Shown here: positions 1 through 64,000 of the stretch, piece by piece
How positions within the stretch are numbered: position 1 is the stretch's first letter
Layout of the letters: each line of letters starts with the position of its first letter
NCBI RefSeq assembly: GCF_914768025.1
Contig: NZ_CAJZCE010000012.1
Location: 1-64,000 of the forward strand
Length of the DNA: 64,000 nt
Direction of reading: 5' to 3'
Source of the DNA: Snodgrassella gandavensis
GTDB lineage: Bacteria > Pseudomonadota > Gammaproteobacteria > Burkholderiales > Neisseriaceae
The notes under the pieces: generated by a model
Seen by the model: only the letters and a program-made list of their open reading frames with translations
Database searches by the model: none
What the model was told of the DNA's origin: nothing
Translations under genes and position numbers: made by a program

Positions 1-54
1 AGCGAGTTCTAAAAGTCTTAATTTTGGTTTAATTATTTTTGCAGATTGATTCAT
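1..54 (-). CDS. N-terminus of a possible transposase/HTH protein, cut by the window edge
   Basis: Reading the minus strand from an ATG at 54 gives MNQSAKIIKPKLRLLELA, open to the left edge. The pattern of a basic start followed by KLRLLELA resembles the N-terminus of IS481-type helix-turn-helix transposases. Only 18 residues are visible, so this is a resemblance rather than an identification. The AT-rich stretch to its right up to about 227 shows no other gene. Confidence 0.35.
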   Translation of the reverse strand, partial: MNQSAKIIKPKLRLLELA

Positions 55-227
55 TACTGACACGCCATTATTGGTTTGAAATACACTAAATGTCAGATTA
101 AATAAAGACTATTAAATATAAAATTAGAGGTATCCGAACTATTAAAATTTGGTTATTACTCCTGACGGGTCTCAGCGATATAAGGTGGTTTATCTTATTC
201 ACTCTTTATATTGGTATTACTTTTTAA

Positions 228-1070
228 TTATTGCAAAATAGACATAAACCACTCCACGGTTTTCGGATTCTGATGTGAGAAAAATAAGCTATGACCAGTA
301 TCTAAAGTGGCAATGCGTGCCATTTCTTGCTCTGAGAGGGTAAAGTTAAATACATCAAAGTTTTCTTTCATTCTTGCTTTTTGGGTAGATTTGGGGATGA
401 CAATAATGCCGTTTTGAATCAGAAAACGCAGTGCAATTTGAGCAACTGATTTTTGGTGGGTTTTGCCGATTTCAATAAGTACCGAGTTTTGAAAGAAATT
501 ATTTTTACCTTCGGCAAATGGCCCCCACGATATTATTTGCGTATTCAGCTTTTGCATTACTTCGCGTGCTACTTTTTGTTGTTGAAATACATGTGTTTCA
601 ATTTGATTCACTGCTGGTTTTATACGAACAAAATGTTCTAAATCAATAAGGCGATCGGGGTAAAAATTGCTGACACCAATGGCTTTAACCTTGCCTTGTT
701 CGTAAGCATCTTCCATTGCGCGGTAAGTGCCATAGTAATCATTAAATGGCTGATGGATTAACAGTAAATCAATATAATCTGTCTTTAATTTACGTAATGA
801 TTCTGCGATCGATTGTTTGGCTTTTTCGTAGCCAGCGCTGGTGATCCATATTTTGGTGGTAATAAATAGTTCTTGGCGCGGAATGCCGCATTTTATTATG
901 GCATTGCCAACTTGTTCTTCGTTGCCATATGCTTGTGCGGTATCAATCGCGCGATAGCCGACACTAATTGCATCCAATACGCATTGTTCACACGCTTCGG
1001 AGGGAATCTGGTATACGCCATAACCGAGAATTGGCATTTTTATGCCGTTGTTTAATGTGATATTTTCCAA
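228..1070 (-). CDS. Aldo/keto reductase (AKR5-like)
   Basis: A 280-residue cytoplasmic NADPH-dependent oxidoreductase that reduces aldehydes and ketones; the natural substrate is not evident. The classical aldo/keto reductase tetrad is complete: Asp43 and Tyr48 in AIDTAQAYGNE, Lys73 in ITTKIW and His106 in LLLIHQPF. The C-terminal IPKS segment of the cofactor pocket is also present. Length and start are normal for the 2,5-diketogluconate reductase-like group. It is the last gene of a minus-strand run of four redox genes lying opposite a LysR regulator, which suggests a shared detoxification or carbonyl-metabolism role (inference). Confidence 0.9.
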   Translation of the reverse strand: MENITLNNGIKMPILGYGVYQIPSEACEQCVLDAISVGYRAIDTAQAYGNEEQVGNAIIKCGIPRQELFITTKIWITSAGYEKAKQSIAESLRKLKTDYIDLLLIHQPFNDYYGTYRAMEDAYEQGKVKAIGVSNFYPDRLIDLEHFVRIKPAVNQIETHVFQQQKVAREVMQKLNTQIISWGPFAEGKNNFFQNSVLIEIGKTHQKSVAQIALRFLIQNGIIVIPKSTQKARMKENFDVFNFTLSEQEMARIATLDTGHSLFFSHQNPKTVEWFMSILQ

Positions 1071-1142
1071 ACTATCTCTCTTTCTTTCACTGAATAACTA
1101 TTAAGGGTGATTTAAACTGGGCGATTGCTCAATTTAACATGA

Positions 1143-2287
1143 TTATTTGGCTAAATTTAAAATAGTGGCAATAATTTGATGGTTATAGACGTCACTCATT
1201 TGCCAATCAATGGCATTTTGCGCTGCGTTGTTAATGATCAGGTTTAGATCATGTTGGTTGATATTAAGCTGCTCTAGTGTGGTTGGGGTGCCTATTTTGT
1301 TAAACCATGCTTTTAATGCTTCAATACCTTGCTCAGCCGTTGATAAGCCAAAAATCTCTTTGGCAAAGCGCTGAAACTGTTTTGGATTGCGCTTGTGGTA
1401 CCATGTCATCCAAGCTGGCATTACTACTGATAATCCGGCACCATGTGGTACATCGCAGATTGCACTCATGCCATGTTCAATCATATGGTTGGGATAGCTA
1501 AATCCTGCTGTGCCCAGATAGGTTAGACCATTTAAGGCCAGTGTTGCCGCCCAGGCAAATTCGCCACGTGCGTCTAAATCGGTGGGGTGTTGTAATAGTT
1601 GTTCGGTGGTGCGAATTACGGTTTTAATATTGGCTTCGATTTGTAAATTAATTAGTTCGGGTTGCTCTGTTGCTGTGAAATATCCTTCGATGGAATGGGC
1701 AATTATATCGGCCGCTGAATACACTAGATAATCAGGGCTGATGGTTATTTGCAGTTTTGGGTTGATTACTGAAACTTTAGGAAACAGGCTAAAACCATGG
1801 ATTGGGTATTTTGTTTGGTTTTTTCATTGGTGACAACGCCGCCATTGTTCATTTCACTGCCGGTTGCCGCTAAGGTCATGACATCGAAAATGTTAAGTGC
1901 TTTTGTGACCTCTGTGCCGGTAAAGAAGTCCCATACATCTGCGTCGTATAGACTGCCAGCGGCAATGGCTTTTGCACTGTCTAGGCATGAGCCGCCACCA
2001 ATACTGAGTACGCTGTCGGCACCAAATTTTTTGGCGATGGTGATTCCTTCGTGCACCTTGCTTAAGACGGGATTACTTTTAATTTTGCTACACTCGGTGA
2101 ATTCAATGCCGTTTTCACGCAGGCTGGCGGTAATATCGTTAAATAAACCGGATTGTTTGATGCGGCCACTACCGAAGACAATTAATACTTTTTTGGCACC
2201 GAATTCTTGCATGTAATGGCCGATATTTTTCTCTTTATCGATACCAAATTCTATGCGCGTTGGGTTTTGAAAGCTGAATTGATGCAT
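1143..2287 (-). pseudogene. Iron-containing alcohol dehydrogenase (YqhD/BDH-like), frameshifted
   Basis: Two ORFs make one family III alcohol dehydrogenase. The 5' part (1766-2287) holds the nucleotide-binding GGGSCLDSAKAIA. The 3' part (1143-1724) holds the metal-ligand segments DIIAHS and HMIEHGMSAICDVPHGAG. Translation continues across the gap when one A is added to the coding-strand run AAACAAAATACC (T run 1809-1812 on the plus strand), restoring TKQKYPIHGFSLFPKV and running on to DYLVYSAADI. The repaired product would be about 381 residues, close to YqhD. A recent single-base loss, a strain-specific pseudogene or a sequencing error are all possible. It lies between an aldo/keto reductase and an SDR on the same strand. 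Confidence 0.88.
1809..1812 (-). other. Frameshift site in the alcohol dehydrogenase
   Basis: A run of four A on the coding strand (T run on the plus strand) where five are needed to keep frame between the two halves of the dehydrogenase. As read, the upstream frame terminates about 36 bases later after the tail ACFLKFQ, which does not match the family. Confidence 0.75.
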
Positions 2288-2324
2288 GATTTATTCCTTT
2301 GTCTAATATTTTGTTTATTAAGAG

Positions 2325-3143
2325 TTAGTCTTTGGCATCCCACCAGAATTTTGCTGTCGCGCCGCCATCAATTAGTAAGTCACTGCCGGTAATATAAGCA
2401 CCTTTTTCGGACATGATGAGTTCGGCTAGATTGGCGACTTCATCAGGAGAACCGCCACGACCTGCTGGTAATTCTTGTAACATTTTGCGATAAAAGGCTT
2501 TACGTTCGCCATTGAGTTCGTCGTTGGCTAATGGGGTGTGGATAATGCCGGCACTGATACAGTTTATTCTTGCGCCACGGCGTCCCCATTTAACGGCTTG
2601 AGCCTGTACTCTTAAGGTATTGCCTCGTTTAGCCAGTTGATAGGCTTTTAAGCTATCATTGACCTGTTTGATAAAGGGTAAATCGAGTAAGGCTTCTGTG
2701 GGTGTTAAGGCTAGGGCTTTAGTTTGTGCAAATGTCAGTGGTTCCAGTCGATGTGATGATTGTGAGCCAATGACTAAAGCTGCACTGCCTTTTGCCATTA
2801 CTTTGCTGAATGAATCTAATAAAAGGGCATTGCCGTATAAATCGACTTCAAATATCCGTTGTGCGGTGGCTTGTGAAGGGGATAGTCCGGCTGTATTAAC
2901 TAAGCCCATTATTTTGCCTAATTTTGTGGCTGTTTCGACCAGTTGATTAACTGATTCGCGATTGGATACATCGCAAGCGATAGTATGTACGTTGAATCCG
3001 GCATTACGCAGCTCTTGAGCCTGTTTTTCGGCCTGTTCAATTTTTATGTCGGCTAACAGCAATTGTTTGCCTACTGCAATCCGGCGGACGATTGCTATGC
3101 CTATGGCACCTGATCCGGTTAATACAATGATTTCTTTTGACAT
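2325..3143 (-). CDS. Short-chain dehydrogenase/reductase
   Basis: A 272-residue classical-type SDR, probably NAD(P)H-dependent and cytoplasmic. The cofactor motif is TGSGAIGIAI near residues 9-18, followed by an acidic end of the second strand (LLADIK), the structural NTAG motif, a GSQSS serine region and the catalytic YQLAK. The C-terminal ITGSDLLIDGGA segment is typical of the family. The substrate cannot be read from the sequence. It lies 37 bases upstream of the broken alcohol dehydrogenase and downstream of a second NAD(P)-binding protein, all on the minus strand, so co-transcription is likely. Confidence 0.88.
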   Translation of the reverse strand: MSKEIIVLTGSGAIGIAIVRRIAVGKQLLLADIKIEQAEKQAQELRNAGFNVHTIACDVSNRESVNQLVETATKLGKIMGLVNTAGLSPSQATAQRIFEVDLYGNALLLDSFSKVMAKGSAALVIGSQSSHRLEPLTFAQTKALALTPTEALLDLPFIKQVNDSLKAYQLAKRGNTLRVQAQAVKWGRRGARINCISAGIIHTPLANDELNGERKAFYRKMLQELPAGRGGSPDEVANLAELIMSEKGAYITGSDLLIDGGATAKFWWDAKD

Positions 3144-3180
3144 GATTGATCTCCGTTTTAGCCAGTTGCTCCGCTGGTCA

Positions 3181-3762
3181 TTACACTTTTGCTATGCCTA
3201 AGCTTTCTCGTACCGCATATTCTGGATTTTGGATTAATTTATTAATTAAGTTGGCAATGCTATGTCTAGAGACTTGCTGACCTTGGAATGCTTCGCCTTT
3301 GTGCGTTAATTGATAGTTAATTTCGGTATCATGGGTAAACCAGGCAGGACGAATGATGGTGTAATTTAAATCTGAATCTTCAATAATTTTTGCTGACTGG
3401 CGATAGGGGGCTAAGATTGAATCGGTCTCGGTGGCTGTTTCACTATAGATTCCCATGGAGCTAATCCAGATCAGGCGTTTTAGCTGTTGCTGATGCATGG
3501 CTTGCACTATATTTTTGGCCATGGTTTCAAGTTGTCCGGCTAAGTTGGCGTAAACGATGTCCTGGCCTGGCAGGATTTTCTCTAATTGGGTTAGGCTTGT
3601 GGCATCCCCCTGAACAATTGTTACTCTGTTATCAGCTAATGGCATGAGTTCGTGTGTATGGCGGGCAAACAGGGTTAATTTAATTTCTGGATTTTGTAAT
3701 AAGACGGGAATAACGACTTTGGGTAAGCTGCCACTAGCGCCAAGTATTAATATATTTTTCAT
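3181..3762 (-). CDS. NAD(P)-binding (NmrA/atypical SDR) protein
   Basis: A 193-residue Rossmann-fold protein of the atypical SDR/NmrA type. ILGASGSLPKVV at residues 5-16 is the dinucleotide-binding loop. IVYANLAG, LIWISSMGIY and YTIIRPAWFT follow in the order usual for YwnB/NAD(P)H-binding domains. Such proteins act as redox sensors or quinone/isoflavone-type reductases; no substrate can be assigned. It is the first gene of the minus-strand oxidoreductase run and is divergent from the LysR regulator at 3878. The G11 tract lies in the shared 115-base intergenic space and could affect its promoter too. Confidence 0.78.
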   Translation of the reverse strand: MKNILILGASGSLPKVVIPVLLQNPEIKLTLFARHTHELMPLADNRVTIVQGDATSLTQLEKILPGQDIVYANLAGQLETMAKNIVQAMHQQQLKRLIWISSMGIYSETATETDSILAPYRQSAKIIEDSDLNYTIIRPAWFTHDTEINYQLTHKGEAFQGQQVSRHSIANLINKLIQNPEYAVRESLGIAKV

Positions 3763-3811
3763 TCAGCTTGTCTGTTGAATTGGAATAATTTTATTTTAGC
3801 GACGGCTTTTA

Positions 3812-3844
3812 TTGAGATAAATGGGGGGGGGGGTGTTTTATAGT
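3812..3844 (+). promoter_or_regulatory. Candidate phase-variable promoter with G11 tract
   Basis: TTGAGA (3812-3817) and TATAGT (3839-3844) each match the sigma70 -35 and -10 consensus at five of six positions. The 21-base spacer between them contains an uninterrupted run of 11 G (3823-3833). In Neisseria, poly-G or poly-C tracts inside promoter spacers (porA, opc) change expression by slipped-strand gain or loss of bases. Here a 17-base spacer would need seven G. The assignment of the hexamers is inference; the G tract itself is seen directly. Confidence 0.55.
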
Positions 3845-3877
3845 GTAGTGAATTAAATTCATTAATAGGATGCGATT

Positions 3878-4759
3878 ATGTATAACCTAAATGAGTTAAA
3901 TTACTTTATTACTGTGGCACAGGCTACCAGCTTTGTAAAAGCGGGGAAATTATTGGGGATTAGTTCTTCGGCACTTAGTCATAGTATGCGAAAGCTGGAG
4001 AATCGATTGAATTTGCGCTTATTTAATCGAAATACGCGTAATGTGTCGCTGACGGAGGCGGGAGAACAATTATATCGACAAATTTCACCGTTATTCGATT
4101 CTATCAATCAGGAGGTTAATGCGTTAAGCCATTTTATCAATACGCCATCGGGAACGATCAGGATTAATGCGCCAAGTATTGCTGTAGAACATGTTATTTA
4201 TCCTAAATTACGCGATTTTTTGCCGCGTTATCCACTAATCAGGGTTGAAATTCAAGCTGATAATAGCTGGGCTGATATTGTTAAACAAGGTTTTGATATG
4301 GGATGTCGTTTGGGTGACGATATTGCTAAGGAAACGATTGCTGTAAAAATATCTTCCCCTTTGAGTATGGTTTTAGTTGCTAGTCCGGAATATTTAGCAG
4401 GAAAAGTGCCACCGAAGCAAATTAAAGATTTAGATAAGCACCGTCTAATCGGGATGAGAATATCCGCTCAACACGGCACTGAATTACCATGGGAATTTAT
4501 GGAACATGGGAAAATGGTTAAGTATTGTCCGCATTCGAATTTTGTGATTAATAATCATTTACGTAAGCAGGCAGTTTTAGATGGTTTGGGTATTACCTGG
4601 CTTGCCAGAATGGATGTAGAGCAGGAGCTGGTTTCGGGTGAGTTAGTTGAACTATTAGCAGAATTTGCTATTACATATGATTCTTTTTATCTTTACTATC
4701 CAAGCCGCAAAGGTCATTCAAATGTTTTTAAGTTGGTTATTGATGCGTTAAAGTGTTAG
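3878..4759 (+). CDS. LysR-type transcriptional regulator
   Basis: A 293-residue LysR-family DNA-binding regulator. The N-terminal winged helix-turn-helix spans about residues 1-60 (LNYFITVAQATSFVKAGKLLGISSSALSHSMRKLE), followed by the linker helix and a periplasmic-binding-protein-like effector domain (from about residue 90, TIRINAPSIAVEHVIYPKL). It is divergent from the NmrA-like gene and so probably controls the adjacent redox genes, the usual arrangement in this family. Its upstream region contains a G11 tract between promoter-like hexamers, so its own expression may switch on and off. A second, shorter G run (G7) lies just after the stop codon. Confidence 0.9.
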   Translation: MYNLNELNYFITVAQATSFVKAGKLLGISSSALSHSMRKLENRLNLRLFNRNTRNVSLTEAGEQLYRQISPLFDSINQEVNALSHFINTPSGTIRINAPSIAVEHVIYPKLRDFLPRYPLIRVEIQADNSWADIVKQGFDMGCRLGDDIAKETIAVKISSPLSMVLVASPEYLAGKVPPKQIKDLDKHRLIGMRISAQHGTELPWEFMEHGKMVKYCPHSNFVINNHLRKQAVLDGLGITWLARMDVEQELVSGELVELLAEFAITYDSFYLYYPSRKGHSNVFKLVIDALKC

Positions 4760-4807
4760 TGATAAGTGGGGGGGCGAGGTAGAAAGGTTATTTTTTATGG
4801 GTATTGG

Positions 4808-5110
4808 GTTGATACACTAATTATTTTATTGCGTTCTCGCCAAAATATTAGACGGTTGTCACTTTTATAAATTGTTTGTTGTGGTAATACGCTGCTTCAC
4901 ATGTTTGTGGTGCTATCCAGCCATTGGTGACACACCGCAAACTCGGTAATAGATTTCAATATATTCAGATGGTGCTTTGTTTTCCTATTGCTATGTTGGG
5001 TAATGACGGCCACGAATAATATGGGTTTTAGTGTGTGAAAAAACGTTCAGTGACCGCATTGCCGCAACAGTTTGCTGTGCTTCTTATATTTCGTTTGAGC
5101 CTATACTGGT
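4808..5110 (-). mobile_element. Decayed IS3-family transposase 3' remnant (copy 1)
   Basis: Minus-strand translation in shifting frames gives pieces such as CCGNAVTERFF and THIIRGRHYPT, matching the NAVAESFFHTLKTELI region near the catalytic Glu of IS3-family integrases. The block is homologous to the remnant at 32690-33010; both share ACTTTTATAAATTG and the surrounding sequence with many substitutions. Several frameshifts and stops show it is dead. It fills the gap between the LysR gene and the methyltransferase. Confidence 0.65.
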
Positions 5111-5124
5111 GCAAATAGCTGTTT

Positions 5125-6231
5125 TTATTTGGCTGCTAGTTGCCACAGGGAGGTGATTTCGCGGTTACGGGCACTGGCGAGGGCATGATGCTGCTGGCGT
5201 GCTTTCGGGTGCTGGGGTTGGATATCGGTTTTGTGAATAAGCTTTAGTCCAGCGGTGTTTATCCATTGCTCTAATGCTTCTGCTGGACGTAAACCCAGAT
5301 GTTCGGCGATATCCGACATGATTAGCCATACTTGTCCATGCGGGGTAAGGTGGTTTTTGGTGTGGCTAAGAAATGTTTGTAGCATTTGGTGTCCCGGGTC
5401 GTACAGTGCGGTTTCGATATCGCAGCTTGGTTTGGCGGGTAGCCATGGCGGGTTACAGATGATGAGGTCTGCGCTGCCGCTGGGAAACAGGCTGGTGTGT
5501 TGAATATGAATTTGTTCGGTTAATCCTAAACGCTGTATGTTGGCTTGGGCGCAGGCAATGGCGCGGGTGCTGTTATCGGTGGCTGTGATGTGGGGTATGC
5601 CGCGCTGTGCCAGTATGGCTGCCAGTACGCCGCTGCCGGTGCCGATGTCCCATGCTGTGTGGCAGGGGGCTGGTAGTTTGGCTTGAGCAACGAGTTCGAG
5701 ATATTCTCCGCGTACCGGTGAAAAAACGCCATATGAGACATGGATTTTTTGCCCGTTCAGCGCCGGAATGGCTACGCCGGTTTTATGCCATTCATAGGCA
5801 CCGATGTAGCCCAGTAGCAGGTGCAGGGGTAAGAGCAGGGTGTGCTGATTGGGGCTGCCGAAGACGTCGCTAAGGACGGCGGCAACATTGGGTGCGCGGC
5901 TGTTTTTAAGCAAGCCATTGGGCTGGATTTCTAGCAGTAGCTGCTGAAACAGGCGGCTGTGCTGTGCCTGTTGCAGGCGGTGTTTGTGAAAATCGGTATG
6001 GGTGCGGGCTTTGCTGTGGACGCGCTTTTTGATTGCGGCCAGTAGTTGTTTGCCCTGATGGTAATCACCGCGCCACAGTAGTGCTGTGTTCTGGCGCATT
6101 AGATGCAGTGCCTGTTCAGCGCTGATCTGGCTGATTGTTTGTATGTGGCTGGGCGCTGGATGGCGGCTGTCACCACCCCAGATAGCCTGTACGTTCTGGC
6201 CGTGTTCTGTCCAGTGAATGGTTTCGTTCAT
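5125..6231 (-). CDS. Class I SAM-dependent methyltransferase (N-methyltransferase type)
   Basis: A 368-residue cytoplasmic methyltransferase. The SAM-binding motif I is AWDIGTGSGVLAAILAQRG at about residues 190-210, followed by the acidic TATDNS. The catalytic motif NPPW sits in DLIICNPPWLPAKP, characteristic of enzymes that methylate amino nitrogens of glutamine, adenine or guanine (HemK/PrmC, RsmC/RlmG-like). The roughly 150-residue helical N-terminal extension resembles a substrate-recognition domain. The exact target, rRNA base or protein, cannot be decided from the sequence. It stands alone between an IS remnant and a terminator. Confidence 0.82.
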   Translation of the reverse strand: MNETIHWTEHGQNVQAIWGGDSRHPAPSHIQTISQISAEQALHLMRQNTALLWRGDYHQGKQLLAAIKKRVHSKARTHTDFHKHRLQQAQHSRLFQQLLLEIQPNGLLKNSRAPNVAAVLSDVFGSPNQHTLLLPLHLLLGYIGAYEWHKTGVAIPALNGQKIHVSYGVFSPVRGEYLELVAQAKLPAPCHTAWDIGTGSGVLAAILAQRGIPHITATDNSTRAIACAQANIQRLGLTEQIHIQHTSLFPSGSADLIICNPPWLPAKPSCDIETALYDPGHQMLQTFLSHTKNHLTPHGQVWLIMSDIAEHLGLRPAEALEQWINTAGLKLIHKTDIQPQHPKARQQHHALASARNREITSLWQLAAK

Positions 6232-6336
6232 GTTGGTCTATTATGTAAAAGGCTATTATAAGAGAATGAGGTGTTAAATGGGGTGTGTGGGTAAAGATGT
6301 AGCTATGCGCGCTTTGCGGATATGTTTGCGATTAAA

Positions 6337-6377
6337 TAAAAAAACTGCCTGAATTTCCATTGGATTCAGGCAGTTTT
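6337..6377. terminator. Strong hairpin terminator built from ACTGCCTGAAT repeats
   Basis: AAAACTGCCTGAAT (6341-6354) pairs perfectly with ATTCAGGCAGTTTT (6364-6377) around a 9-base loop. A-rich and T-rich arms allow termination on both strands. It lies just beyond the stop codon of the minus-strand Bax-inhibitor gene. The arm contains ACTGCCTGAA, a motif that recurs in other intergenic regions here. Confidence 0.8.
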
Positions 6378-6396
6378 GTGGTTGATATGGGGTTTG

Positions 6397-7089
6397 TTAG
6401 CGATCATCCATAATGGCCAGCAGGATGTGTACCAGACTGGTAAAGATGTTGTACAGGGAGATGAAGAGGGTTAATGCGGCGCTGGTTGCGCTGTCTTCAC
6501 CACCGGCGATAACGGTGCGGATTTGCCACATAATCATGAGTGAGCTGAAGATGACAAAACCTGCTGAAATGGTTAAGGACAGGGCAGGTATTTGCAGGAA
6601 CATGTTTAGTATCATGCCAATGATTAAGACAACTGCACCTACGAGCAGGAACTGGCCGATGCCATTCATGTCAGATTTTGAACGGTGGGCAATGGTTGCC
6701 ATGGTAAGGAATACGCCTGCTGTCATCATGGCCGCCATACCGACAATCTGGCTTCCGATGGGAGAGGCTAGAGCGAATTGTAAAAGCGGGGAGACAAAAA
6801 ATCCGATACCGAAAGTGAATACCATCAGCAGGGCAATACCTACGTTGTTGTAACGGTTTTTTTCAATGGCGAAACTCAGTCCATAAGCGAAGATAAGGAA
6901 AGCGACAACCGACAGCCATGAGTTGCTGAACAGGGAGTAAAAGTTTACGGAAGCACCAGCATAGGCACCGGCAGCACAAGGCAGGAAGGATATACCAAGC
7001 AAGGCATAAGCTTTACGCAAGACAACTGCCTGTTGGCTTTCGCTTGCTTGCCCTAGTTGGGTGAAATCGTAATTGTTATGAGGCCGCAT
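6397..7089 (-). CDS. Bax inhibitor-1/YccA family membrane protein
   Basis: A 230-residue inner-membrane protein with about seven hydrophobic helices (AYALLGISFLPCAAGAYAGA, SWLSVVAFLIFAYGLSFAI, NVGIALLMVFTFGIGFFVSPLL and onward) and a short charged C-terminus. The pattern and length fit the UPF0005 group (YccA, YbhL), proposed calcium-leak channels or modulators of FtsH proteolysis. The function is known only by family. It is monocistronic, with a terminator directly downstream and about 210 bases of AT-rich promoter region upstream. Confidence 0.88.
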   Translation of the reverse strand: MRPHNNYDFTQLGQASESQQAVVLRKAYALLGISFLPCAAGAYAGASVNFYSLFSNSWLSVVAFLIFAYGLSFAIEKNRYNNVGIALLMVFTFGIGFFVSPLLQFALASPIGSQIVGMAAMMTAGVFLTMATIAHRSKSDMNGIGQFLLVGAVVLIIGMILNMFLQIPALSLTISAGFVIFSSLMIMWQIRTVIAGGEDSATSAALTLFISLYNIFTSLVHILLAIMDDR

Positions 7090-7301
7090 AAAAAGGATTC
7101 TCCATAATTTTGTTGGTAAATAATTTCTCAGGTTGATTATATTGTAACAATTGTTGGCATAAATGCACAGTGTAGATGCATTGTTACGATAAAAGTATTG
7201 ATTTTAATTTTGGTGTAAGTTGTGTTGATTATGATATCAGGCTGATTTGTGTTTTTTCAATGGTGCTGAATGCAGACGCTATATGCAATAGGTTATGGGC
7301 G

Positions 7302-7916
7302 TTATTCGATATTGGCCAGTTTATGGGTTTGCAGGCTGAGTAACCATTTGTTGCTGTGCCGGTGCTGGTTGAGTTTACCAAGTGTCTGTAGGGTGGTGAG
7401 CATGTTGAAGTGATTATTTTGTTCGCATGGGGAGAGAAAGTAGTGTCTGGCCTGAATATGCTGTTCGATTTTTAGGCAGAATTCGATGAATTCTGGGTGG
7501 TCTTCTACGACGATGCGTACTTCATCAGCCTGATTCTGTGCTGGGAATGGGTAGTGCTGGCGGTAGTGAAATTTGGGGCTTAGGGCGATGTAGTCGATGT
7601 GCGGGTCGATGATGCCCAAGCCGTTACTTTCTATGGCGAGATAGTAGTTTTCCTGTTTGAGCTCATGTAAGAGTATGGGCAGTTTTTTGTGGATGGTAGG
7701 TTCGCCGCCGGTAATGATGATGTTTTTGCTCTGATACTGGTGAACGGTGTCGAGGATGTGTGGCAGGGACATGCTTTGGTAGTGCATGAAATCGGTATCG
7801 CACCACGGGCATTTGAGGTTGCAGGCGGCCAGACGGATGAAAATGGCAGGCATGCCGGTATTGTAGCCTTCGCCCTGGAGGGATTCGAAGATTTCGACGA
7901 TGTTAAACTGGGTCAT
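7302..7916 (-). CDS. queE: 7-carboxy-7-deazaguanine synthase
   Basis: Radical SAM enzyme that converts 6-carboxytetrahydropterin to 7-carboxy-7-deazaguanine in preQ0/queuosine synthesis. The cluster motif CNLKCPWC (CxxxCxxC) follows the substrate-binding FESLQGEG, and IITGGEPTIH is the SAM-contact region. The ORF track starts at 8042, but homology begins at MTQFNIVEIFESLQ, so I place the start at 7916. That gives 204 residues and a four-base overlap with the stop of queD, the usual translational-coupling arrangement. Functions with queD immediately upstream on the same strand. Confidence 0.93.
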   Translation of the reverse strand: MTQFNIVEIFESLQGEGYNTGMPAIFIRLAACNLKCPWCDTDFMHYQSMSLPHILDTVHQYQSKNIIITGGEPTIHKKLPILLHELKQENYYLAIESNGLGIIDPHIDYIALSPKFHYRQHYPFPAQNQADEVRIVVEDHPEFIEFCLKIEQHIQARHYFLSPCEQNNHFNMLTTLQTLGKLNQHRHSNKWLLSLQTHKLANIE

Positions 7917-8341
7917 GGCTTGGTATTCTGGTATTCGCAATAGGAGGTAGGCGTTTCCCACAGGGTGATTTTGGATACGGGTAGATAGGGTGTTAACTGA
8001 TTGAAAATAAAGCAGCTCATGCTTTCGGCTGTGGTGCGGCAAGGGAAGGCAAATACTTTACGCTGCATTTGTTCAAGCAGGGCGGCAATTTTGCATTCGT
8101 TGCTATTGGTTTCATCATACAGATAGGCGTGATCAAGCTGGCTGATGATGTGCTGGTTGATGATGGTTTTGATGTCGGCGAAATCCATCACCATTTCTTT
8201 ACTGGAACCTTGTGAGTGCAGTGGGCTGCTGACTTCAACAATCAGGCGATAGGTATGGCCGTGTAGGTTGTGACATTTGCCCTGATGGCCATCAAGCATG
8301 TGGCAGGCATCGAATTGAAATTCTTTAGCGATTTTGAACAT
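7913..8341 (-). CDS. queD: 6-carboxy-5,6,7,8-tetrahydropterin synthase
   Basis: Converts dihydroneopterin triphosphate to 6-carboxytetrahydropterin, the step before QueE in queuosine biosynthesis. The zinc ligands are His14 in FDACHML and His27/His29 in CHNLHGHTY. The catalytic Cys23 lies in GKCHN and the later LDHAYL supplies another active-site histidine. The C-terminal TLWETPTSYCEY carries the substrate-binding glutamate. At 142 residues it is a full-length member. It forms a two-gene operon with queE; the stop codon overlaps the queE start. Confidence 0.93.
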   Translation of the reverse strand: MFKIAKEFQFDACHMLDGHQGKCHNLHGHTYRLIVEVSSPLHSQGSSKEMVMDFADIKTIINQHIISQLDHAYLYDETNSNECKIAALLEQMQRKVFAFPCRTTAESMSCFIFNQLTPYLPVSKITLWETPTSYCEYQNTKP

Positions 8342-8588
8342 ATTTCCTCGATTTTACTGGCTGATGAACAGAAATTTGCAGGGTAGTAGAGGAAATATTT
8401 TTGTATGCAGCGGATACATGTGTAGTAAGACTCCTAGTTTTTTTGCGTGGGATGGGTTGCGAACCACGTGGTTATTTGGTTGTTAATAACGCATTGTGCA
8501 GTTTGATAGGGTTTATTCTGCTTAAGCGGTTATTTTAATGGAGTTCACTGCTTTCTAACAGGGGGTAGATTTGGTCTGTGAGTATGAT

Positions 8589-10256
8589 TTAGTGTCGTCC
8601 TGAACGCCAGATTGACCAGATTACCCACAGGCTGTTGCTGAATGCCAGCAGATAGCCAACTAGTCCGAAAAACGATAGGCCGAATACTTTCGGGCCGGCG
8701 TTGATGCTCATGACTATGGATGAACCAATGATAAGTGCAGCTGTAACTATGCCCATGGTCAGGCGATTAACTACTTTGTCCAACTGGTTGTTGAGTTTGT
8801 CGATGTGCTGAATATTGAGGCTGACGGGCAGTTGGCCGTGCTGGATGCGTTTGCTCAGGCGTAGCAGGTTTTGCGGTAAGGTGTCTATTAGCTGAGCTAG
8901 CAGATGTAGCTGCATTTTGCTGTGGCGCCAGAATGTATGTGTGTTAAAACGGTGGCGAAGTACGTTTTGAATGGTGCTCTGGGCATGGTTTAACAGTTCA
9001 AAGTCGCCATCTATTTGTTTGATAACGCCATCGAGGGTTATCAGGCATTTAAACAGGATGACGAGGTCGGCTGGCAGGGTAAGGCCGTGTTCTCGGATAA
9101 TATGAGTGATATCATTGATAATCTGGCTGATACGCAGTTCGCTGCTGTTGAGCTGCTCGTAGTTGAGCAGCATTTCCAGTACGTCGCTACCGAGCTGGTC
9201 TTCGTTGATGGTTTCTCCTTGTGCCCAGTTGGACAGGACATATTGCAGGGCAAACTGGTCGCGCTCGAGCAGGGCATGAATCAGAGTGATGATTTCCTGA
9301 TGACGCTGCTGGCTAAGCTGGCCAACTAGTCCGAAGTCGATCAGGGTGATGCAGCCATTATTTCGTACTAAAATGTTCCCTGGATGTGGGTCGGCATGAA
9401 ATATGCCATGTTGTAATATCATGTCGAGTATGATGTCGACCAGTTTGGCGGCGAGGTTATGCCGCTGTTGTTTGCTCCAGCTGGTGAGGATGATATTTTT
9501 AAGTAAAGTATCGTCAATATATTCTTGTACCAGTATTTGACGGTTAGAATACGCCGCGTAAGTTTGGGGTATGTGGATTTGCTGCTGATGGTTGTACAGG
9601 CGGGCAAAATGTTGCATATTGCGACGTTCAGCAGACAGATCGGTTTCTTTTTCCAGTGAGCGGGCAAAGTATCGCACCATTTGTACCGGATAGTAGCGTC
9701 TGGATTCGGGTATTTCCGACTCGAGTAGTTGTGCTATGTAGTTGAGAATGTGTAGGTCGGCTGTAACGGTTGACTCAATGCCCGGTCGCTTGACTTTAAT
9801 GGCAACCTGTTCGCCGCTGGTAAGTGTGGCGCGGTGAACCTGCGCTATGGATGCGCTGCCGACAGGTTGTGCGTCTATATGGCTGAAGATGCTGTCCAGT
9901 GGCTGGTCGAGCTGAGCTTGAATGATGTTTCTTATATCTGATATGGGAAGAGGGTGTATGTTGTTTTGCAGATGGGCAAATTCTTCTGTCCATTCTTCTC
10001 CGAAAACATCTACACGGGTAGCCAGTACTTGCCCCAGTTTGATGAATGTTGGCCCAAGCTCTTCAAAGGCGAGCCGGACTCGCTGTGGTGTGCTCAGATA
10101 GCGCTGGTATTGACCAGATGGGTCGGAATGTTTGTGCCAGCGTATTGGTAATTTAATACGAACAAGAAATTCGCCAAGGCCGTGTTTGGCCAGAATGGTG
10201 AGAATTTCGCGCATACGCGCCCAATCGCTGATGCGGGATGAATTGGGTGAAAACAT
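8589..10256 (-). CDS. ubiB: Ubiquinone biosynthesis accessory factor UbiB
   Basis: A 555-residue atypical kinase-like protein of the ABC1/ADCK/UbiB family, needed for aerobic ubiquinone production and probably an ATPase acting on membrane-bound intermediates. The signature KLGQ (residues 73-76, in PTFIKLGQVLATR) replaces the usual nucleotide-binding loop. AIKVKRPGI carries the ATP lysine, and HADPHPGNILVRNNG and LIDFGLVG are the catalytic-loop and DFG equivalents. Two hydrophobic helices at the C-terminus anchor it in the membrane. It is divergent from the NlpC/P60 gene. ubiX lies elsewhere in this window. Confidence 0.95.
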   Translation of the reverse strand: MFSPNSSRISDWARMREILTILAKHGLGEFLVRIKLPIRWHKHSDPSGQYQRYLSTPQRVRLAFEELGPTFIKLGQVLATRVDVFGEEWTEEFAHLQNNIHPLPISDIRNIIQAQLDQPLDSIFSHIDAQPVGSASIAQVHRATLTSGEQVAIKVKRPGIESTVTADLHILNYIAQLLESEIPESRRYYPVQMVRYFARSLEKETDLSAERRNMQHFARLYNHQQQIHIPQTYAAYSNRQILVQEYIDDTLLKNIILTSWSKQQRHNLAAKLVDIILDMILQHGIFHADPHPGNILVRNNGCITLIDFGLVGQLSQQRHQEIITLIHALLERDQFALQYVLSNWAQGETINEDQLGSDVLEMLLNYEQLNSSELRISQIINDITHIIREHGLTLPADLVILFKCLITLDGVIKQIDGDFELLNHAQSTIQNVLRHRFNTHTFWRHSKMQLHLLAQLIDTLPQNLLRLSKRIQHGQLPVSLNIQHIDKLNNQLDKVVNRLTMGIVTAALIIGSSIVMSINAGPKVFGLSFFGLVGYLLAFSNSLWVIWSIWRSGRH

Positions 10257-10330
10257 ATTGAAGATGTCCCAAACAATGGCTGTTTACAGGATAGCAGAAT
10301 TGTTTGATGAATAGATGGAATAATGTTGGC

Positions 10331-10873
10331 ATGAAGTGGATAAAAACATTAATGAAAACGGCAACGGTATGCCTGTGTGCCAATTTCATTTTGATTACGC
10401 CAGTAATGGCAGCGCCTGACGAGGGTCTGGATAACGCTGCACTGGAACGTTTGATTCGTGAGCGGACTGCTGCTACGCCGGCTGTGCGTACGGGTGATGA
10501 CGCCAGTGACCTGATTATGAACGCGATGGGTTTGCTGGGCGTAGCTTATCATTTTGGTGGAAATTCACCCACTAGCGGGCTGGATTGCAGTGGTTTTATG
10601 CAATATATTTTCCGGAGGAGTATGGGCGTTACGTTGCCGCGCAGCTCTCGTCAGATGGCTACGGTAGGTGAGGCAGTCAGCCGGGCTGGTTTGCAGCCGG
10701 GTGATCTGGTGTTTTTCAGCCCTGGTCGTGGTGGAATTTCACATGTGGGTATGTATATTGGTAATGGCCGGATGATTCATGCACCACGTACGGGCAAGAA
10801 TATTGAAATTACCAGTATTGAACAGGGATACTGGGCTCGTGCTTTTGTGACGGCGCGCAGGGTGAAACATTGA
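10331..10873 (+). CDS. NlpC/P60 family peptidoglycan hydrolase (secreted)
   Basis: Periplasmic cysteine peptidase expected to cut stem peptides of peptidoglycan. I chose the ATG at 10331, giving MKWIKTLMKTATVCLCANFILITPVMA as a clean signal peptide, over the TTG at 10304. The catalytic Cys is in GLDCSGFMQYIF, the His in ISHVGMYIG and the polar third residue in MIHAPR. The domain fills the C-terminal 110 residues with no binding module. Its stop overlaps the ATG of the 72-residue gene downstream (TGATG), so the two are co-translated. Confidence 0.9.
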   Translation: MKWIKTLMKTATVCLCANFILITPVMAAPDEGLDNAALERLIRERTAATPAVRTGDDASDLIMNAMGLLGVAYHFGGNSPTSGLDCSGFMQYIFRRSMGVTLPRSSRQMATVGEAVSRAGLQPGDLVFFSPGRGGISHVGMYIGNGRMIHAPRTGKNIEITSIEQGYWARAFVTARRVKH

Positions 10874-11088
10874 TGAAGCCTTTACCTCCGATGCCCAGAT
10901 GGGTGGATGATGCGGGTAATGTTGTCTCTTGCACTGAAAAAATTAAGGTGATGCAGCAGAATATGCAGGAGATTTACGAGCTGGCACAGGAAGCCTTTGA
11001 AGACGGGTTGCTGATGGGGTGTCAGGAAAAGCAGTTGCGTGCTTATCTGGCCGAGCTGATGGCCACGTTGGAAAACCCTTATCAGTAA
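10873..11088 (+). CDS. Small conserved-looking protein of unknown function
   Basis: A 71-residue soluble protein starting at the ATG overlapping the NlpC/P60 stop codon (TTGATGAAG). It begins MKPLPPMPRWVDDAGNVVSCTEKIKVM and continues as amphipathic helix (QQNMQEIYELAQEAFEDGLLMG). I see no signal peptide or known motif. The tight coupling to the cell-wall hydrolase and good coding character support a real gene. No function is assigned. Confidence 0.75.
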   Translation: MKPLPPMPRWVDDAGNVVSCTEKIKVMQQNMQEIYELAQEAFEDGLLMGCQEKQLRAYLAELMATLENPYQ

Positions 11089-11397
11089 TAGGCATTGCAT
11101 TGATAAGGGGTTGGGTATTTTCTGAGTCTAAACCGAGTATAGGGCTGCAATATTGATATTGCAGCAGGCTTCGTCTGCGCAGGATTTTTGTTTAATACCA
11201 TTGTGGTGTGCAATTTAGGTTGTACATTACAACGGGTTTTTGTTGTCTGTATTCTCTGGCTTGCACAGATTTTTGCTATTTGTTCAGATAAGGCTGGTAG
11301 TCGGCTATGGATATCTGTACTACTGCATTTTATGTAATCAATAATAACGCCCATCTTTCTGGATGGGCGCAGTTGTTTGCAGTAGATAGTGGTTTTT
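11089..11397. other. Intergenic region with two hairpins
   Basis: No convincing ORF. An 8-bp hairpin, CTGCAATA-TTGA-TATTGCAG, lies at 11145-11164. A second hairpin at 11348-11369 (CGCCCATC/GATGGGCG) lies next to the end of the minus-strand gene at 11398 and probably terminates the converging transcripts. Confidence 0.6.
11348..11369. terminator. Hairpin between convergent genes
   Basis: CGCCCATC pairs with GATGGGCG around a six-base loop. The T tract is weak on the plus side, so this may be a partial or factor-assisted terminator for the convergent 72-residue gene and the minus-strand membrane protein. Confidence 0.5.
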
Positions 11398-11922
11398 TTA
11401 AAACAGATTATCTAAGGGTTTGCCGTTAGTATCATTGGCTGCCGGTTTTGGTTTTGCTGCTGGTGCTGTGGCGGCAGGTGTGTTTGGATTGCTGTCTCTG
11501 TCGGTGTCTGCCGGTACATTGGTTGGTACCAGTTGCTGTATTTCCTCTGCATCTGGTGTTGCTGTGGGTTTTGTGCTGTTTCTAGCAGATGTTGCATCGG
11601 TAGCTGGTGCAGAGGCAGCGTTCATGTCTTCGCTGTCCAAGGTGGCTGTAACGGCCGGATTGGGAATAAATATTGGTGACTGGACGCTGTTGTTTGCGCC
11701 CGGTGCGCCTGTTGGTGTCAGTATTTCGAAGCTGGTCTGTGAAGCATAGCTGGTGGTTTCTGGTGCGGTATTCAGAACCCGCCAAGCGTGGAAGACAAAC
11801 CAGACTACAACAATGGCCAGAATCAGAAACAGGCTTAGCAGGATTTTACTGAAGGTACTCAGACCAGCTTTGACCGCGATTTTTTTGTTTTTTGTTTTGG
11901 GGGCGGTGGATTTAGTGCTCAT
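11398..11922 (-). CDS. Single-pass membrane protein with Ala/Thr/Pro-rich tail
   Basis: A 174-residue protein of unknown function. A basic N-terminus (KSTAPKTKNKKIAVKAG) precedes one strong transmembrane helix at about residues 27-48 (ILLSLFLILAIVVVWFVFHAW). The rest is a low-complexity tail rich in Ala, Thr, Pro and Asn, predicted periplasmic and disordered. The architecture recalls cell-envelope linker proteins, but I recognise no family. It is transcribed alone, convergent with the NlpC/P60 pair. Confidence 0.7.
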   Translation of the reverse strand: MSTKSTAPKTKNKKIAVKAGLSTFSKILLSLFLILAIVVVWFVFHAWRVLNTAPETTSYASQTSFEILTPTGAPGANNSVQSPIFIPNPAVTATLDSEDMNAASAPATDATSARNSTKPTATPDAEEIQQLVPTNVPADTDRDSNPNTPAATAPAAKPKPAANDTNGKPLDNLF

Positions 11923-12063
11923 GATTTGCTCATCCTTTTGGGGATATAGTCTTGTATAAGGCGGCTATTATACGCAAATTTTCGTTTACGCTTATCAGAT
12001 GCTGGCTGTTTGTTGCTGCTACAGTCTGCTGTGTATGATTTTGTTGCAGCAGACTGTCGGGTA

Positions 12064-12690
12064 TCAAGGAGTTACCTGTGTGCTGTTTGGGGTGCTTTCA
12101 AAGGTCTGGTACAGGGTAACCACTTTCTGTACTCCTGATGTTGTACTAATGGCGGTTGTAGCTGCCTGCTGCTCAGCTGGTGTCAAAATGCCCATTACGT
12201 AGGTTACGCCATTATAGGTAACCACTTTGACATGCTTCGGAAATACGCCCTTTGCGTTCAGTAGGTTGGAACGGATTTTTGAAGTAATCCACGTATCATC
12301 GGTAACATGATTCAATTTACGGCTTTGGCTAGCTATATCAATGTAGTTATAAATTTTTTGCGCTGCCGGCTGTGCTTGGGCTACGCGTTCGACCAGATTT
12401 TTATCGTTTTCATTGGCAACCAGACCAAGCAGCAGGATTTGCCGGTTGTAGCTGATAACTGACAATGTAGGCTGGAATTTGCTTTGCTGTGCCTGACTGT
12501 TTAGATAGGACATAGCGCCATCAAGGATGCGTACTTCCATTATTTTGTCATCGGTTTGTGCGCCGGTAGTACGCCGGTCGATAGCGGAAAGAGTACCAAC
12601 AGTGGCACCGCCAACGAGAACAGCAGGGCATCCGGTTAGAGTGGTGGTCAGACACAGCCCAAGTGCTAGGGCAGAAAAGTATTTTTTCAT
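12064..12690 (-). CDS. BON-domain outer-membrane lipoprotein (DolP/YraP-like)
   Basis: Lipoprotein of the OsmY/YraP group, which maintains outer-membrane integrity. I start at MKKYFSALALGLCLTTTLTGC (ATG at 12690, preceded by an AGGTG ribosome site) rather than the ORF-track start at 12750; the lipobox LTGC puts the lipidated Cys at 21. Two BON domains follow: the first around MEVRILDGAMSYLNSQ to YNYIDIAS, the second from DDTWITSKIRSNLLNAKG to GVQKVVTLYQ. It is 31 bases downstream of the SIS-domain gene, a pairing also found in Neisseria and E. coli (diaA-dolP). Confidence 0.9.
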   Translation of the reverse strand: MKKYFSALALGLCLTTTLTGCPAVLVGGATVGTLSAIDRRTTGAQTDDKIMEVRILDGAMSYLNSQAQQSKFQPTLSVISYNRQILLLGLVANENDKNLVERVAQAQPAAQKIYNYIDIASQSRKLNHVTDDTWITSKIRSNLLNAKGVFPKHVKVVTYNGVTYVMGILTPAEQQAATTAISTTSGVQKVVTLYQTFESTPNSTQVTP

Positions 12691-12721
12691 GAGATACACC
12701 TGTAAATTGAGTTGTTGTTGG

Positions 12722-13309
12722 TTATAAACCACCCAGCAATAAGTGGTCAATCTGTGCGCACAGAGCGTGAATGGTTACCTGATGCGCTTCCAGTACGCGC
12801 AGGGGATGGTCACCGGGTACATTCAGCCAGAGGTCGTCATCGCGTAACAGACTGGCCACTTCCCCACCGCTTCCACCGGTGATGGCCAGTACGCGCATAT
12901 CGCGTTCGTGTGCGGTTTTAATTGCATTAACCAGATTGATACTCTGGCCATCTGCGGATAGGACACAGAGCATATCATGTTGTTTGCCTAGTGCATGAAT
13001 CTGCTTGGCAAACAGGTTGTTGGGCTCGCTGTTGGTTAATGCGCTGAGTACGGAGGGATTATTGCACAGGGATAATGCAGCCAGTGCCATGCGTTCCTGT
13101 TGCAGGCGGGTAACCATGTAGGCTGCCAATGTATTGGCCAGAGATGCATAGGCGCCATTGCCGGCAATAAGCAGTTTGCCATCACTCATCAAGGCCATCA
13201 GGATTCCCTGGGCAACTTCGGCAATTGGTTCTGCCAGTAAATCTGCGCATTCGTTCAGAAGCTGGGCGCTATCGGCAAAATGTTGATGGACGGAGATGGA
13301 TTCTGTCAT
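12722..13309 (-). CDS. diaA: SIS-domain protein (DiaA/GmhA family)
   Basis: A sugar-isomerase-fold protein of the DiaA/GmhA group. DiaA promotes DnaA assembly at the origin; GmhA makes sedoheptulose-7-phosphate isomers for LPS heptose. I start at MTESISVHQHF (13309). The phosphosugar loop region is LLIAGNGAYASLANTLAAYMV, and the second SIS element is LAITGGSGGEVASLLRDDD. The GNGA-YASLAN loop departs from the GNGGSAADA of catalytic GmhA, which favours the DiaA role (inference). The neighbouring dolP-like gene supports this assignment. Divergent from rsmI. Confidence 0.75.
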   Translation of the reverse strand: MTESISVHQHFADSAQLLNECADLLAEPIAEVAQGILMALMSDGKLLIAGNGAYASLANTLAAYMVTRLQQERMALAALSLCNNPSVLSALTNSEPNNLFAKQIHALGKQHDMLCVLSADGQSINLVNAIKTAHERDMRVLAITGGSGGEVASLLRDDDLWLNVPGDHPLRVLEAHQVTIHALCAQIDHLLLGGL

Positions 13310-13569
13310 ATAAATTAAAGTGTTAATTAATGCGGATGCAGGCAATGTGCTTTGTGTTCTGGTTCATATTACACAGTGCCAGAGCAATATGCCGGGTTTC
13401 AGGCAGTTTGGCTACTGAAGCAGTATCTGGTCTGTGTATGGGCATAGCTGTTATGCATTAATACTGGAACACCGTGACATCGTGGTATAGTAATAACTTC
13501 AGGCTGTCTGCTGCTAAGTTGTCAGTTTGAAACCTTATATTAAAATTGAACCAGATTACGGATTGATGA

Positions 13570-14448
13570 ATGCAAGCCCATTATCAGAAAGCTGTTGCCA
13601 GCATTGTACCGCAAACCCTTTATGTAGTGGCTACTCCGATAGGTAATCTGGCTGATCTGAGTTTTCGTGCTCTTGCAATACTGTCTCGCGCTGATTTAAT
13701 TTGTGCGGAGGATACGCGGGTAACTCAGCAATTACTGCGCGCTTATGGTCTTTCGGCACGACTGATTAGTGTGCGTGAACAGAACGAGCAAAGTATGGCG
13801 GAACGGATCATTGCTGCTCTGGCTGCTGGGCAGGTAGTGGCGCAGGTTTCTGATGCTGGTACGCCGGCTGTTTGTGATCCCGGCGCGCGGCTGGTAACGC
13901 GAGTGCGCGAGGCTGGTTATCAGGTATTACCGGTAGCTGGGCCCAGTGCAGTGATGACGGCTTTGAGTGTGGCTGGGGTAACACAGTCGGATTTTTACTT
14001 TGCCGGTTTTTTACCGGCAAAAAGTGGTGAACGGCAGCAGCGCCTACAGGATTGGCAGGAGGTATCCTATCCCGTGGTGATGTTTGAAACACCGCACCGG
14101 ATTACTGATACGCTGGCACAAATGGCATTATTGTATCCTCAGCGCAGTCTGATGCTAGCACGTGAAATCAGTAAAACCCATGAAACCTATTTATGTGGGA
14201 CAGTGGCGCAGATTCAGACAATTTTGCATGAGGATGCTAATCAGAAACGCGGTGAAATGGTACTGGTGCTACATCCGGCACTAATAGAAAAAAATGCTGA
14301 TTTATCGTCTGAGGCTATTCGTGTGATGCAGATTCTGGCGCAGGAGCTGCCCACCAAGCAGGCTGCTGTACTAGCGGCACAGATTAGTGGCGAAAATAAA
14401 AAGGCTTTGTATGACTGGGCAATTGCTGCTAAAAAATTGTCAGAATGA
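13570..14448 (+). CDS. rsmI: 16S rRNA (cytidine1402-2'-O)-methyltransferase
   Basis: Tetrapyrrole-methylase-fold SAM enzyme that 2'-O-methylates C1402 of 16S rRNA. LYVVATPIGNLADLSFRA is the N-terminal signature, followed by CAEDTRVTQQLL and VAQVSDAGTPAVCDPGARLV, which line the SAM pocket, and GPSAVMTALSVAGV. The C-terminal portion holds the family helices (EISKTHETYLCG). At 292 residues it is full length. The first codon is the ATG at 13570. Divergent from diaA, as in many proteobacteria; the yraN gene often found beside it is not here. Confidence 0.95.
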   Translation: MQAHYQKAVASIVPQTLYVVATPIGNLADLSFRALAILSRADLICAEDTRVTQQLLRAYGLSARLISVREQNEQSMAERIIAALAAGQVVAQVSDAGTPAVCDPGARLVTRVREAGYQVLPVAGPSAVMTALSVAGVTQSDFYFAGFLPAKSGERQQRLQDWQEVSYPVVMFETPHRITDTLAQMALLYPQRSLMLAREISKTHETYLCGTVAQIQTILHEDANQKRGEMVLVLHPALIEKNADLSSEAIRVMQILAQELPTKQAAVLAAQISGENKKALYDWAIAAKKLSE

Positions 14449-14599
14449 ACACAATTATTTGGGCATGTTAAAATAGTCTATGCTTGATGCTATTTTACAC
14501 AATGCCAAGCATTGTTTATGATATTGTCTGAATTGGCTGTTGCCGCCGCTGTTGCGCTGGCTCCCCTCTGAATATTGCATTGATTTAAGGTAAACCGTG

Positions 14600-15526
14600 A
14601 TGTTGAAAAAAAACGTGATTCGTTCCGGCTGGTGTTTGCTGGTGCTGGCATTAAGTGCCTGTACTCTTTTCAAACAACCGGCAGCACCGACAGAAACGGG
14701 CAGCAGCGAAGCTGGTACTGCTGCTACCACTGCCGATAATCCATATGGTTCCGCTCCCTATACTCCACCGGCAAATACTACTCCGGCCTATACACCCAAT
14801 GCTGGTATGTCCACTGGTTATGTAGGCAATTATTCGCCGGTAGATATTAATGCCGCTACGCATACAGTACAGCGTGGTGATACGGTATTTAACATTTCAA
14901 AACGTTACCAGATTACTCAGGATAATTTGCGTTCATGGAACAATATAATTGATAACAATATCAAGCTGGGACAGGTATTGCGGGTAAAACCGGCTGGTTA
15001 TGTAGCACCGGCTGGCAGCAGAAACACAACAACTACTGTGACTACTCCGGTAAGTACACCGAATGTGAGCACAACTACCAGCACCACCACGACAACTACG
15101 CCATCTAGCTCTACTACAGTATCAACCAGTAAAACTGTTAGCACTGGCGGTGTGCGCAGTGTAAGCGGTATTGAATGGCAGCGTCCAACTGCGGGCAGTA
15201 TTTTGCAAAGCTATGGTGGTAGTAGTAAAGGGATTGATTATGGCGGCAGTGCCGGCCAGTCGGTAGTGGCTGCGGCCTCCGGTAAGGTGGTATATGCCGG
15301 TAATGGTTTGCGCGGTTATGGTAATCTGATTATTGTGCAGCATAATCAGACTTATCTGACGGCTTATGGTAATAATCAGAGTATTCTGGTGAAAGAAGGC
15401 CAGCAGGTAAAACGTGGCCAGCAGATTGCCACTATGGGTAATACTGATGCCAAACGTACTCAATTGCATTTTGAATTGCGTGAGAATGGTCAGCCACAAG
15501 ACCCGAGTCGTTTCCTGCCAATGTAA
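14600..15526 (+). CDS. nlpD: NlpD-like lipoprotein with LysM and degenerate M23 domain
   Basis: Envelope lipoprotein that in E. coli activates amidase AmiC during septum splitting. The signal peptide ends in the lipobox LSAC (residues about 17-20), starting at the ATG at 14600. One LysM domain spans roughly residues 90-135 (HTVQRGDTVFNISKRYQITQDNLRSWNN). A Thr/Ser low-complexity linker follows, then an M23 peptidase fold at the C-terminus. The usual HxGxD is SKGIDYGG and the HLHFE motif is QLHFELR, so zinc ligands are lost. This fits an activator rather than an enzyme. A hairpin terminator follows. Confidence 0.9.
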   Translation: MLKKNVIRSGWCLLVLALSACTLFKQPAAPTETGSSEAGTAATTADNPYGSAPYTPPANTTPAYTPNAGMSTGYVGNYSPVDINAATHTVQRGDTVFNISKRYQITQDNLRSWNNIIDNNIKLGQVLRVKPAGYVAPAGSRNTTTTVTTPVSTPNVSTTTSTTTTTTPSSSTTVSTSKTVSTGGVRSVSGIEWQRPTAGSILQSYGGSSKGIDYGGSAGQSVVAAASGKVVYAGNGLRGYGNLIIVQHNQTYLTAYGNNQSILVKEGQQVKRGQQIATMGNTDAKRTQLHFELRENGQPQDPSRFLPM

Positions 15527-15562
15527 GTATCTGGTTGCTAAATAATTCTGTTTGTTGTAACA

Positions 15563-15606
15563 GGCACCGGTCACTGAATACTGTATCAGCGACCGGTGCC
15601 GTTTTA
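15563..15606 (+). terminator. Terminator after nlpD
   Basis: GGCACCGGTC (15563-15572) pairs with GACCGGTGCC (15591-15600), followed by GTTTTATTG. The strong 10-bp GC-rich stem and T-rich tail fit an intrinsic terminator for the plus strand. Confidence 0.8.
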
Positions 15607-15693
15607 TTGTAAACCTGTTTATCTTGTTGAAGTGACGTAATAAATAGGTGTAATTTTTATAACATAAATTACTTGCTGGAACAAAATGGTGAA

Positions 15694-16242
15694 TTATTGG
15701 CGTATAAATTGTTCCGCAGATTGTACTTTGGCAAAAGTGGTGAGTGCTGCTAGAAAGCTGTTGTGAACATCTGATGCTTTGGTAAGTGTGCCATTGAATT
15801 CTAGATCACGGGTGGTACAACCATCTGCAATCAAAATGGGGTGATAACCAAGTTCTGTCGCGCAACGGGTAGTGGAGTCAATGCACATATGCGTCATCAT
15901 GCCACAGATAACCAATTGTTCGATGCTCTGCTGCTGAAGCTGTTGATGCAGATCTGTTTGCCAGAAGCTGTTAGGGTGATTTTTAAGAATGATAAATTCG
16001 TTTTGGCTGGCTAGGGGCAGTAATTGCGAATGTAAGGCCACACCGTGGCTTTCAGGCAGGAAAAAGGTTGCGTTTTTTCTGATATTGATATGCTGGATAT
16101 AAAAAACAGGTAGCTGGTGCTGGCGAAAATGTTCACGCAGTTTTAATATTTTTTCTAATGCTTTTTGTGGCTGATACAGCTCCATTTTACCTTGTTCAAA
16201 GTAGTCGTTTTGTACATCAATGATTATCAATGACTGTTTCAT
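15694..16242 (-). CDS. Isochorismatase-like cysteine hydrolase
   Basis: A 182-residue cytoplasmic hydrolase of the isochorismatase superfamily, which includes nicotinamidases, ureidoacrylate hydrolases and similar amidases. The catalytic triad is visible: Asp in LIIDVQNDYF (residue 9), Lys in FIILKNHPNSFW and Cys in MTHMCIDSTTR. The cis-peptide segment VICGMMTHMC is typical. The substrate cannot be assigned. It is divergent from an Lrp/AsnC-type regulator 105 bases away, which probably controls it. Confidence 0.85.
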   Translation of the reverse strand: MKQSLIIIDVQNDYFEQGKMELYQPQKALEKILKLREHFRQHQLPVFYIQHINIRKNATFFLPESHGVALHSQLLPLASQNEFIILKNHPNSFWQTDLHQQLQQQSIEQLVICGMMTHMCIDSTTRCATELGYHPILIADGCTTRDLEFNGTLTKASDVHNSFLAALTTFAKVQSAEQFIRQ

Positions 16243-16347
16243 TATATTTTTTCGGTTGTTTTTGGTGATTCCATTATGCGCTGCTATGGCTTTTGACGGA
16301 ACAGGCTGATGAAAACAGTCAATACTATTTATTTTCAGGATGAAAGT

Positions 16348-16740
16348 ATGGATAAAAAGGACAGGGCAATTCTGGATTTGCTGAAAAGCAATAGCCGTTT
16401 ATCGTGGAAAGAAATTGGTGAAAAGGTTTTTCTCAGCGGGCAGGCGGTAGGTTTGCGGGTACAGAATCTGGTAGATAGCGGGGTGATTGAGCGTTTTACT
16501 GTGGCCGAACATTATCCGTCTGAGCAATTTATAACGATTTACATGGATAACAGCCAGTTTGCTGAATTTGAACAGCTGGTAAGTAGTTTTGCTGCGGTAC
16601 AGGCCATTTATAAAATTACCGGTGATGGCTGTTATTTTATCCATGCAACTTTCGCGGCGCAGGAGTTGGAACAATTTTTGCAACAGATTACGCTTTATGC
16701 TCGCTATAAGGTGAACCACAGTCTGCGCAGGCTACTTTAG
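16348..16740 (+). CDS. Lrp/AsnC family transcriptional regulator
   Basis: A 130-residue feast/famine regulator. I start at the ATG at 16348 because AGGA lies seven bases upstream; the ORF-track start at 16309 adds 13 residues with no match. The N-terminal HTH is MDKKDRAILDLLKSNSRLSWKEIGEKVFLSGQAVGLRVQNL, and the C-terminal part is the RAM ligand-binding domain (residues about 60-130, ending HSLRRLL). The ligand is unknown. It is divergent from the isochorismatase-like gene, its probable target. Confidence 0.85.
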   Translation: MDKKDRAILDLLKSNSRLSWKEIGEKVFLSGQAVGLRVQNLVDSGVIERFTVAEHYPSEQFITIYMDNSQFAEFEQLVSSFAAVQAIYKITGDGCYFIHATFAAQELEQFLQQITLYARYKVNHSLRRLL

Positions 16741-16763
16741 GCTGATAAAGCTGGAATGCTGGT

Positions 16764-17312
16764 TTACGGCCGATTGCAGATTGTCAGTATGGTGCTTTCT
16801 GTCAGACACAGGTTATGCGCAAAATGCAGGCTGTTGTGTATCAGGCCCTTATCTTCTTCACACAGGGTTTCCGTTTCAATAATCAGCATCTGTTCGGGGC
16901 GGCTGGCGTGCAGGCTCATGCGCATCTGTGCCTGAGTAAACGGCAGATTATGTTTTTGCGCAAAACTGCGGGCACGGCTATTGGCGGTTTTCAGCATCGG
17001 AATCAGAGTAATGTCGAGATGGAAAATTCTAACCCCCATCACTAGTATGCGTGCAGCAAACCAGTCTGCTTCTTCACTGATGATATCTGGGGTAGGCTGG
17101 TCAAAACCAAGCCGTTGTGCGGCAATTAACATGGCCACCAGACGCAGTTGTGGAATGAGTGCTTCGCTGAGCATAAATGTTGTCTGAAACTGTGGCTGTA
17201 GCTGGCACAGGTCACTGCGGTGCTGGTTGCCATCAACTATCATGTACCAGCGTTGAAGTTGTGGTACCGGTGCGGCTAATTGTTGTAATTGTTTCAATGA
17301 TGAAGCAGACAT
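16764..17312 (-). CDS. Unknown protein preceded by an aromatic-leader attenuator
   Basis: I do not recognise this 182-residue soluble protein (start at the ATG at 17312, with GGAG seven bases upstream; the track start at 17339 is less likely). It has no signal peptide or membrane helix. It contains helical stretches such as LSEALIPQLRLVAMLIAAQRLGF and a mixed C-terminal half (QMRMSLHASRPEQMLIIETETL). Immediately upstream on the same strand are a short ORF coding for FSFAYYWYH and an intrinsic terminator, the layout of amino-acid-controlled attenuation. A role tied to aromatic amino acid or chorismate metabolism is inferred from this context alone. Confidence 0.75.
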   Translation of the reverse strand: MSASSLKQLQQLAAPVPQLQRWYMIVDGNQHRSDLCQLQPQFQTTFMLSEALIPQLRLVAMLIAAQRLGFDQPTPDIISEEADWFAARILVMGVRIFHLDITLIPMLKTANSRARSFAQKHNLPFTQAQMRMSLHASRPEQMLIIETETLCEEDKGLIHNSLHFAHNLCLTESTILTICNRP

Positions 17313-17373
17313 TTTGTTCTCCAGTATTTGTTTATACATTTTTAATGCCTTTTAGTTTGAGGCGTTTAGGGCA

Positions 17374-17406
17374 ATAAAAAAACCGCCTCGGATTGGCCGG
17401 GCGGTT
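17374..17406 (-). terminator. Attenuator terminator upstream of the unknown gene
   Basis: On the minus strand AACCGCC...GGCGGTT forms a 7-bp GC-rich stem around CGGCCAATCCGA and is followed by TTTTTTTAT. It lies between the leader peptide stop (17431) and the gene start (17312). The upstream GGTGCGGT segment can alternatively pair with ACCGC of this stem, as an antiterminator would. Confidence 0.75.
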
Positions 17407-17430
17407 CACTTTTTATTTTGCTAACAGGTT

Positions 17431-17508
17431 TTAAATAAACGCAAAAAAGCACCGCACCGAGGTGTGGTACCAATAATAAGCAAAAGAGAAAGTGATTACG
17501 TTTTTCAT
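17431..17508 (-). CDS. Aromatic-rich leader peptide (attenuator)
   Basis: A 25-residue ORF on the minus strand: MKNVITFSFAYYWYHTSVRC followed by FFAFI and TAA. Nine of 25 residues are Phe, Tyr or Trp, with a dense FSFAYYWYH block, as in the phe/trp leader peptides of other bacteria. The second half of the ORF contains the hairpin ACCaCACC-TC-GGTGcGGT (about 17449-17467), and the terminator follows 25 bases after the stop. Ribosome stalling at the aromatic codons would plausibly favour an antiterminator. The ribosome site is weak, so translation is inferred. Confidence 0.7.
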   Translation of the reverse strand: MKNVITFSFAYYWYHTSVRCFFAFI

Positions 17509-17539
17509 TGTTAAACCATAAAACATTCTGAGTGGAATG

Positions 17540-18175
17540 TCAAGAATTATTTTCTGTACCCCAGCGAGCAATTAACTGATGCGGAATCCGCAGTTGATCC
17601 AGAATGCGAGCCACTACGAAATCTACCATATCTTCAATGCTTTTGGGGTGCTGATAGAAGCCTGATACTGGTGGCAGGATAGATACGCCTAAACGTGCCA
17701 GCTTAAGCATATTTTCCAGATGAATTGCTGATAATGGCGTTTCACGCGGCACGATAATCAGCGGACGGTTTTCTTTAATGGAAACATCGGCGGCGCGTTC
17801 AAGCAGATGGTCTGAAGTGCCGGCAGCAATGGCCGCCACGCAACCCATACTGGCCGGACAGATGATCATTGCATCAGCGGGGTTGGAGCCGGAGGCGGGC
17901 GGAGCAAACCATTCATCGCGGCCAAATACGGTAAGCATGGATGGGTCGACTGCGTATTCTGCACATAATGCTGCGGTACATTGTTTGGCATTGGTAGGTA
18001 AATGCCAGTTGATTTCCTGCTGGGCGACTATCTGGGCTGCCTGTGAATACAGTAGCCAGACTTTGATATTGGCCTGCAACAGGCAGGACAGCAGTCGTTT
18101 GGCGTAGGGCATGCCCGAAGCTCCGGTTAAAGCCAGAGTAACGGTTTTGATGGGATTGGCGCTAGGAAAAATCAT
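17540..18175 (-). CDS. ubiX: Flavin prenyltransferase UbiX
   Basis: Makes the prenylated FMN cofactor used by the UbiD decarboxylase in ubiquinone synthesis. I start at MIFPSANPIKTVTLALTGASG (18175); the track start at 18238 adds an unmatched tail. LTGASGMPYAKRLLSCL is the FMN-binding loop. FAPPASGSNPADAMIICPASMGCVAAIAAGTSDHLLERAADVSIKENRPLIIVPRETPLS carries the family signature, including the CPASMG and PRETPLS segments. At 211 residues it is full length. It lies upstream of the leader peptide on the same strand, with about 30 bases between. Confidence 0.94.
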   Translation of the reverse strand: MIFPSANPIKTVTLALTGASGMPYAKRLLSCLLQANIKVWLLYSQAAQIVAQQEINWHLPTNAKQCTAALCAEYAVDPSMLTVFGRDEWFAPPASGSNPADAMIICPASMGCVAAIAAGTSDHLLERAADVSIKENRPLIIVPRETPLSAIHLENMLKLARLGVSILPPVSGFYQHPKSIEDMVDFVVARILDQLRIPHQLIARWGTENNS

Positions 18176-18412
18176 AATAAAACTAGTGTGTGTCCAGATA
18201 TGCCTGTTATTATAGCGATTTTGTTTTCGATATAACATTTTGCATACGGCCGTTTTTATTCAGTTGAAAACAATTATCAGCCAATTGGGGCGCTATTGTC
18301 CTGATATTGCGACAGATTGATTAAGTTCAGACAGCCAGCAATGTTCTGTTGGAATAAAAATATTATTTGTCTGGATGATTGAAACCTAAATACGAATAAT
18401 GGAAATATAAAC

Positions 18413-18910
18413 ATGTTGTGGAAAAAAATAATGTGGTGGCCATGCCTGTACGCTAGCCTGTTGATGGGGTGCGCTCAGGTAACTCCCCATGTTGTAGAAG
18501 AGCGTAAATGCGATTCGAAGGCTGTAGCAAGGGCACTATTGCAGCCTAGCCAGTCTTCAGGTGAACTGGGCTTCCGCTGTGTGGCAGTGGCGAGAGATGT
18601 ACCGGTGCTCAAACCTGAACGTACAGCACTACCTGATGCCAGTCTGAGTATTAACCGGCCGGCAATTGAGGTGAGTAAGTGCTTGCACGATAAATTACAG
18701 TCTCGCTTTAATTTGCCACGGGAATTTTACAAAATCAGCTCTTATCCTAATGGCAGCCAGACTCTGGCACTGGTGAATCCGTTTACGCAGGTGGAAGGCT
18801 TGCAGATAGATGTGCTTAAAGCGGGTATGTCGCAAAGTATGGTCAATGTTTATTCTAATGGTACGACATTATCAGAGGCATGGAAGAAGTTTCCTGAGTT
18901 GTGTCGTTAG
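18413..18910 (+). CDS. Putative lipoprotein of unknown function
   Basis: A 165-residue protein with the lipoprotein signal MLWKKIMWWPCLYASLLMGC (lipobox LMGC). The mature part has four further cysteines (VEERKCDSK, ELGFRCVA, EVSKCLHD and FPELCR at the end) that could form two disulfides in the periplasm. No known domain was recognised. It is monocistronic, with a bidirectional terminator after it and the polyamine-binding gene convergent. Confidence 0.75.
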   Translation: MLWKKIMWWPCLYASLLMGCAQVTPHVVEERKCDSKAVARALLQPSQSSGELGFRCVAVARDVPVLKPERTALPDASLSINRPAIEVSKCLHDKLQSRFNLPREFYKISSYPNGSQTLALVNPFTQVEGLQIDVLKAGMSQSMVNVYSNGTTLSEAWKKFPELCR

Positions 18911-18951
18911 GCAGTATTGTGCTTTGATGTGGCTGCAATAAGTGCAATAAA

Positions 18952-18969
18952 CCCCTCATTTCTGAGGGG
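18952..18969. terminator. Short hairpin between convergent genes
   Basis: CCCCTCA-tttc-TGAGGGG, a 7-bp stem with a four-base loop, lies between the lipoprotein stop (18910) and the stop of the polyamine-binding protein gene (19001). There is no long T tract, so it is a weak or shared terminator. Confidence 0.55.
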
Positions 18970-19000
18970 CGTGCTGTCAGGCTGCTATTAGTCTGTACGA

Positions 19001-20164
19001 CTATTTACCTGCCTTGAGATTTTGCCATAAGCGCAATTCATATTTCAGGGTTTCGGATTTGGCCGGCAGAACCAGATAGCTATTGGCCAGAACTTCATCT
19101 GATGGGAAAATACTGTTGTCTTCACGGTATTCTTTTTTCATCAGCTCTTTAGCCGGCTGACTGGATGGCGCATAGGTGACGTAGTTGGCGTTTCTGGCGG
19201 CAATTTGTGGTTCCAGAGTCCAGTTCAAGTAGCGATAGGCATTTTTTAGGTTGGCTGCATCTTTGGGTATGGTGAGTGTATCTACCCACAGGGAAACCCC
19301 CTGAGTTGGTACCAGCACGACAATATCTTTCTTGCCGGTTGCTTCCAGCCGGCGTCGTTTGGCAATATTCAAATCACCACCAAAGCCGATGGCCACACAA
19401 ACATCGCCACGTGCCAAGTCATCGATATAGCCGGAAGAAGAGTAGCGCAATACATTGCTACGGTTGGCTTTGATGATATTGGCAGCAATGTCGATATCAT
19501 CTTTGTTCTGACTGTTTGGGTCTTTGCCGGCATAGTGCAGTGCCAGTGGAATCATTTCTACCGGACTGTCCATATAGCTGATACCACAATTTTTCAGTTT
19601 GTTGGTATATTCTGGGTTGAAAACCAAATCCCAGTTGTTATCCGGTAATGGGGTGTCACCGAGAGCAGCATTGACTTTCTCAGTATTAATTGCAATGGTA
19701 TTCATACCCCAGTAATTGGGTATGGCATACTGATTGCCCGGGTCCACGTCTTTTAATAAATCAAGTAATTTCGGATTGATGTATTTCCAGTTTGGTAACT
19801 GGTTTTTGTCCAGTGGCTGATAGGCTCCGGCTTTAATCTGGCGGCCAACAAAAGAGTTGGATGGCCCGACAATATCGTAACCCGATTGTCCGGTAAGAAT
19901 TTTACTTTCCAGCGTTTCGTCACTGTCATAAAAGTTGTAGGTAACTTTTACGCCGTATTTTTTTTCAAATTCACTAATGGTTTTGGGGTCTACATAATCT
20001 GACCAGTTGTATATTTTTAATGTTTTGGTATCGCTTAAAATGCCGGTATTGCTGGCTGCCGCAGCAGAAGCTGCTTGCGGATTGCTGTTATCATGTGAAC
20101 CGCTGCATGCGGTCAGAATACATAAAATCAAACCGGATAAACTCAGGCAGGCTGTGTTTTTCAT
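19001..20164 (-). CDS. Polyamine ABC transporter substrate-binding lipoprotein (PotD/PotF-like)
   Basis: Extracytoplasmic receptor for spermidine or putrescine uptake. I start at the ATG at 20164 (AAGGAC ribosome site upstream). The track start is a TTG five codons earlier. The signal is MKNTACLSLSGLILCILTACSG with lipobox LTAC. LKIYNWSDYVDPKTISEFEKKYGVKVTYNFYDSDETLESKILTGQSGYDIVGPS is the first lobe of a family-typical binding protein, and WGMNTIAINTEKV and CVAIGFGGDLNIA line the cleft. No permease or ATPase genes are adjacent, so its partners must be elsewhere. Confidence 0.92.
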   Translation of the reverse strand: MKNTACLSLSGLILCILTACSGSHDNSNPQAASAAAASNTGILSDTKTLKIYNWSDYVDPKTISEFEKKYGVKVTYNFYDSDETLESKILTGQSGYDIVGPSNSFVGRQIKAGAYQPLDKNQLPNWKYINPKLLDLLKDVDPGNQYAIPNYWGMNTIAINTEKVNAALGDTPLPDNNWDLVFNPEYTNKLKNCGISYMDSPVEMIPLALHYAGKDPNSQNKDDIDIAANIIKANRSNVLRYSSSGYIDDLARGDVCVAIGFGGDLNIAKRRRLEATGKKDIVVLVPTQGVSLWVDTLTIPKDAANLKNAYRYLNWTLEPQIAARNANYVTYAPSSQPAKELMKKEYREDNSIFPSDEVLANSYLVLPAKSETLKYELRLWQNLKAGK

Positions 20165-20418
20165 GTTTGTCCTTTTCAAAGATGCGCCAATTACAGGCTG
20201 GCATGGTTATATGTTACTACCGTCTTTGTAACTTCATTCTGCTTGCTTTGGGCTAACTATACCGTATTAAGGCAGCACTGTTGTTGGAATTGTCATTTTG
20301 GCATGGAATTTAGTCTGCTCAGGTAGGCTTATGCGTAAAACTGCGGTAAGATAAGCAGATGATTTTAACAAGGGTGATGGTTGGGATGGATTAACCAGTA
20401 TCCTGTCTTTAGTATCCA

Positions 20419-20457
20419 TATTCAGGCAGTCTGTGCTTATAACAGACTGCCTGAATA
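20419..20457. repeat. Perfect 16-bp inverted repeat upstream of alaS
   Basis: TATTCAGGCAGTCTGT (20419-20434) and its exact complement ACAGACTGCCTGAATA (20442-20457) flank a 7-base loop, 30 bases before the alaS start. No T tract follows, so it is not an ordinary terminator. Both arms contain the recurrent ACTGCCTGAA motif. It could be a DNA uptake-type inverted pair or a 5' UTR control hairpin. Confidence 0.8.
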
Positions 20458-20487
20458 CGATTAATTGCCCGTCTAATTGAAACTACC

Positions 20488-23115
20488 ATGAAAACAGCAG
20501 AATTACGTTCTAAATTTCTTCAATTTTTTGCAAATAAGGGCCATCAGGTTGTGCCTTCTTCTTCGCTGGTACCGCCACAGGATGATAAAACCCTGTTGTT
20601 TACCAATGCGGGTATGAATCAGTTTAAAGATGTGTTTCTGGGGTTTGACAAGCGTCCGTACAGCCGCGCGACAACTGCGCAAAAATGTGTACGCGCTGGC
20701 GGTAAACACAATGATTTGGAAAATGTAGGTTATACCGCGCGCCACCATACCTTTTTTGAAATGCTGGGCAATTTCAGCTTTGGTGATTATTTTAAACGCG
20801 ACGCCCTGCATTTCGCTTGGGAATTTCTCACCAGCAAAGACTGGCTGAATCTGCCGCAGGAAAAACTGCTGGCGACAGTGTATGCTGATGATGATGAAGC
20901 TTATGATATCTGGCTAAACGAGATTGGTTTGCCAGCAGAAAAGATTATCCGTATCGGCGACAACAAAGGTGCGCGCTATGCTTCGGATAATTTCTGGCAG
21001 ATGGGTGATACCGGCCCCTGTGGCCCTTGTTCGGAAATTTTTTATGACCATGGCGAGCATATCTGGGGTGGCCCTCCGGGCAGCGCTGAGGAAGATGGTG
21101 ACCGTTTCATCGAAATCTGGAACTGTGTATTCATGCAGTATAACCGTGATGAAAACGGAAATATGAATCCATTACCCAAACCTTCGGTTGATACAGGTAT
21201 GGGGCTGGAACGGGTATCAGCAGTATTGCAGCAGGTACACAGTAATTATGAAATCGACCTGTTTGTGCATTTGCTTCATGCTGTGGCAAGGGTAGTAGGC
21301 ATACCGTATAGTCAGGAAGTACCAAGCCTGAAAGTAATTGCCGACCATATTCGTTCCTGTGCCTTTTTAATTGCCGACGGTGTATTGCCTAGTAATGAAG
21401 GCCGTGGTTATGTGTTGCGGCGTATTATTCGCCGTGCCGTGCGCCATGGCTATAAACTGGGCTGTAAACAGGCGTTTTTCCATTTGCTGGTAGCTGATCT
21501 GGTGCAGGAAATGGGCGCTGCCTATCCTGAGCTGGTTGAAAAACAGGCGCAAATCAGTGATGTTCTGAAACAGGAAGAAAGCCGCTTTGCACAGACACTG
21601 GAAACAGGGATGGCTCTGCTGGAAAATGCCTTGCAGGACGATGTTCAGACACTGGCTGGTGAGGTGATTTTCAAGCTGTATGATACCTATGGTTTTCCAT
21701 ATGACTTAACTGCCGATATTGCACGTGAACGTAATATCAGTCTGGATGAAGCTGGTTTTGAACGCGAGATGGCAGCGCAACGCGCACGTGCCCGTGCTGC
21801 TCAGAATTTCAAGGCCAATACGCAGTTAGCCTATGAGGGCACTGATACAGAATTTATCGGCTATCATCAGCGCCAGAATGAAAGCAAAATTCTGGCATTG
21901 TATAAGGACGGTGAGGCTGTTGAACAACTGAATGCTGGTGAAACTGGTGCAGTCGTGATTGACTTTACCCCGTTTTATGCGGAATCCGGCGGTCAGACTG
22001 GTGATATGGGCTATATTTTTGCCGGTGAAAATCGTTTTCAGGTGGATGATACCCAAAAGATCAAGGCTAAGGTATTTGGTCAGTTTGGAGAAATGTTGTC
22101 TGGCAGCCTGAAAGTGGGTGATGCAGTTACAGCGCAGGTAGATAATGCGCTGCGGGAAGCCAGTATGCGTAACCACAGTGCTACCCATCTGATGCATCGT
22201 GCCTTGCGCGAAATACTGGGTACACATGTTGAGCAGAAAGGCTCACTGGTAAACGCGGAACGTACCCGTTTTGACTTCTCGCATTCGCAGCCGGTAACTG
22301 TTGCACAACTGGCCGAAGTTGAGCGCCGCGTTAATCAGGCCATTGTGGCCAATGTGGCTGTATGTGCGCAGCATATGAGTTTTGATGAGGCGATTGCAGC
22401 TGGTGCGATGGCACTATTCGGTGAAAAATACGGTGATGAAGTACGTGTTTTAAGCATGGGCGAGTTTTCCACCGAGCTGTGTGGTGGTACGCATGTTGCG
22501 CGTACGGGTGATATCGGGCTTTTCAAGATTGTATCGGAAAGTGGTATTGCCGCAGGGGTACGCCGTATTGAGGCGGTAACCGGATTAAATGCCCTACAGT
22601 TTGTGCAGCAGCAGGAAGAATTGCTCAAAGCCGCGGTGGCTGAAGTAAAAGCACAGACAGCCGAGGATTTGCTATCCAAGCTACAGGCCATGCATAATCA
22701 GAGCAAACAGTTGGAAAAAGGGTTAAGCGAAGCCAGAAGCGAGTTGGCCAGACAGGCAGGTAAGGCATTGCTGGCGCAGGCACAAACTGTGGGTACGGCG
22801 CGACTGGTACTCAGTCAGATTGATGCAGACAGTAATGCCCTGCGTGATATTGCTACTGATTTAACTGCTCAGGGTGACAATATTGTGGTGTTATTGGCAG
22901 CAGTAAATGATGGTAAAATCGCTATTACAGCCGGTGTATCGAAAGCACTTAGCAAAACAGTTAAAGCTGGTGAGCTGGTTAATTATGTTGCCAGTCAGGT
23001 GGGCGGTAAAGGCGGTGGTCGTCCTGATCTGGCGCAAGCAGGTGGTCAGGACATTGCCGCGCTGGCACCGGCTTTGGCTAGTGTCACGGATTGGTTGGCT
23101 GCTAAAGCAGTATAA
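20488..23115 (+). CDS. alaS: Alanyl-tRNA synthetase
   Basis: An 875-residue class II synthetase charging tRNA-Ala. Catalytic domain from the N-terminus ([52 protein letters not shown]), then the tRNA-recognition helices. The editing domain carries the zinc motif [11 protein letters not shown] and [17 protein letters not shown]. The C-Ala domain ends [15 protein letters not shown]. Length equals the E. coli enzyme (876). It is transcribed with its own terminator (23142-23180). A perfect inverted repeat lies in its 5' leader. Confidence 0.98.
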
Positions 23116-23141
23116 AGTTTTTTGCAGATGAAAAATAGCAG

Positions 23142-23180
23142 GCGGTTTATGGATGATGAAGTACATAAGCCGCTTTTTTT
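23142..23180 (+). terminator. Terminator after alaS
   Basis: GCGGTTTATG pairs with CATAAGCCGC (one G-T pair) around a loop of about 12 bases and is followed by T7. It lies between alaS and the mlaC-like gene and so separates the two transcripts; it falls inside the over-extended ORF start at 23122, another reason to use the later mlaC start. Confidence 0.75.
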
Positions 23181-23202
23181 GCTTATTAACAGGAGAATGA
23201 AA

Positions 23203-23820
23203 ATGCAGAAGTATGTAAAAGCTTGTATGACTGCATGGGTGCTGATGTTTTCAGTATATACGTTTGCTGCAACGCAGGAACAGCTAGCACAACAACAATT
23301 ACAGCAGAATGTGGATGCGGTACTGTCGGTAGTACGGGATAAAAGTCTGAATGAACAGCAACGAATCAGTCAGGTTGAGCGCTATGCAGACCAGTATCTG
23401 GATTATGAACGTATTTCCGCTTTAGCGGTGGGTTTGCCGTGGCGGCAGTTTACGGCACAGCAGCGGCAGGATTTCAGTGCGGCGTTTAAAAGTATGATTG
23501 TACGCATTTATGCACATTCGGCCTTGATGGGTGCCAACAATGCTACGGTAAAGGTATTACCGAAAGTAGTGAATCAGGGCAACAATAAGCTGGAAACGTT
23601 TACTGAGGTTGTTAGTGGCAGTGACAAACACTATATCGTTGGTTACCAGATGTATTACTCCGATGGAGTATTCAAGATTTACAATTTTCGTGTCAATGGT
23701 ACCAGTCTGGTAACGGTATACCGCAATCAGTTTGACCAGTTAATCCAGCAGCAGGGCATAGATGCCACGATTGCTCAGTTGCGTGATAGAGGACTTGGCA
23801 AAATACAGCCTAAAAAATAG
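23203..23820 (+). CDS. mlaC: MlaC-like phospholipid-binding ABC transport protein
   Basis: Periplasmic phospholipid carrier of the Mla (Ttg2D/MlaC) family, which moves lipids between the outer membrane and the MlaFEDB complex. I start at the ATG at 23203, seven bases after AGGAG. The signal peptide is MQKYVKACMTAWVLMFSVYTFAA. The conserved family core is visible (DYERISALAVGLPWRQFTAQQRQDFSAAFKSMIVRIYA) and so is VYRNQFDQLIQQQGIDATIAQL at the C-terminus. The other mla genes are not adjacent, unlike the usual mlaFEDCB operon, so this copy stands alone. Confidence 0.85.
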   Translation: MQKYVKACMTAWVLMFSVYTFAATQEQLAQQQLQQNVDAVLSVVRDKSLNEQQRISQVERYADQYLDYERISALAVGLPWRQFTAQQRQDFSAAFKSMIVRIYAHSALMGANNATVKVLPKVVNQGNNKLETFTEVVSGSDKHYIVGYQMYYSDGVFKIYNFRVNGTSLVTVYRNQFDQLIQQQGIDATIAQLRDRGLGKIQPKK

Positions 23821-23838
23821 CGTTGCTTTTGTCTGAAT

Positions 23839-23879
23839 AAAAAAATGGTGATGGACTTAAAATCCATCACCATTTTTTT
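23839..23879. terminator. Bidirectional terminator
   Basis: AAAAAATGGTGATGGA and TCCATCACCATTTTTTT form a long stem around an 8-base loop between the convergent mlaC-like and yeaQ-like genes. A and T flanks make it work on both strands. Confidence 0.88.
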
Positions 23880-24129
23880 ATAGCTGTTGGTTTTTGATTT
23901 TGCCGTAAATAAACAAAATAATACAGGCAAAAACAATTGAAGCTATTAAACCGGCTTTTTCTCCAGCGTGATACCAGCCAAATGCCTGTCCTACATAGCC
24001 AGCGAGCAATGAGCCACCTATACCCAGCAAAGTGGTCACAATTAAGCCAAGCTGCTGCCTGCCGGGGTAAACCAGTTTGGCAATCAGGCCAATAATAAAA
24101 CCAACTATAATTGTCCACAGTAAACCCAT
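23878..24129 (-). CDS. GlsB/YeaQ/YmgE family stress-response membrane protein
   Basis: An 83-residue inner-membrane protein with three hydrophobic segments and glycine-rich motifs (LWTIIVGFIIGLIAKLVYPG, VTTLLGIGGSLLAGYVGQAFGWY, AGLIASIVFACIILFIYGKI). This is the standard transglycosylase-associated/GlsB pattern. Family members respond to envelope or general stress, but their biochemical role is unknown. An ORF in another frame (23867-24118) is a shadow. Confidence 0.88.
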   Translation of the reverse strand: MGLLWTIIVGFIIGLIAKLVYPGRQQLGLIVTTLLGIGGSLLAGYVGQAFGWYHAGEKAGLIASIVFACIILFIYGKIKNQQL

Positions 24130-24428
24130 GTTTAACTCCTGAAAATAAGGAAGCTTTATCTTAATCCTGTGACAATAATAGGAGTGCAGCGCTGAGGTAA
24201 AAATATTATTAGTTAATGATTTTTTGGATAAATATATGTAATCAAAAAGTTATATTTACTCTTTGTCAGATGGGAATAATAGAAATGGATAGCTTCTGCT
24301 ATTGAATCAATTGTCAATTCTCTGCAAAATTATCTTTATCAAACTAGATAAAGACAGCCGATTACAAAACCCATAATAACAAAACAATGAGTGATTAGTA
24401 TGCTAGTAAAAGAGTAAGCATAAATGAT

Positions 24429-25844
24429 TTATGATTTTTTCCAAAATTGAAACCATTTTTTTACTTTATAATTATCTGCATCAATGTTCAGGATGGTCTC
24501 ATTTGTTAATTTAAAATGAATCAAACAATTATTTAGCTTATATAATAAATCGTTATATTTATCTTCTTCATCGATTTTCTTGGCAATAGCCTGATAGTAT
24601 TTGAGTAATCTGCTGTCGACGATACCATTTAGTGCTGATAGTGCCGCACAGACGACTTGCTTATCTGAATCAGTAAGCCCGGCAATGAAATGGTTGATTA
24701 TTGTTTTTTTAGTTTTATTGTTCAGGGAACCTAAGCCATAGAAAGCAATGGCACGTATTTCGTTGTCTGCATGTGCAGTATATGGCAGGATTATCTGACA
24801 ATAATTGGTTGTACTTTCTTCCAGTATATGTACAAAGCACCTGAAAGCTTCAGCATCTTTAAATTGTGGGACAGACGTATGTAATATTTCTATCCACTCA
24901 CTGATTTTTTTCTTACCATACCAGTACAGCAGCTTAATAACAAATTCTGGTTCAATATTAAAGTATTCATGGAGATAATTACTGGCTTTCGAATAAGAGA
25001 AATTAACCATAACCTGTAAACTGATGCGTTTTAAATCGGTATTATTCAGTTGATACTGCTTTTCCAGTATTTTGAATGTTTTTGATGAAATAGTGGATTT
25101 AAGCAATAACGCTTCCAAGCAGTAGTACTTATATTCTTTGCACTCAGATGCAAAATATTTTTCAAGTAATTGCTTTTCGGAACCAGCTACCGAATAGCCA
25201 AACCAGCCAGATTTCGGGTCTGATAACTTGCCTGAAATCACTTCATCCAGCCAGCGTTCATACCAGTCAAGAAAGTTAACTTCAAAAGTAAATGTTGGCA
25301 GTTGATGATCAAATGAGAGATTAACAACTTTGCCTGCGTGTTCGCCTTGCAAAATTATGCCATTTATATAAGCACATCCCTGACTGCCAATAAGTAAAAT
25401 CCCTCCATATATTCTGGCCAGTTCTTCATCATACTCTTCCGTAGTTAAGTCATTATTCTTAATTACATTTAGCTGTTGCTGCCAATAGTCTTCCGGCATG
25501 AACGGATAAATGATACAGGCTCGTTGCCAACCATCGGGGCCATTAAAATCAGCCAGTTCATCAATACTTCTTTGTAGTGAGTAAATTCCATAAAAGGGAC
25601 CCGCAGCATGAGAGTTAGCACTGCCGCCATTGCCTATTTGGGTAATAAAAGTTTTATAACATGGTGGTAATTGAAAACCATATTCTTGTTCAATAGCAGC
25701 AACCTGTTGTGGACTGATGGGTTTATTAAGCTGATATTTATGGGAGTCTGCACCAAAAACTTTAAATTTTTTATCTGCTTTTCTGGCCTGAATCAGTTTT
25801 GCCTTTATCCGTTTTACTTGTGATTTTAATTTTTCTTCTTCCAT
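24429..25844 (-). CDS. SMI1/KNR4 (SUKH) protein with HEAT-like C-terminus
   Basis: A 471-residue cytoplasmic protein. Residues about 45-200 form a SUKH (SMI1/KNR4) domain: ISPQQVAAIEQEYGFQLPPCYKTFITQIGNGG, then GILLIGSQGCAYINGIIL and FLDWYERWLDEVI. SUKH proteins are typically immunity proteins against contact-dependent or polymorphic toxins. The rest is helical, with HEAT-like repeats (EIRAIAFYGLGSLNNKTKK, QVVCAALSALNGIVDSRLLK). No toxin gene is next to it, so it is an orphan immunity or regulatory gene. Its codon usage is AT-rich compared with neighbouring housekeeping genes, in line with acquisition. Confidence 0.78.
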   Translation of the reverse strand: MEEEKLKSQVKRIKAKLIQARKADKKFKVFGADSHKYQLNKPISPQQVAAIEQEYGFQLPPCYKTFITQIGNGGSANSHAAGPFYGIYSLQRSIDELADFNGPDGWQRACIIYPFMPEDYWQQQLNVIKNNDLTTEEYDEELARIYGGILLIGSQGCAYINGIILQGEHAGKVVNLSFDHQLPTFTFEVNFLDWYERWLDEVISGKLSDPKSGWFGYSVAGSEKQLLEKYFASECKEYKYYCLEALLLKSTISSKTFKILEKQYQLNNTDLKRISLQVMVNFSYSKASNYLHEYFNIEPEFVIKLLYWYGKKKISEWIEILHTSVPQFKDAEAFRCFVHILEESTTNYCQIILPYTAHADNEIRAIAFYGLGSLNNKTKKTIINHFIAGLTDSDKQVVCAALSALNGIVDSRLLKYYQAIAKKIDEEDKYNDLLYKLNNCLIHFKLTNETILNIDADNYKVKKWFQFWKKS

Positions 25845-26194
25845 AGAAATATTGCCTGAATGATTCTGATATTAAAAATGGGAATATAATAAGACAGTAT
25901 TTATTTATCTTCATATAATCTGAATGGTCATGAGGCAGGTAAGATTTTTATTGTTCTATTTTTCAATAATTAATATAAAAAAATGTTTAAAATAAACAAT
26001 GGATTGTGGACTAAATTAATTATTTTTGAAGCTATCTGAGTGAAATGCAATATATGTGCTTTAGTGGTTATTCTGTCACATCAGTATTTCTCAATTATGG
26101 TAATAACAGTAAGGTTATATTTAATAAGCTAAGATTAGCAGTATAAAAATTTTAAGGTGAGTGGCAATAATAATTGCTGTCAGACTGAAAATTA
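25845..26194. other. AT-rich intergenic region
   Basis: About 350 bases of very AT-rich sequence with no supported ORF. It holds the promoter region of the SUKH gene on its left, and the terminator of the small secreted protein gene begins at its right end. Confidence 0.5.
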
Positions 26195-26224
26195 AAAAAG
26201 CATAATTAGAAAATTATGCTTTTT
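26195..26224 (-). terminator. Terminator after the small secreted protein gene
   Basis: AAAAAGCATAATT and AATTATGCTTTTT form a 13-bp stem around AGAA. The minus-strand transcript ends in a U run. It lies 18 bases past the stop codon at 26243. Confidence 0.8.
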
Positions 26225-26242
26225 GTCCCAACCGCCGGTTTA

Positions 26243-26449
26243 TTAGTGATTACCAGCATAGGTATCTACAGTACGATATGGTGTATTTGCTGGGGTTGAA
26301 TCAGAAACATGATTGTTCTGGCCGTTTTGAGCCGTAGCTTCGCTGAAATGGCGAATGTCACTTGTGTCATTGTTGCTATTAGCCAAGGCAAAACCTGCAG
26401 TCATTGTTAAAGAAGCAGCCAATAAAGAGGTAGAAACTAATTTTTTCAT
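26243..26449 (-). CDS. Small exported protein of unknown function
   Basis: A 68-residue protein starting MKKLVSTSLLAASLTMTAGFALA, a clear Sec signal peptide with cleavage after ALA. I use the ATG at 26449 because AAAGGAA precedes it; the track start at 26464 overlaps the ribosome site. The mature peptide of about 45 residues is polar and Asn/Ser/Thr-rich (NSNNDTSDIRHFSEATAQNGQ), without cysteine or known motif. It has its own terminator and a long AT-rich upstream region, so it looks like an independently expressed secreted or periplasmic peptide. Confidence 0.75.
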   Translation of the reverse strand: MKKLVSTSLLAASLTMTAGFALANSNNDTSDIRHFSEATAQNGQNNHVSDSTPANTPYRTVDTYAGNH

Positions 26450-26734
26450 TTTGTTTCCTTTCATGTTTAATTATTAAAATGCATTAAATTTTTGAAAGCA
26501 GCTAATAACTTATTCTGCTTTTGCAATGTATACATATTAATACATTATCAGTATTTTGATAACGCTTGATTAGTTAAAGCTAGGTTTCCTGTGAGGAAAT
26601 CTATTGTGATGTTTGTGTCAATAGAAAAACAGACTAAAACATTATTGAATCAATAATATATTAGTCTGTTATGAGTATAGATATTCTTTATGTGCTAATC
26701 AATAGCGGTAATATTAATAATTTAATATTGTTGC

Positions 26735-27985
26735 TTATTTGCCATATACGGGTAGTCGGGTGCAAATTTCCTGTATTTTTTTAGCTACTTCTGAAATCAC
26801 CTGCTCATTGTCTGCATTGTCCAGCACATCAGCAATCAGATGTCCCAGTTCGCGAGTATCGGCTTCGGTGAACCCGCGGGTAGTAATAGCCGCGGTGCCC
26901 AAGCGAATACCTGAGGTAACAAATGGTTTTTCTGGGTCGTTGGGGATGGCGTTTTTGTTGACGGTAATATGCGCCTGTCCCAGAATGGCTTCAGCGGTTT
27001 TACCGGTAAGTTTTTTCGGCTGCAAGTCCACTAAAAATACATGGCTTTCAGTGCGGCCGGAAACAATACGTAAACCGCGCTCAATCAGAGTTTCAGCCAG
27101 TACTTTGGCGTTGGCCTTAATCTGGCGGGCATATTGTTTGAATTCAGGCTGTAATGCTTCTTTGAATGCTACTGCTTTGGCGGCAATCACATGCATCAGT
27201 GGCCCGCCCTGCAAGCAGGGGAAAATGGCTGAGTTCAGTGCTTTGGCATGTTCATCGCTACGGCACATAATTACGCCGCCACGGGGGCCTCGCAGGGTTT
27301 TATGGGTAGTGGTGGTGACAAAATCGGCAAAGGGTACAGGGTTCGGGTATTCGCCACCAGCTACCAATCCAGCATAGTGTGCCATATCCACAAACAGATA
27401 GGCGCCCACTTTATCTGCAATTGCGCGGAAGCGCGCCCAGTCTATTTCCAGTGCATAGGCAGAAGCACCAGCAACAATCATTTTCGGCTTGTGTTCCAGT
27501 GCCAGTTGTTCCACTTGGTTGTAGTCGAGGATTTCGTTTTCATCCAGACCATAGGTGATGGCGTTATACAGGCGGCCGGAGATATTCACATTGGCGCCAT
27601 GAGTCAGATGGCCACCGTGAGCCAGTGACATGCCCAGAATGGTGTCACCCGGTTGCAGTACGCTGGCATACACTGCCTGATTGGCCTGAGAGCCGGAATG
27701 AGGCTGTACGTTAACATAGCTGGCGCCAAATAGTTCTTTCAGACGGTCAATGGCTAACTGCTCTACTTCATCTACATATTCACAGCCGCCATAATAACGT
27801 TTGCCCGGATAGCCTTCGGCATATTTATTGGTCAACTGGCTGCCCTGAGCTTCCATCACGGCACAGCTTACATAGTTTTCTGATGCAATAAGCTCCACAT
27901 GATCTTGTTGGCGCTGGTCTTCACGGGCTATGGCAGAGGCCAGTTCCGGGTCAAATTTTTCGATGGTTAACGCTTTGGAAAACAT
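26735..27985 (-). CDS. glyA: Serine hydroxymethyltransferase
   Basis: PLP enzyme interconverting serine and glycine with tetrahydrofolate, the main source of one-carbon units. The 416-residue sequence is colinear with E. coli Gly[47 protein letters not shown]-type segment ([16 protein letters not shown]) and the PLP-lysine in [32 protein letters not shown] lies near the C-terminus. Monocistronic, with a 350-base leader/promoter region. Confidence 0.97.
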
Positions 27986-28296
27986 GGCAGACGTTCCTTT
28001 ATGAAGGTAAAGAAATAAAGAATTTGCTGAGTGCAGCAGAAAACATGAATCATATCTATTTTAACTGATAGTGATACGTATGTGGCTGAATTTGATAATG
28101 TGTCATGATGAAGCTAATTCATAAACACAGCCACATTTTCTGCCAGCTATGTGATAGCTGAAAACCGCGATGCAGTTTGGCATAACTGCTATTGACCTGT
28201 GGCTAAAACAAAATGGAGATGAGATGCAGGCGTGAAGCCGGTAAAATCAGTTGTATCTGTACCGGATATAAATGATTAAAAAGTAATAAAAAGAAA
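27986..28296. other. Intergenic region upstream of glyA
   Basis: About 310 bases with no convincing ORF. It holds the glyA promoter region (minus strand). I looked for a glycine riboswitch and saw no convincing tandem aptamer. Confidence 0.45.
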
Positions 28297-28322
28297 ACAG
28301 CCCTGTTTAATAACAGGGCTGT
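28297..28322 (-). terminator. Terminator after the CoA-transferase gene
   Basis: ACAGCCCTGTT-TAAT-AACAGGGCTGT, an 11-bp perfect stem, is followed on the minus strand by TTTTCTTTTT. It lies 22 bases beyond the stop codon at 28344. Confidence 0.9.
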
Positions 28323-28343
28323 CTGGTTATTATCCGGCTTGAA

Positions 28344-29861
28344 TTACATTTTCATGGAACCGGTTTTCAGGAAGTGTTCGTGCCAGCTTAATGCTTCGGT
28401 CAGAATATGAGGAGTATGAATACCTTTTGCGGTTTTCAAGGCACGATCATAGTAATCATGCAACTGGTCACGATAAGCAGGATGGGCACATTTATCGATC
28501 ACAACTTTGGCTCTTTGTCGTGGTGCCAGACCGCGCAAGTCAGCCAGACCCTGTTCGGTAACGATAATCTGAGTGTCGTGTTCGGTATGGTCAACATGCG
28601 ATACCATCGGCACGATGCAGGAGATTTTGTCATCTTTAGCTGTAGATGGAGTAACAAAGAAGTTCAGGAAGCTGTTACGTGTAAAGTCGCCAGAACCACC
28701 GATACCATTCATCATGCTGGTGCCCATCACATGGGTAGAATTGATGTTGCCGTAGATATCAGCTTCAATCATCGAATTCATGGCAATAATACCCAGACGG
28801 CGTATTATTTCAGGATGATTAGAGATTTCCAGTGAACGGAGAATGATGCGTTCGCGATAAAAATCAATATTATCAACAAAATCCTGAAATGCTTTAGCTG
28901 AAAGAGAAATAGCTGTAGCAGAAGCAGTTACCATTTTACCTGCCCGCAATAAATCCAGCATGCCGTCCTGTAACACTTCAGTGTAACCATACAGATTTTC
29001 AAACGGACCAGTTAACAGACCCGCCAGAACGGCATTGGCTACATTACCTACACCAGACTGGATCGGTAACATTTCTTTAGGCAGACGACCCTGTTTAATT
29101 TCGTGTGATAAGAAATCAACGATATATTCGGCGATCTGTTTGGATTTGTCATCAGGTTCACTGAAAACGTTATCACGATCTGGTGCATTGGATTCAACAA
29201 TGGCAACTACTTTGTTCAGATCAACTTTAAGATAAGGGGTGCCAATGCGGTCATCAGCACGATTGATGTTAATCGGAGAGCGATGTGGAGGAAGTGCATT
29301 GTTCTGATAAACATCATGCATACCTTCTACCTGAATAGGCATGCCCATGTTTACTTCCAGAATAACTTTATCCGCCATGTTCAGCCATGTCTGATTATTA
29401 CCAATACCGGTAGAAGGAATCAGCATACCGTCTTCGGTAATAGCCACAACTTCGATAATAGCTACATCCATATGGCCTAGAAAACCGAACTCAGCCTGTT
29501 GTGCTACGTGTGACAGATGCATATCAATAAAATTAACATCACCATTGTTAATTTCTTGTCGCATAATGCGGTCACTGTTAAAAGGTAGACGCTGATTGAT
29601 GGCGTGAGCTTCCGCCAGTGCGCCATCACATTCCGGTGCAGTTGATGCTCCTGTCCAGACATTAATTTTGTAAGGACGACCGGCATCATGTTCGGCGCGG
29701 GCTAAATCCGCAATAGCCTGTGGTAATACTTTCGGGTAGCAGGCACCAGTGAATCCGCTCATGCCAACATTGGCCTCATGATGGATCAGGGTGGCAGCCT
29801 GAGCAGCAGACATAAGACGGGAATGAAGTGAGGTATAACGAATGCGATCCTGTACGGACAT
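28344..29861 (-). CDS. aarC: Succinyl-CoA:acetate CoA-transferase (acetyl-CoA hydrolase family)
   Basis: A 505-residue class I CoA-transferase. It moves CoA from succinyl-CoA to acetate, replacing succinyl-CoA synthetase in the acetic-acid-bacteria type TCA cycle. The catalytic glutamate is in YGYTEVLQDGMLDL, and the glycine loop is in MNGIGGSGDFTRNS. Length and these segments match AarC/Cat1-type enzymes. Snodgrassella is known to run its TCA cycle this way with acetate from neighbouring bacteria, which supports the organism guess. A transferase rather than hydrolase role is inferred. The first codon is the ATG at 29861, preceded by AAGGAG. Confidence 0.9.
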   Translation of the reverse strand: MSVQDRIRYTSLHSRLMSAAQAATLIHHEANVGMSGFTGACYPKVLPQAIADLARAEHDAGRPYKINVWTGASTAPECDGALAEAHAINQRLPFNSDRIMRQEINNGDVNFIDMHLSHVAQQAEFGFLGHMDVAIIEVVAITEDGMLIPSTGIGNNQTWLNMADKVILEVNMGMPIQVEGMHDVYQNNALPPHRSPININRADDRIGTPYLKVDLNKVVAIVESNAPDRDNVFSEPDDKSKQIAEYIVDFLSHEIKQGRLPKEMLPIQSGVGNVANAVLAGLLTGPFENLYGYTEVLQDGMLDLLRAGKMVTASATAISLSAKAFQDFVDNIDFYRERIILRSLEISNHPEIIRRLGIIAMNSMIEADIYGNINSTHVMGTSMMNGIGGSGDFTRNSFLNFFVTPSTAKDDKISCIVPMVSHVDHTEHDTQIIVTEQGLADLRGLAPRQRAKVVIDKCAHPAYRDQLHDYYDRALKTAKGIHTPHILTEALSWHEHFLKTGSMKM

Positions 29862-30218
29862 CGTGTTTTCTCCTTAATTAAATCGAAAATGCCTGACCCT
29901 TGTCTAGCCAGAGTGAGGCGTAGCGAATAAATGTTTGTCTTTGTCGTTTATTCAATTTGGGATGAATGTAATGACATAATGACTGTAACAACGGACTGCA
30001 TTTTACTGTAAATAATTGCTTTTTGCTGTTCTGTCGGTGGGTGAGTGAAGTGGAATGCTGTCCATACAGACAAACAATTACAGGTTAATAATCTATTAGT
30101 TTAATTAATACATCATGTTGTAAAAGAGTTAAGTTGCCAGACCATGGGACGTTTACATAATATTTTAATATTATTGCTTAGGCCATCATTGCCGAAATAT
30201 TTTCTAAAATAAATAAGT
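29862..30218. other. Intergenic region between aarC-like and miaA genes
   Basis: About 357 bases without a supported gene. It contains the promoter region of the CoA-transferase (minus strand) and the 3' region of miaA. I see no clear hairpin or operator. Confidence 0.45.
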
Positions 30219-31163
30219 TTAGGCAAAAAACTGCTGTATTAACTGCGCAGTTTGCTCATGCAGGCCAGCCGGATTAAACGGATCAAGCTGGTATTGAGGA
30301 TTCAGTTTGCGCAGCCAAGTAAGCTGGCGCTTGGCTAGTTGCCGGGTGGCAACGATACCGCGTTCAACAAAGGTGTTGTAATCGGTTAAACCGTTGAGAT
30401 AATCGAATGCCTGCCGATAGCCAACACAGCGAATCGAAGGCAGGTCGGAATGCAGGTCGGGGTATTGCAGACGCAGTGCTTCAACTTCTTCCACAAATCC
30501 TTGTGCCAGCATCGAATGAAAGCGGGTGGCAATCTGTATGCGCAGATGGGCACGATCGGTAGGAAACAGTGCCAGTGTGCATACATCCACTGGTGCCCGC
30601 TGGTTTTCCTGTCTGGCCAGATGGATACTCATGGGAATGCCGGTAATGTGATAGATTTCCAGAGCACGCTCAATGCGCTGGCTGTCGCCTGCGGATAGGC
30701 GTGCTGCCGTTACCGGGTCTACCTGTTGTAGCTGCGCATATAAATAACCCATACCATGTTGCTGTTTCAGTTTATCCAGTTCGGCACGGATTTGAGTATT
30801 GGCTTCGGGTAGGCTGTTCAGCCCCTGTGTAAGCGCATGGTAATACATCATGGTGCCGCCCACCAGTAAGGGCAGGTGGCCGCGGGCATGGATTTCTTCT
30901 ACCAAACGCACACAGTCGCTGACAAACTGGGCTGCGCTGTAGCTTTCCAGTGGTGAAATAATATCGATCAGATGGTGGGGCACCGCCTGTAATTCTTCTG
31001 CACTAGGCTTGGCCGTACCGATATTCATGTCACGATATATCAGTGCAGAATCCAGACTGATGATTTCAATCGGGAATTGTTCAGCCAGACTCAGGGCAAG
31101 GCTGGTTTTGCCGGAGGCAGTAGGGCCAAGCAAGGCAAAAACTTTGGGCAGGGAAGTAGCCAT
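30219..31163 (-). CDS. miaA: tRNA dimethylallyltransferase
   Basis: Adds the dimethylallyl group to A37 of tRNAs reading UNN codons. I start at [23 protein letters not shown] (31163); the track's extra 30 residues have no family match. GPTASGKT is the P-loop. Also seen are [39 protein letters not shown] and the tRNA-binding [15 protein letters not shown] with the terminal [12 protein letters not shown]. At 314 residues it is full length. It lies beside the decayed region at 31164-33396. Confidence 0.96.
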
Positions 31164-31229
31164 GGCAGCAAATATATTTCTGAAACAGTTATTGTAGCGG
31201 TATCTGCTCAATTCAGCGACACATACAGT

Positions 31230-31375
31230 ATAGGAAAATGTCGGGTTGTACACATTTCATTATAAAAAGACTCATAAGGCGTATTACCCGAAATCGCATT
31301 ATGGAGTCTAACCCTATTGTAGTCGGGCAGGTTTGATGAATTTTTGGTTTTTTCGATGGTGATCACGTGTTTAAT
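31230..31375 (-). mobile_element. Transposase C-terminal fragment
   Basis: Minus-strand translation gives LPDYNRVRLHNAISGNTPYE followed by SFYNEM, the typical C-terminal tail of an integrase-core (rve) transposase such as IS3 or IS481 types. Only this piece remains, and the N-terminal catalytic region is not found upstream. It ends just before miaA. Confidence 0.6.
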
Positions 31376-31642
31376 AAATCAATACTAGCGTTTCTCTTAA
31401 TATTTACGTCTATTATCAGAGTAAATACCATTAATGATATGAGGGCACTGTGCTAGTACGTTGTTTTGTAGAAACTGAGCTGAGTTAACTGAGATTTATC
31501 TGGGTAAATGGCTTCGTATACCTTGCGCAAAAAAACATCAATCCTGCTCAATAAGTATTATCTGGGCTGTTGCTTTCCCCACTATTTAAGCCAAGGTAAA
31601 CGCTTCAAATAATCAAAAAATATTCAATCTTTGGCGACATTT

Positions 31643-32007
31643 TATGATGAATAATTATCATAAATTATTATCTTATTGTGTTGATGAAAATATCATTGCT
31701 CTGGAAGAACCCATGACTCGAAATCATAATTAGAAAATGGGCTGCGATAGAAATCGCTTCTAATGCTGAGTACTCGACTCAAACGGATTGTCTAGAAAAA
31801 CTGACCATTAATGGTGAGTATTTTGGTTTTATTCATACCGGGACTGCATTACAATTTAACCAAGTTTATCAACAAGCAATTGATTATCTGAGAAACAATA
31901 ATATTAAAATTGATGAGAATCGGCCTAGATTAGAGATAATGCATCGTGATTATTTACCTGATAATCCATTAAGTAAAGAAGAATTTTGGATTCCCATTAT
32001 TATGTAG
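31643..32007 (+). pseudogene. GyrI-like/AraC effector-binding domain fragment
   Basis: After a frameshift around 31725 the frame reads IIRKWAAIEIASNAEY through FGFIHTGTALQFNQVYQQAI, then RPRLEIMHRDYLPDNPLSKE and finally EFWIPIIM before TAG at 32005. The order of a Gln-Ala-Ile-rich helix, RPxxEI, YxPDNP and EEFWIPI matches the C-terminus of GyrI-like small-molecule-binding domains, found alone or in AraC-type regulators. The N-terminal part is missing or degraded, so this is a remnant. Confidence 0.6.
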
Positions 32008-32233
32008 CTAATAGAGAACTTTCTTGTTATGAATCGTGAAGATAATTTATTACATAGAATTCAAGTTGCCAATAATAATAAAAAATATCGGTAATTTGTT
32101 TTCCACTTGCGGGTGGTTGTGTCGCTAATTACAGTGATTGGAGCTGTCACAACACCATTATGCCTTAACCAAATTTCATTTTTTTCCATACATTCATTAT
32201 TCTTATTCGGAAGATTGCTATTATTGGTGTTCT

Positions 32234-32515
32234 TTATATCACTCTCCGCGTTTTATCCATTATAGATTTATAGACTGCCACAATTTTAGTGTTACTTTCA
32301 TTCCGATTTTGCAGAAGTTTGATATTTTCTTCTGTTGATAAAAGAGAATTTTGATAACCATCAAATTGTAAACTTAACTGTGAAAAACCGATGATAGCCG
32401 ATGGATTAATCATCTCCGTACCAACAATGCGAACTCTGCCACTATTCGCTGCACATCTCTCAGGCAGGATAACACTCGAGAGAATAATCACAGTATAAAC
32501 AAAATTTTTTAAGCA
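32234..32515 (-). pseudogene. Possible small exported protein remnant
   Basis: In one frame the minus strand reads LKNFVYTVIILSSVILPERC then AANSGRVRIVGTEMINPSAI, which looks like a signal peptide followed by the first strands of a fimbrial-type or other small exported protein. The start codon is out of frame with the body, and the ORF has no full-length counterpart that I recognise. This is a weak call. Confidence 0.3.
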
Positions 32516-32689
32516 TATTTCTCTCTGTCATTGTAGATAATTCAGTGTTGATGTGTGAATTCCCCCATTAAGACAGCCAATCAGCAATATTCTTGCAGCT
32601 AACATAATATACTTAATGGGTTAGCAACTTTACTTTTAACTCTTTTTTTATCAAACATCTCGTTGCATCAGCATGGCCAAAAATTATTT

Positions 32690-33010
32690 ATATTTCCGTT
32701 TTGATTTTTAATGTGATCTTCGCCAAAGCATTAGACCATGTCGACTTTTATAAATTGCTTATTTTGGTAATATGGTTGCTGATATTGTTGTGCTGATATC
32801 CAATTATCAGCAGAATGCTGGCGAACACGATTGTAATAATTTCAATATATTTGAAGAGTGTTTTATTGACCTGCTGCTGTGCTGGGTAATAACAATAATG
32901 AGTAATACAGGTCTTGAGCGTGTGTAAACAGCTTTCAGCAACAGCATTGTTCCAACGATTTCCAGTTCGGCATATATTTGTTTAAGCCCATACTGTGACA
33001 ATAATCATAT
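32690..33010 (-). mobile_element. Decayed IS3-family transposase 3' remnant (copy 2)
   Basis: Minus-strand pieces in different frames read TGNRWNNAVAESCLHTLKT, FKYIEI and YYNRVRQHSADNWISAQQYQ. Together they are the C-terminal third of an IS3-family integrase, with the NAVAES motif around the catalytic Glu. Frameshifts separate the pieces. The block is homologous to 4808-5110, including the shared ACTTTTATAAATTG segment, so the same element inserted twice and decayed. Confidence 0.7.
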
Positions 33011-33396
33011 AAAATCAGCACCAAATGTCCGTCTTGCGCGTTTTACTAGATTTATGATTTTTTCTTTTTTAGCGTTAAAGTTATCTTGCCCCTTAAAAAA
33101 GCTGTATGAATTTAGTGTAGCCATTCCAATATAGATAACAGTTTCTTTCTAACGATTTATCATCGGTAATCTGAGAAAAATAATTTTCTGAATAAGTAAT
33201 AACTATATGATAAATGTTATTTTTTTGTGAGGAAGTTTCCTGCGAATGTTCAATTTGTCTCGTATCGATGAATTTTATATCTTGGGTGAAAGATTGCATA
33301 ATACAAGTAAATTGAAGCATTAACCTTTATAATGACAGGACAAAAACCATTGTAGTTGTACTAGAGTGAGTTACTTAGTCAGGAACAAGCATTTTC

Positions 33397-34287
33397 ATGA
33401 ACAGCCAGTTTAACCATATCGGGATAGTGACACGGCCGCAAACGCCAATGATGAGTGCAGTATTGGATGAACTCATTGCTTTTTTATGCGATGAGGGTCT
33501 TTCTGTATATCTGGATAGTGAAGCACAGGCAGATAACCAGATTAATCCGCAACAGTTGCAACGTTGTCATGTCATCAGTAAGTGTGAAATGGGGCGGCGC
33601 TGCGATCTGGTAATGGTACTGGGTGGTGATGGAACTCTGCTGTCGGTTGCGCGCAAACTGGCGCCATACCGAGTACCGCTGATAGGCATTCATCAGGGAC
33701 ATCTGGGCTTTCTGACACAGGTACCCCGAGCACAAATGATAACCGAACTGTCCGGTATGCTTACCGGAAAATACTTGCCGGAAGAGCGCATCTTACTGGA
33801 AGCTACCGTAGTACGTGCCAGTGGGGAGGTTTATCATTCGCTGGCATTGAACGATGTGGTGCTCAGCCGTGGCGCACTGGGGCAGATGATTGAATTTGAA
33901 GTTTTTATCAATAAAGAATTTGTCTACACTCAGCGCTCAGATGGTTTGATTGTGTCTACTCCGACAGGCTCAACCGCATATGCACTGGCTGCTGGCGGTC
34001 CGATTCTGCAACCCACCTTGCGAGCCTTCAGTCTGGTGCCCATTTGCCCGCAGTCGATGTCGAATCGGCCGATCGCTGTCAGTGATACCAGTGAAATTGA
34101 AGTACTGATTACCAAAGGTAGTGATGCACGTGCCCATTTTGACGGGCAGGCATTTTTTGATTTGCATACTATGGATAAAATCCGTATCAATCGTTATCGT
34201 AATTCTCTCAGGATTCTCCATCCGGTTAATTATCAGTATTACAAAACCCTGCGCCAGAAACTGCATTGGGGAGACCAGCTAGTATAA
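33397..34287 (+). CDS. nadK: NAD kinase
   Basis: Phosphorylates NAD to NADP. The 296-residue sequence has the family signature LVMVLGGDGTLLSVAR, the NE/D-type loop LNDVVLSRG and GLIVSTPTGSTAYALAAGGPIL. It ends with the strand IRILHP-type segment SLRILHPVNYQYYKTLRQKLHWGDQLV, as in Neisseria and E. coli enzymes. Upstream of recN on the same strand, the common bacterial order, but with about 250 bases between them. Confidence 0.97.
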   Translation: MNSQFNHIGIVTRPQTPMMSAVLDELIAFLCDEGLSVYLDSEAQADNQINPQQLQRCHVISKCEMGRRCDLVMVLGGDGTLLSVARKLAPYRVPLIGIHQGHLGFLTQVPRAQMITELSGMLTGKYLPEERILLEATVVRASGEVYHSLALNDVVLSRGALGQMIEFEVFINKEFVYTQRSDGLIVSTPTGSTAYALAAGGPILQPTLRAFSLVPICPQSMSNRPIAVSDTSEIEVLITKGSDARAHFDGQAFFDLHTMDKIRINRYRNSLRILHPVNYQYYKTLRQKLHWGDQLV

Positions 34288-34541
34288 GTATTTGGTAACA
34301 GGCACGAATAATATCTGTACCATCAGAGATCAATCTGTCTTGGTGGGATTTTGTGACCGGTTTTGTGTATCAAACAGGAAAGACCATCTCCGCAATTTTG
34401 AAAAAATTGTGGCAAAAAATTAATAAAACCGAAATATATTATGAGTAATTTTAGTTTTTTCTAAAAAATAGTTTCCTGTTTTCCTAAAAAATACTAAAAT
34501 TAGGCATAAATCATTAATGCTTTCTTTAAGAAAGGCTGTTT

Positions 34542-36203
34542 ATGCTTCTGGCGTTATCTTTGCGTGACTTTGTGATAGTCGATGAACTGAATCTGAGTTT
34601 TCAAGGCGGGTTTACCGTACTGACAGGTGAAACTGGTGCAGGCAAATCGATTACACTGGATGCTTTAGGCCTGTTGCTGGGCGATAAGGCTGATTACGGA
34701 CAGATTCGCCATGGTGCCAAGGAAGCGCAGTTATCCGCATTGTTTGATGTTGGTGATGTGCCGCAGGCATGTGCGCTATTACAGGAACAAGGGTTACTGG
34801 ATGAACACGAAACGCAGTTGAGTATTCGACGCATAATTGATGTGAAAGGCAAAAGTCGCAGCTTCATCAATAATCAGACAGTTACGCTTGGCCAGTTGCG
34901 CCAGATTGGCGAATTACTGATTGATATTCATGGTCAGAACGCCCATCACTCTTTAAACAGTGAAGCAGCACAACGTGTCTTACTGGATGCTTTTGCTGGT
35001 GCGGATAAGGAAGTTGCGCGGGTACGCGAGGCCTATCAGCGCTGGCATGATGCAGAACGTGAGCTGGAAAAAGCACAAACTCAGGCCGAAAGCCTGAATA
35101 TTGAACGAGAACGGTTACAATGGCGCTTTGATGAACTCAGTGCATTGAATCTTCAAGAAAATGAATGGGAAAATCTCAGCCGGAGTTATGACGCACTGGT
35201 GCATGCGGCAGATATCCTGCAAACAGCAGCCAGTGTGGAAGAGATACTTAATGGTGATGATGGCCTGCAAAGCCGTCTGTATCACTGCCGGCAGCAACTG
35301 GCTGTACTGACCAAAGCTGCGCCGGCCTTTGCCGACAGTGTAACATTGCTGGAATCAGTAGAAGCTGAGCTGGGGGAAGTCAGTGCTTATCTGCGCGACG
35401 CCAGTGCCAGTGTTGAAACCGATGAGAATCTGCTGGCACAACAGGAACAGCGGATGCAGGAATTAATGAGCATGGCACGCAAATATCGGCTGGAACCACC
35501 ACAACTGCCTACAGAGCTGGCCAAGGTTGAAGCCGCTTTGAATGAACTGGAAGCATCTGCCGATATTGACGCATTACATGCACGGGTAGCTGAGCGCAAA
35601 AATGAATACATGCAGGCAGCCCAGCAGTTATCGGCCAAGCGTCATCAGGCGGCCAAAAAGCTGGCGAAGCAAACCACTGCCCACATGCAGAATCTGGCCA
35701 TGCAGGGTGCCCGCTTTCATATTGAGCTCTTAAGCGCCTCACCGTCTTTGCATGGTCTGGAACAGATACAGTATCAAGTGGCGGCTAATCAGGGCACACC
35801 TTTACGCGCTATGAGCAAAGTGGCTTCCGGCGGTGAACTGGCACGTATCAGTCTGGCGCTGCAAATGGTTACCAGCCAGTACAATGCAGTACCCACGCTG
35901 ATTTTTGATGAAGTTGATACCGGCATTGGTGGTGCTGTGGCCGATGTTGTCGGCCGCGCCTTACGCAGTCTGGGACAAAACCGTCAGGTACTGGCCGTAA
36001 CTCATCTACCACAGGTAGCCGCCTGCGGCCAGCAGCACTGGCAGGTACGCAAGCACAGCAGCAAAGGGCAGACAGTCAGCGAGATAAAAGTTCTAACATC
36101 TGCTGGCCGTGTGGATGAGATTGCGCGTATGCTTGGCGGTGAAACCATTACCGATACCACGCGTAATCATGCTAGTGAAATGCTGGCGCTGGCACAAAAT
36201 TGA
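34542..36203 (+). CDS. recN: DNA repair protein RecN
   Basis: SMC-like ATPase for double-strand break repair. Walker A GETGAGKSITLDAL is near residue 30. The middle of the 553-residue protein is coiled coil, and the signature KVASGGELARISLALQ with Walker B LIFDEVDTGIGGAVADVVG is near the C-terminus. The N-terminal MLLALSLRDFVIVDELNLSFQ is typical. The first codon is the ATG at 34542. A promoter-rich AT stretch precedes it; I did not find a clear LexA box, consistent with lineages lacking LexA. Confidence 0.97.
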   Translation: MLLALSLRDFVIVDELNLSFQGGFTVLTGETGAGKSITLDALGLLLGDKADYGQIRHGAKEAQLSALFDVGDVPQACALLQEQGLLDEHETQLSIRRIIDVKGKSRSFINNQTVTLGQLRQIGELLIDIHGQNAHHSLNSEAAQRVLLDAFAGADKEVARVREAYQRWHDAERELEKAQTQAESLNIERERLQWRFDELSALNLQENEWENLSRSYDALVHAADILQTAASVEEILNGDDGLQSRLYHCRQQLAVLTKAAPAFADSVTLLESVEAELGEVSAYLRDASASVETDENLLAQQEQRMQELMSMARKYRLEPPQLPTELAKVEAALNELEASADIDALHARVAERKNEYMQAAQQLSAKRHQAAKKLAKQTTAHMQNLAMQGARFHIELLSASPSLHGLEQIQYQVAANQGTPLRAMSKVASGGELARISLALQMVTSQYNAVPTLIFDEVDTGIGGAVADVVGRALRSLGQNRQVLAVTHLPQVAACGQQHWQVRKHSSKGQTVSEIKVLTSAGRVDEIARMLGGETITDTTRNHASEMLALAQN

Positions 36204-36485
36204 AGCGGTTATGCTGGCATTACCAGATAACTCTAATAGTCTGGCTATGGGCTTTAAAGGCACTGCTTCAGCAGGCACGCTATTCAATCTGGCCGATACC
36301 AATCATTAAATAATCGAGTTTAATTAAACTATGATTGGTGCATATCATGACTGTTTGGTTAATAGTGCTGGCACGTTTTACCAATTTAACCATACTTCAG
36401 AAAATATGCTATATGTTTGTGAAGAATTGGCAGCCAGCCTGTATTAATCTGATTAATGAAAATAAAGCAGTAACAAGGGGACAAA

Positions 36486-37707
36486 ATGACAACATATAAT
36501 CTACTGCAAGCGGAACAAGCCAAACCAATTAAAATGTGGACCCAAGGGGTACCGGTAGATGAAAAAGCCAAAGCGCAACTGATTAAAACCGCACAACTTC
36601 CGTTTATTTTCCAGCATATTGCGGTTATGCCTGATGTACATGTGGGGAAAGGTTCCACAATTGGCAGCGTTATCCCAACACTGGGAGCAATAATTCCGGC
36701 CGCAGTGGGCGTGGATATCGGTTGCGGCATGATGGCAGTGCAGACTTCACTGATGGCGGTTGATTTACCGGATAATTTGCTGGCGCTGCGGCAGGAAATC
36801 GAAAAAGCAGTACCACACGGGCTAACACCCAGACATCGCGGCCGCGATCAGGGTAGCTGGCAGAATCCGCCCTCAGTGGTTGAGCAGTACTGGCAGCAAC
36901 TGCTGCCGGGATTTGAACAGCTCACCGCCAAATATCCGCGATTTCTCAATACTAATAACTATCGCCATCTGGGCACGCTCGGTACCGGTAATCACTTTAT
37001 TGAAATCTGTCTGGATGAAGCCGAGCGGGTGTGGATAATGCTGCATAGTGGTTCACGTGGCATTGGTAATGCCATTGGAACTTTTTTCATCGAACTGGCG
37101 AAAAAGGATATGCAGGTGCATATCCAGAATCTGCCGGATGAAAATCTGGCTTATCTGCGTGAAGGCACTGAACACTTTGAAGATTATGTTTCAGCCGTAC
37201 ACTGGGCACAAGAGTTTGCGCGCTTAAACCGCGAAACTATGATGCATAATGTGATTGCGGCGTTACGTAAGGTAATCAGCAAGCCCTTTAACACGCATCT
37301 GGCCGCAGTGAACTGTCATCATAATTATGTGCAGAAAGAGCAGCATTTTGGCGCAGAGGTTTTTATTACCCGCAAGGGCGCGGTTTCAGCACGAACAGGC
37401 GAGCTGGGCATTATTCCCGGCTCGATGGGGGGCGCAGAGTTATATTGTCAGAGGTTTAGGCAATGCAGACAGTTTCTGTTCCTGCTCGCATGGTGCAGGA
37501 AGAGTGATGAGCCGCACCGCAGCCAAAAAACAATTTAGTATTGCTGATCAGATTCAGGCCACTGCACATGTGGAGTGTCGCAAGGATGCCGGTGTGATTG
37601 ATGAAATTCCGATGGCCTATAAGGATATTGATGCTGTCATGACGGCACAGAATGAGCTGGTAGAGATTGTCCACCGCTTGCGGCAGGTGGTGTGTGTGAA
37701 AGGCTAG
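36486..37707 (+). pseudogene. rtcB: RNA-splicing ligase RtcB, frameshifted in a G6 run
   Basis: RtcB ligates RNA 2',3'-cyclic phosphate ends to 5'-OH ends using GTP and Mn. The sequence follows E. coli RtcB closely: HIAVMPDVHVGKGSTIGS, GVDIGCGM with the metal Cys, GTGNHFIEICLD, MLHSGSRGIGNAIG and NCHHNYVQKEQHFG. After IIPGSMG the frame fails. Removing one G from the six-G run at 37427-37432 restores AQSYIVRGLGNADSFCSCSH, GAGR (the guanylated His) and the end VVCVKG at 37707, about 406 residues. As read, the product loses the active-site histidine. No rtcA or rtcR genes are adjacent. Confidence 0.9.
37427..37432 (+). other. G6 run causing the rtcB frameshift
   Basis: ATGGGGGGCGCAG carries six G where five keep the reading frame of RtcB (SMGAQSYIVRG). 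It could be a fixed mutation, a slippage site or a sequencing error. Confidence 0.8.
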
Positions 37708-37856
37708 CGTAATGTTATCCAGCCAGAGCAGTATCTGGCAGATGCGATGTTGTAATGAGTATTGGAGTGGATGAGGCAGTTTCGCGCAGAGAATGTTTGG
37801 TCTCTTGCATGCACGTTGTATAATCATATTTTACAATAATCCGTGATGGGCTATTT

Positions 37857-38096
37857 ATGAGCGAACCACATAGTGATGCTACTCTGGATGTTATCGGCCT
37901 GAATTGCCCCATGCCGATTCTGCGTGCCAAAAAAGCGCTGGCTGCGCTGGATGCTGGGCAGGTATTGCAGGTACTGGCAACAGATAAAAGTGCGCCAGAT
38001 GATTTTGCCGCTTTCTGCCGCCAGACCGGGCATGAATTGCTGCATCTGCAAAACAGGGATGACGATGTAATCATAATGTGGGTAAAACACCGTTAA
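37857..38096 (+). CDS. tusA: TusA-family sulfur carrier protein
   Basis: A 79-residue sulfur-transfer protein of the TusA/SirA/YedF family, used in tRNA 2-thiolation or in delivering sulfur to molybdenum cofactor enzymes. The acceptor Cys17 is in LNCPMPILRAKKAL, the canonical CPxP motif. VLATDKSAPDDFAAFCRQTGHELL completes the fold. Its Neisserial location after rtcB is not a recognised operon. A link to formate dehydrogenase sulfuration (FdhD) is possible but not shown by context. Confidence 0.92.
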   Translation: MSEPHSDATLDVIGLNCPMPILRAKKALAALDAGQVLQVLATDKSAPDDFAAFCRQTGHELLHLQNRDDDVIIMWVKHR

Positions 38097-38228
38097 AGCC
38101 AGACTGGCTGTGATTTAATACCATTATCCACAACATCTTTTTAGTTGCTATGTCGGTTCTGGATATAGGAACGACGGTAGAGTAGTACCTTAATCAATTG
38201 TCTTTTTAAGCAGTATAATAGCCTGTTA

Positions 38229-39278
38229 ATGAAACGGATACAGATGCAGACTCTCACCATAACCCGACCCGATGACTGGCATCTTCATGTACGTGATGGT
38301 GCAGCTTTAAAAGCAGTAGTGCCATTCAGTGCACGACAGATGGGGCGCGCCGTGATTATGCCTAATCTGAAGCCACCGGTAACCACCGTTGCAGCTGCAA
38401 TGGCCTATCGTGAGCGTATTCTGGCGGCAGTGCCGGCTGATAGCCATTTTCAGCCACTGATGACTTTATACCTGACCAACCAGACCACACCGGCACTTAT
38501 CCGCGAAGCCAAAGCAGCAGGTATCATTGCGTGCAAGCTGTACCCTGCTGGTGCGACAACTAATTCTGCGGCAGGGGTAAGTGACTTATGGGCTTTATTA
38601 CCCGTACTGGAAACCATGGCCGAAGTAGGCTTGCCACTACTGGTACATGGCGAGGTAACCAAAAGCGAAATCGATATCTTTGACCGTGAGGCGGTATTTA
38701 TTGATGAGTTGTTGCAACCATTGTTGCAGCGTCTGCCTAGCCTGAAACTGGTGTTTGAGCATATTACTACCGCAGAAGCAGCGCGGCTGGTGGCTGAAAC
38801 GAGTGATAATGTGGCTGCTACGGTAACACCACAGCATTTACTTTATAACCGCAATGCCTTACTGGTGGGCGGAATGCAGCCGCACCATTACTGTTTGCCG
38901 GTACTTAAGCGTGAAAACCATCGACAGGCTCTGTTACAGGCTGTTAGTGGTGCGCAGTCACATAAATTTTTTCTGGGCACGGATAGTGCTCCTCATGCAC
39001 AGGCCAGTAAAGAATGTGCCTGTGGCTGTGCAGGCATCTTTAGTGCTTTTGCGGCTATTGAGTTGTATGCAGAGGCATTTGAAGAAGCCGGCGCACTGGA
39101 TAAATTACAGGCTTTTGCCGCTGAAAACGGCCCGCGTTTTTATGGTCTGGCTCCGAATACGGATACAATCACACTGGTAAAACGCACTCGGACAGTACCG
39201 CCATACTTTCCATATGGTCATGAGCACCTGATACCATTACGTGCAAATGGCACCATTGGCTGGACTGTAGTGGAATAA
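38229..39278 (+). CDS. pyrC: Dihydroorotase
   Basis: Class II dihydroorotase of pyrimidine synthesis. Metal ligands are visible in [12 protein letters not shown], the carboxylated lysine in [15 protein letters not shown], then [15 protein letters not shown] and the catalytic aspartate in [18 protein letters not shown]. The length of 349 residues (or 344 from the internal ATG at 38244) matches E. coli PyrC. Nine bases separate it from the thioesterase gene, so the two are probably co-transcribed. Confidence 0.97.
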
Positions 39279-39286
39279 TTCAACAT

Positions 39287-39733
39287 ATGCAGGATTCACA
39301 CACAAAAATAAATCAGTTGCCGCTACAGGGGCATCAGACTGAAATTCGGGTACGTGGTTTTCATCTGGATGGGTATCGGCATGTTAACAATGCGCGCTAT
39401 CTGGAATTTCTGGAAGAGGCACGCTGGCACTATTTTGATGAAGCCGGTTTAACACCGCTGTTTACTGCTGCCGGCTGTGGGATGGCAGTGATTAATATCA
39501 ATATCAGTTACCGGCGCAGCGCCGGTTTTGGTGATGATTTGCTGATTACTACCGCTTTTAGCCGAGTGCAGCCGCGTAAAGTGGAAGTTAGCCAGATTAT
39601 CACGCTGAAAAATACTGGCCAGACAGTAGTACAGGCACAGGTTGCATTTGTGGCTTTCGACCAGCAAAGCAATAAGGCAGTTTCTTTTCCTGCCGTTATA
39701 CTGCAGCGGTTTAATGCTCTATTGCAGAAATAG
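39287..39733 (+). CDS. Hotdog-fold acyl-CoA thioesterase (4HBT/FadM-like)
   Basis: A 148-residue cytoplasmic thioesterase. EIRVRGFHLDGYRHVNNARYLEFLEEARWHYFDEAGL is the 4HBT signature. The normally conserved aspartate of the FSDTD-type loop is represented by HLDGYRHVNN, as in YbgC/FadM relatives. The later VVNINISYRR-type strand (VININISYRRSAGFGDDLLI) completes the hotdog. The acyl-CoA substrate is unknown. It follows pyrC closely and ends at a strong terminator. Confidence 0.88.
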   Translation: MQDSHTKINQLPLQGHQTEIRVRGFHLDGYRHVNNARYLEFLEEARWHYFDEAGLTPLFTAAGCGMAVININISYRRSAGFGDDLLITTAFSRVQPRKVEVSQIITLKNTGQTVVQAQVAFVAFDQQSNKAVSFPAVILQRFNALLQK

Positions 39734-39784
39734 TTAAGCCAGTAAAAAACCCTGCCAGAAGCAGGGCTTTTTACTGGCTTAACT
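39732..39784. terminator. Long bidirectional terminator
   Basis: AGTTAAGCCAGTAAAAA-CCCTGC and its complement around CAGAA form an almost continuous stem of about 24 bp between the convergent thioesterase and ydcH-like genes. A and T segments within the stem serve both strands. Confidence 0.9.
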
Positions 39785-39789
39785 ATATA

Positions 39790-40011
39790 TCAGGCTTTAC
39801 CGTCTGCTTCACGCAGCATGGCATAAATCTCGTCTTTCAGCCGTAATTTTTCCCGTTTCAGCTCGTCTAGGTTATCCAGACCACTGGTAACAGGATTATT
39901 AGTCAGACCAGTAATTTTGTCATCCAGTCGGTTGTGTTCTTCAAATATATTGGCAAAATGATTATTTTCCGCCTTTAATTTGGTAATCAGGTCGCGATAT
40001 TCTGGAAACAT
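39790..40011 (-). CDS. YdcH-family (DUF465) small protein
   Basis: A 73-residue coiled-coil protein: MFPEYRDLITKLKAENNHFANIFEEHNRLDDKITGL, then a basic helix ELKREKLRLKDEIYAMLREA. This is the YdcH/DUF465 pattern, widespread in proteobacteria and of unknown function. The complete family length and the terminator and promoter around it support a real gene. Confidence 0.9.
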   Translation of the reverse strand: MFPEYRDLITKLKAENNHFANIFEEHNRLDDKITGLTNNPVTSGLDNLDELKREKLRLKDEIYAMLREADGKA

Positions 40012-40155
40012 ATAACATCCTTTACAGTTTGGTTGAAATGATTTTTATTATTTTGCATTAATTATAGCTTAAGGTATATAAGATTGCGCTAATTATGACG
40101 TAAAAAGTCACGATAACATGTTAAAATGACACAATAATACCCACGGGAGTTTACA

Positions 40156-40746
40156 ATGTACAAACGGTTAATGGGCTGGCTAAGCATATTTATTCTGGCC
40201 TCGAGCCTGAGTGGCTGTGGCTATAATACGATGCAGTCACAGGATGAGGCCGCTAATGCGGCGTGGTCGGAAGTTCTGAATCAGTATCAGCGTCGTGCCG
40301 ATTTGGTGCCTAATCTGGTGAATACGGTTAAGGGCTATGCCAAACATGAACAGCAGGTTTTAACTGAGGTAACCAATGCTCGTTCACGGGTTGGCAGTTT
40401 GAACATGACCAGCAGCGATGCAGATGATCCAGCGAAAATGCACCAGTTTTCACAGGCTCAAGGTAATTTAAGTAGTGCCTTAAGCCGTTTGCTGGTGGTA
40501 AGTGAAAATTATCCCGACCTGAAAGCCGACCAGAGCTTCCGTGATTTGCAGGCACAGCTTGAAGGTACGGAAAATCGCATCGCGCTGGCGCGTAACCGCT
40601 ATATTCAAACGGTGCAGGTATATAACACTACATTGCGCTCTTTCCCGAATAATATCACTGCCAAAATTTTCGGTATGCATGTGCGGCCAAACTTTGTACC
40701 GGAAAATGAAGCTGCTGTGAAACAGGCGCCACAGGTAGAATTCTAG
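40156..40746 (+). CDS. lemA: LemA family protein
   Basis: A 196-residue envelope protein of the LemA family. The N-terminus, MYKRLMGWLSIFILASSLSGCGYN, is a lipoprotein-like signal/anchor (LSGC). The helical LemA domain follows: WSEVLNQYQRRADLVPNLVNTVKGYAKHEQQVLTEVTNARS and ENRIALARNRYIQTVQVYNTTLRSFPNNITAKIFG. In many bacteria lemA precedes TPM-domain genes. Here the TPM genes lie 1.3-3.7 kb downstream with an unknown gene inserted, so the cluster has been interrupted. A hairpin terminator follows. Confidence 0.93.
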   Translation: MYKRLMGWLSIFILASSLSGCGYNTMQSQDEAANAAWSEVLNQYQRRADLVPNLVNTVKGYAKHEQQVLTEVTNARSRVGSLNMTSSDADDPAKMHQFSQAQGNLSSALSRLLVVSENYPDLKADQSFRDLQAQLEGTENRIALARNRYIQTVQVYNTTLRSFPNNITAKIFGMHVRPNFVPENEAAVKQAPQVEF

Positions 40747-40780
40747 TTTTGCTATCTGCCTGATTGTTCATTTCAATACC

Positions 40781-40814
40781 AAACAGCCAGTTTGTATAAA
40801 CTGGCTGTTTCTCT
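40781..40814 (+). terminator. Terminator after lemA
   Basis: AAACAGCCAGTTT-GTAT-AAACTGGCTGTTTCT, a 13-bp stem with a four-base loop. T-rich sequence follows at the end of the stem. Confidence 0.82.
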
Positions 40815-41078
40815 GTCAAATCATCACAAAACCGGCTTTTCGTGTGCAGTAAAGCAGACTTGTATCAGTTCGGTAGCATTCAATCTTGCATATTCAGGCA
40901 AAATTTTGGTTGTTGCGAAATATAATTCAGTTGCGCTATTAACTGTCTGGTTATGGTGTCATTAAATTTCTGGCTATGCATATGATGAGCTATTTATAAT
41001 GATGCCTGTCGGTTTGATAACAGCCAGTTGTTTCAATATTAATCCACATATTTTTAGAATAAATAACGGTGAAAAACA

Positions 41079-41552
41079 ATGTATGTATATAGATTGTATG
41101 GATTTTATTTTGACAGGAAACGAAAAGGCTGGTTGGATTTTTTCAGACGAATGGATAAAGTTTATCTCCCCCGAATTGAAAACCCTACTGTGGAGCAGAT
41201 GCAACAATACCTTGAAATTTTGAGAACCAATAATGGCTTTCTGAGTCTGTGGAAGCAGTCGAAAAGTAAACCAACTTCACTTGGTATGGAAATAACTTTG
41301 TATTCTGATAATCATGAGACTGATATTCAGACTTATATGGTATTACTGGGTGAAGAAACTGAAGAGGATTATGAAGTCAGAACATTTTATAATCCTGCGG
41401 CACCTAACAATCCTGAGGCACCCCGAGGAATGACTTATATGCTTGGGGATTGTTATGCAGCTAGCTCTACTGTTCGGAATTTTGCTATGGTTATCCATGT
41501 ATTTACAGAATTTTTAACCACTGGCGATGTGAGTAGGAATTTACTTAATTAA
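41079..41552 (+). CDS. Unknown protein, immunity-like
   Basis: A 157-residue cytoplasmic protein, MYVYRLYGFYFDRKRKGWLD onward, with aromatic and acidic residues (GEETEEDYEVRTFYNPAAPNNPEAPRGM) and a C-terminal end GDVSRNLLN. No signal peptide or catalytic motif. The style resembles orphan immunity proteins of polymorphic toxin systems (DUF6911-like), but I cannot confirm a family. It separates lemA from the TPM gene, with AT-rich flanks on both sides, suggesting insertion. Confidence 0.65.
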   Translation: MYVYRLYGFYFDRKRKGWLDFFRRMDKVYLPRIENPTVEQMQQYLEILRTNNGFLSLWKQSKSKPTSLGMEITLYSDNHETDIQTYMVLLGEETEEDYEVRTFYNPAAPNNPEAPRGMTYMLGDCYAASSTVRNFAMVIHVFTEFLTTGDVSRNLLN

Positions 41553-42060
41553 AAGTTAAATCTTATTGATACGTCAGAAATGTCTTGTAGCTGCATCTGT
41601 TTGTTAGCCAGTAAGCGCCACCCGCTGGTATATGCTCAACAGTAGATGAATGATAATGCTATAGTTAGCTTCAAGATAAATAATAGCAGCAGTAGTATTA
41701 ACGTCTTTATCTACATCAGTATTTTTACCGGTATTTCTGTATAACTAAATAGTTGCTATCGGGTAAAGCTATCTAAAATTGAATTAAATTATGTATTTTA
41801 CGTAATTCGGTTGCAAATACCGCTGCTCTATTTTTATGGCAAAATTGTTCTGATATACAAGATGCATTGCTTACCAGAGCATAAACCAGCCATGTATGAA
41901 TGTAAGCAGACGGTCTGAATACTCAGGTATTGTTTGCTGATTTCTGTTTAACTTGTGCTATCGCTGGTTTAGTGGCCACAATATGGCACAAATATTTGTT
42001 TACAGCCAGAAACTGTCTAGCTGGCGTGAATTTTGCATGCACAGCAACAAGGTGAAAATC
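41553..42060. other. Intergenic region with no supported gene
   Basis: About 500 bases, AT-rich. Only short shadow ORFs occur. An inverted repeat CAGAC-G-GTCTG (near 41908-41918) resembles part of the neisserial uptake sequence. The AAGGTG ribosome site of the TPM gene is at the right end. Confidence 0.45.
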
Positions 42061-42936
42061 ATGAATACAATCCGCTTATCTGCCCGCAATTTATTGTTAT
42101 TGCTTCTGGGCTGTTGCTTTGCCTTGCTGGCACCGGCTGCTGAAAATCTAGCACCAGTACCGGCCTTGACTGCTCCGGTAATGGATACCGCCAATATGTT
42201 ACAGCCAGACACTCGTGAAGAGTTAAACGGGCAATTACGGGCATTCAGTCGCGAGCGGGGTAGTCAGATTGTGATATTAACCGTACCAACCATCACACCG
42301 GAAACACCGTTTGATTACGCTACTCGAGTGATGAATTCTTGGAAACCCGGGCGCAAGGGAATTGATGATGGTGTACTGTTGTTGCTGGTGCGTGATGAGC
42401 ACAAAACATTTCTGGCTCCCGGGCGCGGGCTGGAGGGTGCTATTCCTGATGTCTATGCTAAACGTATATTAGATGATGTGCTGCGTCCGCAGTTACGCGC
42501 GAATAATGCAGATGGTGGTGTGCGACAGGCGGTGGATTTACTGGAAAAACTGATTAAAGGTGAGAAGCTGCCAGCAGTGCAGCAGCCAGAGCTTCAGCAA
42601 ACAAACAGTTTTACCGCTATGTTAATAGAAGCGATGTTTTTGGTATTCATAGCGGGTGCATTTTTAAAAAATATATTTGGTAATACACTGGGCAGTGCAA
42701 TCGTTGCTTTTCTAGTGTTAACGTTAGGCTGGTACATTGGTTGGAATCTGTTGATAACAATAATCATTGCTATTGTGTCATTTATAGTGACCTTTATTTT
42801 TGCCGGAAATGTGTTTATTGGTGGCTACAATAATAATGGAAACGATGATTTTTGGGGGCGAGGCGGTGGTTCCGGTGGTGGCTTTAGTGGCGGGGGCGGG
42901 GGCTATGGTGGCGGAGGAGCCTCCGGCAACTGGTAA
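42061..42936 (+). CDS. TPM-domain membrane protein (YgcG-like)
   Basis: A 291-residue protein starting at the ATG at 42061 (AAGGTG upstream). The signal peptide MNTIRLSARNLLLLLLGCCFALLAPAAE is followed by the TPM domain (VMDTANMLQPDTREELNGQLRAFSRERGSQIVILTVPT ... GRKGIDDGVLLLLVRDEHKTFLAPGRGLEGAIPD). Two or three hydrophobic helices (FLVLTLGWYIGWNLLITIIIAIVSFIVTFIF) and a glycine-rich tail (GGGSGGGFSGGGGGYGGGGASGNW) complete the classical YgcG design. Its partners LemA and a second TPM protein are nearby. Confidence 0.92.
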   Translation: MNTIRLSARNLLLLLLGCCFALLAPAAENLAPVPALTAPVMDTANMLQPDTREELNGQLRAFSRERGSQIVILTVPTITPETPFDYATRVMNSWKPGRKGIDDGVLLLLVRDEHKTFLAPGRGLEGAIPDVYAKRILDDVLRPQLRANNADGGVRQAVDLLEKLIKGEKLPAVQQPELQQTNSFTAMLIEAMFLVFIAGAFLKNIFGNTLGSAIVAFLVLTLGWYIGWNLLITIIIAIVSFIVTFIFAGNVFIGGYNNNGNDDFWGRGGGSGGGFSGGGGGYGGGGASGNW

Positions 42937-43061
42937 TTTTTGGATAAGATAAATCAGGCTGGGTGTAAAACATTGATTATTTATCAAATTCCGAGTGAAT
43001 TCATAGTATAGTTGTTTATCTTGTTAGATAGATTATGTGTTTTGTTTTCTGATAGGCATAT

Positions 43062-43991
43062 ATGTCTAAAATCGGGCTTGGTATTTATTTTCTGCTGTTG
43101 TGGTATTTACCCTTACGCTTTGGTGGTGGGGGTATGTTACTGGATGTTGTGCTGGTAATACTGCTTCTGTTTTATCTTTATGCGGTGCATATTGTTGATG
43201 ATGGTACTGAAGCATCTATTGCTACAGACGAAAATCTGTATATAGCGGTATTGTTTGAGGTGGCCGGACAAATTTGCGCGGCCAAAGGGTATGTTTCTGC
43301 GGAAGATCGGTCGCATGTTTATGCACTGACTAAAAAATTGCAGTTGGACGCAGAAATGGAAGTACTGGCGCGCTATGCTTTCAATATGGGACAGATGTCA
43401 AATTATCCGCTCAGAGCACGGCTTGGCCAGTTATATCGTGCCTATAGTCATGACAAGCGCGCTTTGATGCTGTTTTGTAAACATATGCTCGAATTTGCAC
43501 TGATAGATGGCCGGCTGCATAAGAATGAGCGGCGCATTCTGAACATTATGGCAGATGAGTTCCGTATTCCCTATGCGCAAATGCTGATTTTTGCCAGCCA
43601 GACAGTACATGGGCAGAGTAATGAATATCGCCATTACTGGCAGACAAATGAGCAATGGAAACAGCAGCGACAGCATGAACGATATGAGCAGCACCAGCAC
43701 CAGCAACAGTCACGACAACAACAGCAGCAATATCGTCAACAGCAGCAGAGTAACAGACAGCCACCGCCGGTTGAGGAGCTGTATGATGATGCTTATCAGG
43801 TACTGGGAATCTCGGCAAATGCCAGTGCGCATGAAATCAAACAAGCATACCGCCGTCTGATGAATAAATATCATCCGGATAAGCTGATCAAACAGAAGTT
43901 ATCGGCTGCTGAGATGCAGCGAGCAACCGAGCATACTCAGCGTATACAGGCTGCATATGCCTATGTAAAACAGTTGCGCGGATTTGTTTAG
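43062..43991 (+). CDS. DjlA-like membrane-anchored J-domain co-chaperone
   Basis: A 309-residue protein. Two N-terminal hydrophobic helices (IGLGIYFLLLWYLPLRF, MLLDVVLVILLLFYLYAV) anchor it. A TerB-like helical domain at residues about 60-185 (FEVAGQICAAKGYVSAEDRSHVYAL, ALIDGRLHKNERRILNIMADEF) precedes a Gln/His/Arg-rich linker. The C-terminal J domain is YQVLGISANASAHEIKQAYRRLMNKYHPDKL, with the essential HPD for stimulating DnaK. Overall layout matches DjlA. It sits between the two TPM genes, a possible membrane-stress cluster. Confidence 0.88.
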   Translation: MSKIGLGIYFLLLWYLPLRFGGGGMLLDVVLVILLLFYLYAVHIVDDGTEASIATDENLYIAVLFEVAGQICAAKGYVSAEDRSHVYALTKKLQLDAEMEVLARYAFNMGQMSNYPLRARLGQLYRAYSHDKRALMLFCKHMLEFALIDGRLHKNERRILNIMADEFRIPYAQMLIFASQTVHGQSNEYRHYWQTNEQWKQQRQHERYEQHQHQQQSRQQQQQYRQQQQSNRQPPPVEELYDDAYQVLGISANASAHEIKQAYRRLMNKYHPDKLIKQKLSAAEMQRATEHTQRIQAAYAYVKQLRGFV

Positions 43992-44478
43992 CCACTTGCG
44001 GGTACTTACTTGGTGCTAAGTTTGATATGCCACACAGTTTCTAAGGATTTTTTAAAGGGCTGTTCTGTTTCAGACAGATAAATCTGGCAAATGCGTTTCT
44101 GATTATATGCAGTTTTTTATCCCGGATATAATGAATTATTTCACTGCATATATCTCTGTTTTGATTTTAAATATTTGAATTATAAATTTTTTTGTTCAAT
44201 GCAATCAAAAAATATGTGTAATCTTGTGCCATTAAAGCTAATATCTGCGTCTATATCTTTTGAATAAAATACATTCTTTTTTTCATCAGTGTGGCAAGAA
44301 CTGGAAATGTACAAAGCAGTAACAGGCAAAACAGTGGAGTCAGTATTTTTGATTGGGGAAGCCTATGTCTGTATAAATATTTGTATAATTATTATGGTAT
44401 TGATTTAGAAATCCAAACTACATAAACTCTAAAATTAACTTGTAGTGCTACCATATTGAATCAAATATACAGGAAAGA
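43992..44478. other. Intergenic region with no supported gene
   Basis: About 490 bases of AT-rich sequence between the J-domain and second TPM genes. I see only short unsupported ORFs. The ribosome site AGGAAAG before the TPM gene is at the right edge. Confidence 0.5.
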
Positions 44479-45009
44479 ATGGGCTGTATGAGTACAAATA
44501 AACTGAGTATGGGGTTGTGGCCACGGCTCTGGCGTCACTGGACACATCCACGCCAGCGGGTAAGTATTTATTTTCCGACACTGGTACTGCAACAGCTTAC
44601 TGAACAGATTACGCGTTCGGAACAGCGCCATACCGGACAACTGCGGTTTGTGATCGAGTCCAGTCTTAATACTGCCAGTCTGTGCCACCACGTAACGGCA
44701 CGCCAGCGGGCACAGTACTGGTTCGGACATCTGGGCATCTGGGATACTGCGCAAAAAAGTGGCATTCTGGTTTATGTGCTATTTGCAGATCGCGCGGTGG
44801 AAATCATTGCAGACCGGGGTATTAATGGCTGCGTTGACATGGCGCTGTGGCAACAGATATGCAATCACATAACGCAGGCATTTCAGCAGCAGAATTATAT
44901 GGCCGGTTTGAGCGCCGGGCTGGATGAGCTGACTGAATTACTGGTGCAGCATTTTCCGCGTACGCATGCGGGTGTGAATGAATTGGCAGATGAGGTGATC
45001 CTGCGCTAG
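44479..45009 (+). CDS. Second TPM-domain protein (soluble)
   Basis: A 176-residue protein with a C-terminal TPM-type domain: YFPTLVLQQLTEQITRSEQRHTGQLRFVIESSL, HLGIWDTAQKSGILVYVLFADRAVEIIADRGINGCVD and QAFQQQNYMAGLSAGLDELTELLVQHFP. Unlike the first TPM gene it has no signal peptide or transmembrane helices. The lemA / TPM-membrane / TPM-soluble trio is a recurrent proteobacterial set. The ribosome site AGGAAAG supports the ATG at 44479. Confidence 0.85.
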   Translation: MGCMSTNKLSMGLWPRLWRHWTHPRQRVSIYFPTLVLQQLTEQITRSEQRHTGQLRFVIESSLNTASLCHHVTARQRAQYWFGHLGIWDTAQKSGILVYVLFADRAVEIIADRGINGCVDMALWQQICNHITQAFQQQNYMAGLSAGLDELTELLVQHFPRTHAGVNELADEVILR

Positions 45010-45370
45010 GGCTAAATCTGCTGTATGTTTGGTATTATCTGATTCAGGTTTGAGCTGAAATGGCAATCCTTGTCATGTGTATGACTATACAGAGGGGGAA
45101 CCGCTGGTCTGGATAAGATGAAAAATTAAAAATAATATTTGCGCCTTTCTGCTTAAACAACATATCAAACATTATTAATGTAATGATTGATATTAATTAA
45201 CAATGTATTGTGATGAAATGATATAAACAGTTTTTTTGAATTAAATTTTTTTAATATTATTAAAATACATATATATAGGGTTTACAATGTATTTGCGGCT
45301 TAAAAGACAGATTAAAGCAAAGGGATAATATGCACAGGCCGCAAATAGCTTGGCTATCGTGCATTAGTAT
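45010..45370. other. AT-rich intergenic region
   Basis: About 360 bases of very AT-rich sequence 3' of the second TPM gene, with no ORF that I support. It leads into the hairpin at 45371-45414. Confidence 0.5.
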
Positions 45371-45414
45371 AAGCCAGAATAATTTGATACTGAATAGTAT
45401 GGTTATTCTGGCTT
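45371..45414. terminator. Large hairpin between convergent genes
   Basis: AAGCCAGAATAA (45371-45382) pairs with TTATTCTGGCTT (45403-45414), and a second stem ATACT-GAAT-AGTAT lies inside it. The 44-base structure sits between the convergent second TPM gene and modE, so it may terminate both. A T tract is lacking, which leaves a structured RNA as an alternative. Confidence 0.6.
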
Positions 45415-45497
45415 CAGTATTCTCAGGCTGTGGATGAGGCAAAGTGTGCTGTGGTTTGCCTGTAGTGAATTAGATAAACACGGCAATTAGTGCCGGT

Positions 45498-46292
45498 TTA
45501 GCGCAGGCGTGCGAGAATAATGCCTGGTGCTTTGATTAACAGAATGATTTCATCGCCGATATCCAACTGCATATTTTCGGCGCTGTGGCGGGTCATGCTA
45601 GCAGTCAGGCTAAGTGCTGCACCTAAATCTACTGTAATAACACTATTGACTGTGCCGGTATCGATATGGCGTATGATTCCGCTTAGCTGATTGCGTGCAG
45701 ATATAAGTAAATTGGGGTCTGGGCGGGCAAGTATAATGGCAGAAGCCTGAATCAGTGCCAGTGCTTCAACACCAACAGCCAGCTCCATCTGCTCACAACT
45801 GTGCCGAGTAAGCATCGCCACCAGTTCCTGCCCGCTGTTTAAACGCAGGTGAACTTCATTATTTACTGTTCCATCAATAATTTGACTCACTATGCCGGCA
45901 AGCTGATTATCGGCACTTAAATCCAGATTCATTTTTTGCCATAAGCCATAATGGCTCGGGTCGGCATTACTGTGCAATTGCCGGAGTAACTGCTGGTGGC
46001 GTTGCTGCATGGTATGGTAATAATCTAAAAAGGCTTCACCAAAGGCGGTTAAGACGCTGTTGCCGCCACCCTGACCGCCAGTCTGGCGCAATACTAAAGG
46101 TTGCGGTGCCAGATTATTTAATGCATCTATGGCATCCCAGGCTGCTTTATAACTCATAGGGACAGCCTTGGCTGCCTGAGTAATCGAACCGAAACGCTGA
46201 ATATTTTCGAGTAGGGCAATTCGTTTGCTGTTACCAATCCGCTGGCCGTTAATGGTAGGAATCAGTTCAGTATCAAGATTGAATTCATTCAT
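45498..46292 (-). CDS. modE: Molybdate-dependent transcriptional regulator ModE
   Basis: Represses mod genes when molybdate is bound. The N-terminal winged helix is RIALLENIQRFGSITQAAKAVPMSYKAAWDAIDALNNLAPQPLVLRQTGGQGGG. Two Mop/TOBE domains follow (NQLAGIVSQIIDGTVNNEVHLRLNSGQELVAMLT and NQLSGIIRHIDTGTVNSVITVDLGAALSLTASMT). At 264 residues it matches E. coli ModE (262). Its start overlaps the stop of modC by four bases, so it is the last gene of a modABC-modE operon. It probably binds the site at 48642-48665. Confidence 0.95.
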   Translation of the reverse strand: MNEFNLDTELIPTINGQRIGNSKRIALLENIQRFGSITQAAKAVPMSYKAAWDAIDALNNLAPQPLVLRQTGGQGGGNSVLTAFGEAFLDYYHTMQQRHQQLLRQLHSNADPSHYGLWQKMNLDLSADNQLAGIVSQIIDGTVNNEVHLRLNSGQELVAMLTRHSCEQMELAVGVEALALIQASAIILARPDPNLLISARNQLSGIIRHIDTGTVNSVITVDLGAALSLTASMTRHSAENMQLDIGDEIILLIKAPGIILARLR

Positions 46293-46975
46293 GATGGCTG
46301 CTGCGACGGGGAGCTGGAATATAAATGCCCATTATCCATGTGCCAGATTTGAGCGTCAAAAGCAGCAGCATCTGCGGGGTCGTGGGTAATCAGTAGCATC
46401 GGTAAATTTAGCTGTTGTTGCCAATTAGCCAGTTCTGTACGCATTTGTGCGCGTAGCTGGGTATCCAGTGCAGAAAATGGTTCATCCAGCAGAATAGCAC
46501 TTGGTTTTGCAATCAGTGCCCGCGCCAGTGCCACACGCTGGCGCTGGCCGCCAGACAGGTGTGCCGGATACTGTTCGGCCACGGCATTGAGCTGCATGGC
46601 TGCCAGCCAATGTTCGACTTCTGTATACCGGCTGCGTTTGTGCGGATTGAATAAACCATGTTGAATACCGCAGGCGATGTTCTGGCGCACATTTAAATGC
46701 GGGAAAAGGGCATAATCCTGAAAAACATAGGCCAGTTTGCGTTGCTGCGGGCTGAGATTGAGATGTGGCGCCTGAAACAGGGTTACCCCGTTAACAATAA
46801 TATGGCCTTGTGTCGGAGTCAGCAAGCCGGCAACAGCTTTTAGCATCAAGCTTTTTCCACTACCGGAGGCACCCATAATTACCGTACGTGGCGCCTGACT
46901 GGACAGGCGGATATCCAGAGTAAATTGGCTGCCATCAGTACGCTGGAGGGTTTTCTGGAAATTGAAATCTAACAT
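46289..46975 (-). CDS. modC: Molybdate ABC transporter ATPase ModC, short form
   Basis: Nucleotide-binding subunit of the molybdate importer. Walker A GASGSGKS, Q-loop YVFQDYALFPH, signature LSGGQRQRVALARAL, Walker B AILLDEPFSALD and the His switch LLITHD are all present. I start at MLDFNFQKTLQ (ATG at 46975). The protein ends shortly after the ATPase domain at about 228 residues. E. coli ModC (352) carries an additional C-terminal Mop/TOBE domain that is missing here; such short forms occur in other bacteria, possibly with regulation left to ModE. Confidence 0.93.
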   Translation of the reverse strand: MLDFNFQKTLQRTDGSQFTLDIRLSSQAPRTVIMGASGSGKSLMLKAVAGLLTPTQGHIIVNGVTLFQAPHLNLSPQQRKLAYVFQDYALFPHLNVRQNIACGIQHGLFNPHKRSRYTEVEHWLAAMQLNAVAEQYPAHLSGGQRQRVALARALIAKPSAILLDEPFSALDTQLRAQMRTELANWQQQLNLPMLLITHDPADAAAFDAQIWHMDNGHLYSSSPSQQPS

Positions 46976-47056
46976 AAAACCACTGGCTGAATTGAAAATA
47001 AGCACAAATAAAGCAATGCATAAGCAAGGGCATAATTCTGCGGTTCTGACATTGGA

Positions 47057-47737
47057 TTATTTAAGATTATGCATGGGTACTTTGCCGGATAAAAGTTTGC
47101 TGGTAAGCAGTAATATCAGAATACATACCACAGATATTATCAGTACCAGTGTGTTGGCCAGATAGTCATCACCGGCCTGTACTGCTTCATATACAGCAAT
47201 CGAAAGTGTTTGCGTTTGCCCGGGGATGCTGCCAGCCACCATCAGCGTAGCACCGAATTCGCCCATACTGCGGGCGAATGCCAGTAATACACCGGCCAGA
47301 ATACCGCGCCATGCCAGCGGCAAGGTGATGCGCAGGAAAACACCGGTATTACTGATACCCAAAACACGGGCTGCTTGTTCCAGTTGTGGATCCAGACTTT
47401 CAAATGCAGCGCGTGCAGGTTTAAATACCAGCGGAAACGATACTACTGTGGCTGCTATTACAGCACCTTGCCAGGTAAAAATCAGATTAATACCCAGATA
47501 ATGCTGTAACCATTGGCCGATAAAACCATTTTTACCAATCAGTACCAGCAGATAATAGCCCAGTACTGTTGGCGGCATCACCATTGGCAGAGTAAGGATG
47601 GTATCAATCAGTTCCCGTCCCCACACAGTCTTGCGAGCAAGAATATAGCCAGTGCTTACACCAAGAACCAGATTGATGACTGTTGCCCACAGGGCAATTT
47701 TAAGTGACAGGGCAAGGGCAATCCAGGCCGCAGCCAT
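47057..47737 (-). CDS. modB: Molybdate ABC transporter permease ModB
   Basis: Membrane channel subunit for molybdate import. 226 residues with about five or six transmembrane helices (WIALALSLKIALWATVINLVLGVSTGYILA, LPMVMPPTVLGYYLLVLIG, AVIAATVVSFPLVFKPARAAFE and more). The cytoplasmic coupling motif EQAARVLGISNTGVFLRITLPLAWRGI is the ABC permease EAA loop. It lies between modA and modC on the same strand. Confidence 0.95.
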   Translation of the reverse strand: MAAAWIALALSLKIALWATVINLVLGVSTGYILARKTVWGRELIDTILTLPMVMPPTVLGYYLLVLIGKNGFIGQWLQHYLGINLIFTWQGAVIAATVVSFPLVFKPARAAFESLDPQLEQAARVLGISNTGVFLRITLPLAWRGILAGVLLAFARSMGEFGATLMVAGSIPGQTQTLSIAVYEAVQAGDDYLANTLVLIISVVCILILLLTSKLLSGKVPMHNLK

Positions 47738-47799
47738 TATCCTCTCCTTGAAATGAAAATTCAGGCAGTTAAGGGCGCTAACTGCCGCAGAAATTATGC

Positions 47800-48567
47800 T
47801 CAGCGCGCGCTCTGGAAACCGTAATGTTTAAGAATCTGCTGACCTTTGGCTGAGCGGATAAAGTGCACGAAACGGTTGGCCGCAGCCGGCTCCTTACTGG
47901 CCACGGTTTTGGCAATAGGATAGCTGATTGGTTTGCTGGTGGGGATGGTAGCGGCTACACTAACCTTATCCGGCATAATGGCCGCATCCGTACCAAAGAC
48001 AAAACCGGCTTCGGCAGACTGGTTGGCTACATAATCCAATGCCTGACGCACGTTGTTTACATTAACAATTTTAGGCTGAATCTGACTCCATACCTGCGCC
48101 TGTTCCATTGCTGCCTGTGCATAGCGGCCTGCTGGTGTGTAAGCCGGATTGCCCAGTGCAATATGCTTAATACCACTGTGTTGCAAATCTTTGAGACTAC
48201 GTACGGTTACATCGCCTTTTTTCGGCGTAATCAATACCAGAGTATTATTTGCAAAATTAACTCTGTCTTGTGCCTGCACCAGATTTTTGGCCTGTGCCTG
48301 ATCCATGGTCTGTTGGTCTGCCGAAGCAAATACATCTACCGGAGCACCATTTTGCATCTGCTGTAGCAGAGAACCGGATGCACCAAAATTGAGCAGAACT
48401 TTATCCTGCGGATATTGCTGCTGGTATGCCCTGGCAATGTCATTGAATGCATTGGTAAGGCTGGCAGCGGCAGAAACAGTGATGCTGGCAGCAAAAGAAG
48501 AATTGCTTACTATGCATAGGCTGATTGTGGTGATGAGGGCACTCAGGCGGGTATATTTATGACACAT
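47800..48567 (-). CDS. modA: Molybdate-binding periplasmic protein ModA
   Basis: High-affinity periplasmic receptor for molybdate and tungstate. The signal peptide is MCHKYTRLSALITTISLCIVSNSSFAA. The mature N-terminus ITVSAAASLTNAFNDIARAYQQQYP and FGASGSLLQQMQNGAPVDVFASADQ carry the oxyanion-binding serines, and YVANQSAEAGFVFGTDA is the second lobe. At 255 residues it is full length. First gene of the modABC-modE run, with a ModE-type operator about 75 bases upstream. Confidence 0.96.
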   Translation of the reverse strand: MCHKYTRLSALITTISLCIVSNSSFAASITVSAAASLTNAFNDIARAYQQQYPQDKVLLNFGASGSLLQQMQNGAPVDVFASADQQTMDQAQAKNLVQAQDRVNFANNTLVLITPKKGDVTVRSLKDLQHSGIKHIALGNPAYTPAGRYAQAAMEQAQVWSQIQPKIVNVNNVRQALDYVANQSAEAGFVFGTDAAIMPDKVSVAATIPTSKPISYPIAKTVASKEPAAANRFVHFIRSAKGQQILKHYGFQSAR

Positions 48568-48641
48568 GTTTTATCCTCGGTTAGAATGCATTGTTATTTT
48601 CGGCAGGGTTAAATTGAGTTGATTATAAGGGAAAATAGCTG

Positions 48642-48665
48642 CGAAATATACCTTACTATATAACG
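48642..48665. promoter_or_regulatory. ModE-type operator upstream of modA
   Basis: CGAAATAT-ACCTTACT-ATATAACG fits the E. coli ModE box architecture (8-base half-sites separated by 8 bases, CGTTATAT...ATATAACG-like). The right half is exact to the ATATAACG half, and the left differs at two positions. It lies 75 bases before the modA start codon, between modA and the divergent formate dehydrogenase genes, so it may affect both directions. A -10-like TATAAT (48928-48933) in the same intergenic region may belong to the fdn promoter. Confidence 0.7.
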
Positions 48666-49021
48666 AAAAGCAGTCATGCTGCTATCTAAGACTTGTATGC
48701 GATCGTGGGTAAAAAATATTTATAAATCAAAATGTATGCAAATATTAATTTGCAGATGAAATAATTTACTGAGTAATCAATTTAATTTTTTTGCCAGCCT
48801 GTTAATAGCATTATTTAATTAAAAATAATCTCTGTATCAGGTAAATAAAGGCTTTTAATGAAAATTATATTTATTTATTAATATTAAAAAATACATATAA
48901 AATTATATAAGAACTTAAATAAAGTATTATAATGGAGTTAAATGTTAGTATTAATAAAGTTACTAGCATATTTGGTAAGCTGTACGAGATTAGATTCTCT
49001 ACAATAAATAAAAATAATTTC
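48666..49021. other. AT-rich regulatory region upstream of the formate dehydrogenase operon
   Basis: About 350 very AT-rich bases. I see no ORF and no convincing FNR or NarL site. A TATAAT hexamer at 48928-48933 is a candidate -10 with no clear -35. It ends at the duplicated ribosome-site segment before fdnG. Confidence 0.4.
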
Positions 49022-49051
49022 ATTAGGAACCATCAAATTAGGAACCATCAA
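49022..49051 (+). repeat. Tandem 15-bp duplication of the fdnG ribosome-site segment
   Basis: ATTAGGAACCATCAA occurs twice in direct succession (49022-49036 and 49037-49051), immediately before ACATG of fdnG. Each unit carries AGGAA. The second one lies 9 bases from the start codon, the first is 15 bases too far, so only the second should be used. Confidence 0.85.
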
Positions 49052-49053
49052 AC

Positions 49054-52000
49054 ATGAACCTGACAAGACGCCAGTTTTTCAAGGTTACCGCAGCAGGTGC
49101 CGGCGCTACAGGATTGGCAGTCATGGGCATGGCACCAGCCACTGCCTTTGCTGAAGTCCGCCAGTACAAATTATTACGGGCAACAGAAACACGCAATAAT
49201 TGCACGTATTGTTCAGTTGGTTGTGGTACGTTGTTGTATAGCCTAGGTGACGGAGCAAAAAACGCCAAAAAGAAAATCTTTCATATTGAAGGAGACCCAG
49301 ATCATCCGGTTAGTCGTGGTAGTTTGTGTCCAAAAGGCGCTTCACTGATTGACTTCGTGAACAGTCCAAACCGCGTGCTGCATCCGCAGGTGCGCGAAGC
49401 GGGCAGCAGTGAATGGAAAGACATTAGCTGGGATGAAGCGCTGGACCGCATTGCGCGTCTGATTAAAGACGAACGGGATGCCAATCTGATTGAAAAAAAT
49501 GCTGATGGTGTGACCGTAAACCGGCTGGAAAGTCTGGGCATGCTGTGTGCCTCTGCCAGCTCTAATGAAACCGGTATCCTGACGCAAAAATTCATGCGTT
49601 CGCTCGGACTGGTTGGAACCGATTCGCAAGCACGAGTTTGCCATGGTCCAACTGTATCGGCGCTGGCTGCTACATTCGGCCGTGGTGCCATGACCAATAC
49701 CTGGACTGATATCCAGAATGCCGATTTTATTCTGGTAATGGGTGGCAATGCAGCGGAAGCGCATCCGGTTGGTTTTAAATGGGTCATTGAAGCCAAAAAA
49801 CGCAAGGGCACCAAACTGATTGTGTGCGACCCGCGTTTTAACCGTACTGCGTCCGTGGCTGACCATTATCTGCCTATTCGTTCCGGTACGGATATTGCTT
49901 TTCTTGGTGCGGTAATTAACTGGCTGATTGAAAACAATAAAGTGCAATGGGATTATGTTAAAAATTATACCAACGCTTCTTTTATTGTGGCCGATGGCTA
50001 CGGGTTTCATGAAGGCCTGTTTTCCGGACATGCTGATTACACCACTGAGGACGGCAGCCATGCACCTGAAGCAGCTCCGAAAGGCGCCAAAGGTAGTGCT
50101 GTCTACAATAATGCCAGTTGGACATATGAGCTGGATGAAAACGGCTATGCCAAAGTTGACCCAACTTTAGAAAATCCGCGCTGTGTCTGGCAGGTGATGA
50201 AACGACATTATGCACAGTACACACCGGAAATGATGCATAAAATTACCGGCACCTCGATTGAGGATTTTCTGCTGGTATGTGAGGCTCTGGGCGCCACTTC
50301 GGCGAAAAACAAGGCTGGAACGATTCTGTATGCATTAGGCTGGACCCAGCATACCTATGGTTCGCAGAATATCCGTACCATGGCGATGATTCAGCTAATT
50401 CTTGGCAATATCGGTATGCCCGGTGGGGGTGTCAATGCACTGCGCGGCCATTCCAATATTCAGGGGTTGTCTGATCTGGGGCTGCTTTCCACCAACTTGC
50501 CGGGCTATCTGAGCCTGCCCAATGAAAAGAAAAACCCTACTTTTGCCGATTATTTGAGTGCACAGACACCAGCAGCCATGCGTCCGGGGCAGCTTAATTA
50601 CTGGAGCAATACGCCCAAATTTATGGTTAGCCTGCTCAAATGGTTCTTTGGTGAGAATGCCACCAAAGAAAATGACTGGGGCTACGATTGGCTGCCAAAG
50701 TGGGACAAAATGTACGATGTCTTGCAAATGACCGAAATGATGTATCAGGGGCAAATGCATGGCCTGCTGGTACAGGGCTTTAATGCCATGGGTTCTTTCC
50801 CGGATTCCAATCGTATCGTTGAAGCATTTTCGCGCCTCAAGTGGATGGTAGTCATGGATCCGCTGAATACTGAAACTGCTACTTTCTGGGAAAATCATGG
50901 CGATGCGCATGATGTAGACCCATCTACTATCCAAACCACCGTATTTCGCCTGCCAGTGCCCTGTTTTGCTGAAGAAAATGGTTCTATTGTTAATTCTTCA
51001 CGCTGGTTGCAATGGCACTATGCCGGAGCCGAAGCGCCAGAAGAAGCCAAAGCCGACCTTGAAATTCTGGCTGAGCTGCATTTGCGCATCAAGGCTCTGT
51101 ATGCAAAAGAGGGCGGTAAAGTACCAGAACCAATTCTTAATCTGAGCTGGCCGTATCAAGTAGCACATTCGCCTACACCTGAAGAGATGGCGCAGGAGTC
51201 CAATGGCTGGGCTCTAGCAGATATCAAAGACGAACAGGGCAATATTATTGTGCCCAAAGGCGGACAACTGGATGGCTTTGCCCAGTTACGCGATGATGGT
51301 ACTACTGCCTGTGCCTGCTGGATTTTTGCCGGTTCTTGGACTAAAAACGGCAATCAGATGGCACGGCGCGATAACAGCAATGCCGGGCTGGGCAACACCC
51401 CGGGTTGGGCATGGGCATGGCCAGCCAATCGCCGCATCCTGTATAACCGAGCTTCCTGTGACCCATCTGGTAAAGCCTGGGACCCAGAACGGATACTGAT
51501 TCACTGGGATGGCCGTAAATGGATTGGAGCCGATGTAGCTGACTATAAGGCCGATCAGGCACCAGACACCAATATGAATCCGTTTATCATGAACGAGGAG
51601 GGTGTTGGCCGCCTGTTCTGTACCAAAAAACTGGTGGACGGTCCATTCCCGACATTCTACGAACCGACTGAATCGCCGGTTGGTAAGAATCTGCTCTACC
51701 CGAAAGTGTTAAATACACCCGCAGTACGCCTGTTTGACAGTGTTAAAGAACGCATTGGACATAAGGATGAGTTTCCCTGTGTTGGTACAACCTATCGCCT
51801 GACCGAGCATTTCCAGTTCTGGACTAAATCAGTGAAGTTACTGATGATTGCTCAGCCGGAACAGTTTGTCGAAATCAGCGAAGAGCTGGCGGCACAAAAA
51901 AACATTGCCAAAGGCGATACCGTTAAAATCAGCACCAAGCGCGGCTGGGTAGAAGCCAAAGCCGTGGTAACCAAACGTCTGCGTCCTCTGGATATTAATG

Positions 52001-52161
52001 GTCAGACGGTACATCAGATTGGTATTCCCCTGCATGGTGGCTGGGTGAATGTTGGTGAGAAAAAACAGTTTCTTATCAATACACTCACACCATTTGTTGG
52101 TGACTGCAACACGCAGACACCAGAATACAAAACCTTTTTGTGCAATATCGAAAAAGCGTGA
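49054..52161 (+). CDS. fdnG: Formate dehydrogenase-N type alpha subunit (Cys form)
   Basis: Catalytic, molybdenum/tungsten-bis-MGD subunit of a membrane-bound, periplasm-facing formate dehydrogenase. The Tat signal is MNLTRRQFFKVTAAGAGATG. The [4Fe-4S] site is CTYCSVGCGTLLYSLGD with the downstream GSLCPKGAS. The metal ligand in SQARVCHGPTVSALAATFGRGAM is cysteine where E. coli FdnG has selenocysteine in the same context, so no UGA decoding is needed. 1035 residues, one frame throughout, somewhat longer than FdnG. It heads fdnGHI, with fdhD and fdhE downstream. Confidence 0.96.
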   Translation: MNLTRRQFFKVTAAGAGATGLAVMGMAPATAFAEVRQYKLLRATETRNNCTYCSVGCGTLLYSLGDGAKNAKKKIFHIEGDPDHPVSRGSLCPKGASLIDFVNSPNRVLHPQVREAGSSEWKDISWDEALDRIARLIKDERDANLIEKNADGVTVNRLESLGMLCASASSNETGILTQKFMRSLGLVGTDSQARVCHGPTVSALAATFGRGAMTNTWTDIQNADFILVMGGNAAEAHPVGFKWVIEAKKRKGTKLIVCDPRFNRTASVADHYLPIRSGTDIAFLGAVINWLIENNKVQWDYVKNYTNASFIVADGYGFHEGLFSGHADYTTEDGSHAPEAAPKGAKGSAVYNNASWTYELDENGYAKVDPTLENPRCVWQVMKRHYAQYTPEMMHKITGTSIEDFLLVCEALGATSAKNKAGTILYALGWTQHTYGSQNIRTMAMIQLILGNIGMPGGGVNALRGHSNIQGLSDLGLLSTNLPGYLSLPNEKKNPTFADYLSAQTPAAMRPGQLNYWSNTPKFMVSLLKWFFGENATKENDWGYDWLPKWDKMYDVLQMTEMMYQGQMHGLLVQGFNAMGSFPDSNRIVEAFSRLKWMVVMDPLNTETATFWENHGDAHDVDPSTIQTTVFRLPVPCFAEENGSIVNSSRWLQWHYAGAEAPEEAKADLEILAELHLRIKALYAKEGGKVPEPILNLSWPYQVAHSPTPEEMAQESNGWALADIKDEQGNIIVPKGGQLDGFAQLRDDGTTACACWIFAGSWTKNGNQMARRDNSNAGLGNTPGWAWAWPANRRILYNRASCDPSGKAWDPERILIHWDGRKWIGADVADYKADQAPDTNMNPFIMNEEGVGRLFCTKKLVDGPFPTFYEPTESPVGKNLLYPKVLNTPAVRLFDSVKERIGHKDEFPCVGTTYRLTEHFQFWTKSVKLLMIAQPEQFVEISEELAAQKNIAKGDTVKISTKRGWVEAKAVVTKRLRPLDINGQTVHQIGIPLHGGWVNVGEKKQFLINTLTPFVGDCNTQTPEYKTFLCNIEKA

Positions 52162-52173
52162 GGGGAATAATTT

Positions 52174-53088
52174 ATGGCTTTACAATCTTTAGATATCAAA
52201 CGTCGTTCTGCCACCAATCAGCTCACGCCGCTGCCACAGGCACGCAAGCCGATTGAAATTGCCAAACTGATTGACGTGTCTACCTGTATAGGCTGCAAGG
52301 CCTGTCAGGCAGCTTGTTCTGAATGGAACGATATTCGTGACGAAATCGGTACCAATCATGGCGTATACGACAACCCAATCGACCTGAGTGCCGATAGCTG
52401 GACGGTCATGCGCTTTTCCGAAACCGAACAAAACGGCAAACTGGAGTGGCTGATTCGCAAGGATGGCTGCATGCACTGTGCTGACCCAGGCTGTTTAAAA
52501 GCCTGCCCGTCTCCTGGGGCAATCGTGCAGTATGAAAACGGTATTGTCGACTTTCATCAGGAAAACTGCATTGGCTGTGGCTACTGTATTTCCGGTTGCC
52601 CGTTCAATATCCCGCGCATCTCGAAAAAAGACAACCGCGCTTATAAATGTACCCTGTGTTCCGACCGTGTGGCTGTTGGTCAGGAACCGGCCTGTGTGAA
52701 AACCTGTCCTACTGGCGCCATTCATTTTGGCAGCAAGGAAGACATGAAATCTTTGGCTGGTGAGCGCATCAAAGATTTAAAACAGCGTGGATTTGAACAT
52801 GCTGGGCTTTACGACCCGCAAGGGGTAGGGGGAACCCACGTCATGTATGTATTGCATCATGCCGACAAACCCAGCCTTTACCACGGTCTGCCTGATAATC
52901 CGCATATCAGTACCACCGTCAAACTGTGGAAAAGTATGCTCAAACCAATAGCTGCCTTTGGTATTGCCGCTGCCGCTTTTGCAGGTTGGCTGCACTACAT
53001 CACCATTGGCCCGAATCGCCCGGATGATCACGAAGAACAGGTTCTTAATCGTGACGGCGAAATCCTCAAAGACAAGGGGGACGCATAA
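52174..53088 (+). CDS. fdnH: Formate dehydrogenase beta subunit (iron-sulfur)
   Basis: A 304-residue electron-transfer subunit carrying four [4Fe-4S] clusters: [54 protein letters not shown] and [28 protein letters not shown]. The C-terminal helix [23 protein letters not shown] anchors it, as in E. coli FdnH. It passes electrons from FdnG to the cytochrome b subunit. The fdnI start overlaps its stop (TAATG). Confidence 0.96.
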
Positions 53089-53747
53089 TGAAAAAATTAT
53101 TAATTCAACGCTATAAAAAATCTGAACGCTTTAACCATTGGGTCGTGGCTGGCTGTTTTGTCTTGCTGGCAGTTTCTGGGCTGGGCTTCTTCTATCCGTC
53201 TTTTTTCTGGCTGACAGAAGTGTTCGGTTCCCCGCAACTGGCGCGCATACTGCATCCGTTTATCGGAGTAGTGATGTTTCTGGGCTTTTTTATCCAGTTT
53301 TTTCGTTACTTTAAGCATAACTTTTTTGAGCGTGACGATCTTACATGGTTACTAGGTATCAAGCACATACTGCTGGGTAAGGAAATTGGTGATACCGGCA
53401 AATACAATGCAGGACAGAAGTGTATGTTCTGGCTGATGACCATCAGCATGGCGCTGTTATTTCTCAGCGGATTAATTGCCTGGCGGCAGTTTTTCTCCGA
53501 TTATTTCCCCATCTGGGTGGTACGAATCGCCTTATTGATGCATTCTGCTTCAGCTATCCTGCTGATTGTAGGTATCATCATTCATGTCTATGCTGCATTG
53601 TGGATTAAAGGCACTATTCCTGCTATGGTAGAAGGAGTAGTTACTCAGGAATGGGCGAAAAAACATCATCCGCGCTGGTATCGGGAGATGATGGCCAAAA
53701 AAGAAGCCAGAGCACAGCAGAAGTCTGGTTCACAGACCAGCGATTAG
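53088..53747 (+). CDS. fdnI: Formate dehydrogenase cytochrome b556 gamma subunit
   Basis: A 219-residue membrane cytochrome b that transfers electrons to quinone. It begins [35 protein letters not shown] (His in helix I) and continues with further helices containing histidines (ILHPFIGVVMFLGFF, LLMHSASAILLIVGIIIHVYAALW). IKGTIPAMVEGVVTQEWAKKHHPRWYREM is the characteristic C-terminal tail of FdnI/FdoI. It shares one base with the fdnH stop. Confidence 0.95.
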   Translation: MKKLLIQRYKKSERFNHWVVAGCFVLLAVSGLGFFYPSFFWLTEVFGSPQLARILHPFIGVVMFLGFFIQFFRYFKHNFFERDDLTWLLGIKHILLGKEIGDTGKYNAGQKCMFWLMTISMALLFLSGLIAWRQFFSDYFPIWVVRIALLMHSASAILLIVGIIIHVYAALWIKGTIPAMVEGVVTQEWAKKHHPRWYREMMAKKEARAQQKSGSQTSD

Positions 53748-53886
53748 TCAGGCCAGTAGTTTCTGGTAGTCCTGTCTGTATGGCCATCGCCATACAGACA
53801 GTCAAACTTTTATCTTCTTTTCTGTCCTGATTTTTACTCAGGATAGCCTTTTCCTGTTGCTGCCTGCGTGCAGATAGAGAAACCTC

Positions 53887-54699
53887 ATGAATCATACATC
53901 CGCACAAAGCCGTACAGTCTGGGTGGCACAGGCCGGACAGTGCAGCAGTACCAGCGACAATGTCAGTGCCGAAATCCCGGTGGCACTCGTCTATAATGGT
54001 ATATCCCATGTTGTACTCATGGCCACGCCTGCAAATATTACCGAACTGGCACTGGGTTTTAGCCTGAGTGAAGGTATTATTGAGAATGCTGAGCAGATTT
54101 ACGCCATAGAAATCAGTGAATATCAGCATGGCATCGTTGCCGAAATTGAACTGGCCAGTGCTGCTTTTAGCCGCCTTAAAAGCCGTCGTCGCCAGATGAG
54201 CGGGCGCACCGGCTGTGGTCTATGTGGTATTGACAGTCTGGCAGCAGTACAACCAGAGTTAAAACCGGTATTACGCACAACGGATATCGACTTTAGCGTA
54301 ATTGGGCGAGCTTTGACCGATTTTAACCAACACCAGCAGTTGCGTGCGCAAACTGGTTCGGTTCACGGTGTGGTGTGGGTGGATATGTCTGGCAGGATTG
54401 TAACCGTGCGTGAAGACATAGGCCGGCACAATGCTTTAGACAAGCTTATTGGCTGGGGAATGCATGCAAAAGTAGATTGGAAGCAGGGTTTTGTGGTATT
54501 GTCCAGTCGCGCTAGTTTTGAAATGGTAATGAAATCAGCAATAACCGGTATTGGGTGTATCGTGGCCGTATCTGCGCCTACAACCTATGCCATTGATTTA
54601 GCTCACAAGGCTAATATCACGCTGGTGGGTTTTGCGCGCCATAACCGCCAAGTAATTTATACCCATCCTCAATTTTTTTCATCCTTAACGCATATTTAA
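53887..54699 (+). CDS. fdhD: Formate dehydrogenase accessory sulfurtransferase FdhD
   Basis: Delivers sulfur from the IscS desulfurase to the molybdenum cofactor of formate dehydrogenase and inserts the cofactor. The two-cysteine motif is GRTGCGLCGIDSLAAVQ. EIPVALVYNGISHVVLMATPANITELALGFSLSEGII and VREDIGRHNALDKLIG are family-typical. 270 residues, full length. It lies 140 bases downstream of fdnI on the same strand. Confidence 0.96.
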   Translation: MNHTSAQSRTVWVAQAGQCSSTSDNVSAEIPVALVYNGISHVVLMATPANITELALGFSLSEGIIENAEQIYAIEISEYQHGIVAEIELASAAFSRLKSRRRQMSGRTGCGLCGIDSLAAVQPELKPVLRTTDIDFSVIGRALTDFNQHQQLRAQTGSVHGVVWVDMSGRIVTVREDIGRHNALDKLIGWGMHAKVDWKQGFVVLSSRASFEMVMKSAITGIGCIVAVSAPTTYAIDLAHKANITLVGFARHNRQVIYTHPQFFSSLTHI

Positions 54700-54788
54700 A
54701 ACAAAAAATAATAGGGTATACTCTATTGTTATTGTTTTGCTTGTTAGCTTGAATAAGAACTATATTACCAATTACAGTAAGGACGACT

Positions 54789-56114
54789 ATGTTATCGATT
54801 ATCAAACGATATAGCCGTAATTTGGCCTGGCAAATTCTCTTTGCCCTGATCATGGGGGTAGCGGTAGGATTGTATCTGCATACTTTTGCAGATCCGTCAC
54901 ACCCGTACTACAAAACCTATCAATCCTGGGTAGTCAACGTATTACAGCCAATGGGCGATATCTTTATCCGCCTGATTAAAATGATTGTGCTGCCGATTAT
55001 CCTCAGTACCCTGACTCTGGGAATTGCTGGGCTGGGTAATTCCAAAAGCCTGGGCAGACTGGGTGGTAAAACCATTTTGTACTTTGAAATCATCACCACC
55101 GTTGCCATCGGTGTAGGCATACTCTTTGGTAACCTGTTTCACCCCGGTAGCGGTATTGATATTTCCAATCTGCAACACACCAGTGTTACCCAGTACGTAC
55201 AGAAAAGTGAGACATTGGCTGAGAAACCGCATGGTCTGGTTGTGATGATTCTGGACATGATTCCGCATAACATCTTTGATTCCCTCAGCTCAGGTGAAAT
55301 CCTGCCAGTAATCTTTTTCTGCGTATTCTTTGGTTTGGGTTTAACCAAACTGCCCGACAATCAGCGCCTGTTCTTCTCGGATTTTCTGAAAGTCATCTCC
55401 GATGTAATGTTTAAAATCACCAACATGATTATGCGCTATGCGCCGATTGGTGTGTTTGGCCTGATGACAGTTACCATCAGCAAATTCGGTTTTGGTTCAC
55501 TGATTCCACTGATGAAACTGATCCTCATTGTTTATCTGGCGATGATTGTGTTTACACTGGTGATTCTGGGGGGCGTGGCCTATTTCTGCCGCTTTAACAT
55601 TTTCACCATTATCAAAATTCTCAAAGACGAGCTGATTGTTGCTTTCTCAACCTCCAGTTCTGAAACCGCGCTGCCAAAAATGATTGAGAAAATGGAAGCA
55701 TATGGCGCGCCGAAATCCATTACCAGCTTTGTGATTCCTACTGGCTACTCATTTAATCTGGATGGTTCTACCCTGTATCAGAGTATTGCCGTTATCTTTC
55801 TGGCACAGCTATATGGTATTTCCCTGTCTGTAACAGATCAGGTAATGATCGTGATTACCCTGATGGTGGCTTCCAAAGGGATTGCCGGTGTGCCCGGGGT
55901 ATCATTTCTGGTATTATCAGCTACATTGGCCACCACATCCATCCCGCTAGAAGGTCTGGGCTTTATTCTGGGTATCGACCGTATTCTGGATATGGGGCGC
56001 ACTGTAGTAAATGTAATCGGTAATGCATTGGCTTCACTGGTTATCTCGCGCTGGGAACATGATTTTGATGATGAAAAAGCGCGAGAATACGAAAAATCAC
56101 TTGGTATTAAATAA
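54789..56114 (+). CDS. Glutamate/dicarboxylate:cation symporter (DAACS, GltP-like)
   Basis: A 441-residue inner-membrane transporter of the dicarboxylate/amino acid:cation symporter family. The re-entrant loop signature AFSTSSSETALPKMIEKME and the second-hairpin segment SFVIPTGYSFNLDGSTLYQSIAVIFLAQLYG, plus GVPGVSFLVLSATLATTSIPLEGLGFILGIDRILDMGRTVVNVIGNALASLVI, place it with GltP/GltT rather than DctA. Probable substrates are glutamate and aspartate. It interrupts the fdhD-fdhE pair. A terminator follows. Confidence 0.92.
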   Translation: MLSIIKRYSRNLAWQILFALIMGVAVGLYLHTFADPSHPYYKTYQSWVVNVLQPMGDIFIRLIKMIVLPIILSTLTLGIAGLGNSKSLGRLGGKTILYFEIITTVAIGVGILFGNLFHPGSGIDISNLQHTSVTQYVQKSETLAEKPHGLVVMILDMIPHNIFDSLSSGEILPVIFFCVFFGLGLTKLPDNQRLFFSDFLKVISDVMFKITNMIMRYAPIGVFGLMTVTISKFGFGSLIPLMKLILIVYLAMIVFTLVILGGVAYFCRFNIFTIIKILKDELIVAFSTSSSETALPKMIEKMEAYGAPKSITSFVIPTGYSFNLDGSTLYQSIAVIFLAQLYGISLSVTDQVMIVITLMVASKGIAGVPGVSFLVLSATLATTSIPLEGLGFILGIDRILDMGRTVVNVIGNALASLVISRWEHDFDDEKAREYEKSLGIK

Positions 56115-56131
56115 TTTAGTTTATGCAATCA

Positions 56132-56160
56132 AAAGGTTCAGAGATATCTGAACCTTTTTT
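56132..56160 (+). terminator. Terminator after the symporter gene
   Basis: AAAAGGTTCAGA-GATA-TCTGAACCTTTT continues to TTATT. A perfect 12-bp stem with a four-base loop. Confidence 0.9.
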
Positions 56161-56366
56161 ATTGTCTGCTGATAACTTATCCGTGTGTATAAAGCGCGGT
56201 ACAGCAGACATTACTGCCATCTGCTTTTAGCAGCACAGGCAAAATAGTCAGTAGCAAATCCAGACAGAATGCATGATTTTAGTTAAACTTGGTTATTTTA
56301 GTCATTGATAATGGTATTAGCACCATCGCATCATGATGAGCAACCATTATCAGGTAGCGTAGATAC

Positions 56367-57296
56367 ATGAAAACACAAGCAACACCGGAAGCCATACAGT
56401 CACAGGAATTTTTTCATATCCCGTTCTGGCAGCAGCCTCAGGCTGATATTTTCAGCCAGCGTGCATTGCGCCTGAATGAACTGGCAGCAGAAGACAGCAG
56501 CGACTGGCAGCCATATTTACAGCTTCTTGCTGCCATCTGCAATGCCCAGCAAACCTTGCTGGAACGCTATGCAGAAACCGTATGGGTGCAGCCGTCAGCA
56601 GATACGGATGAATTTCCGCTTACTCCAGCATTACTAAGTGCCAATCACGATTTAACAGACCGTCTGTTTACGGATTTACATGCTTTACTGCAACAGCAAT
56701 TGACACCAACAGCTGCACAGGTATGGAAAGAATTATTGCAGCTTGATAGCGAAGAACGCAGCCAGTTGTGCCAGCAAGCATTAAACCAGCAGCTCGGCGT
56801 GGCGCAGCAGGATTATCAAATTTGGGTAAACGCCGTGGTGCAGATTATCTATACCCATGCTGCGCTGAATTTAGCGTCTACAGCAGTTAAACCATTACCT
56901 GAACCGGGATTTTGTCCATGTTGCGGTACTGATGCCGTAGGTGCGGTGATAATCGGACATGGTGAACTTGAGGGTCTGCGCTATCTGTGCTGTGGTGTAT
57001 GCAACAGCCGCTGGCACAGCGTGCGTGCGCGGTGCAGTTTCTGTGATAACAGCCGCGATTTAGGTGTACACCGCATCGAACAGGCAAATGAGGGGGTATT
57101 GTCTGGTGCGGAAGCTGAGTGCTGTCCGAGCTGCCATGCCTATCGCAAGCGCTATCGTCTGGCCAAACAGCAGTATGCCGATCCGATCGCCGATGATTTG
57201 GCCTCTTTAGCACTGGACATATTGCTAAATCAAGAAGACTGGCAACGTGGTGGTGCCAATCCGTTTTTACTAATGGGTAAAACACCGAAACACTAA
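56367..57296 (+). CDS. fdhE: Formate dehydrogenase formation protein FdhE
   Basis: A 309-residue cytoplasmic maturation factor that binds the formate dehydrogenase catalytic subunit before Tat export. The C-terminal rubredoxin-like zinc/iron region has four CxxC motifs: CPCCGTDAVG, CCGVCNSRWH, CSFCDNSRDL and CCPSCHAYRK. The N-terminal half is helical (HIPFWQQPQADIFSQRALRLNELA). It ends with a typical FdhE tail and a hairpin terminator. Completes the formate dehydrogenase set. Confidence 0.94.
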   Translation: MKTQATPEAIQSQEFFHIPFWQQPQADIFSQRALRLNELAAEDSSDWQPYLQLLAAICNAQQTLLERYAETVWVQPSADTDEFPLTPALLSANHDLTDRLFTDLHALLQQQLTPTAAQVWKELLQLDSEERSQLCQQALNQQLGVAQQDYQIWVNAVVQIIYTHAALNLASTAVKPLPEPGFCPCCGTDAVGAVIIGHGELEGLRYLCCGVCNSRWHSVRARCSFCDNSRDLGVHRIEQANEGVLSGAEAECCPSCHAYRKRYRLAKQQYADPIADDLASLALDILLNQEDWQRGGANPFLLMGKTPKH

Positions 57297-57306
57297 AACC
57301 AGCCGC

Positions 57307-57350
57307 AAGCTGTTTAGCTCAAATCAAAAATCAGGAGCTAAACAGCTTTA
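57307..57350 (+). terminator. Terminator after fdhE
   Basis: AAGCTGTTTAGCTC (57307-57320) pairs with GAGCTAAACAGCTT (57335-57348) with a 14-base loop and a short T run. Confidence 0.8.
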
Positions 57351-57435
57351 ACAAAAACGGTTGATTATTTATTGATAAATGGTCTGAATAATCTGGCCAT
57401 AATTAGATTTTTTTTGCAACAAGTGAGTAACTACA

Positions 57436-57993
57436 ATGGCAAAACAGGAGAATTTTTTTTGCATGGCAATAGGCCTTTTACTTATTGTGCTTGGGGTAAC
57501 AAGTATTGTTGACAGTATTCATAATAAGCAGAAGCATTATATTCCCTTGCAAAATAAAGCCAAATATCTGTTATCTCTGGATTGTACCCATCAGGAATGC
57601 GTTACCGATGGACAAATGATATATGATCATCCGGAAAATATATCCAGTAAATCCATAAATACCCCCATTTATCATTTTCGCTATTATTTTCAGGCGGGGG
57701 ATCAAACCTATGACAATAATGATCTACCGGTTTTTAGCGAAGGATTGGGTTTCAATAAAGGCGGAATGCGCTATATCCCTGCTGGGCGTTGGAATTCCAA
57801 TGGGTTTACACCAGAAAAAATAATCTATGACCCTCATAACCCAAGTATAAATTTACCATTGGCGTATGCTAAAGTTCTGCCAGAGATACCTAATCCTTAT
57901 GATATTTTTCAAGGTTTATTTATTCTGGCAGGTGGGATTATGTTTACGATAAATTTGTACAGGGGTAAAAATTTATTTAGAAAAAATAAATGA
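57436..57993 (+). CDS. Membrane protein of unknown function with two terminal helices
   Basis: A 185-residue protein. A hydrophobic helix at residues about 9-25 (FCMAIGLLLIVLGVTSIVD) and another at about 160-176 (IFQGLFILAGGIMFTINLY) flank a polar domain of about 125 residues with two cysteines close together (SLDCTHQECVTDG). Two-helix membrane proteins with an exposed central domain of this layout occur in DUF3592-like families. I recognise no function. A T8 run lies near its start (within GAGAATTTTTTTTGC). Confidence 0.6.
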   Translation: MAKQENFFCMAIGLLLIVLGVTSIVDSIHNKQKHYIPLQNKAKYLLSLDCTHQECVTDGQMIYDHPENISSKSINTPIYHFRYYFQAGDQTYDNNDLPVFSEGLGFNKGGMRYIPAGRWNSNGFTPEKIIYDPHNPSINLPLAYAKVLPEIPNPYDIFQGLFILAGGIMFTINLYRGKNLFRKNK

Positions 57994-58350
57994 GCCTGAA
58001 GCTTTAAAACAAAGTTCAATATTATTAGCCAATGATAATATTTCCAGACTGATCTGTTTGCACTGACCATGCATTTTCAAACATCTGTTTAAGCCTACAG
58101 TCCTCGGTTTATTTAGCTAGGATTTAAAACTAATTGCCGCTAAAATACAGCACAAATCCTAAAAGCTTGGATTTTTTATTGGCAAACAAGATAGAGGAAT
58201 TTTCGATATTTTTCATGTCAACCATCATAGATTAATCTGCACTAATATTGGTCACATTTGATGTGGATACTCACGAAGTTATTAGTACGGAAGCCAGCCT
58301 TGTCAATGTTGGCGATATTGAAGTGCAAAGTCTTGCTAGAGCAAATCATA
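57994..58350. other. Intergenic region before the GNAT gene
   Basis: About 350 bases. A frame ending in EVQSLARANHNENRKQVG (TAA near 58374) is open but I could not identify it and it lacks a start. The track ORF begins in this region at 58258, but the homologous GNAT start is at 58351. Confidence 0.4.
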
Positions 58351-58851
58351 ATGAAAATAGGAAACAAGTTGGGTAATGCTGCATCTAAAATCGAAGTAAA
58401 ACCATACTCTTCACGCTATGCCTCTGAAATATGCGATTTGTTTCATTCGTCTATTCATGCTATTGATACCGATATTTATAGCAAAGCACAGCAAGAAGCA
58501 TGGTGCTCAACACCACCAGATTATCAGAAGTGGTTAGAACGTTTAGATAACACTCAGCCTTGGATGGCTATCTTTGGTTCAAGCCTTGCGGGGTTTGTTG
58601 AACTTGGAGATGATGGTTACATAGACTGTCTGTACGTGCATCCTGACTTTCAAAAGCGTGGCATAGCTAGAAAACTCTATGACCATGTGCTTGACTTGGC
58701 CCACCAGAAAAAGCTTTCACAATTAAGTGTAGATGCTTCAAAAGTGGCTATGCCAATTTTCAAAAAATGGGGTTTTAAAATAAAGCGGGCTAACAAAATA
58801 TCCAGAGAAAATCAGGTACTGATAAATTACCATATGTATAAACCACTTTGA
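58351..58851 (+). CDS. GNAT family N-acetyltransferase
   Basis: A 166-residue acetyltransferase starting at MKIGNKLGNAASKIEVKPYSSRYASEICDLF (ATG at 58351). The acetyl-CoA binding loop is VHPDFQKRGIARKLYDHV (the Q/R-x-x-G-x-G/A motif) followed by DLAHQKKLSQLSVDASKVAMPIFKKWGF. Family and cofactor are clear; the acceptor (small molecule, protein or toxin target) is not. It is bounded by AT-rich sequence in the accessory segment. Confidence 0.82.
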   Translation: MKIGNKLGNAASKIEVKPYSSRYASEICDLFHSSIHAIDTDIYSKAQQEAWCSTPPDYQKWLERLDNTQPWMAIFGSSLAGFVELGDDGYIDCLYVHPDFQKRGIARKLYDHVLDLAHQKKLSQLSVDASKVAMPIFKKWGFKIKRANKISRENQVLINYHMYKPL

Positions 58852-59098
58852 TTTTTATTGAGACCTTTGTACGGTAAAGCTTCACTCAAACTAAATTTTT
58901 AACCGCATTTATCCAGAATTTTAGTTAGAAAATAAGTTAATTTTTTTATATTGATACAGGCTAAAACATTAGGATAGTAAGACGATACGAGAGAAATTAT
59001 TTAATAATTTCAATCAGATTTTTTAATGATGTATTTTATTTATGCTGAGATTCATTAATATCAATTTTGATAGTTTGTGAGCTTTATCAGTTAATCCT

Positions 59099-59135
59099 AC
59101 AAACAGCCCAAGCCTATAAAGCTTGGGCTGTTTGT
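59099..59135 (-). terminator. Terminator after the rtcB-like paralogue
   Basis: ACAAACAGCCCAAGC-CTATAAA-GCTTGGGCTGTTTGT, a perfect 15-bp stem immediately downstream of the minus-strand gene stop at 59140. Confidence 0.9.
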
Positions 59136-59139
59136 ATGA

Positions 59140-60471
59140 TTATGCTTTAAAAGTAATCCAGGGTTTAAGTTTTACTACTGGCTGAATTAAACCGGCATTT
59201 TCTTGGGCTTCGATTACTGGTGTAATCGGTTTATAGGCGGCAGGTGCTTCTTCACGTAAACGTTCCTCTTTTAAGGTAATACATTGCCATGGCAAATCAA
59301 CCTTATCAGATGCCACTTTTTTGCTACGCATTGATTGCCGCCTTTCTGCTCTGCCTGCACCGTGTGAGCAAGACCATAACCAGTCTGGATTTCCTTTGCC
59401 AAGCGCTACATAAGAGTAGTCTCCCATTGAGCCGGGGATTAATACAATTTCGCCATTATTGGCTGGTGTGGCTCCTTTGCGGTGAATGTTCATTCCATGC
59501 TCAGGTAAAATAATGTTATGCGAAATATCCACGATTAACTGACTATTATCGTGTTTAAAAATCGCCATTAATTCTTTACGTATCAATTCGGTGATGACGA
59601 TTCGGTTAATCCATGCATAACGTGCTGCAACGCCCATTGCCTGCAAGTAATTTTGTGCATTTTCATCTGCTAAACCAAATAATCCTGATGTTGGATATTT
59701 TTCATTTACTGGCCATAAGGCTTTGGCTTTATCTTGCCAGCGGTTGCCAATATAAAATCCCACATCGCGTGAACCGGTATGAATCATTATTACAATAGCA
59801 TTTTTCTTTAACCCCATTTGATAAGCTAAATGTCGATCAAGGATTTTATCAACAATTTGTAACTCAACAAAATGGTTACCTGAGCCAACTGTACCCAAGC
59901 TTGCAGGGCGGATAATATTTCGTGACTCAAAAAAGGCCTCTGGCGCGTATTTGCTATCTGTTGTGATTAATGACTGCTCTGATATTTGATTAATTTTCGC
60001 AAGTAGCCGCTTAAAATTGACGTGTTGCCACAAACCTTGTTGTGGTAATGCTGCTATCCATGCCGCTATGCCTTCATCAAACAATGTTTGAAAGGATTGC
60101 GGTGTAACAGGAATATTACGCTCGTCTTGCAATAATACGCGTTTGAGTTGCGCGATAATGGATGATTTTTGTTCATTCACTTCATCATGGCTTAAACCAG
60201 TGGTCAAAAGGCGCATACCGCAGTTGATATCAGTGCCAATGGCTGCCGGAATGACTAAATCTTCTGTTGTTGCCACGATACTGCCCACCGGTGCAATCGC
60301 TCCCGGATGAACATCGGGCGTTGCTCGCGCTGCGCACACGTGTCCTAAGCTGTTAGGTACGTTGACCGATGCAAAATCCAGTAACTGCTTTACTGCTTTT
60401 TCTTCTAAAGGTAAAGCTTGCAGTAATAATACTTGAGCAGTGGTGTTTTGTTGATTAAAAGTATAGATATT
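59140..60471 (-). pseudogene. RtcB-family RNA ligase paralogue, 5'-truncated
   Basis: Second RtcB-type protein, divergent from the 36486 copy. Active-site segments are all present: GTDINCGM (metal Cys), SGNHFVELQ, MIHTGSRDVG, DISHNI and CSHGAGRAERR (guanylated His). The track starts at a GTG (60339) inside the conserved PDVHPG region. The frame stays open and homologous-looking upstream (NIYTFNQQNTTAQV onward, then LPLEEKAVKQLLDFASVNVPNSLGHVC) but has no start codon before it runs into VirB4-like sequence on the other strand. I infer the original 5' end and promoter were lost at the breakpoint near 60475. Confidence 0.8.
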
Positions 60472-60472
60472 A

Positions 60473-62632
60473 GTGGGTAGGCTCAGTAATGCAGGGATTA
60501 AAGTAAAACGTCTCGGTGCTCATGAGGTTCACGATTGGTTATTGCGTTGGTTCAATCCTTATCCGAACATGCTTGGTAATGAGGCGATTAACCGCGATTA
60601 CTTTTATAAACTGGTGGGCTATCCCCCTGAAGTGGAAGAAGGCGAATTAGATCTTGTCAGTGGTGTCGGTTTTAGTGAGCGCTTGTTTTTCAACAAGCTG
60701 CGCTCAGATGTAGATAAAGGCTTATGGTATTTTGATAACTGCCCGCATCGGGTGCTGGTGTTAGATAAACTACGTTCACTGCCAAGTGTTGGGCATATCA
60801 CCGGAGAAGCTAAAAAAGGCGGTGATGCCATTAATGCGCTGTTTGACCAGATGCCCGAAGATACGTTGCTTTGTATCACAATGGTCGTCACACCACAGGA
60901 TATTTTAGAATCCCATCTTAACTACTTAGCTAAAAAATTGGTGGGAGAAACCCTAGCCTCAGAACAAACCCGTGATGATGTGGATGATGCGCGTAAACTG
61001 ATTGGGAGTTCCCACAAACTCTATCGTGCTTCGGTTGCATTCTATTTACGAGGTCAAACCGAGCAATTATTACCAGAACGAGAACTGGCACTCTGTAATG
61101 TGATGCTAGGGGCTGGACTGCAACCCATTCGAGAAAAAGATGAAATCGCTCCACTCAATAGCTATTTACGTTGGTTGCCTTGTGTCTATAACCCTGTGAA
61201 AGATAAAAAACAGTGGTATACCCAACTGATGTTTGCGCAGCATGTGGCTAACCTTACGCCCGTGTGGGGAAGAAGCCAAGGTACGGGACATCCTGGCATT
61301 ACCTTTTTTAATTGTGGGGGTGTCACCGTCACCTTTGATCTTCTCAATAAACTCGACCGACAAATGAATGCTCATTTATTCTTATTCGAGCCTACGGGAT
61401 CAGGAAAATCAGCAACGCTCAATAATATCCTCAGTCAAATCACGGCGATTTATACACCACGGCTATTTATTGTCGAAGCGGGTAATTCGTTTGGTTTATT
61501 TGGTGATTTAGCGGGACGCCAAGGATTAACAGTCAACAAAGTACGACTCGCACCGGGTTCTGGTGTGAGCCTTGCCCCCTTTGTGGATGCTAAGAGGTTA
61601 GTACAAACCCCGTATGAGGTTGAAATACTCGATGTCGATAAACTGGATGAGGATTTGCCACAAAATACGCCTACTGAAAACACCACGGAAGATGAGCAAC
61701 GGGACGTACACGGTGAACTTGAAATCACCACTCGAATGATGATTACCGGCGGTGAAGAAAAAGAAGAAGCACGCATGACGAGAGCTGACCGTAGCATGAT
61801 ACGGCAATGTATTGTCGATGCCGCTGAAGAATGTGAGCAAAATAATCGCATGGTACTCACGCAAGATATTCGTGATGCGTTAAGAAGGCGTGCACAAATT
61901 GGACAATTACCCGAAGCCAGAGCCAACCGACTATTAGAAATGGCGGATGCAATGGATATGTTCTGTCAGAGAATGGACGGCGACATGTTTAATAAACCCG
62001 GAACGCCTTGGCCTGTAACCGATATTACCATTGTGGATCTCGCCACCTTTGCTAGAGAAGGCCATAACGCACAGCTTTCAATTGCTTATATCTCATTGAT
62101 TAATACCGTCAACAACATCGCTGAACGAGACCAATTTTTAGGACAACCGATTATCTTTGTCACCGACGAAGGGCATATCATTACCAAAAATCCGCTGCTT
62201 TCACCTCACGTGGTAAAAATTACCAAAATGTGGCGAAAACTCGGGGCTTGGTATTGGCTAGCGACCCAAAATGTCGATGATTTACCTAAAGCCGCTGAGC
62301 TAATGCTCAATATGATCGAATGGTGGATTTGTCTCAACATGCCACCGGATGAAGTGGTGAAAATTGCCCGTTTTCGTAAGCTGAATGACGCACAAAAGGC
62401 ATTGATGTTATCCGCCCGTAAAGAATCAGGTAAATACACGGAAGGTGTGATTTTATCAAAATCAATGGAAGTGCTCTTTCGAGCGGTGCCACCGAGTCTC
62501 TATTTAGCCCTCGCCATGACCGAGCCAGAGGAAAAGAAGGAGCGTTATCAGCTAATGCAACAACACGGCATCAGTGAATTAGATGCTGCTATTTTAGTGG
62601 CTGAAATGATGGATAAAAAACGCGGAATATGA
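60473..62632 (+). pseudogene. VirB4-like conjugative transfer ATPase (ICE type), N-terminally truncated
   Basis: A 719-residue piece of a conjugative-element ATPase (PFL_4706/TIGR03744-type TraC/VirB4). The start is a GTG at 60473, but the family protein is normally about 900 or more residues, so roughly the first 200 are absent. HDWLLRWFNPYPNMLGNEAIN and SGVGFSERLFFNKLRSD are early-middle family motifs. Walker A is PTGSGKSATLNN and Walker B-like IIFVTDEGH is near the C-terminus. Adjacent conjugation genes are missing. It abuts the truncated rtcB paralogue on the opposite strand, so both look like debris at a deletion or insertion junction. Confidence 0.85.
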
Positions 62633-62898
62633 TTTTGATTAATGATTTTCTTACAAACAATGAGATATGATTATGAAGCATGAAATAAAAAATGATATCA
62701 ATAGGTTACTAGTAAATTAAACATAAATAATTCTTTCATGAAAAAAATTTTAGAACCGTCCTTTATTAGATTTTGCAAGATTATCAACCAATACATCAAC
62801 TGGTGACATACGATAATTTATAGAGAGTATTATTTAGTATTAGACAATGACAGAAAACTGTTGTTGTCATCATTGATACTAATTCTAAAGAAGATTCC

Positions 62899-64000
62899 TT
62901 AATTAATGGGAACATTCTTCCTCTTCAACAAGAATATGCTAAACAAGCAGATTATTGTACTAATAATAGTTAATATAGCTAATGTAAAATTGAAGGCACT
63001 ATGATAACTCGTAATGATATCATTAAGCATAATTGGCTGAATATTTGTAGCAACATCAGATAGTGGCGCGGTGAGATTTCCACTAGCTACTGAATTTATC
63101 CAGTCTGCTATTACATCGATTGATGAATTATATTTTATTAATAAATCTGGTAAAATACTATTAAGATTAGCTGTTAATAATGAACCATATAATACAACTG
63201 CTATGGCTTCACTACCTAAACGTAATGTATTCAATAAGCCAGCTGCCATACCTGTATGATGAGGTTCAACACAGCTTAACGCTAGCCCATCAACAAGTCC
63301 TGCTGTTAGTCCCATTCCAGCACCGATCATAAATAATGCAAAACCGATTAGGTATAGCTGCCCATCAACACCACCAACTAAAAACAATAAAATTCCGCCA
63401 AAAATCATTAAAATAAGGCTAATAAATATAATAGATATTGCGGAGACTCCGGATGAAACAATTTTTCCTGCTAGTAAAGGGCAGAATAATACGGGAACAG
63501 TTAATGTGATCATGATAATGCCAGCATAAGAAGGGCTGAACTGCATAACGCCAATTAAATAACTTGGATAATAGGTAAGTAAAGTAACAAAGCTGAAACT
63601 AGCAACAACAGGAACGAGAATCAAACCTACATATTTTTTATTTTTTAATAGCGTTAGATTTAACACTGGATTAGTGATCGATTTTTCATACATTACAAAT
63701 ATAACACCCGAAAGAAAGCTAACACCCAACAATATTAATGTTTTCATATTTAACCATCCCCATTGGGCACTTTTGCTAATTGAAAACATTAATAGAAACA
63801 AAGCTATGGTAAAAATTATTGACCCAATTTTATCAAATGGATGTTGATGTCTAGTGAGATTATCTTTTGTTATAGTTGGTGTCATTAGTATTACTACAGC
63901 CAAGACAGCGGTATGTAATATAAAAATAGCTCGCCAGTTGAATAAGTCTAACAAAAAACCTGATATTGTTGGGCCAAATGTAATACCTATGCCCGCTGTT
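62899..64000 (-). CDS. MFS drug/metabolite transporter (DHA2 type), cut at the window edge
   Basis: An inner-membrane efflux or uptake protein, C-terminal part only. It is open to 64000 on the minus strand. The visible beginning TAGIGITFGPTISGFLLDLF is motif C of the DHA2 family (14-helix MFS antiporters such as QacA/EmrB). At least nine more hydrophobic helices follow (WRAIFILHTAVLAVVILMT, GVSFLSGVIFVMYE, GLILVPVVASFSFVTLLTYYPSYLIGVMQFSPSYAGIIMI and so on). Substrate unknown. It is in the accessory segment near the conjugative remnant and has AT-rich codon use. Confidence 0.85.
   Translation of the reverse strand, partial: TAGIGITFGPTISGFLLDLFNWRAIFILHTAVLAVVILMTPTITKDNLTRHQHPFDKIGSIIFTIALFLLMFSISKSAQWGWLNMKTLILLGVSFLSGVIFVMYEKSITNPVLNLTLLKNKKYVGLILVPVVASFSFVTLLTYYPSYLIGVMQFSPSYAGIIMITLTVPVLFCPLLAGKIVSSGVSAISIIFISLILMIFGGILLFLVGGVDGQLYLIGFALFMIGAGMGLTAGLVDGLALSCVEPHHTGMAAGLLNTLRLGSEAIAVVLYGSLLTANLNSILPDLLIKYNSSIDVIADWINSVASGNLTAPLSDVATNIQPIMLNDIITSYHSAFNFTLAILTIISTIICLFSIFLLKRKNVPIN

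Follow-up and report, generated by a model that had tools for sequence, protein, structure and literature searches.

What does an aromatic-rich leader peptide control when the gene behind it cannot be recognised as an enzyme of aromatic biosynthesis? The question is raised by a locus of Snodgrassella gandavensis, located in a stretch of 64,000 nucleotides (hereafter the window; positions 1 to 64,000 of contig NZ_CAJZCE010000012.1). The original prediction, made from the sequence alone, described a 25-residue leader with nine Phe, Tyr and Trp codons, an internal hairpin and an intrinsic terminator, followed by a gene of unknown function, in the layout of the trp/phe-type attenuators that depend on ribosome stalling. 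It suggested that the gene might belong to aromatic or chorismate metabolism as a new member or that the leader might have been displaced. Every element described was found on the minus strand of the window:

17515..17543, minus strand: sigma-70-like promoter TTGACA-17-TATGGT, with 6 nt from the end of the -10 element to the leader ATG
17431..17508, minus strand: leader ORF MKNVITFSFAYYWYHTSVRCFFAFI, regulatory codons UAU UAU UGG UAC, with a conserved Y-W-Y core
17448..17471, minus strand: hairpin 1:2 (protector), within the leader ORF, from RNA folding and pairing conservation
17401..17455, minus strand: antiterminator 2:3, GCGGU (17455-17451) with ACCGC (17405-17401), the helix being extended by a U-rich tract pairing with an A-rich linker
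17374..17406, minus strand: intrinsic terminator 3:4, AACCGCC/GGCGGUU followed by a U tract, with GC/AU compensation in 23 of the 57 sequences
17319..17322, minus strand: Shine-Dalgarno GGAG of the controlled gene, assigned from sequence, 6 nt 5' of the gene ATG
16764..17312, minus strand: controlled gene, 182 aa, of an unnamed family, with a predicted fold like that of tryptophanyl-tRNA synthetase (TrpRS) and without HIGH, KMSKS or the C-terminal domain
17540..18178, minus strand: UbiX (flavin prenyltransferase), the upstream neighbour, outside the attenuator unit, its adjacency being lost in many Neisseria

The leader comprises 25 codons from the ATG at 17508 to the stop at 17431, with F/Y/W at 9/25 positions, and the protector arms ACCaCACC/GGTGcGGT (17471-17448) contain a single A.C mismatch. 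The 3' end of the controlled gene converges on a gene for an Lrp/AsnC-type regulator, so that the 182-aa gene forms a single-gene unit in this genome.

Architecture of the leader RNA

Within the 64-kb window, the leader is the sole ATG-initiated ORF of at most 26 aa with at least nine aromatic residues, and a comparable ORF arose in one of 20 windows shuffled with dinucleotides preserved. The RNA from leader to terminator folds at -34.5 kcal/mol (z = -3.6), a value equalled by none of 200 shuffled sequences. We regard the conservation of the leader in more than 100 genomes, described below, as the decisive argument against its origin by chance. Rfam models returned no regulatory RNA (T-box, Trp leader or others) at the locus at gathering score. 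The only Rfam match in the window is a PreQ1 riboswitch at 8428-8473 on the minus strand (45.8 bits, above the gathering score).

Across 57 leader sequences, 91.8% of the cells in hairpins 1:2 and 3:4 are paired, against 30-57% in slid controls, and 30 cells show two-sided changes versus 11.0 in shuffles, the strongest covariation being a GC-to-AU swap at the base of the terminator in 23 sequences. For the 2:3 helix, GCGG(U):(A)CCGC, pairing is retained in 98.2% of cells, but covariation cannot prove the helix because its sequence hardly varies. In its extended form, the U-rich UUUUUUGCG tract that follows segment 2 pairs with the A-rich linker (mean z = -2.0 versus shuffled linkers), and the outer stem is formed in 56 of 56 related sequences. 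The locus combines clustered, conserved regulatory codons with a terminator and competing hairpins that are conserved by pairing, and a ribosome-mediated transcription attenuator almost certainly controls the 182-aa gene. The hairpin and the terminator were correctly recognised in the original prediction, and leader conservation, covariation and the mutual exclusion of the hairpins lend strong support to its assignment to the trp/phe type.

At the window locus, the -10 element ends 6 nt from the leader ATG, and transcription is therefore predicted to start at about the A of the ATG. The distance is 6-9 nt in approximately 57 of the 98 loci at which the promoter consensus is well matched; in the remainder, mostly from Neisseria, the predicted 5' end lies tens of nucleotides upstream of the leader ATG. 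Judging by the promoter consensus, the leader mRNA is probably leaderless in many lineages, for which there is a precedent in the trp leader RNA of Sinorhizobium meliloti, which begins at the leader ATG (PMC7298713).

Conservation of the leader and the signal it reads

The controlled protein is encoded in 79 of 83 Neisseriaceae genomes, and the leader lies 5' of the orthologue in all 73 distinct upstream regions of this family (70 recognised by motif and 3 by reading the sequence by eye). When the genomes are searched with a covariance model (R1) of this leader RNA, 80 of the 83 yield a match; strong matches are confined to the site immediately upstream of the controlled gene, and weak ones also occur elsewhere in Neisseria and in other families. 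By way of one such weak match outside Neisseriaceae, a homologue was traced in a second family within the order, presumably Chromobacteriaceae; locus L193, among the weak matches, is a true homologue. The second-family protein, present in 60 of 61 genomes, is approximately 20-30% identical to the Neisseriaceae proteins. Its gene is preceded by a leader and pairing segments at 41 distinct loci (an example leader being MITFSAVFNAYFYWYRSSRRLQGASLD), at least four exact 2:3 pairs being present in 39 of these. At locus L221, the motif missed the leader, but the RNA model has a weak match just 5' of the gene. This comparison establishes how the RNA is built, that it is conserved and that it is linked to the controlled gene alone, and it points to one ancient switch that is common to Snodgrassella and its relatives, including the genus Neisseria. 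Four second-family genomes also carry second paralogues of the controlled gene, and these are devoid of an aromatic leader.

Two complete genomes of one Neisseriaceae genus have neither leader nor gene, yet retain TyrA and DAHP synthase. Since such a genus exists, the controlled protein is dispensable at the family scale; the idea that genomes without the gene are aromatic auxotrophs was rejected, both genomes having kept these enzymes.

Gene order around the unit varies. The ubiX gene adjoins it in many Neisseriaceae and is absent from this position in many Neisseria and at all second-family loci. At five second-family loci inspected by eye, the neighbours resemble genes for an ETF-ubiquinone oxidoreductase upstream and, downstream, for a YlqF-type GTPase and a small membrane protein. 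At many Neisseria loci, eight in number, a small conserved hydrophobic ORF, MEGLxxFIAM..WILTILxxLF, is located between ubiX and the leader promoter. In a different family of the order, a DAHP synthase gene directly follows an aromatic leader, MTSVIAHSFYAFFGFFAWYWQAAEEGCA (locus L192, one of the weak RNA-model matches, leader at ~1461, plus strand).

The existence of such leaders 5' of DAHP synthase in other genomes of the order and the unrecognised nature of the controlled gene would both suit the displaced leader raised in the original prediction, in which case the leader would be a remnant and the gene behind it a bystander. This idea was rejected: the unit is intact at more than 100 loci in two families, and the DAHP synthase and trpS loci examined in Neisseriaceae have no comparable conserved leader. 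Because leader and gene stay paired across two families while their neighbours differ, the chance that the leader is displaced is negligible.

The core of the leader is conserved at the level of individual codons. Among 83 distinct leaders, 81 have a Trp codon at the core position with a Tyr codon before it, and the codon that follows is also Tyr in 77 of these 81; the two exceptional leaders read YYYRWC. The UGGUAC sequence is partly constrained by pairing in hairpin 1:2, and the preceding Tyr codon lies outside the stem. In one second-family genus (five loci), the core reads AYYYGYRTS, the Trp codon being lost and four Tyr codons kept. With Trp but not Tyr codons dropped in this genus, tyrosine is the signal common to all; as predicted from the codons, tryptophan is an added signal in nearly every lineage. 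The Phe codons are variable and fall to one side or the other of the sensitive position. Of the aromatic codons first proposed to stall the ribosome, those for Tyr and Trp are conserved and in place, and those for Phe are off the stalling position. The geometry of the stalled ribosome is based on the size of its footprint: with UGG or a flanking UAY codon in the A site, the ribosome would cover segment 1 and free segment 2, as in classical attenuators.

The strong amino-acid conservation of the leader could alternatively mean that the peptide itself acts, through nascent-chain arrest or in trans, rather than as a sensor of codon charging, and the trp leader peptide of S. meliloti, which has a function in trans, would be a precedent (PMC7298713). 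Yet the peptide diverges between the two families outside Y-W-Y, replacement of W by G is tolerated with the Tyr codons kept, RNA pairing explains much of the conservation and the classical three-way pairing is complete, all of which make an action of the peptide highly improbable in comparison with codon-dependent attenuation.

The controlled protein

Sequence searches bear out the initial view that the controlled gene does not encode a recognisable aromatic enzyme. The members scanned against Pfam and NCBIfam matched no family at a meaningful level, the weak Pfam matches (PHP_C and others) being below every cut-off and restricted to short stretches, and a search of PDB sequences yielded no synthetase, its only match being a designed protein (E 0.033). 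In the literature searched, which takes in only a minority of subscription papers, we found no report of the leader or the gene.

AlphaFold2 models were obtained for the window protein (24 sequences, pLDDT 82) and for a second-family homologue approximately 20% identical to it (73 sequences, pLDDT 84), the two models sharing alignment members. For each model, TrpRS accounts for 49 of the top 50 structure matches in a Foldseek search of the whole PDB, with best E values of 2.5e-3 and 2.1e-3 and a probability of about 1.0, at query-normalised TM scores of 0.34-0.49, that is, below 0.5; a viral structure library gave no structural match to the product. Profile comparison with TrpRS by hhalign gave P values of 0.0045 for all members and 0.0065 for the second family alone, in the same register; earlier comparisons with shallow alignments had given P 0.026-0.064, and the match became stronger only after the second family was added. 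Among 38 non-family protein sets, TrpRS takes first place with either subfamily profile, although 4 and 5 of 150 TrpRS profiles shuffled in blocks outscored the real one. In the first block of this register, SEALLPQIRTVAMLIAA is aligned with TrpRS QS-VPE-AEL-W, and in the second, AARILVLGVR-FHLDxxLxPMLxTANxRAxAFA is aligned with TrpRS AADILxYxAxxVPVGxDQxQHLELTRDIAxRF. The structure and profile matches are suggestive of homology to TrpRS, with the TM scores below 0.5 and the weak profile P values tempering the fold assignment, and the protein is likely to have descended from, or at least to share its fold with, a TrpRS core that is no longer able to activate an amino acid.

Three hallmarks of TrpRS are missing from the protein. 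Most members are 170-205 aa long, versus approximately 330 aa for TrpRS with its C-terminal anticodon-binding domain, and they end where that domain would begin. KMSKS is found in 0 of 73 members versus 60 of 61 TrpRS, and a HIGH-like tetrapeptide in 2 of 73, where it is unconserved, versus 55 of 61. Because HIGH, KMSKS and the anticodon-binding domain are lost, the product should not charge tRNA, and it is presumably non-catalytic. In TrpRS, an Asp reads the indole of tryptophan; it aligns with a nearly invariant Arg in the controlled family, and this replacement means that the ligand need not be tryptophan.

The neighbouring ubiX gene and a resemblance noted by eye had prompted the candidate UbiC, a chorismate lyase. 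This was rejected, PF04345 having no match to the product or anywhere in the genome and the ubiX adjacency not being conserved. The genome itself encodes UbiX and no UbiC-type chorismate lyase, and the source of its 4-hydroxybenzoate for ubiquinone is not evident. More generally, the attenuator may be as described and the product an aromatic or chorismate enzyme, as originally suggested, whose fold merely resembles TrpRS, with ubiX hinting at ubiquinone (4-hydroxybenzoate) synthesis. The attenuator of the same style in front of DAHP synthase at L192, the ubiX neighbour in many Neisseriaceae and the lack of a UbiC-type lyase all speak for an enzyme of this kind, but ubiX is not adjacent in many Neisseria or at any second-family locus, no enzyme family of Pfam or NCBIfam is matched and the fold searches return TrpRS and no chorismate enzymes. 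Since its best structural relatives are TrpRS, a synthetase-like protein is likelier, and we consider a new chorismate enzyme unlikely.

Cyclodipeptide synthases (CDPSs), small proteins that resemble TyrRS/TrpRS, have no tRNA-binding domain (PMC9437257), and the size and lost parts of the product would fit a tRNA-dependent enzyme of this kind, with charged tRNA-Tyr or tRNA-Trp as the substrate. However, none of the 73 members matches the CDPS Pfam family at E values up to 10, no CDPS is found among the top 50 PDB structure matches and the catalytic Ser has no counterpart, the best Ser column reaching 52 of 73 and none being among the conserved columns; moreover, a consumer of charged tRNA that is induced by starvation makes little sense. 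An enzyme of the CDPS kind is thus very unlikely, and the truncated TrpRS-like protein remains our preferred reading.

Proposed function and comparison with known systems

On balance, we find it probable that an attenuator responding to the charging of Tyr (and, save in one genus, Trp) controls a single gene for a truncated, non-charging TrpRS-like regulator. With ample tyrosine and tryptophan, the ribosome would clear the leader, hairpin 1:2 would be resolved or segment 2 masked, and the terminator 3:4 would form, stopping transcription. When charging with Tyr or Trp falls, the ribosome would stall at UAY-UGG-UAY and cover segment 1; segment 2, thereby freed, would pair with segment 3 as an antiterminator, and the gene would be transcribed. 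The product would be left with a portion of the class Ic Rossmann core, without HIGH, KMSKS and the anticodon-binding domain, and might bind an aromatic amino acid or an aminoacyl-tRNA and adjust the aromatic supply, or TrpRS/TyrRS, under shortage. Being made at low charging, it could sense the amino acid or uncharged tRNA and then act on a partner.

A regulatory role in aromatic supply is inferred by analogy with HisZ, the closest precedent. This paralogue of HisRS has no adenylation activity and regulates HisG, which catalyses the first step of histidine synthesis (PMC9437257). A more specific proposal, which we advance tentatively and consider rather doubtful, is that the product is a catalytically dead TrpRS-like protein, induced through a Tyr/Trp attenuator with a leaderless start, that serves two families of one order as a conserved sensor or regulatory subunit in aromatic amino acid supply and is a class I counterpart of HisZ. 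In Neisseriaceae, aromatic control may have shifted to a trans-acting protein; such a shift would fit the presence of a DAHP synthase leader in another family and the lack of a conserved one at the Neisseriaceae loci examined. The attenuator implies that the protein is wanted when tyrosine or tryptophan is short, a rare functional clue to a nearly universal and unnamed Neisseriaceae protein, with members in Snodgrassella of the bee gut and all through Neisseria. Should the synthetase fold hold true, the protein would be a class I addition to the few known regulators derived from synthetases, with a direct experimental handle on the protein and its partner.

With the trpL/pheL-type attenuators of proteobacteria, the system shares a leader ORF with regulatory codons, the pairings 1:2, 2:3 and 3:4 and a U tract. 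It differs in its Tyr and Trp codons, in an unannotated synthetase-like target instead of a biosynthetic operon, in the frequent prediction of a leaderless transcript and in the lack of an Rfam match at the locus. Like HisZ, the product is proposed to be synthetase-derived, without a role in aminoacylation and tied to the supply of the same amino acid. HisZ belongs to class II, whereas the protein described here is predicted to be of class I (TrpRS-like) and is encoded by a stand-alone gene. The leaderless trpL of S. meliloti also yields an attenuator RNA that starts at the leader ATG, as predicted here, but controls trpE(G) and responds to Trp only (PMC7298713). In Streptomyces, according to the account cited in PMC4787780, the gene for an auxiliary, antibiotic-resistant TrpRS is under ribosome-mediated attenuation (Vecchione and Sello, 2010). 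As far as that account goes, the two systems share such attenuation of a second TrpRS-type gene, but the Streptomyces enzyme is a complete and active TrpRS, whereas the present product is without HIGH, KMSKS and the anticodon domain, and its universal codon is Tyr. What is new in comparison with the known attenuators is the signal, the frequent predicted leaderless start and, above all, the target.
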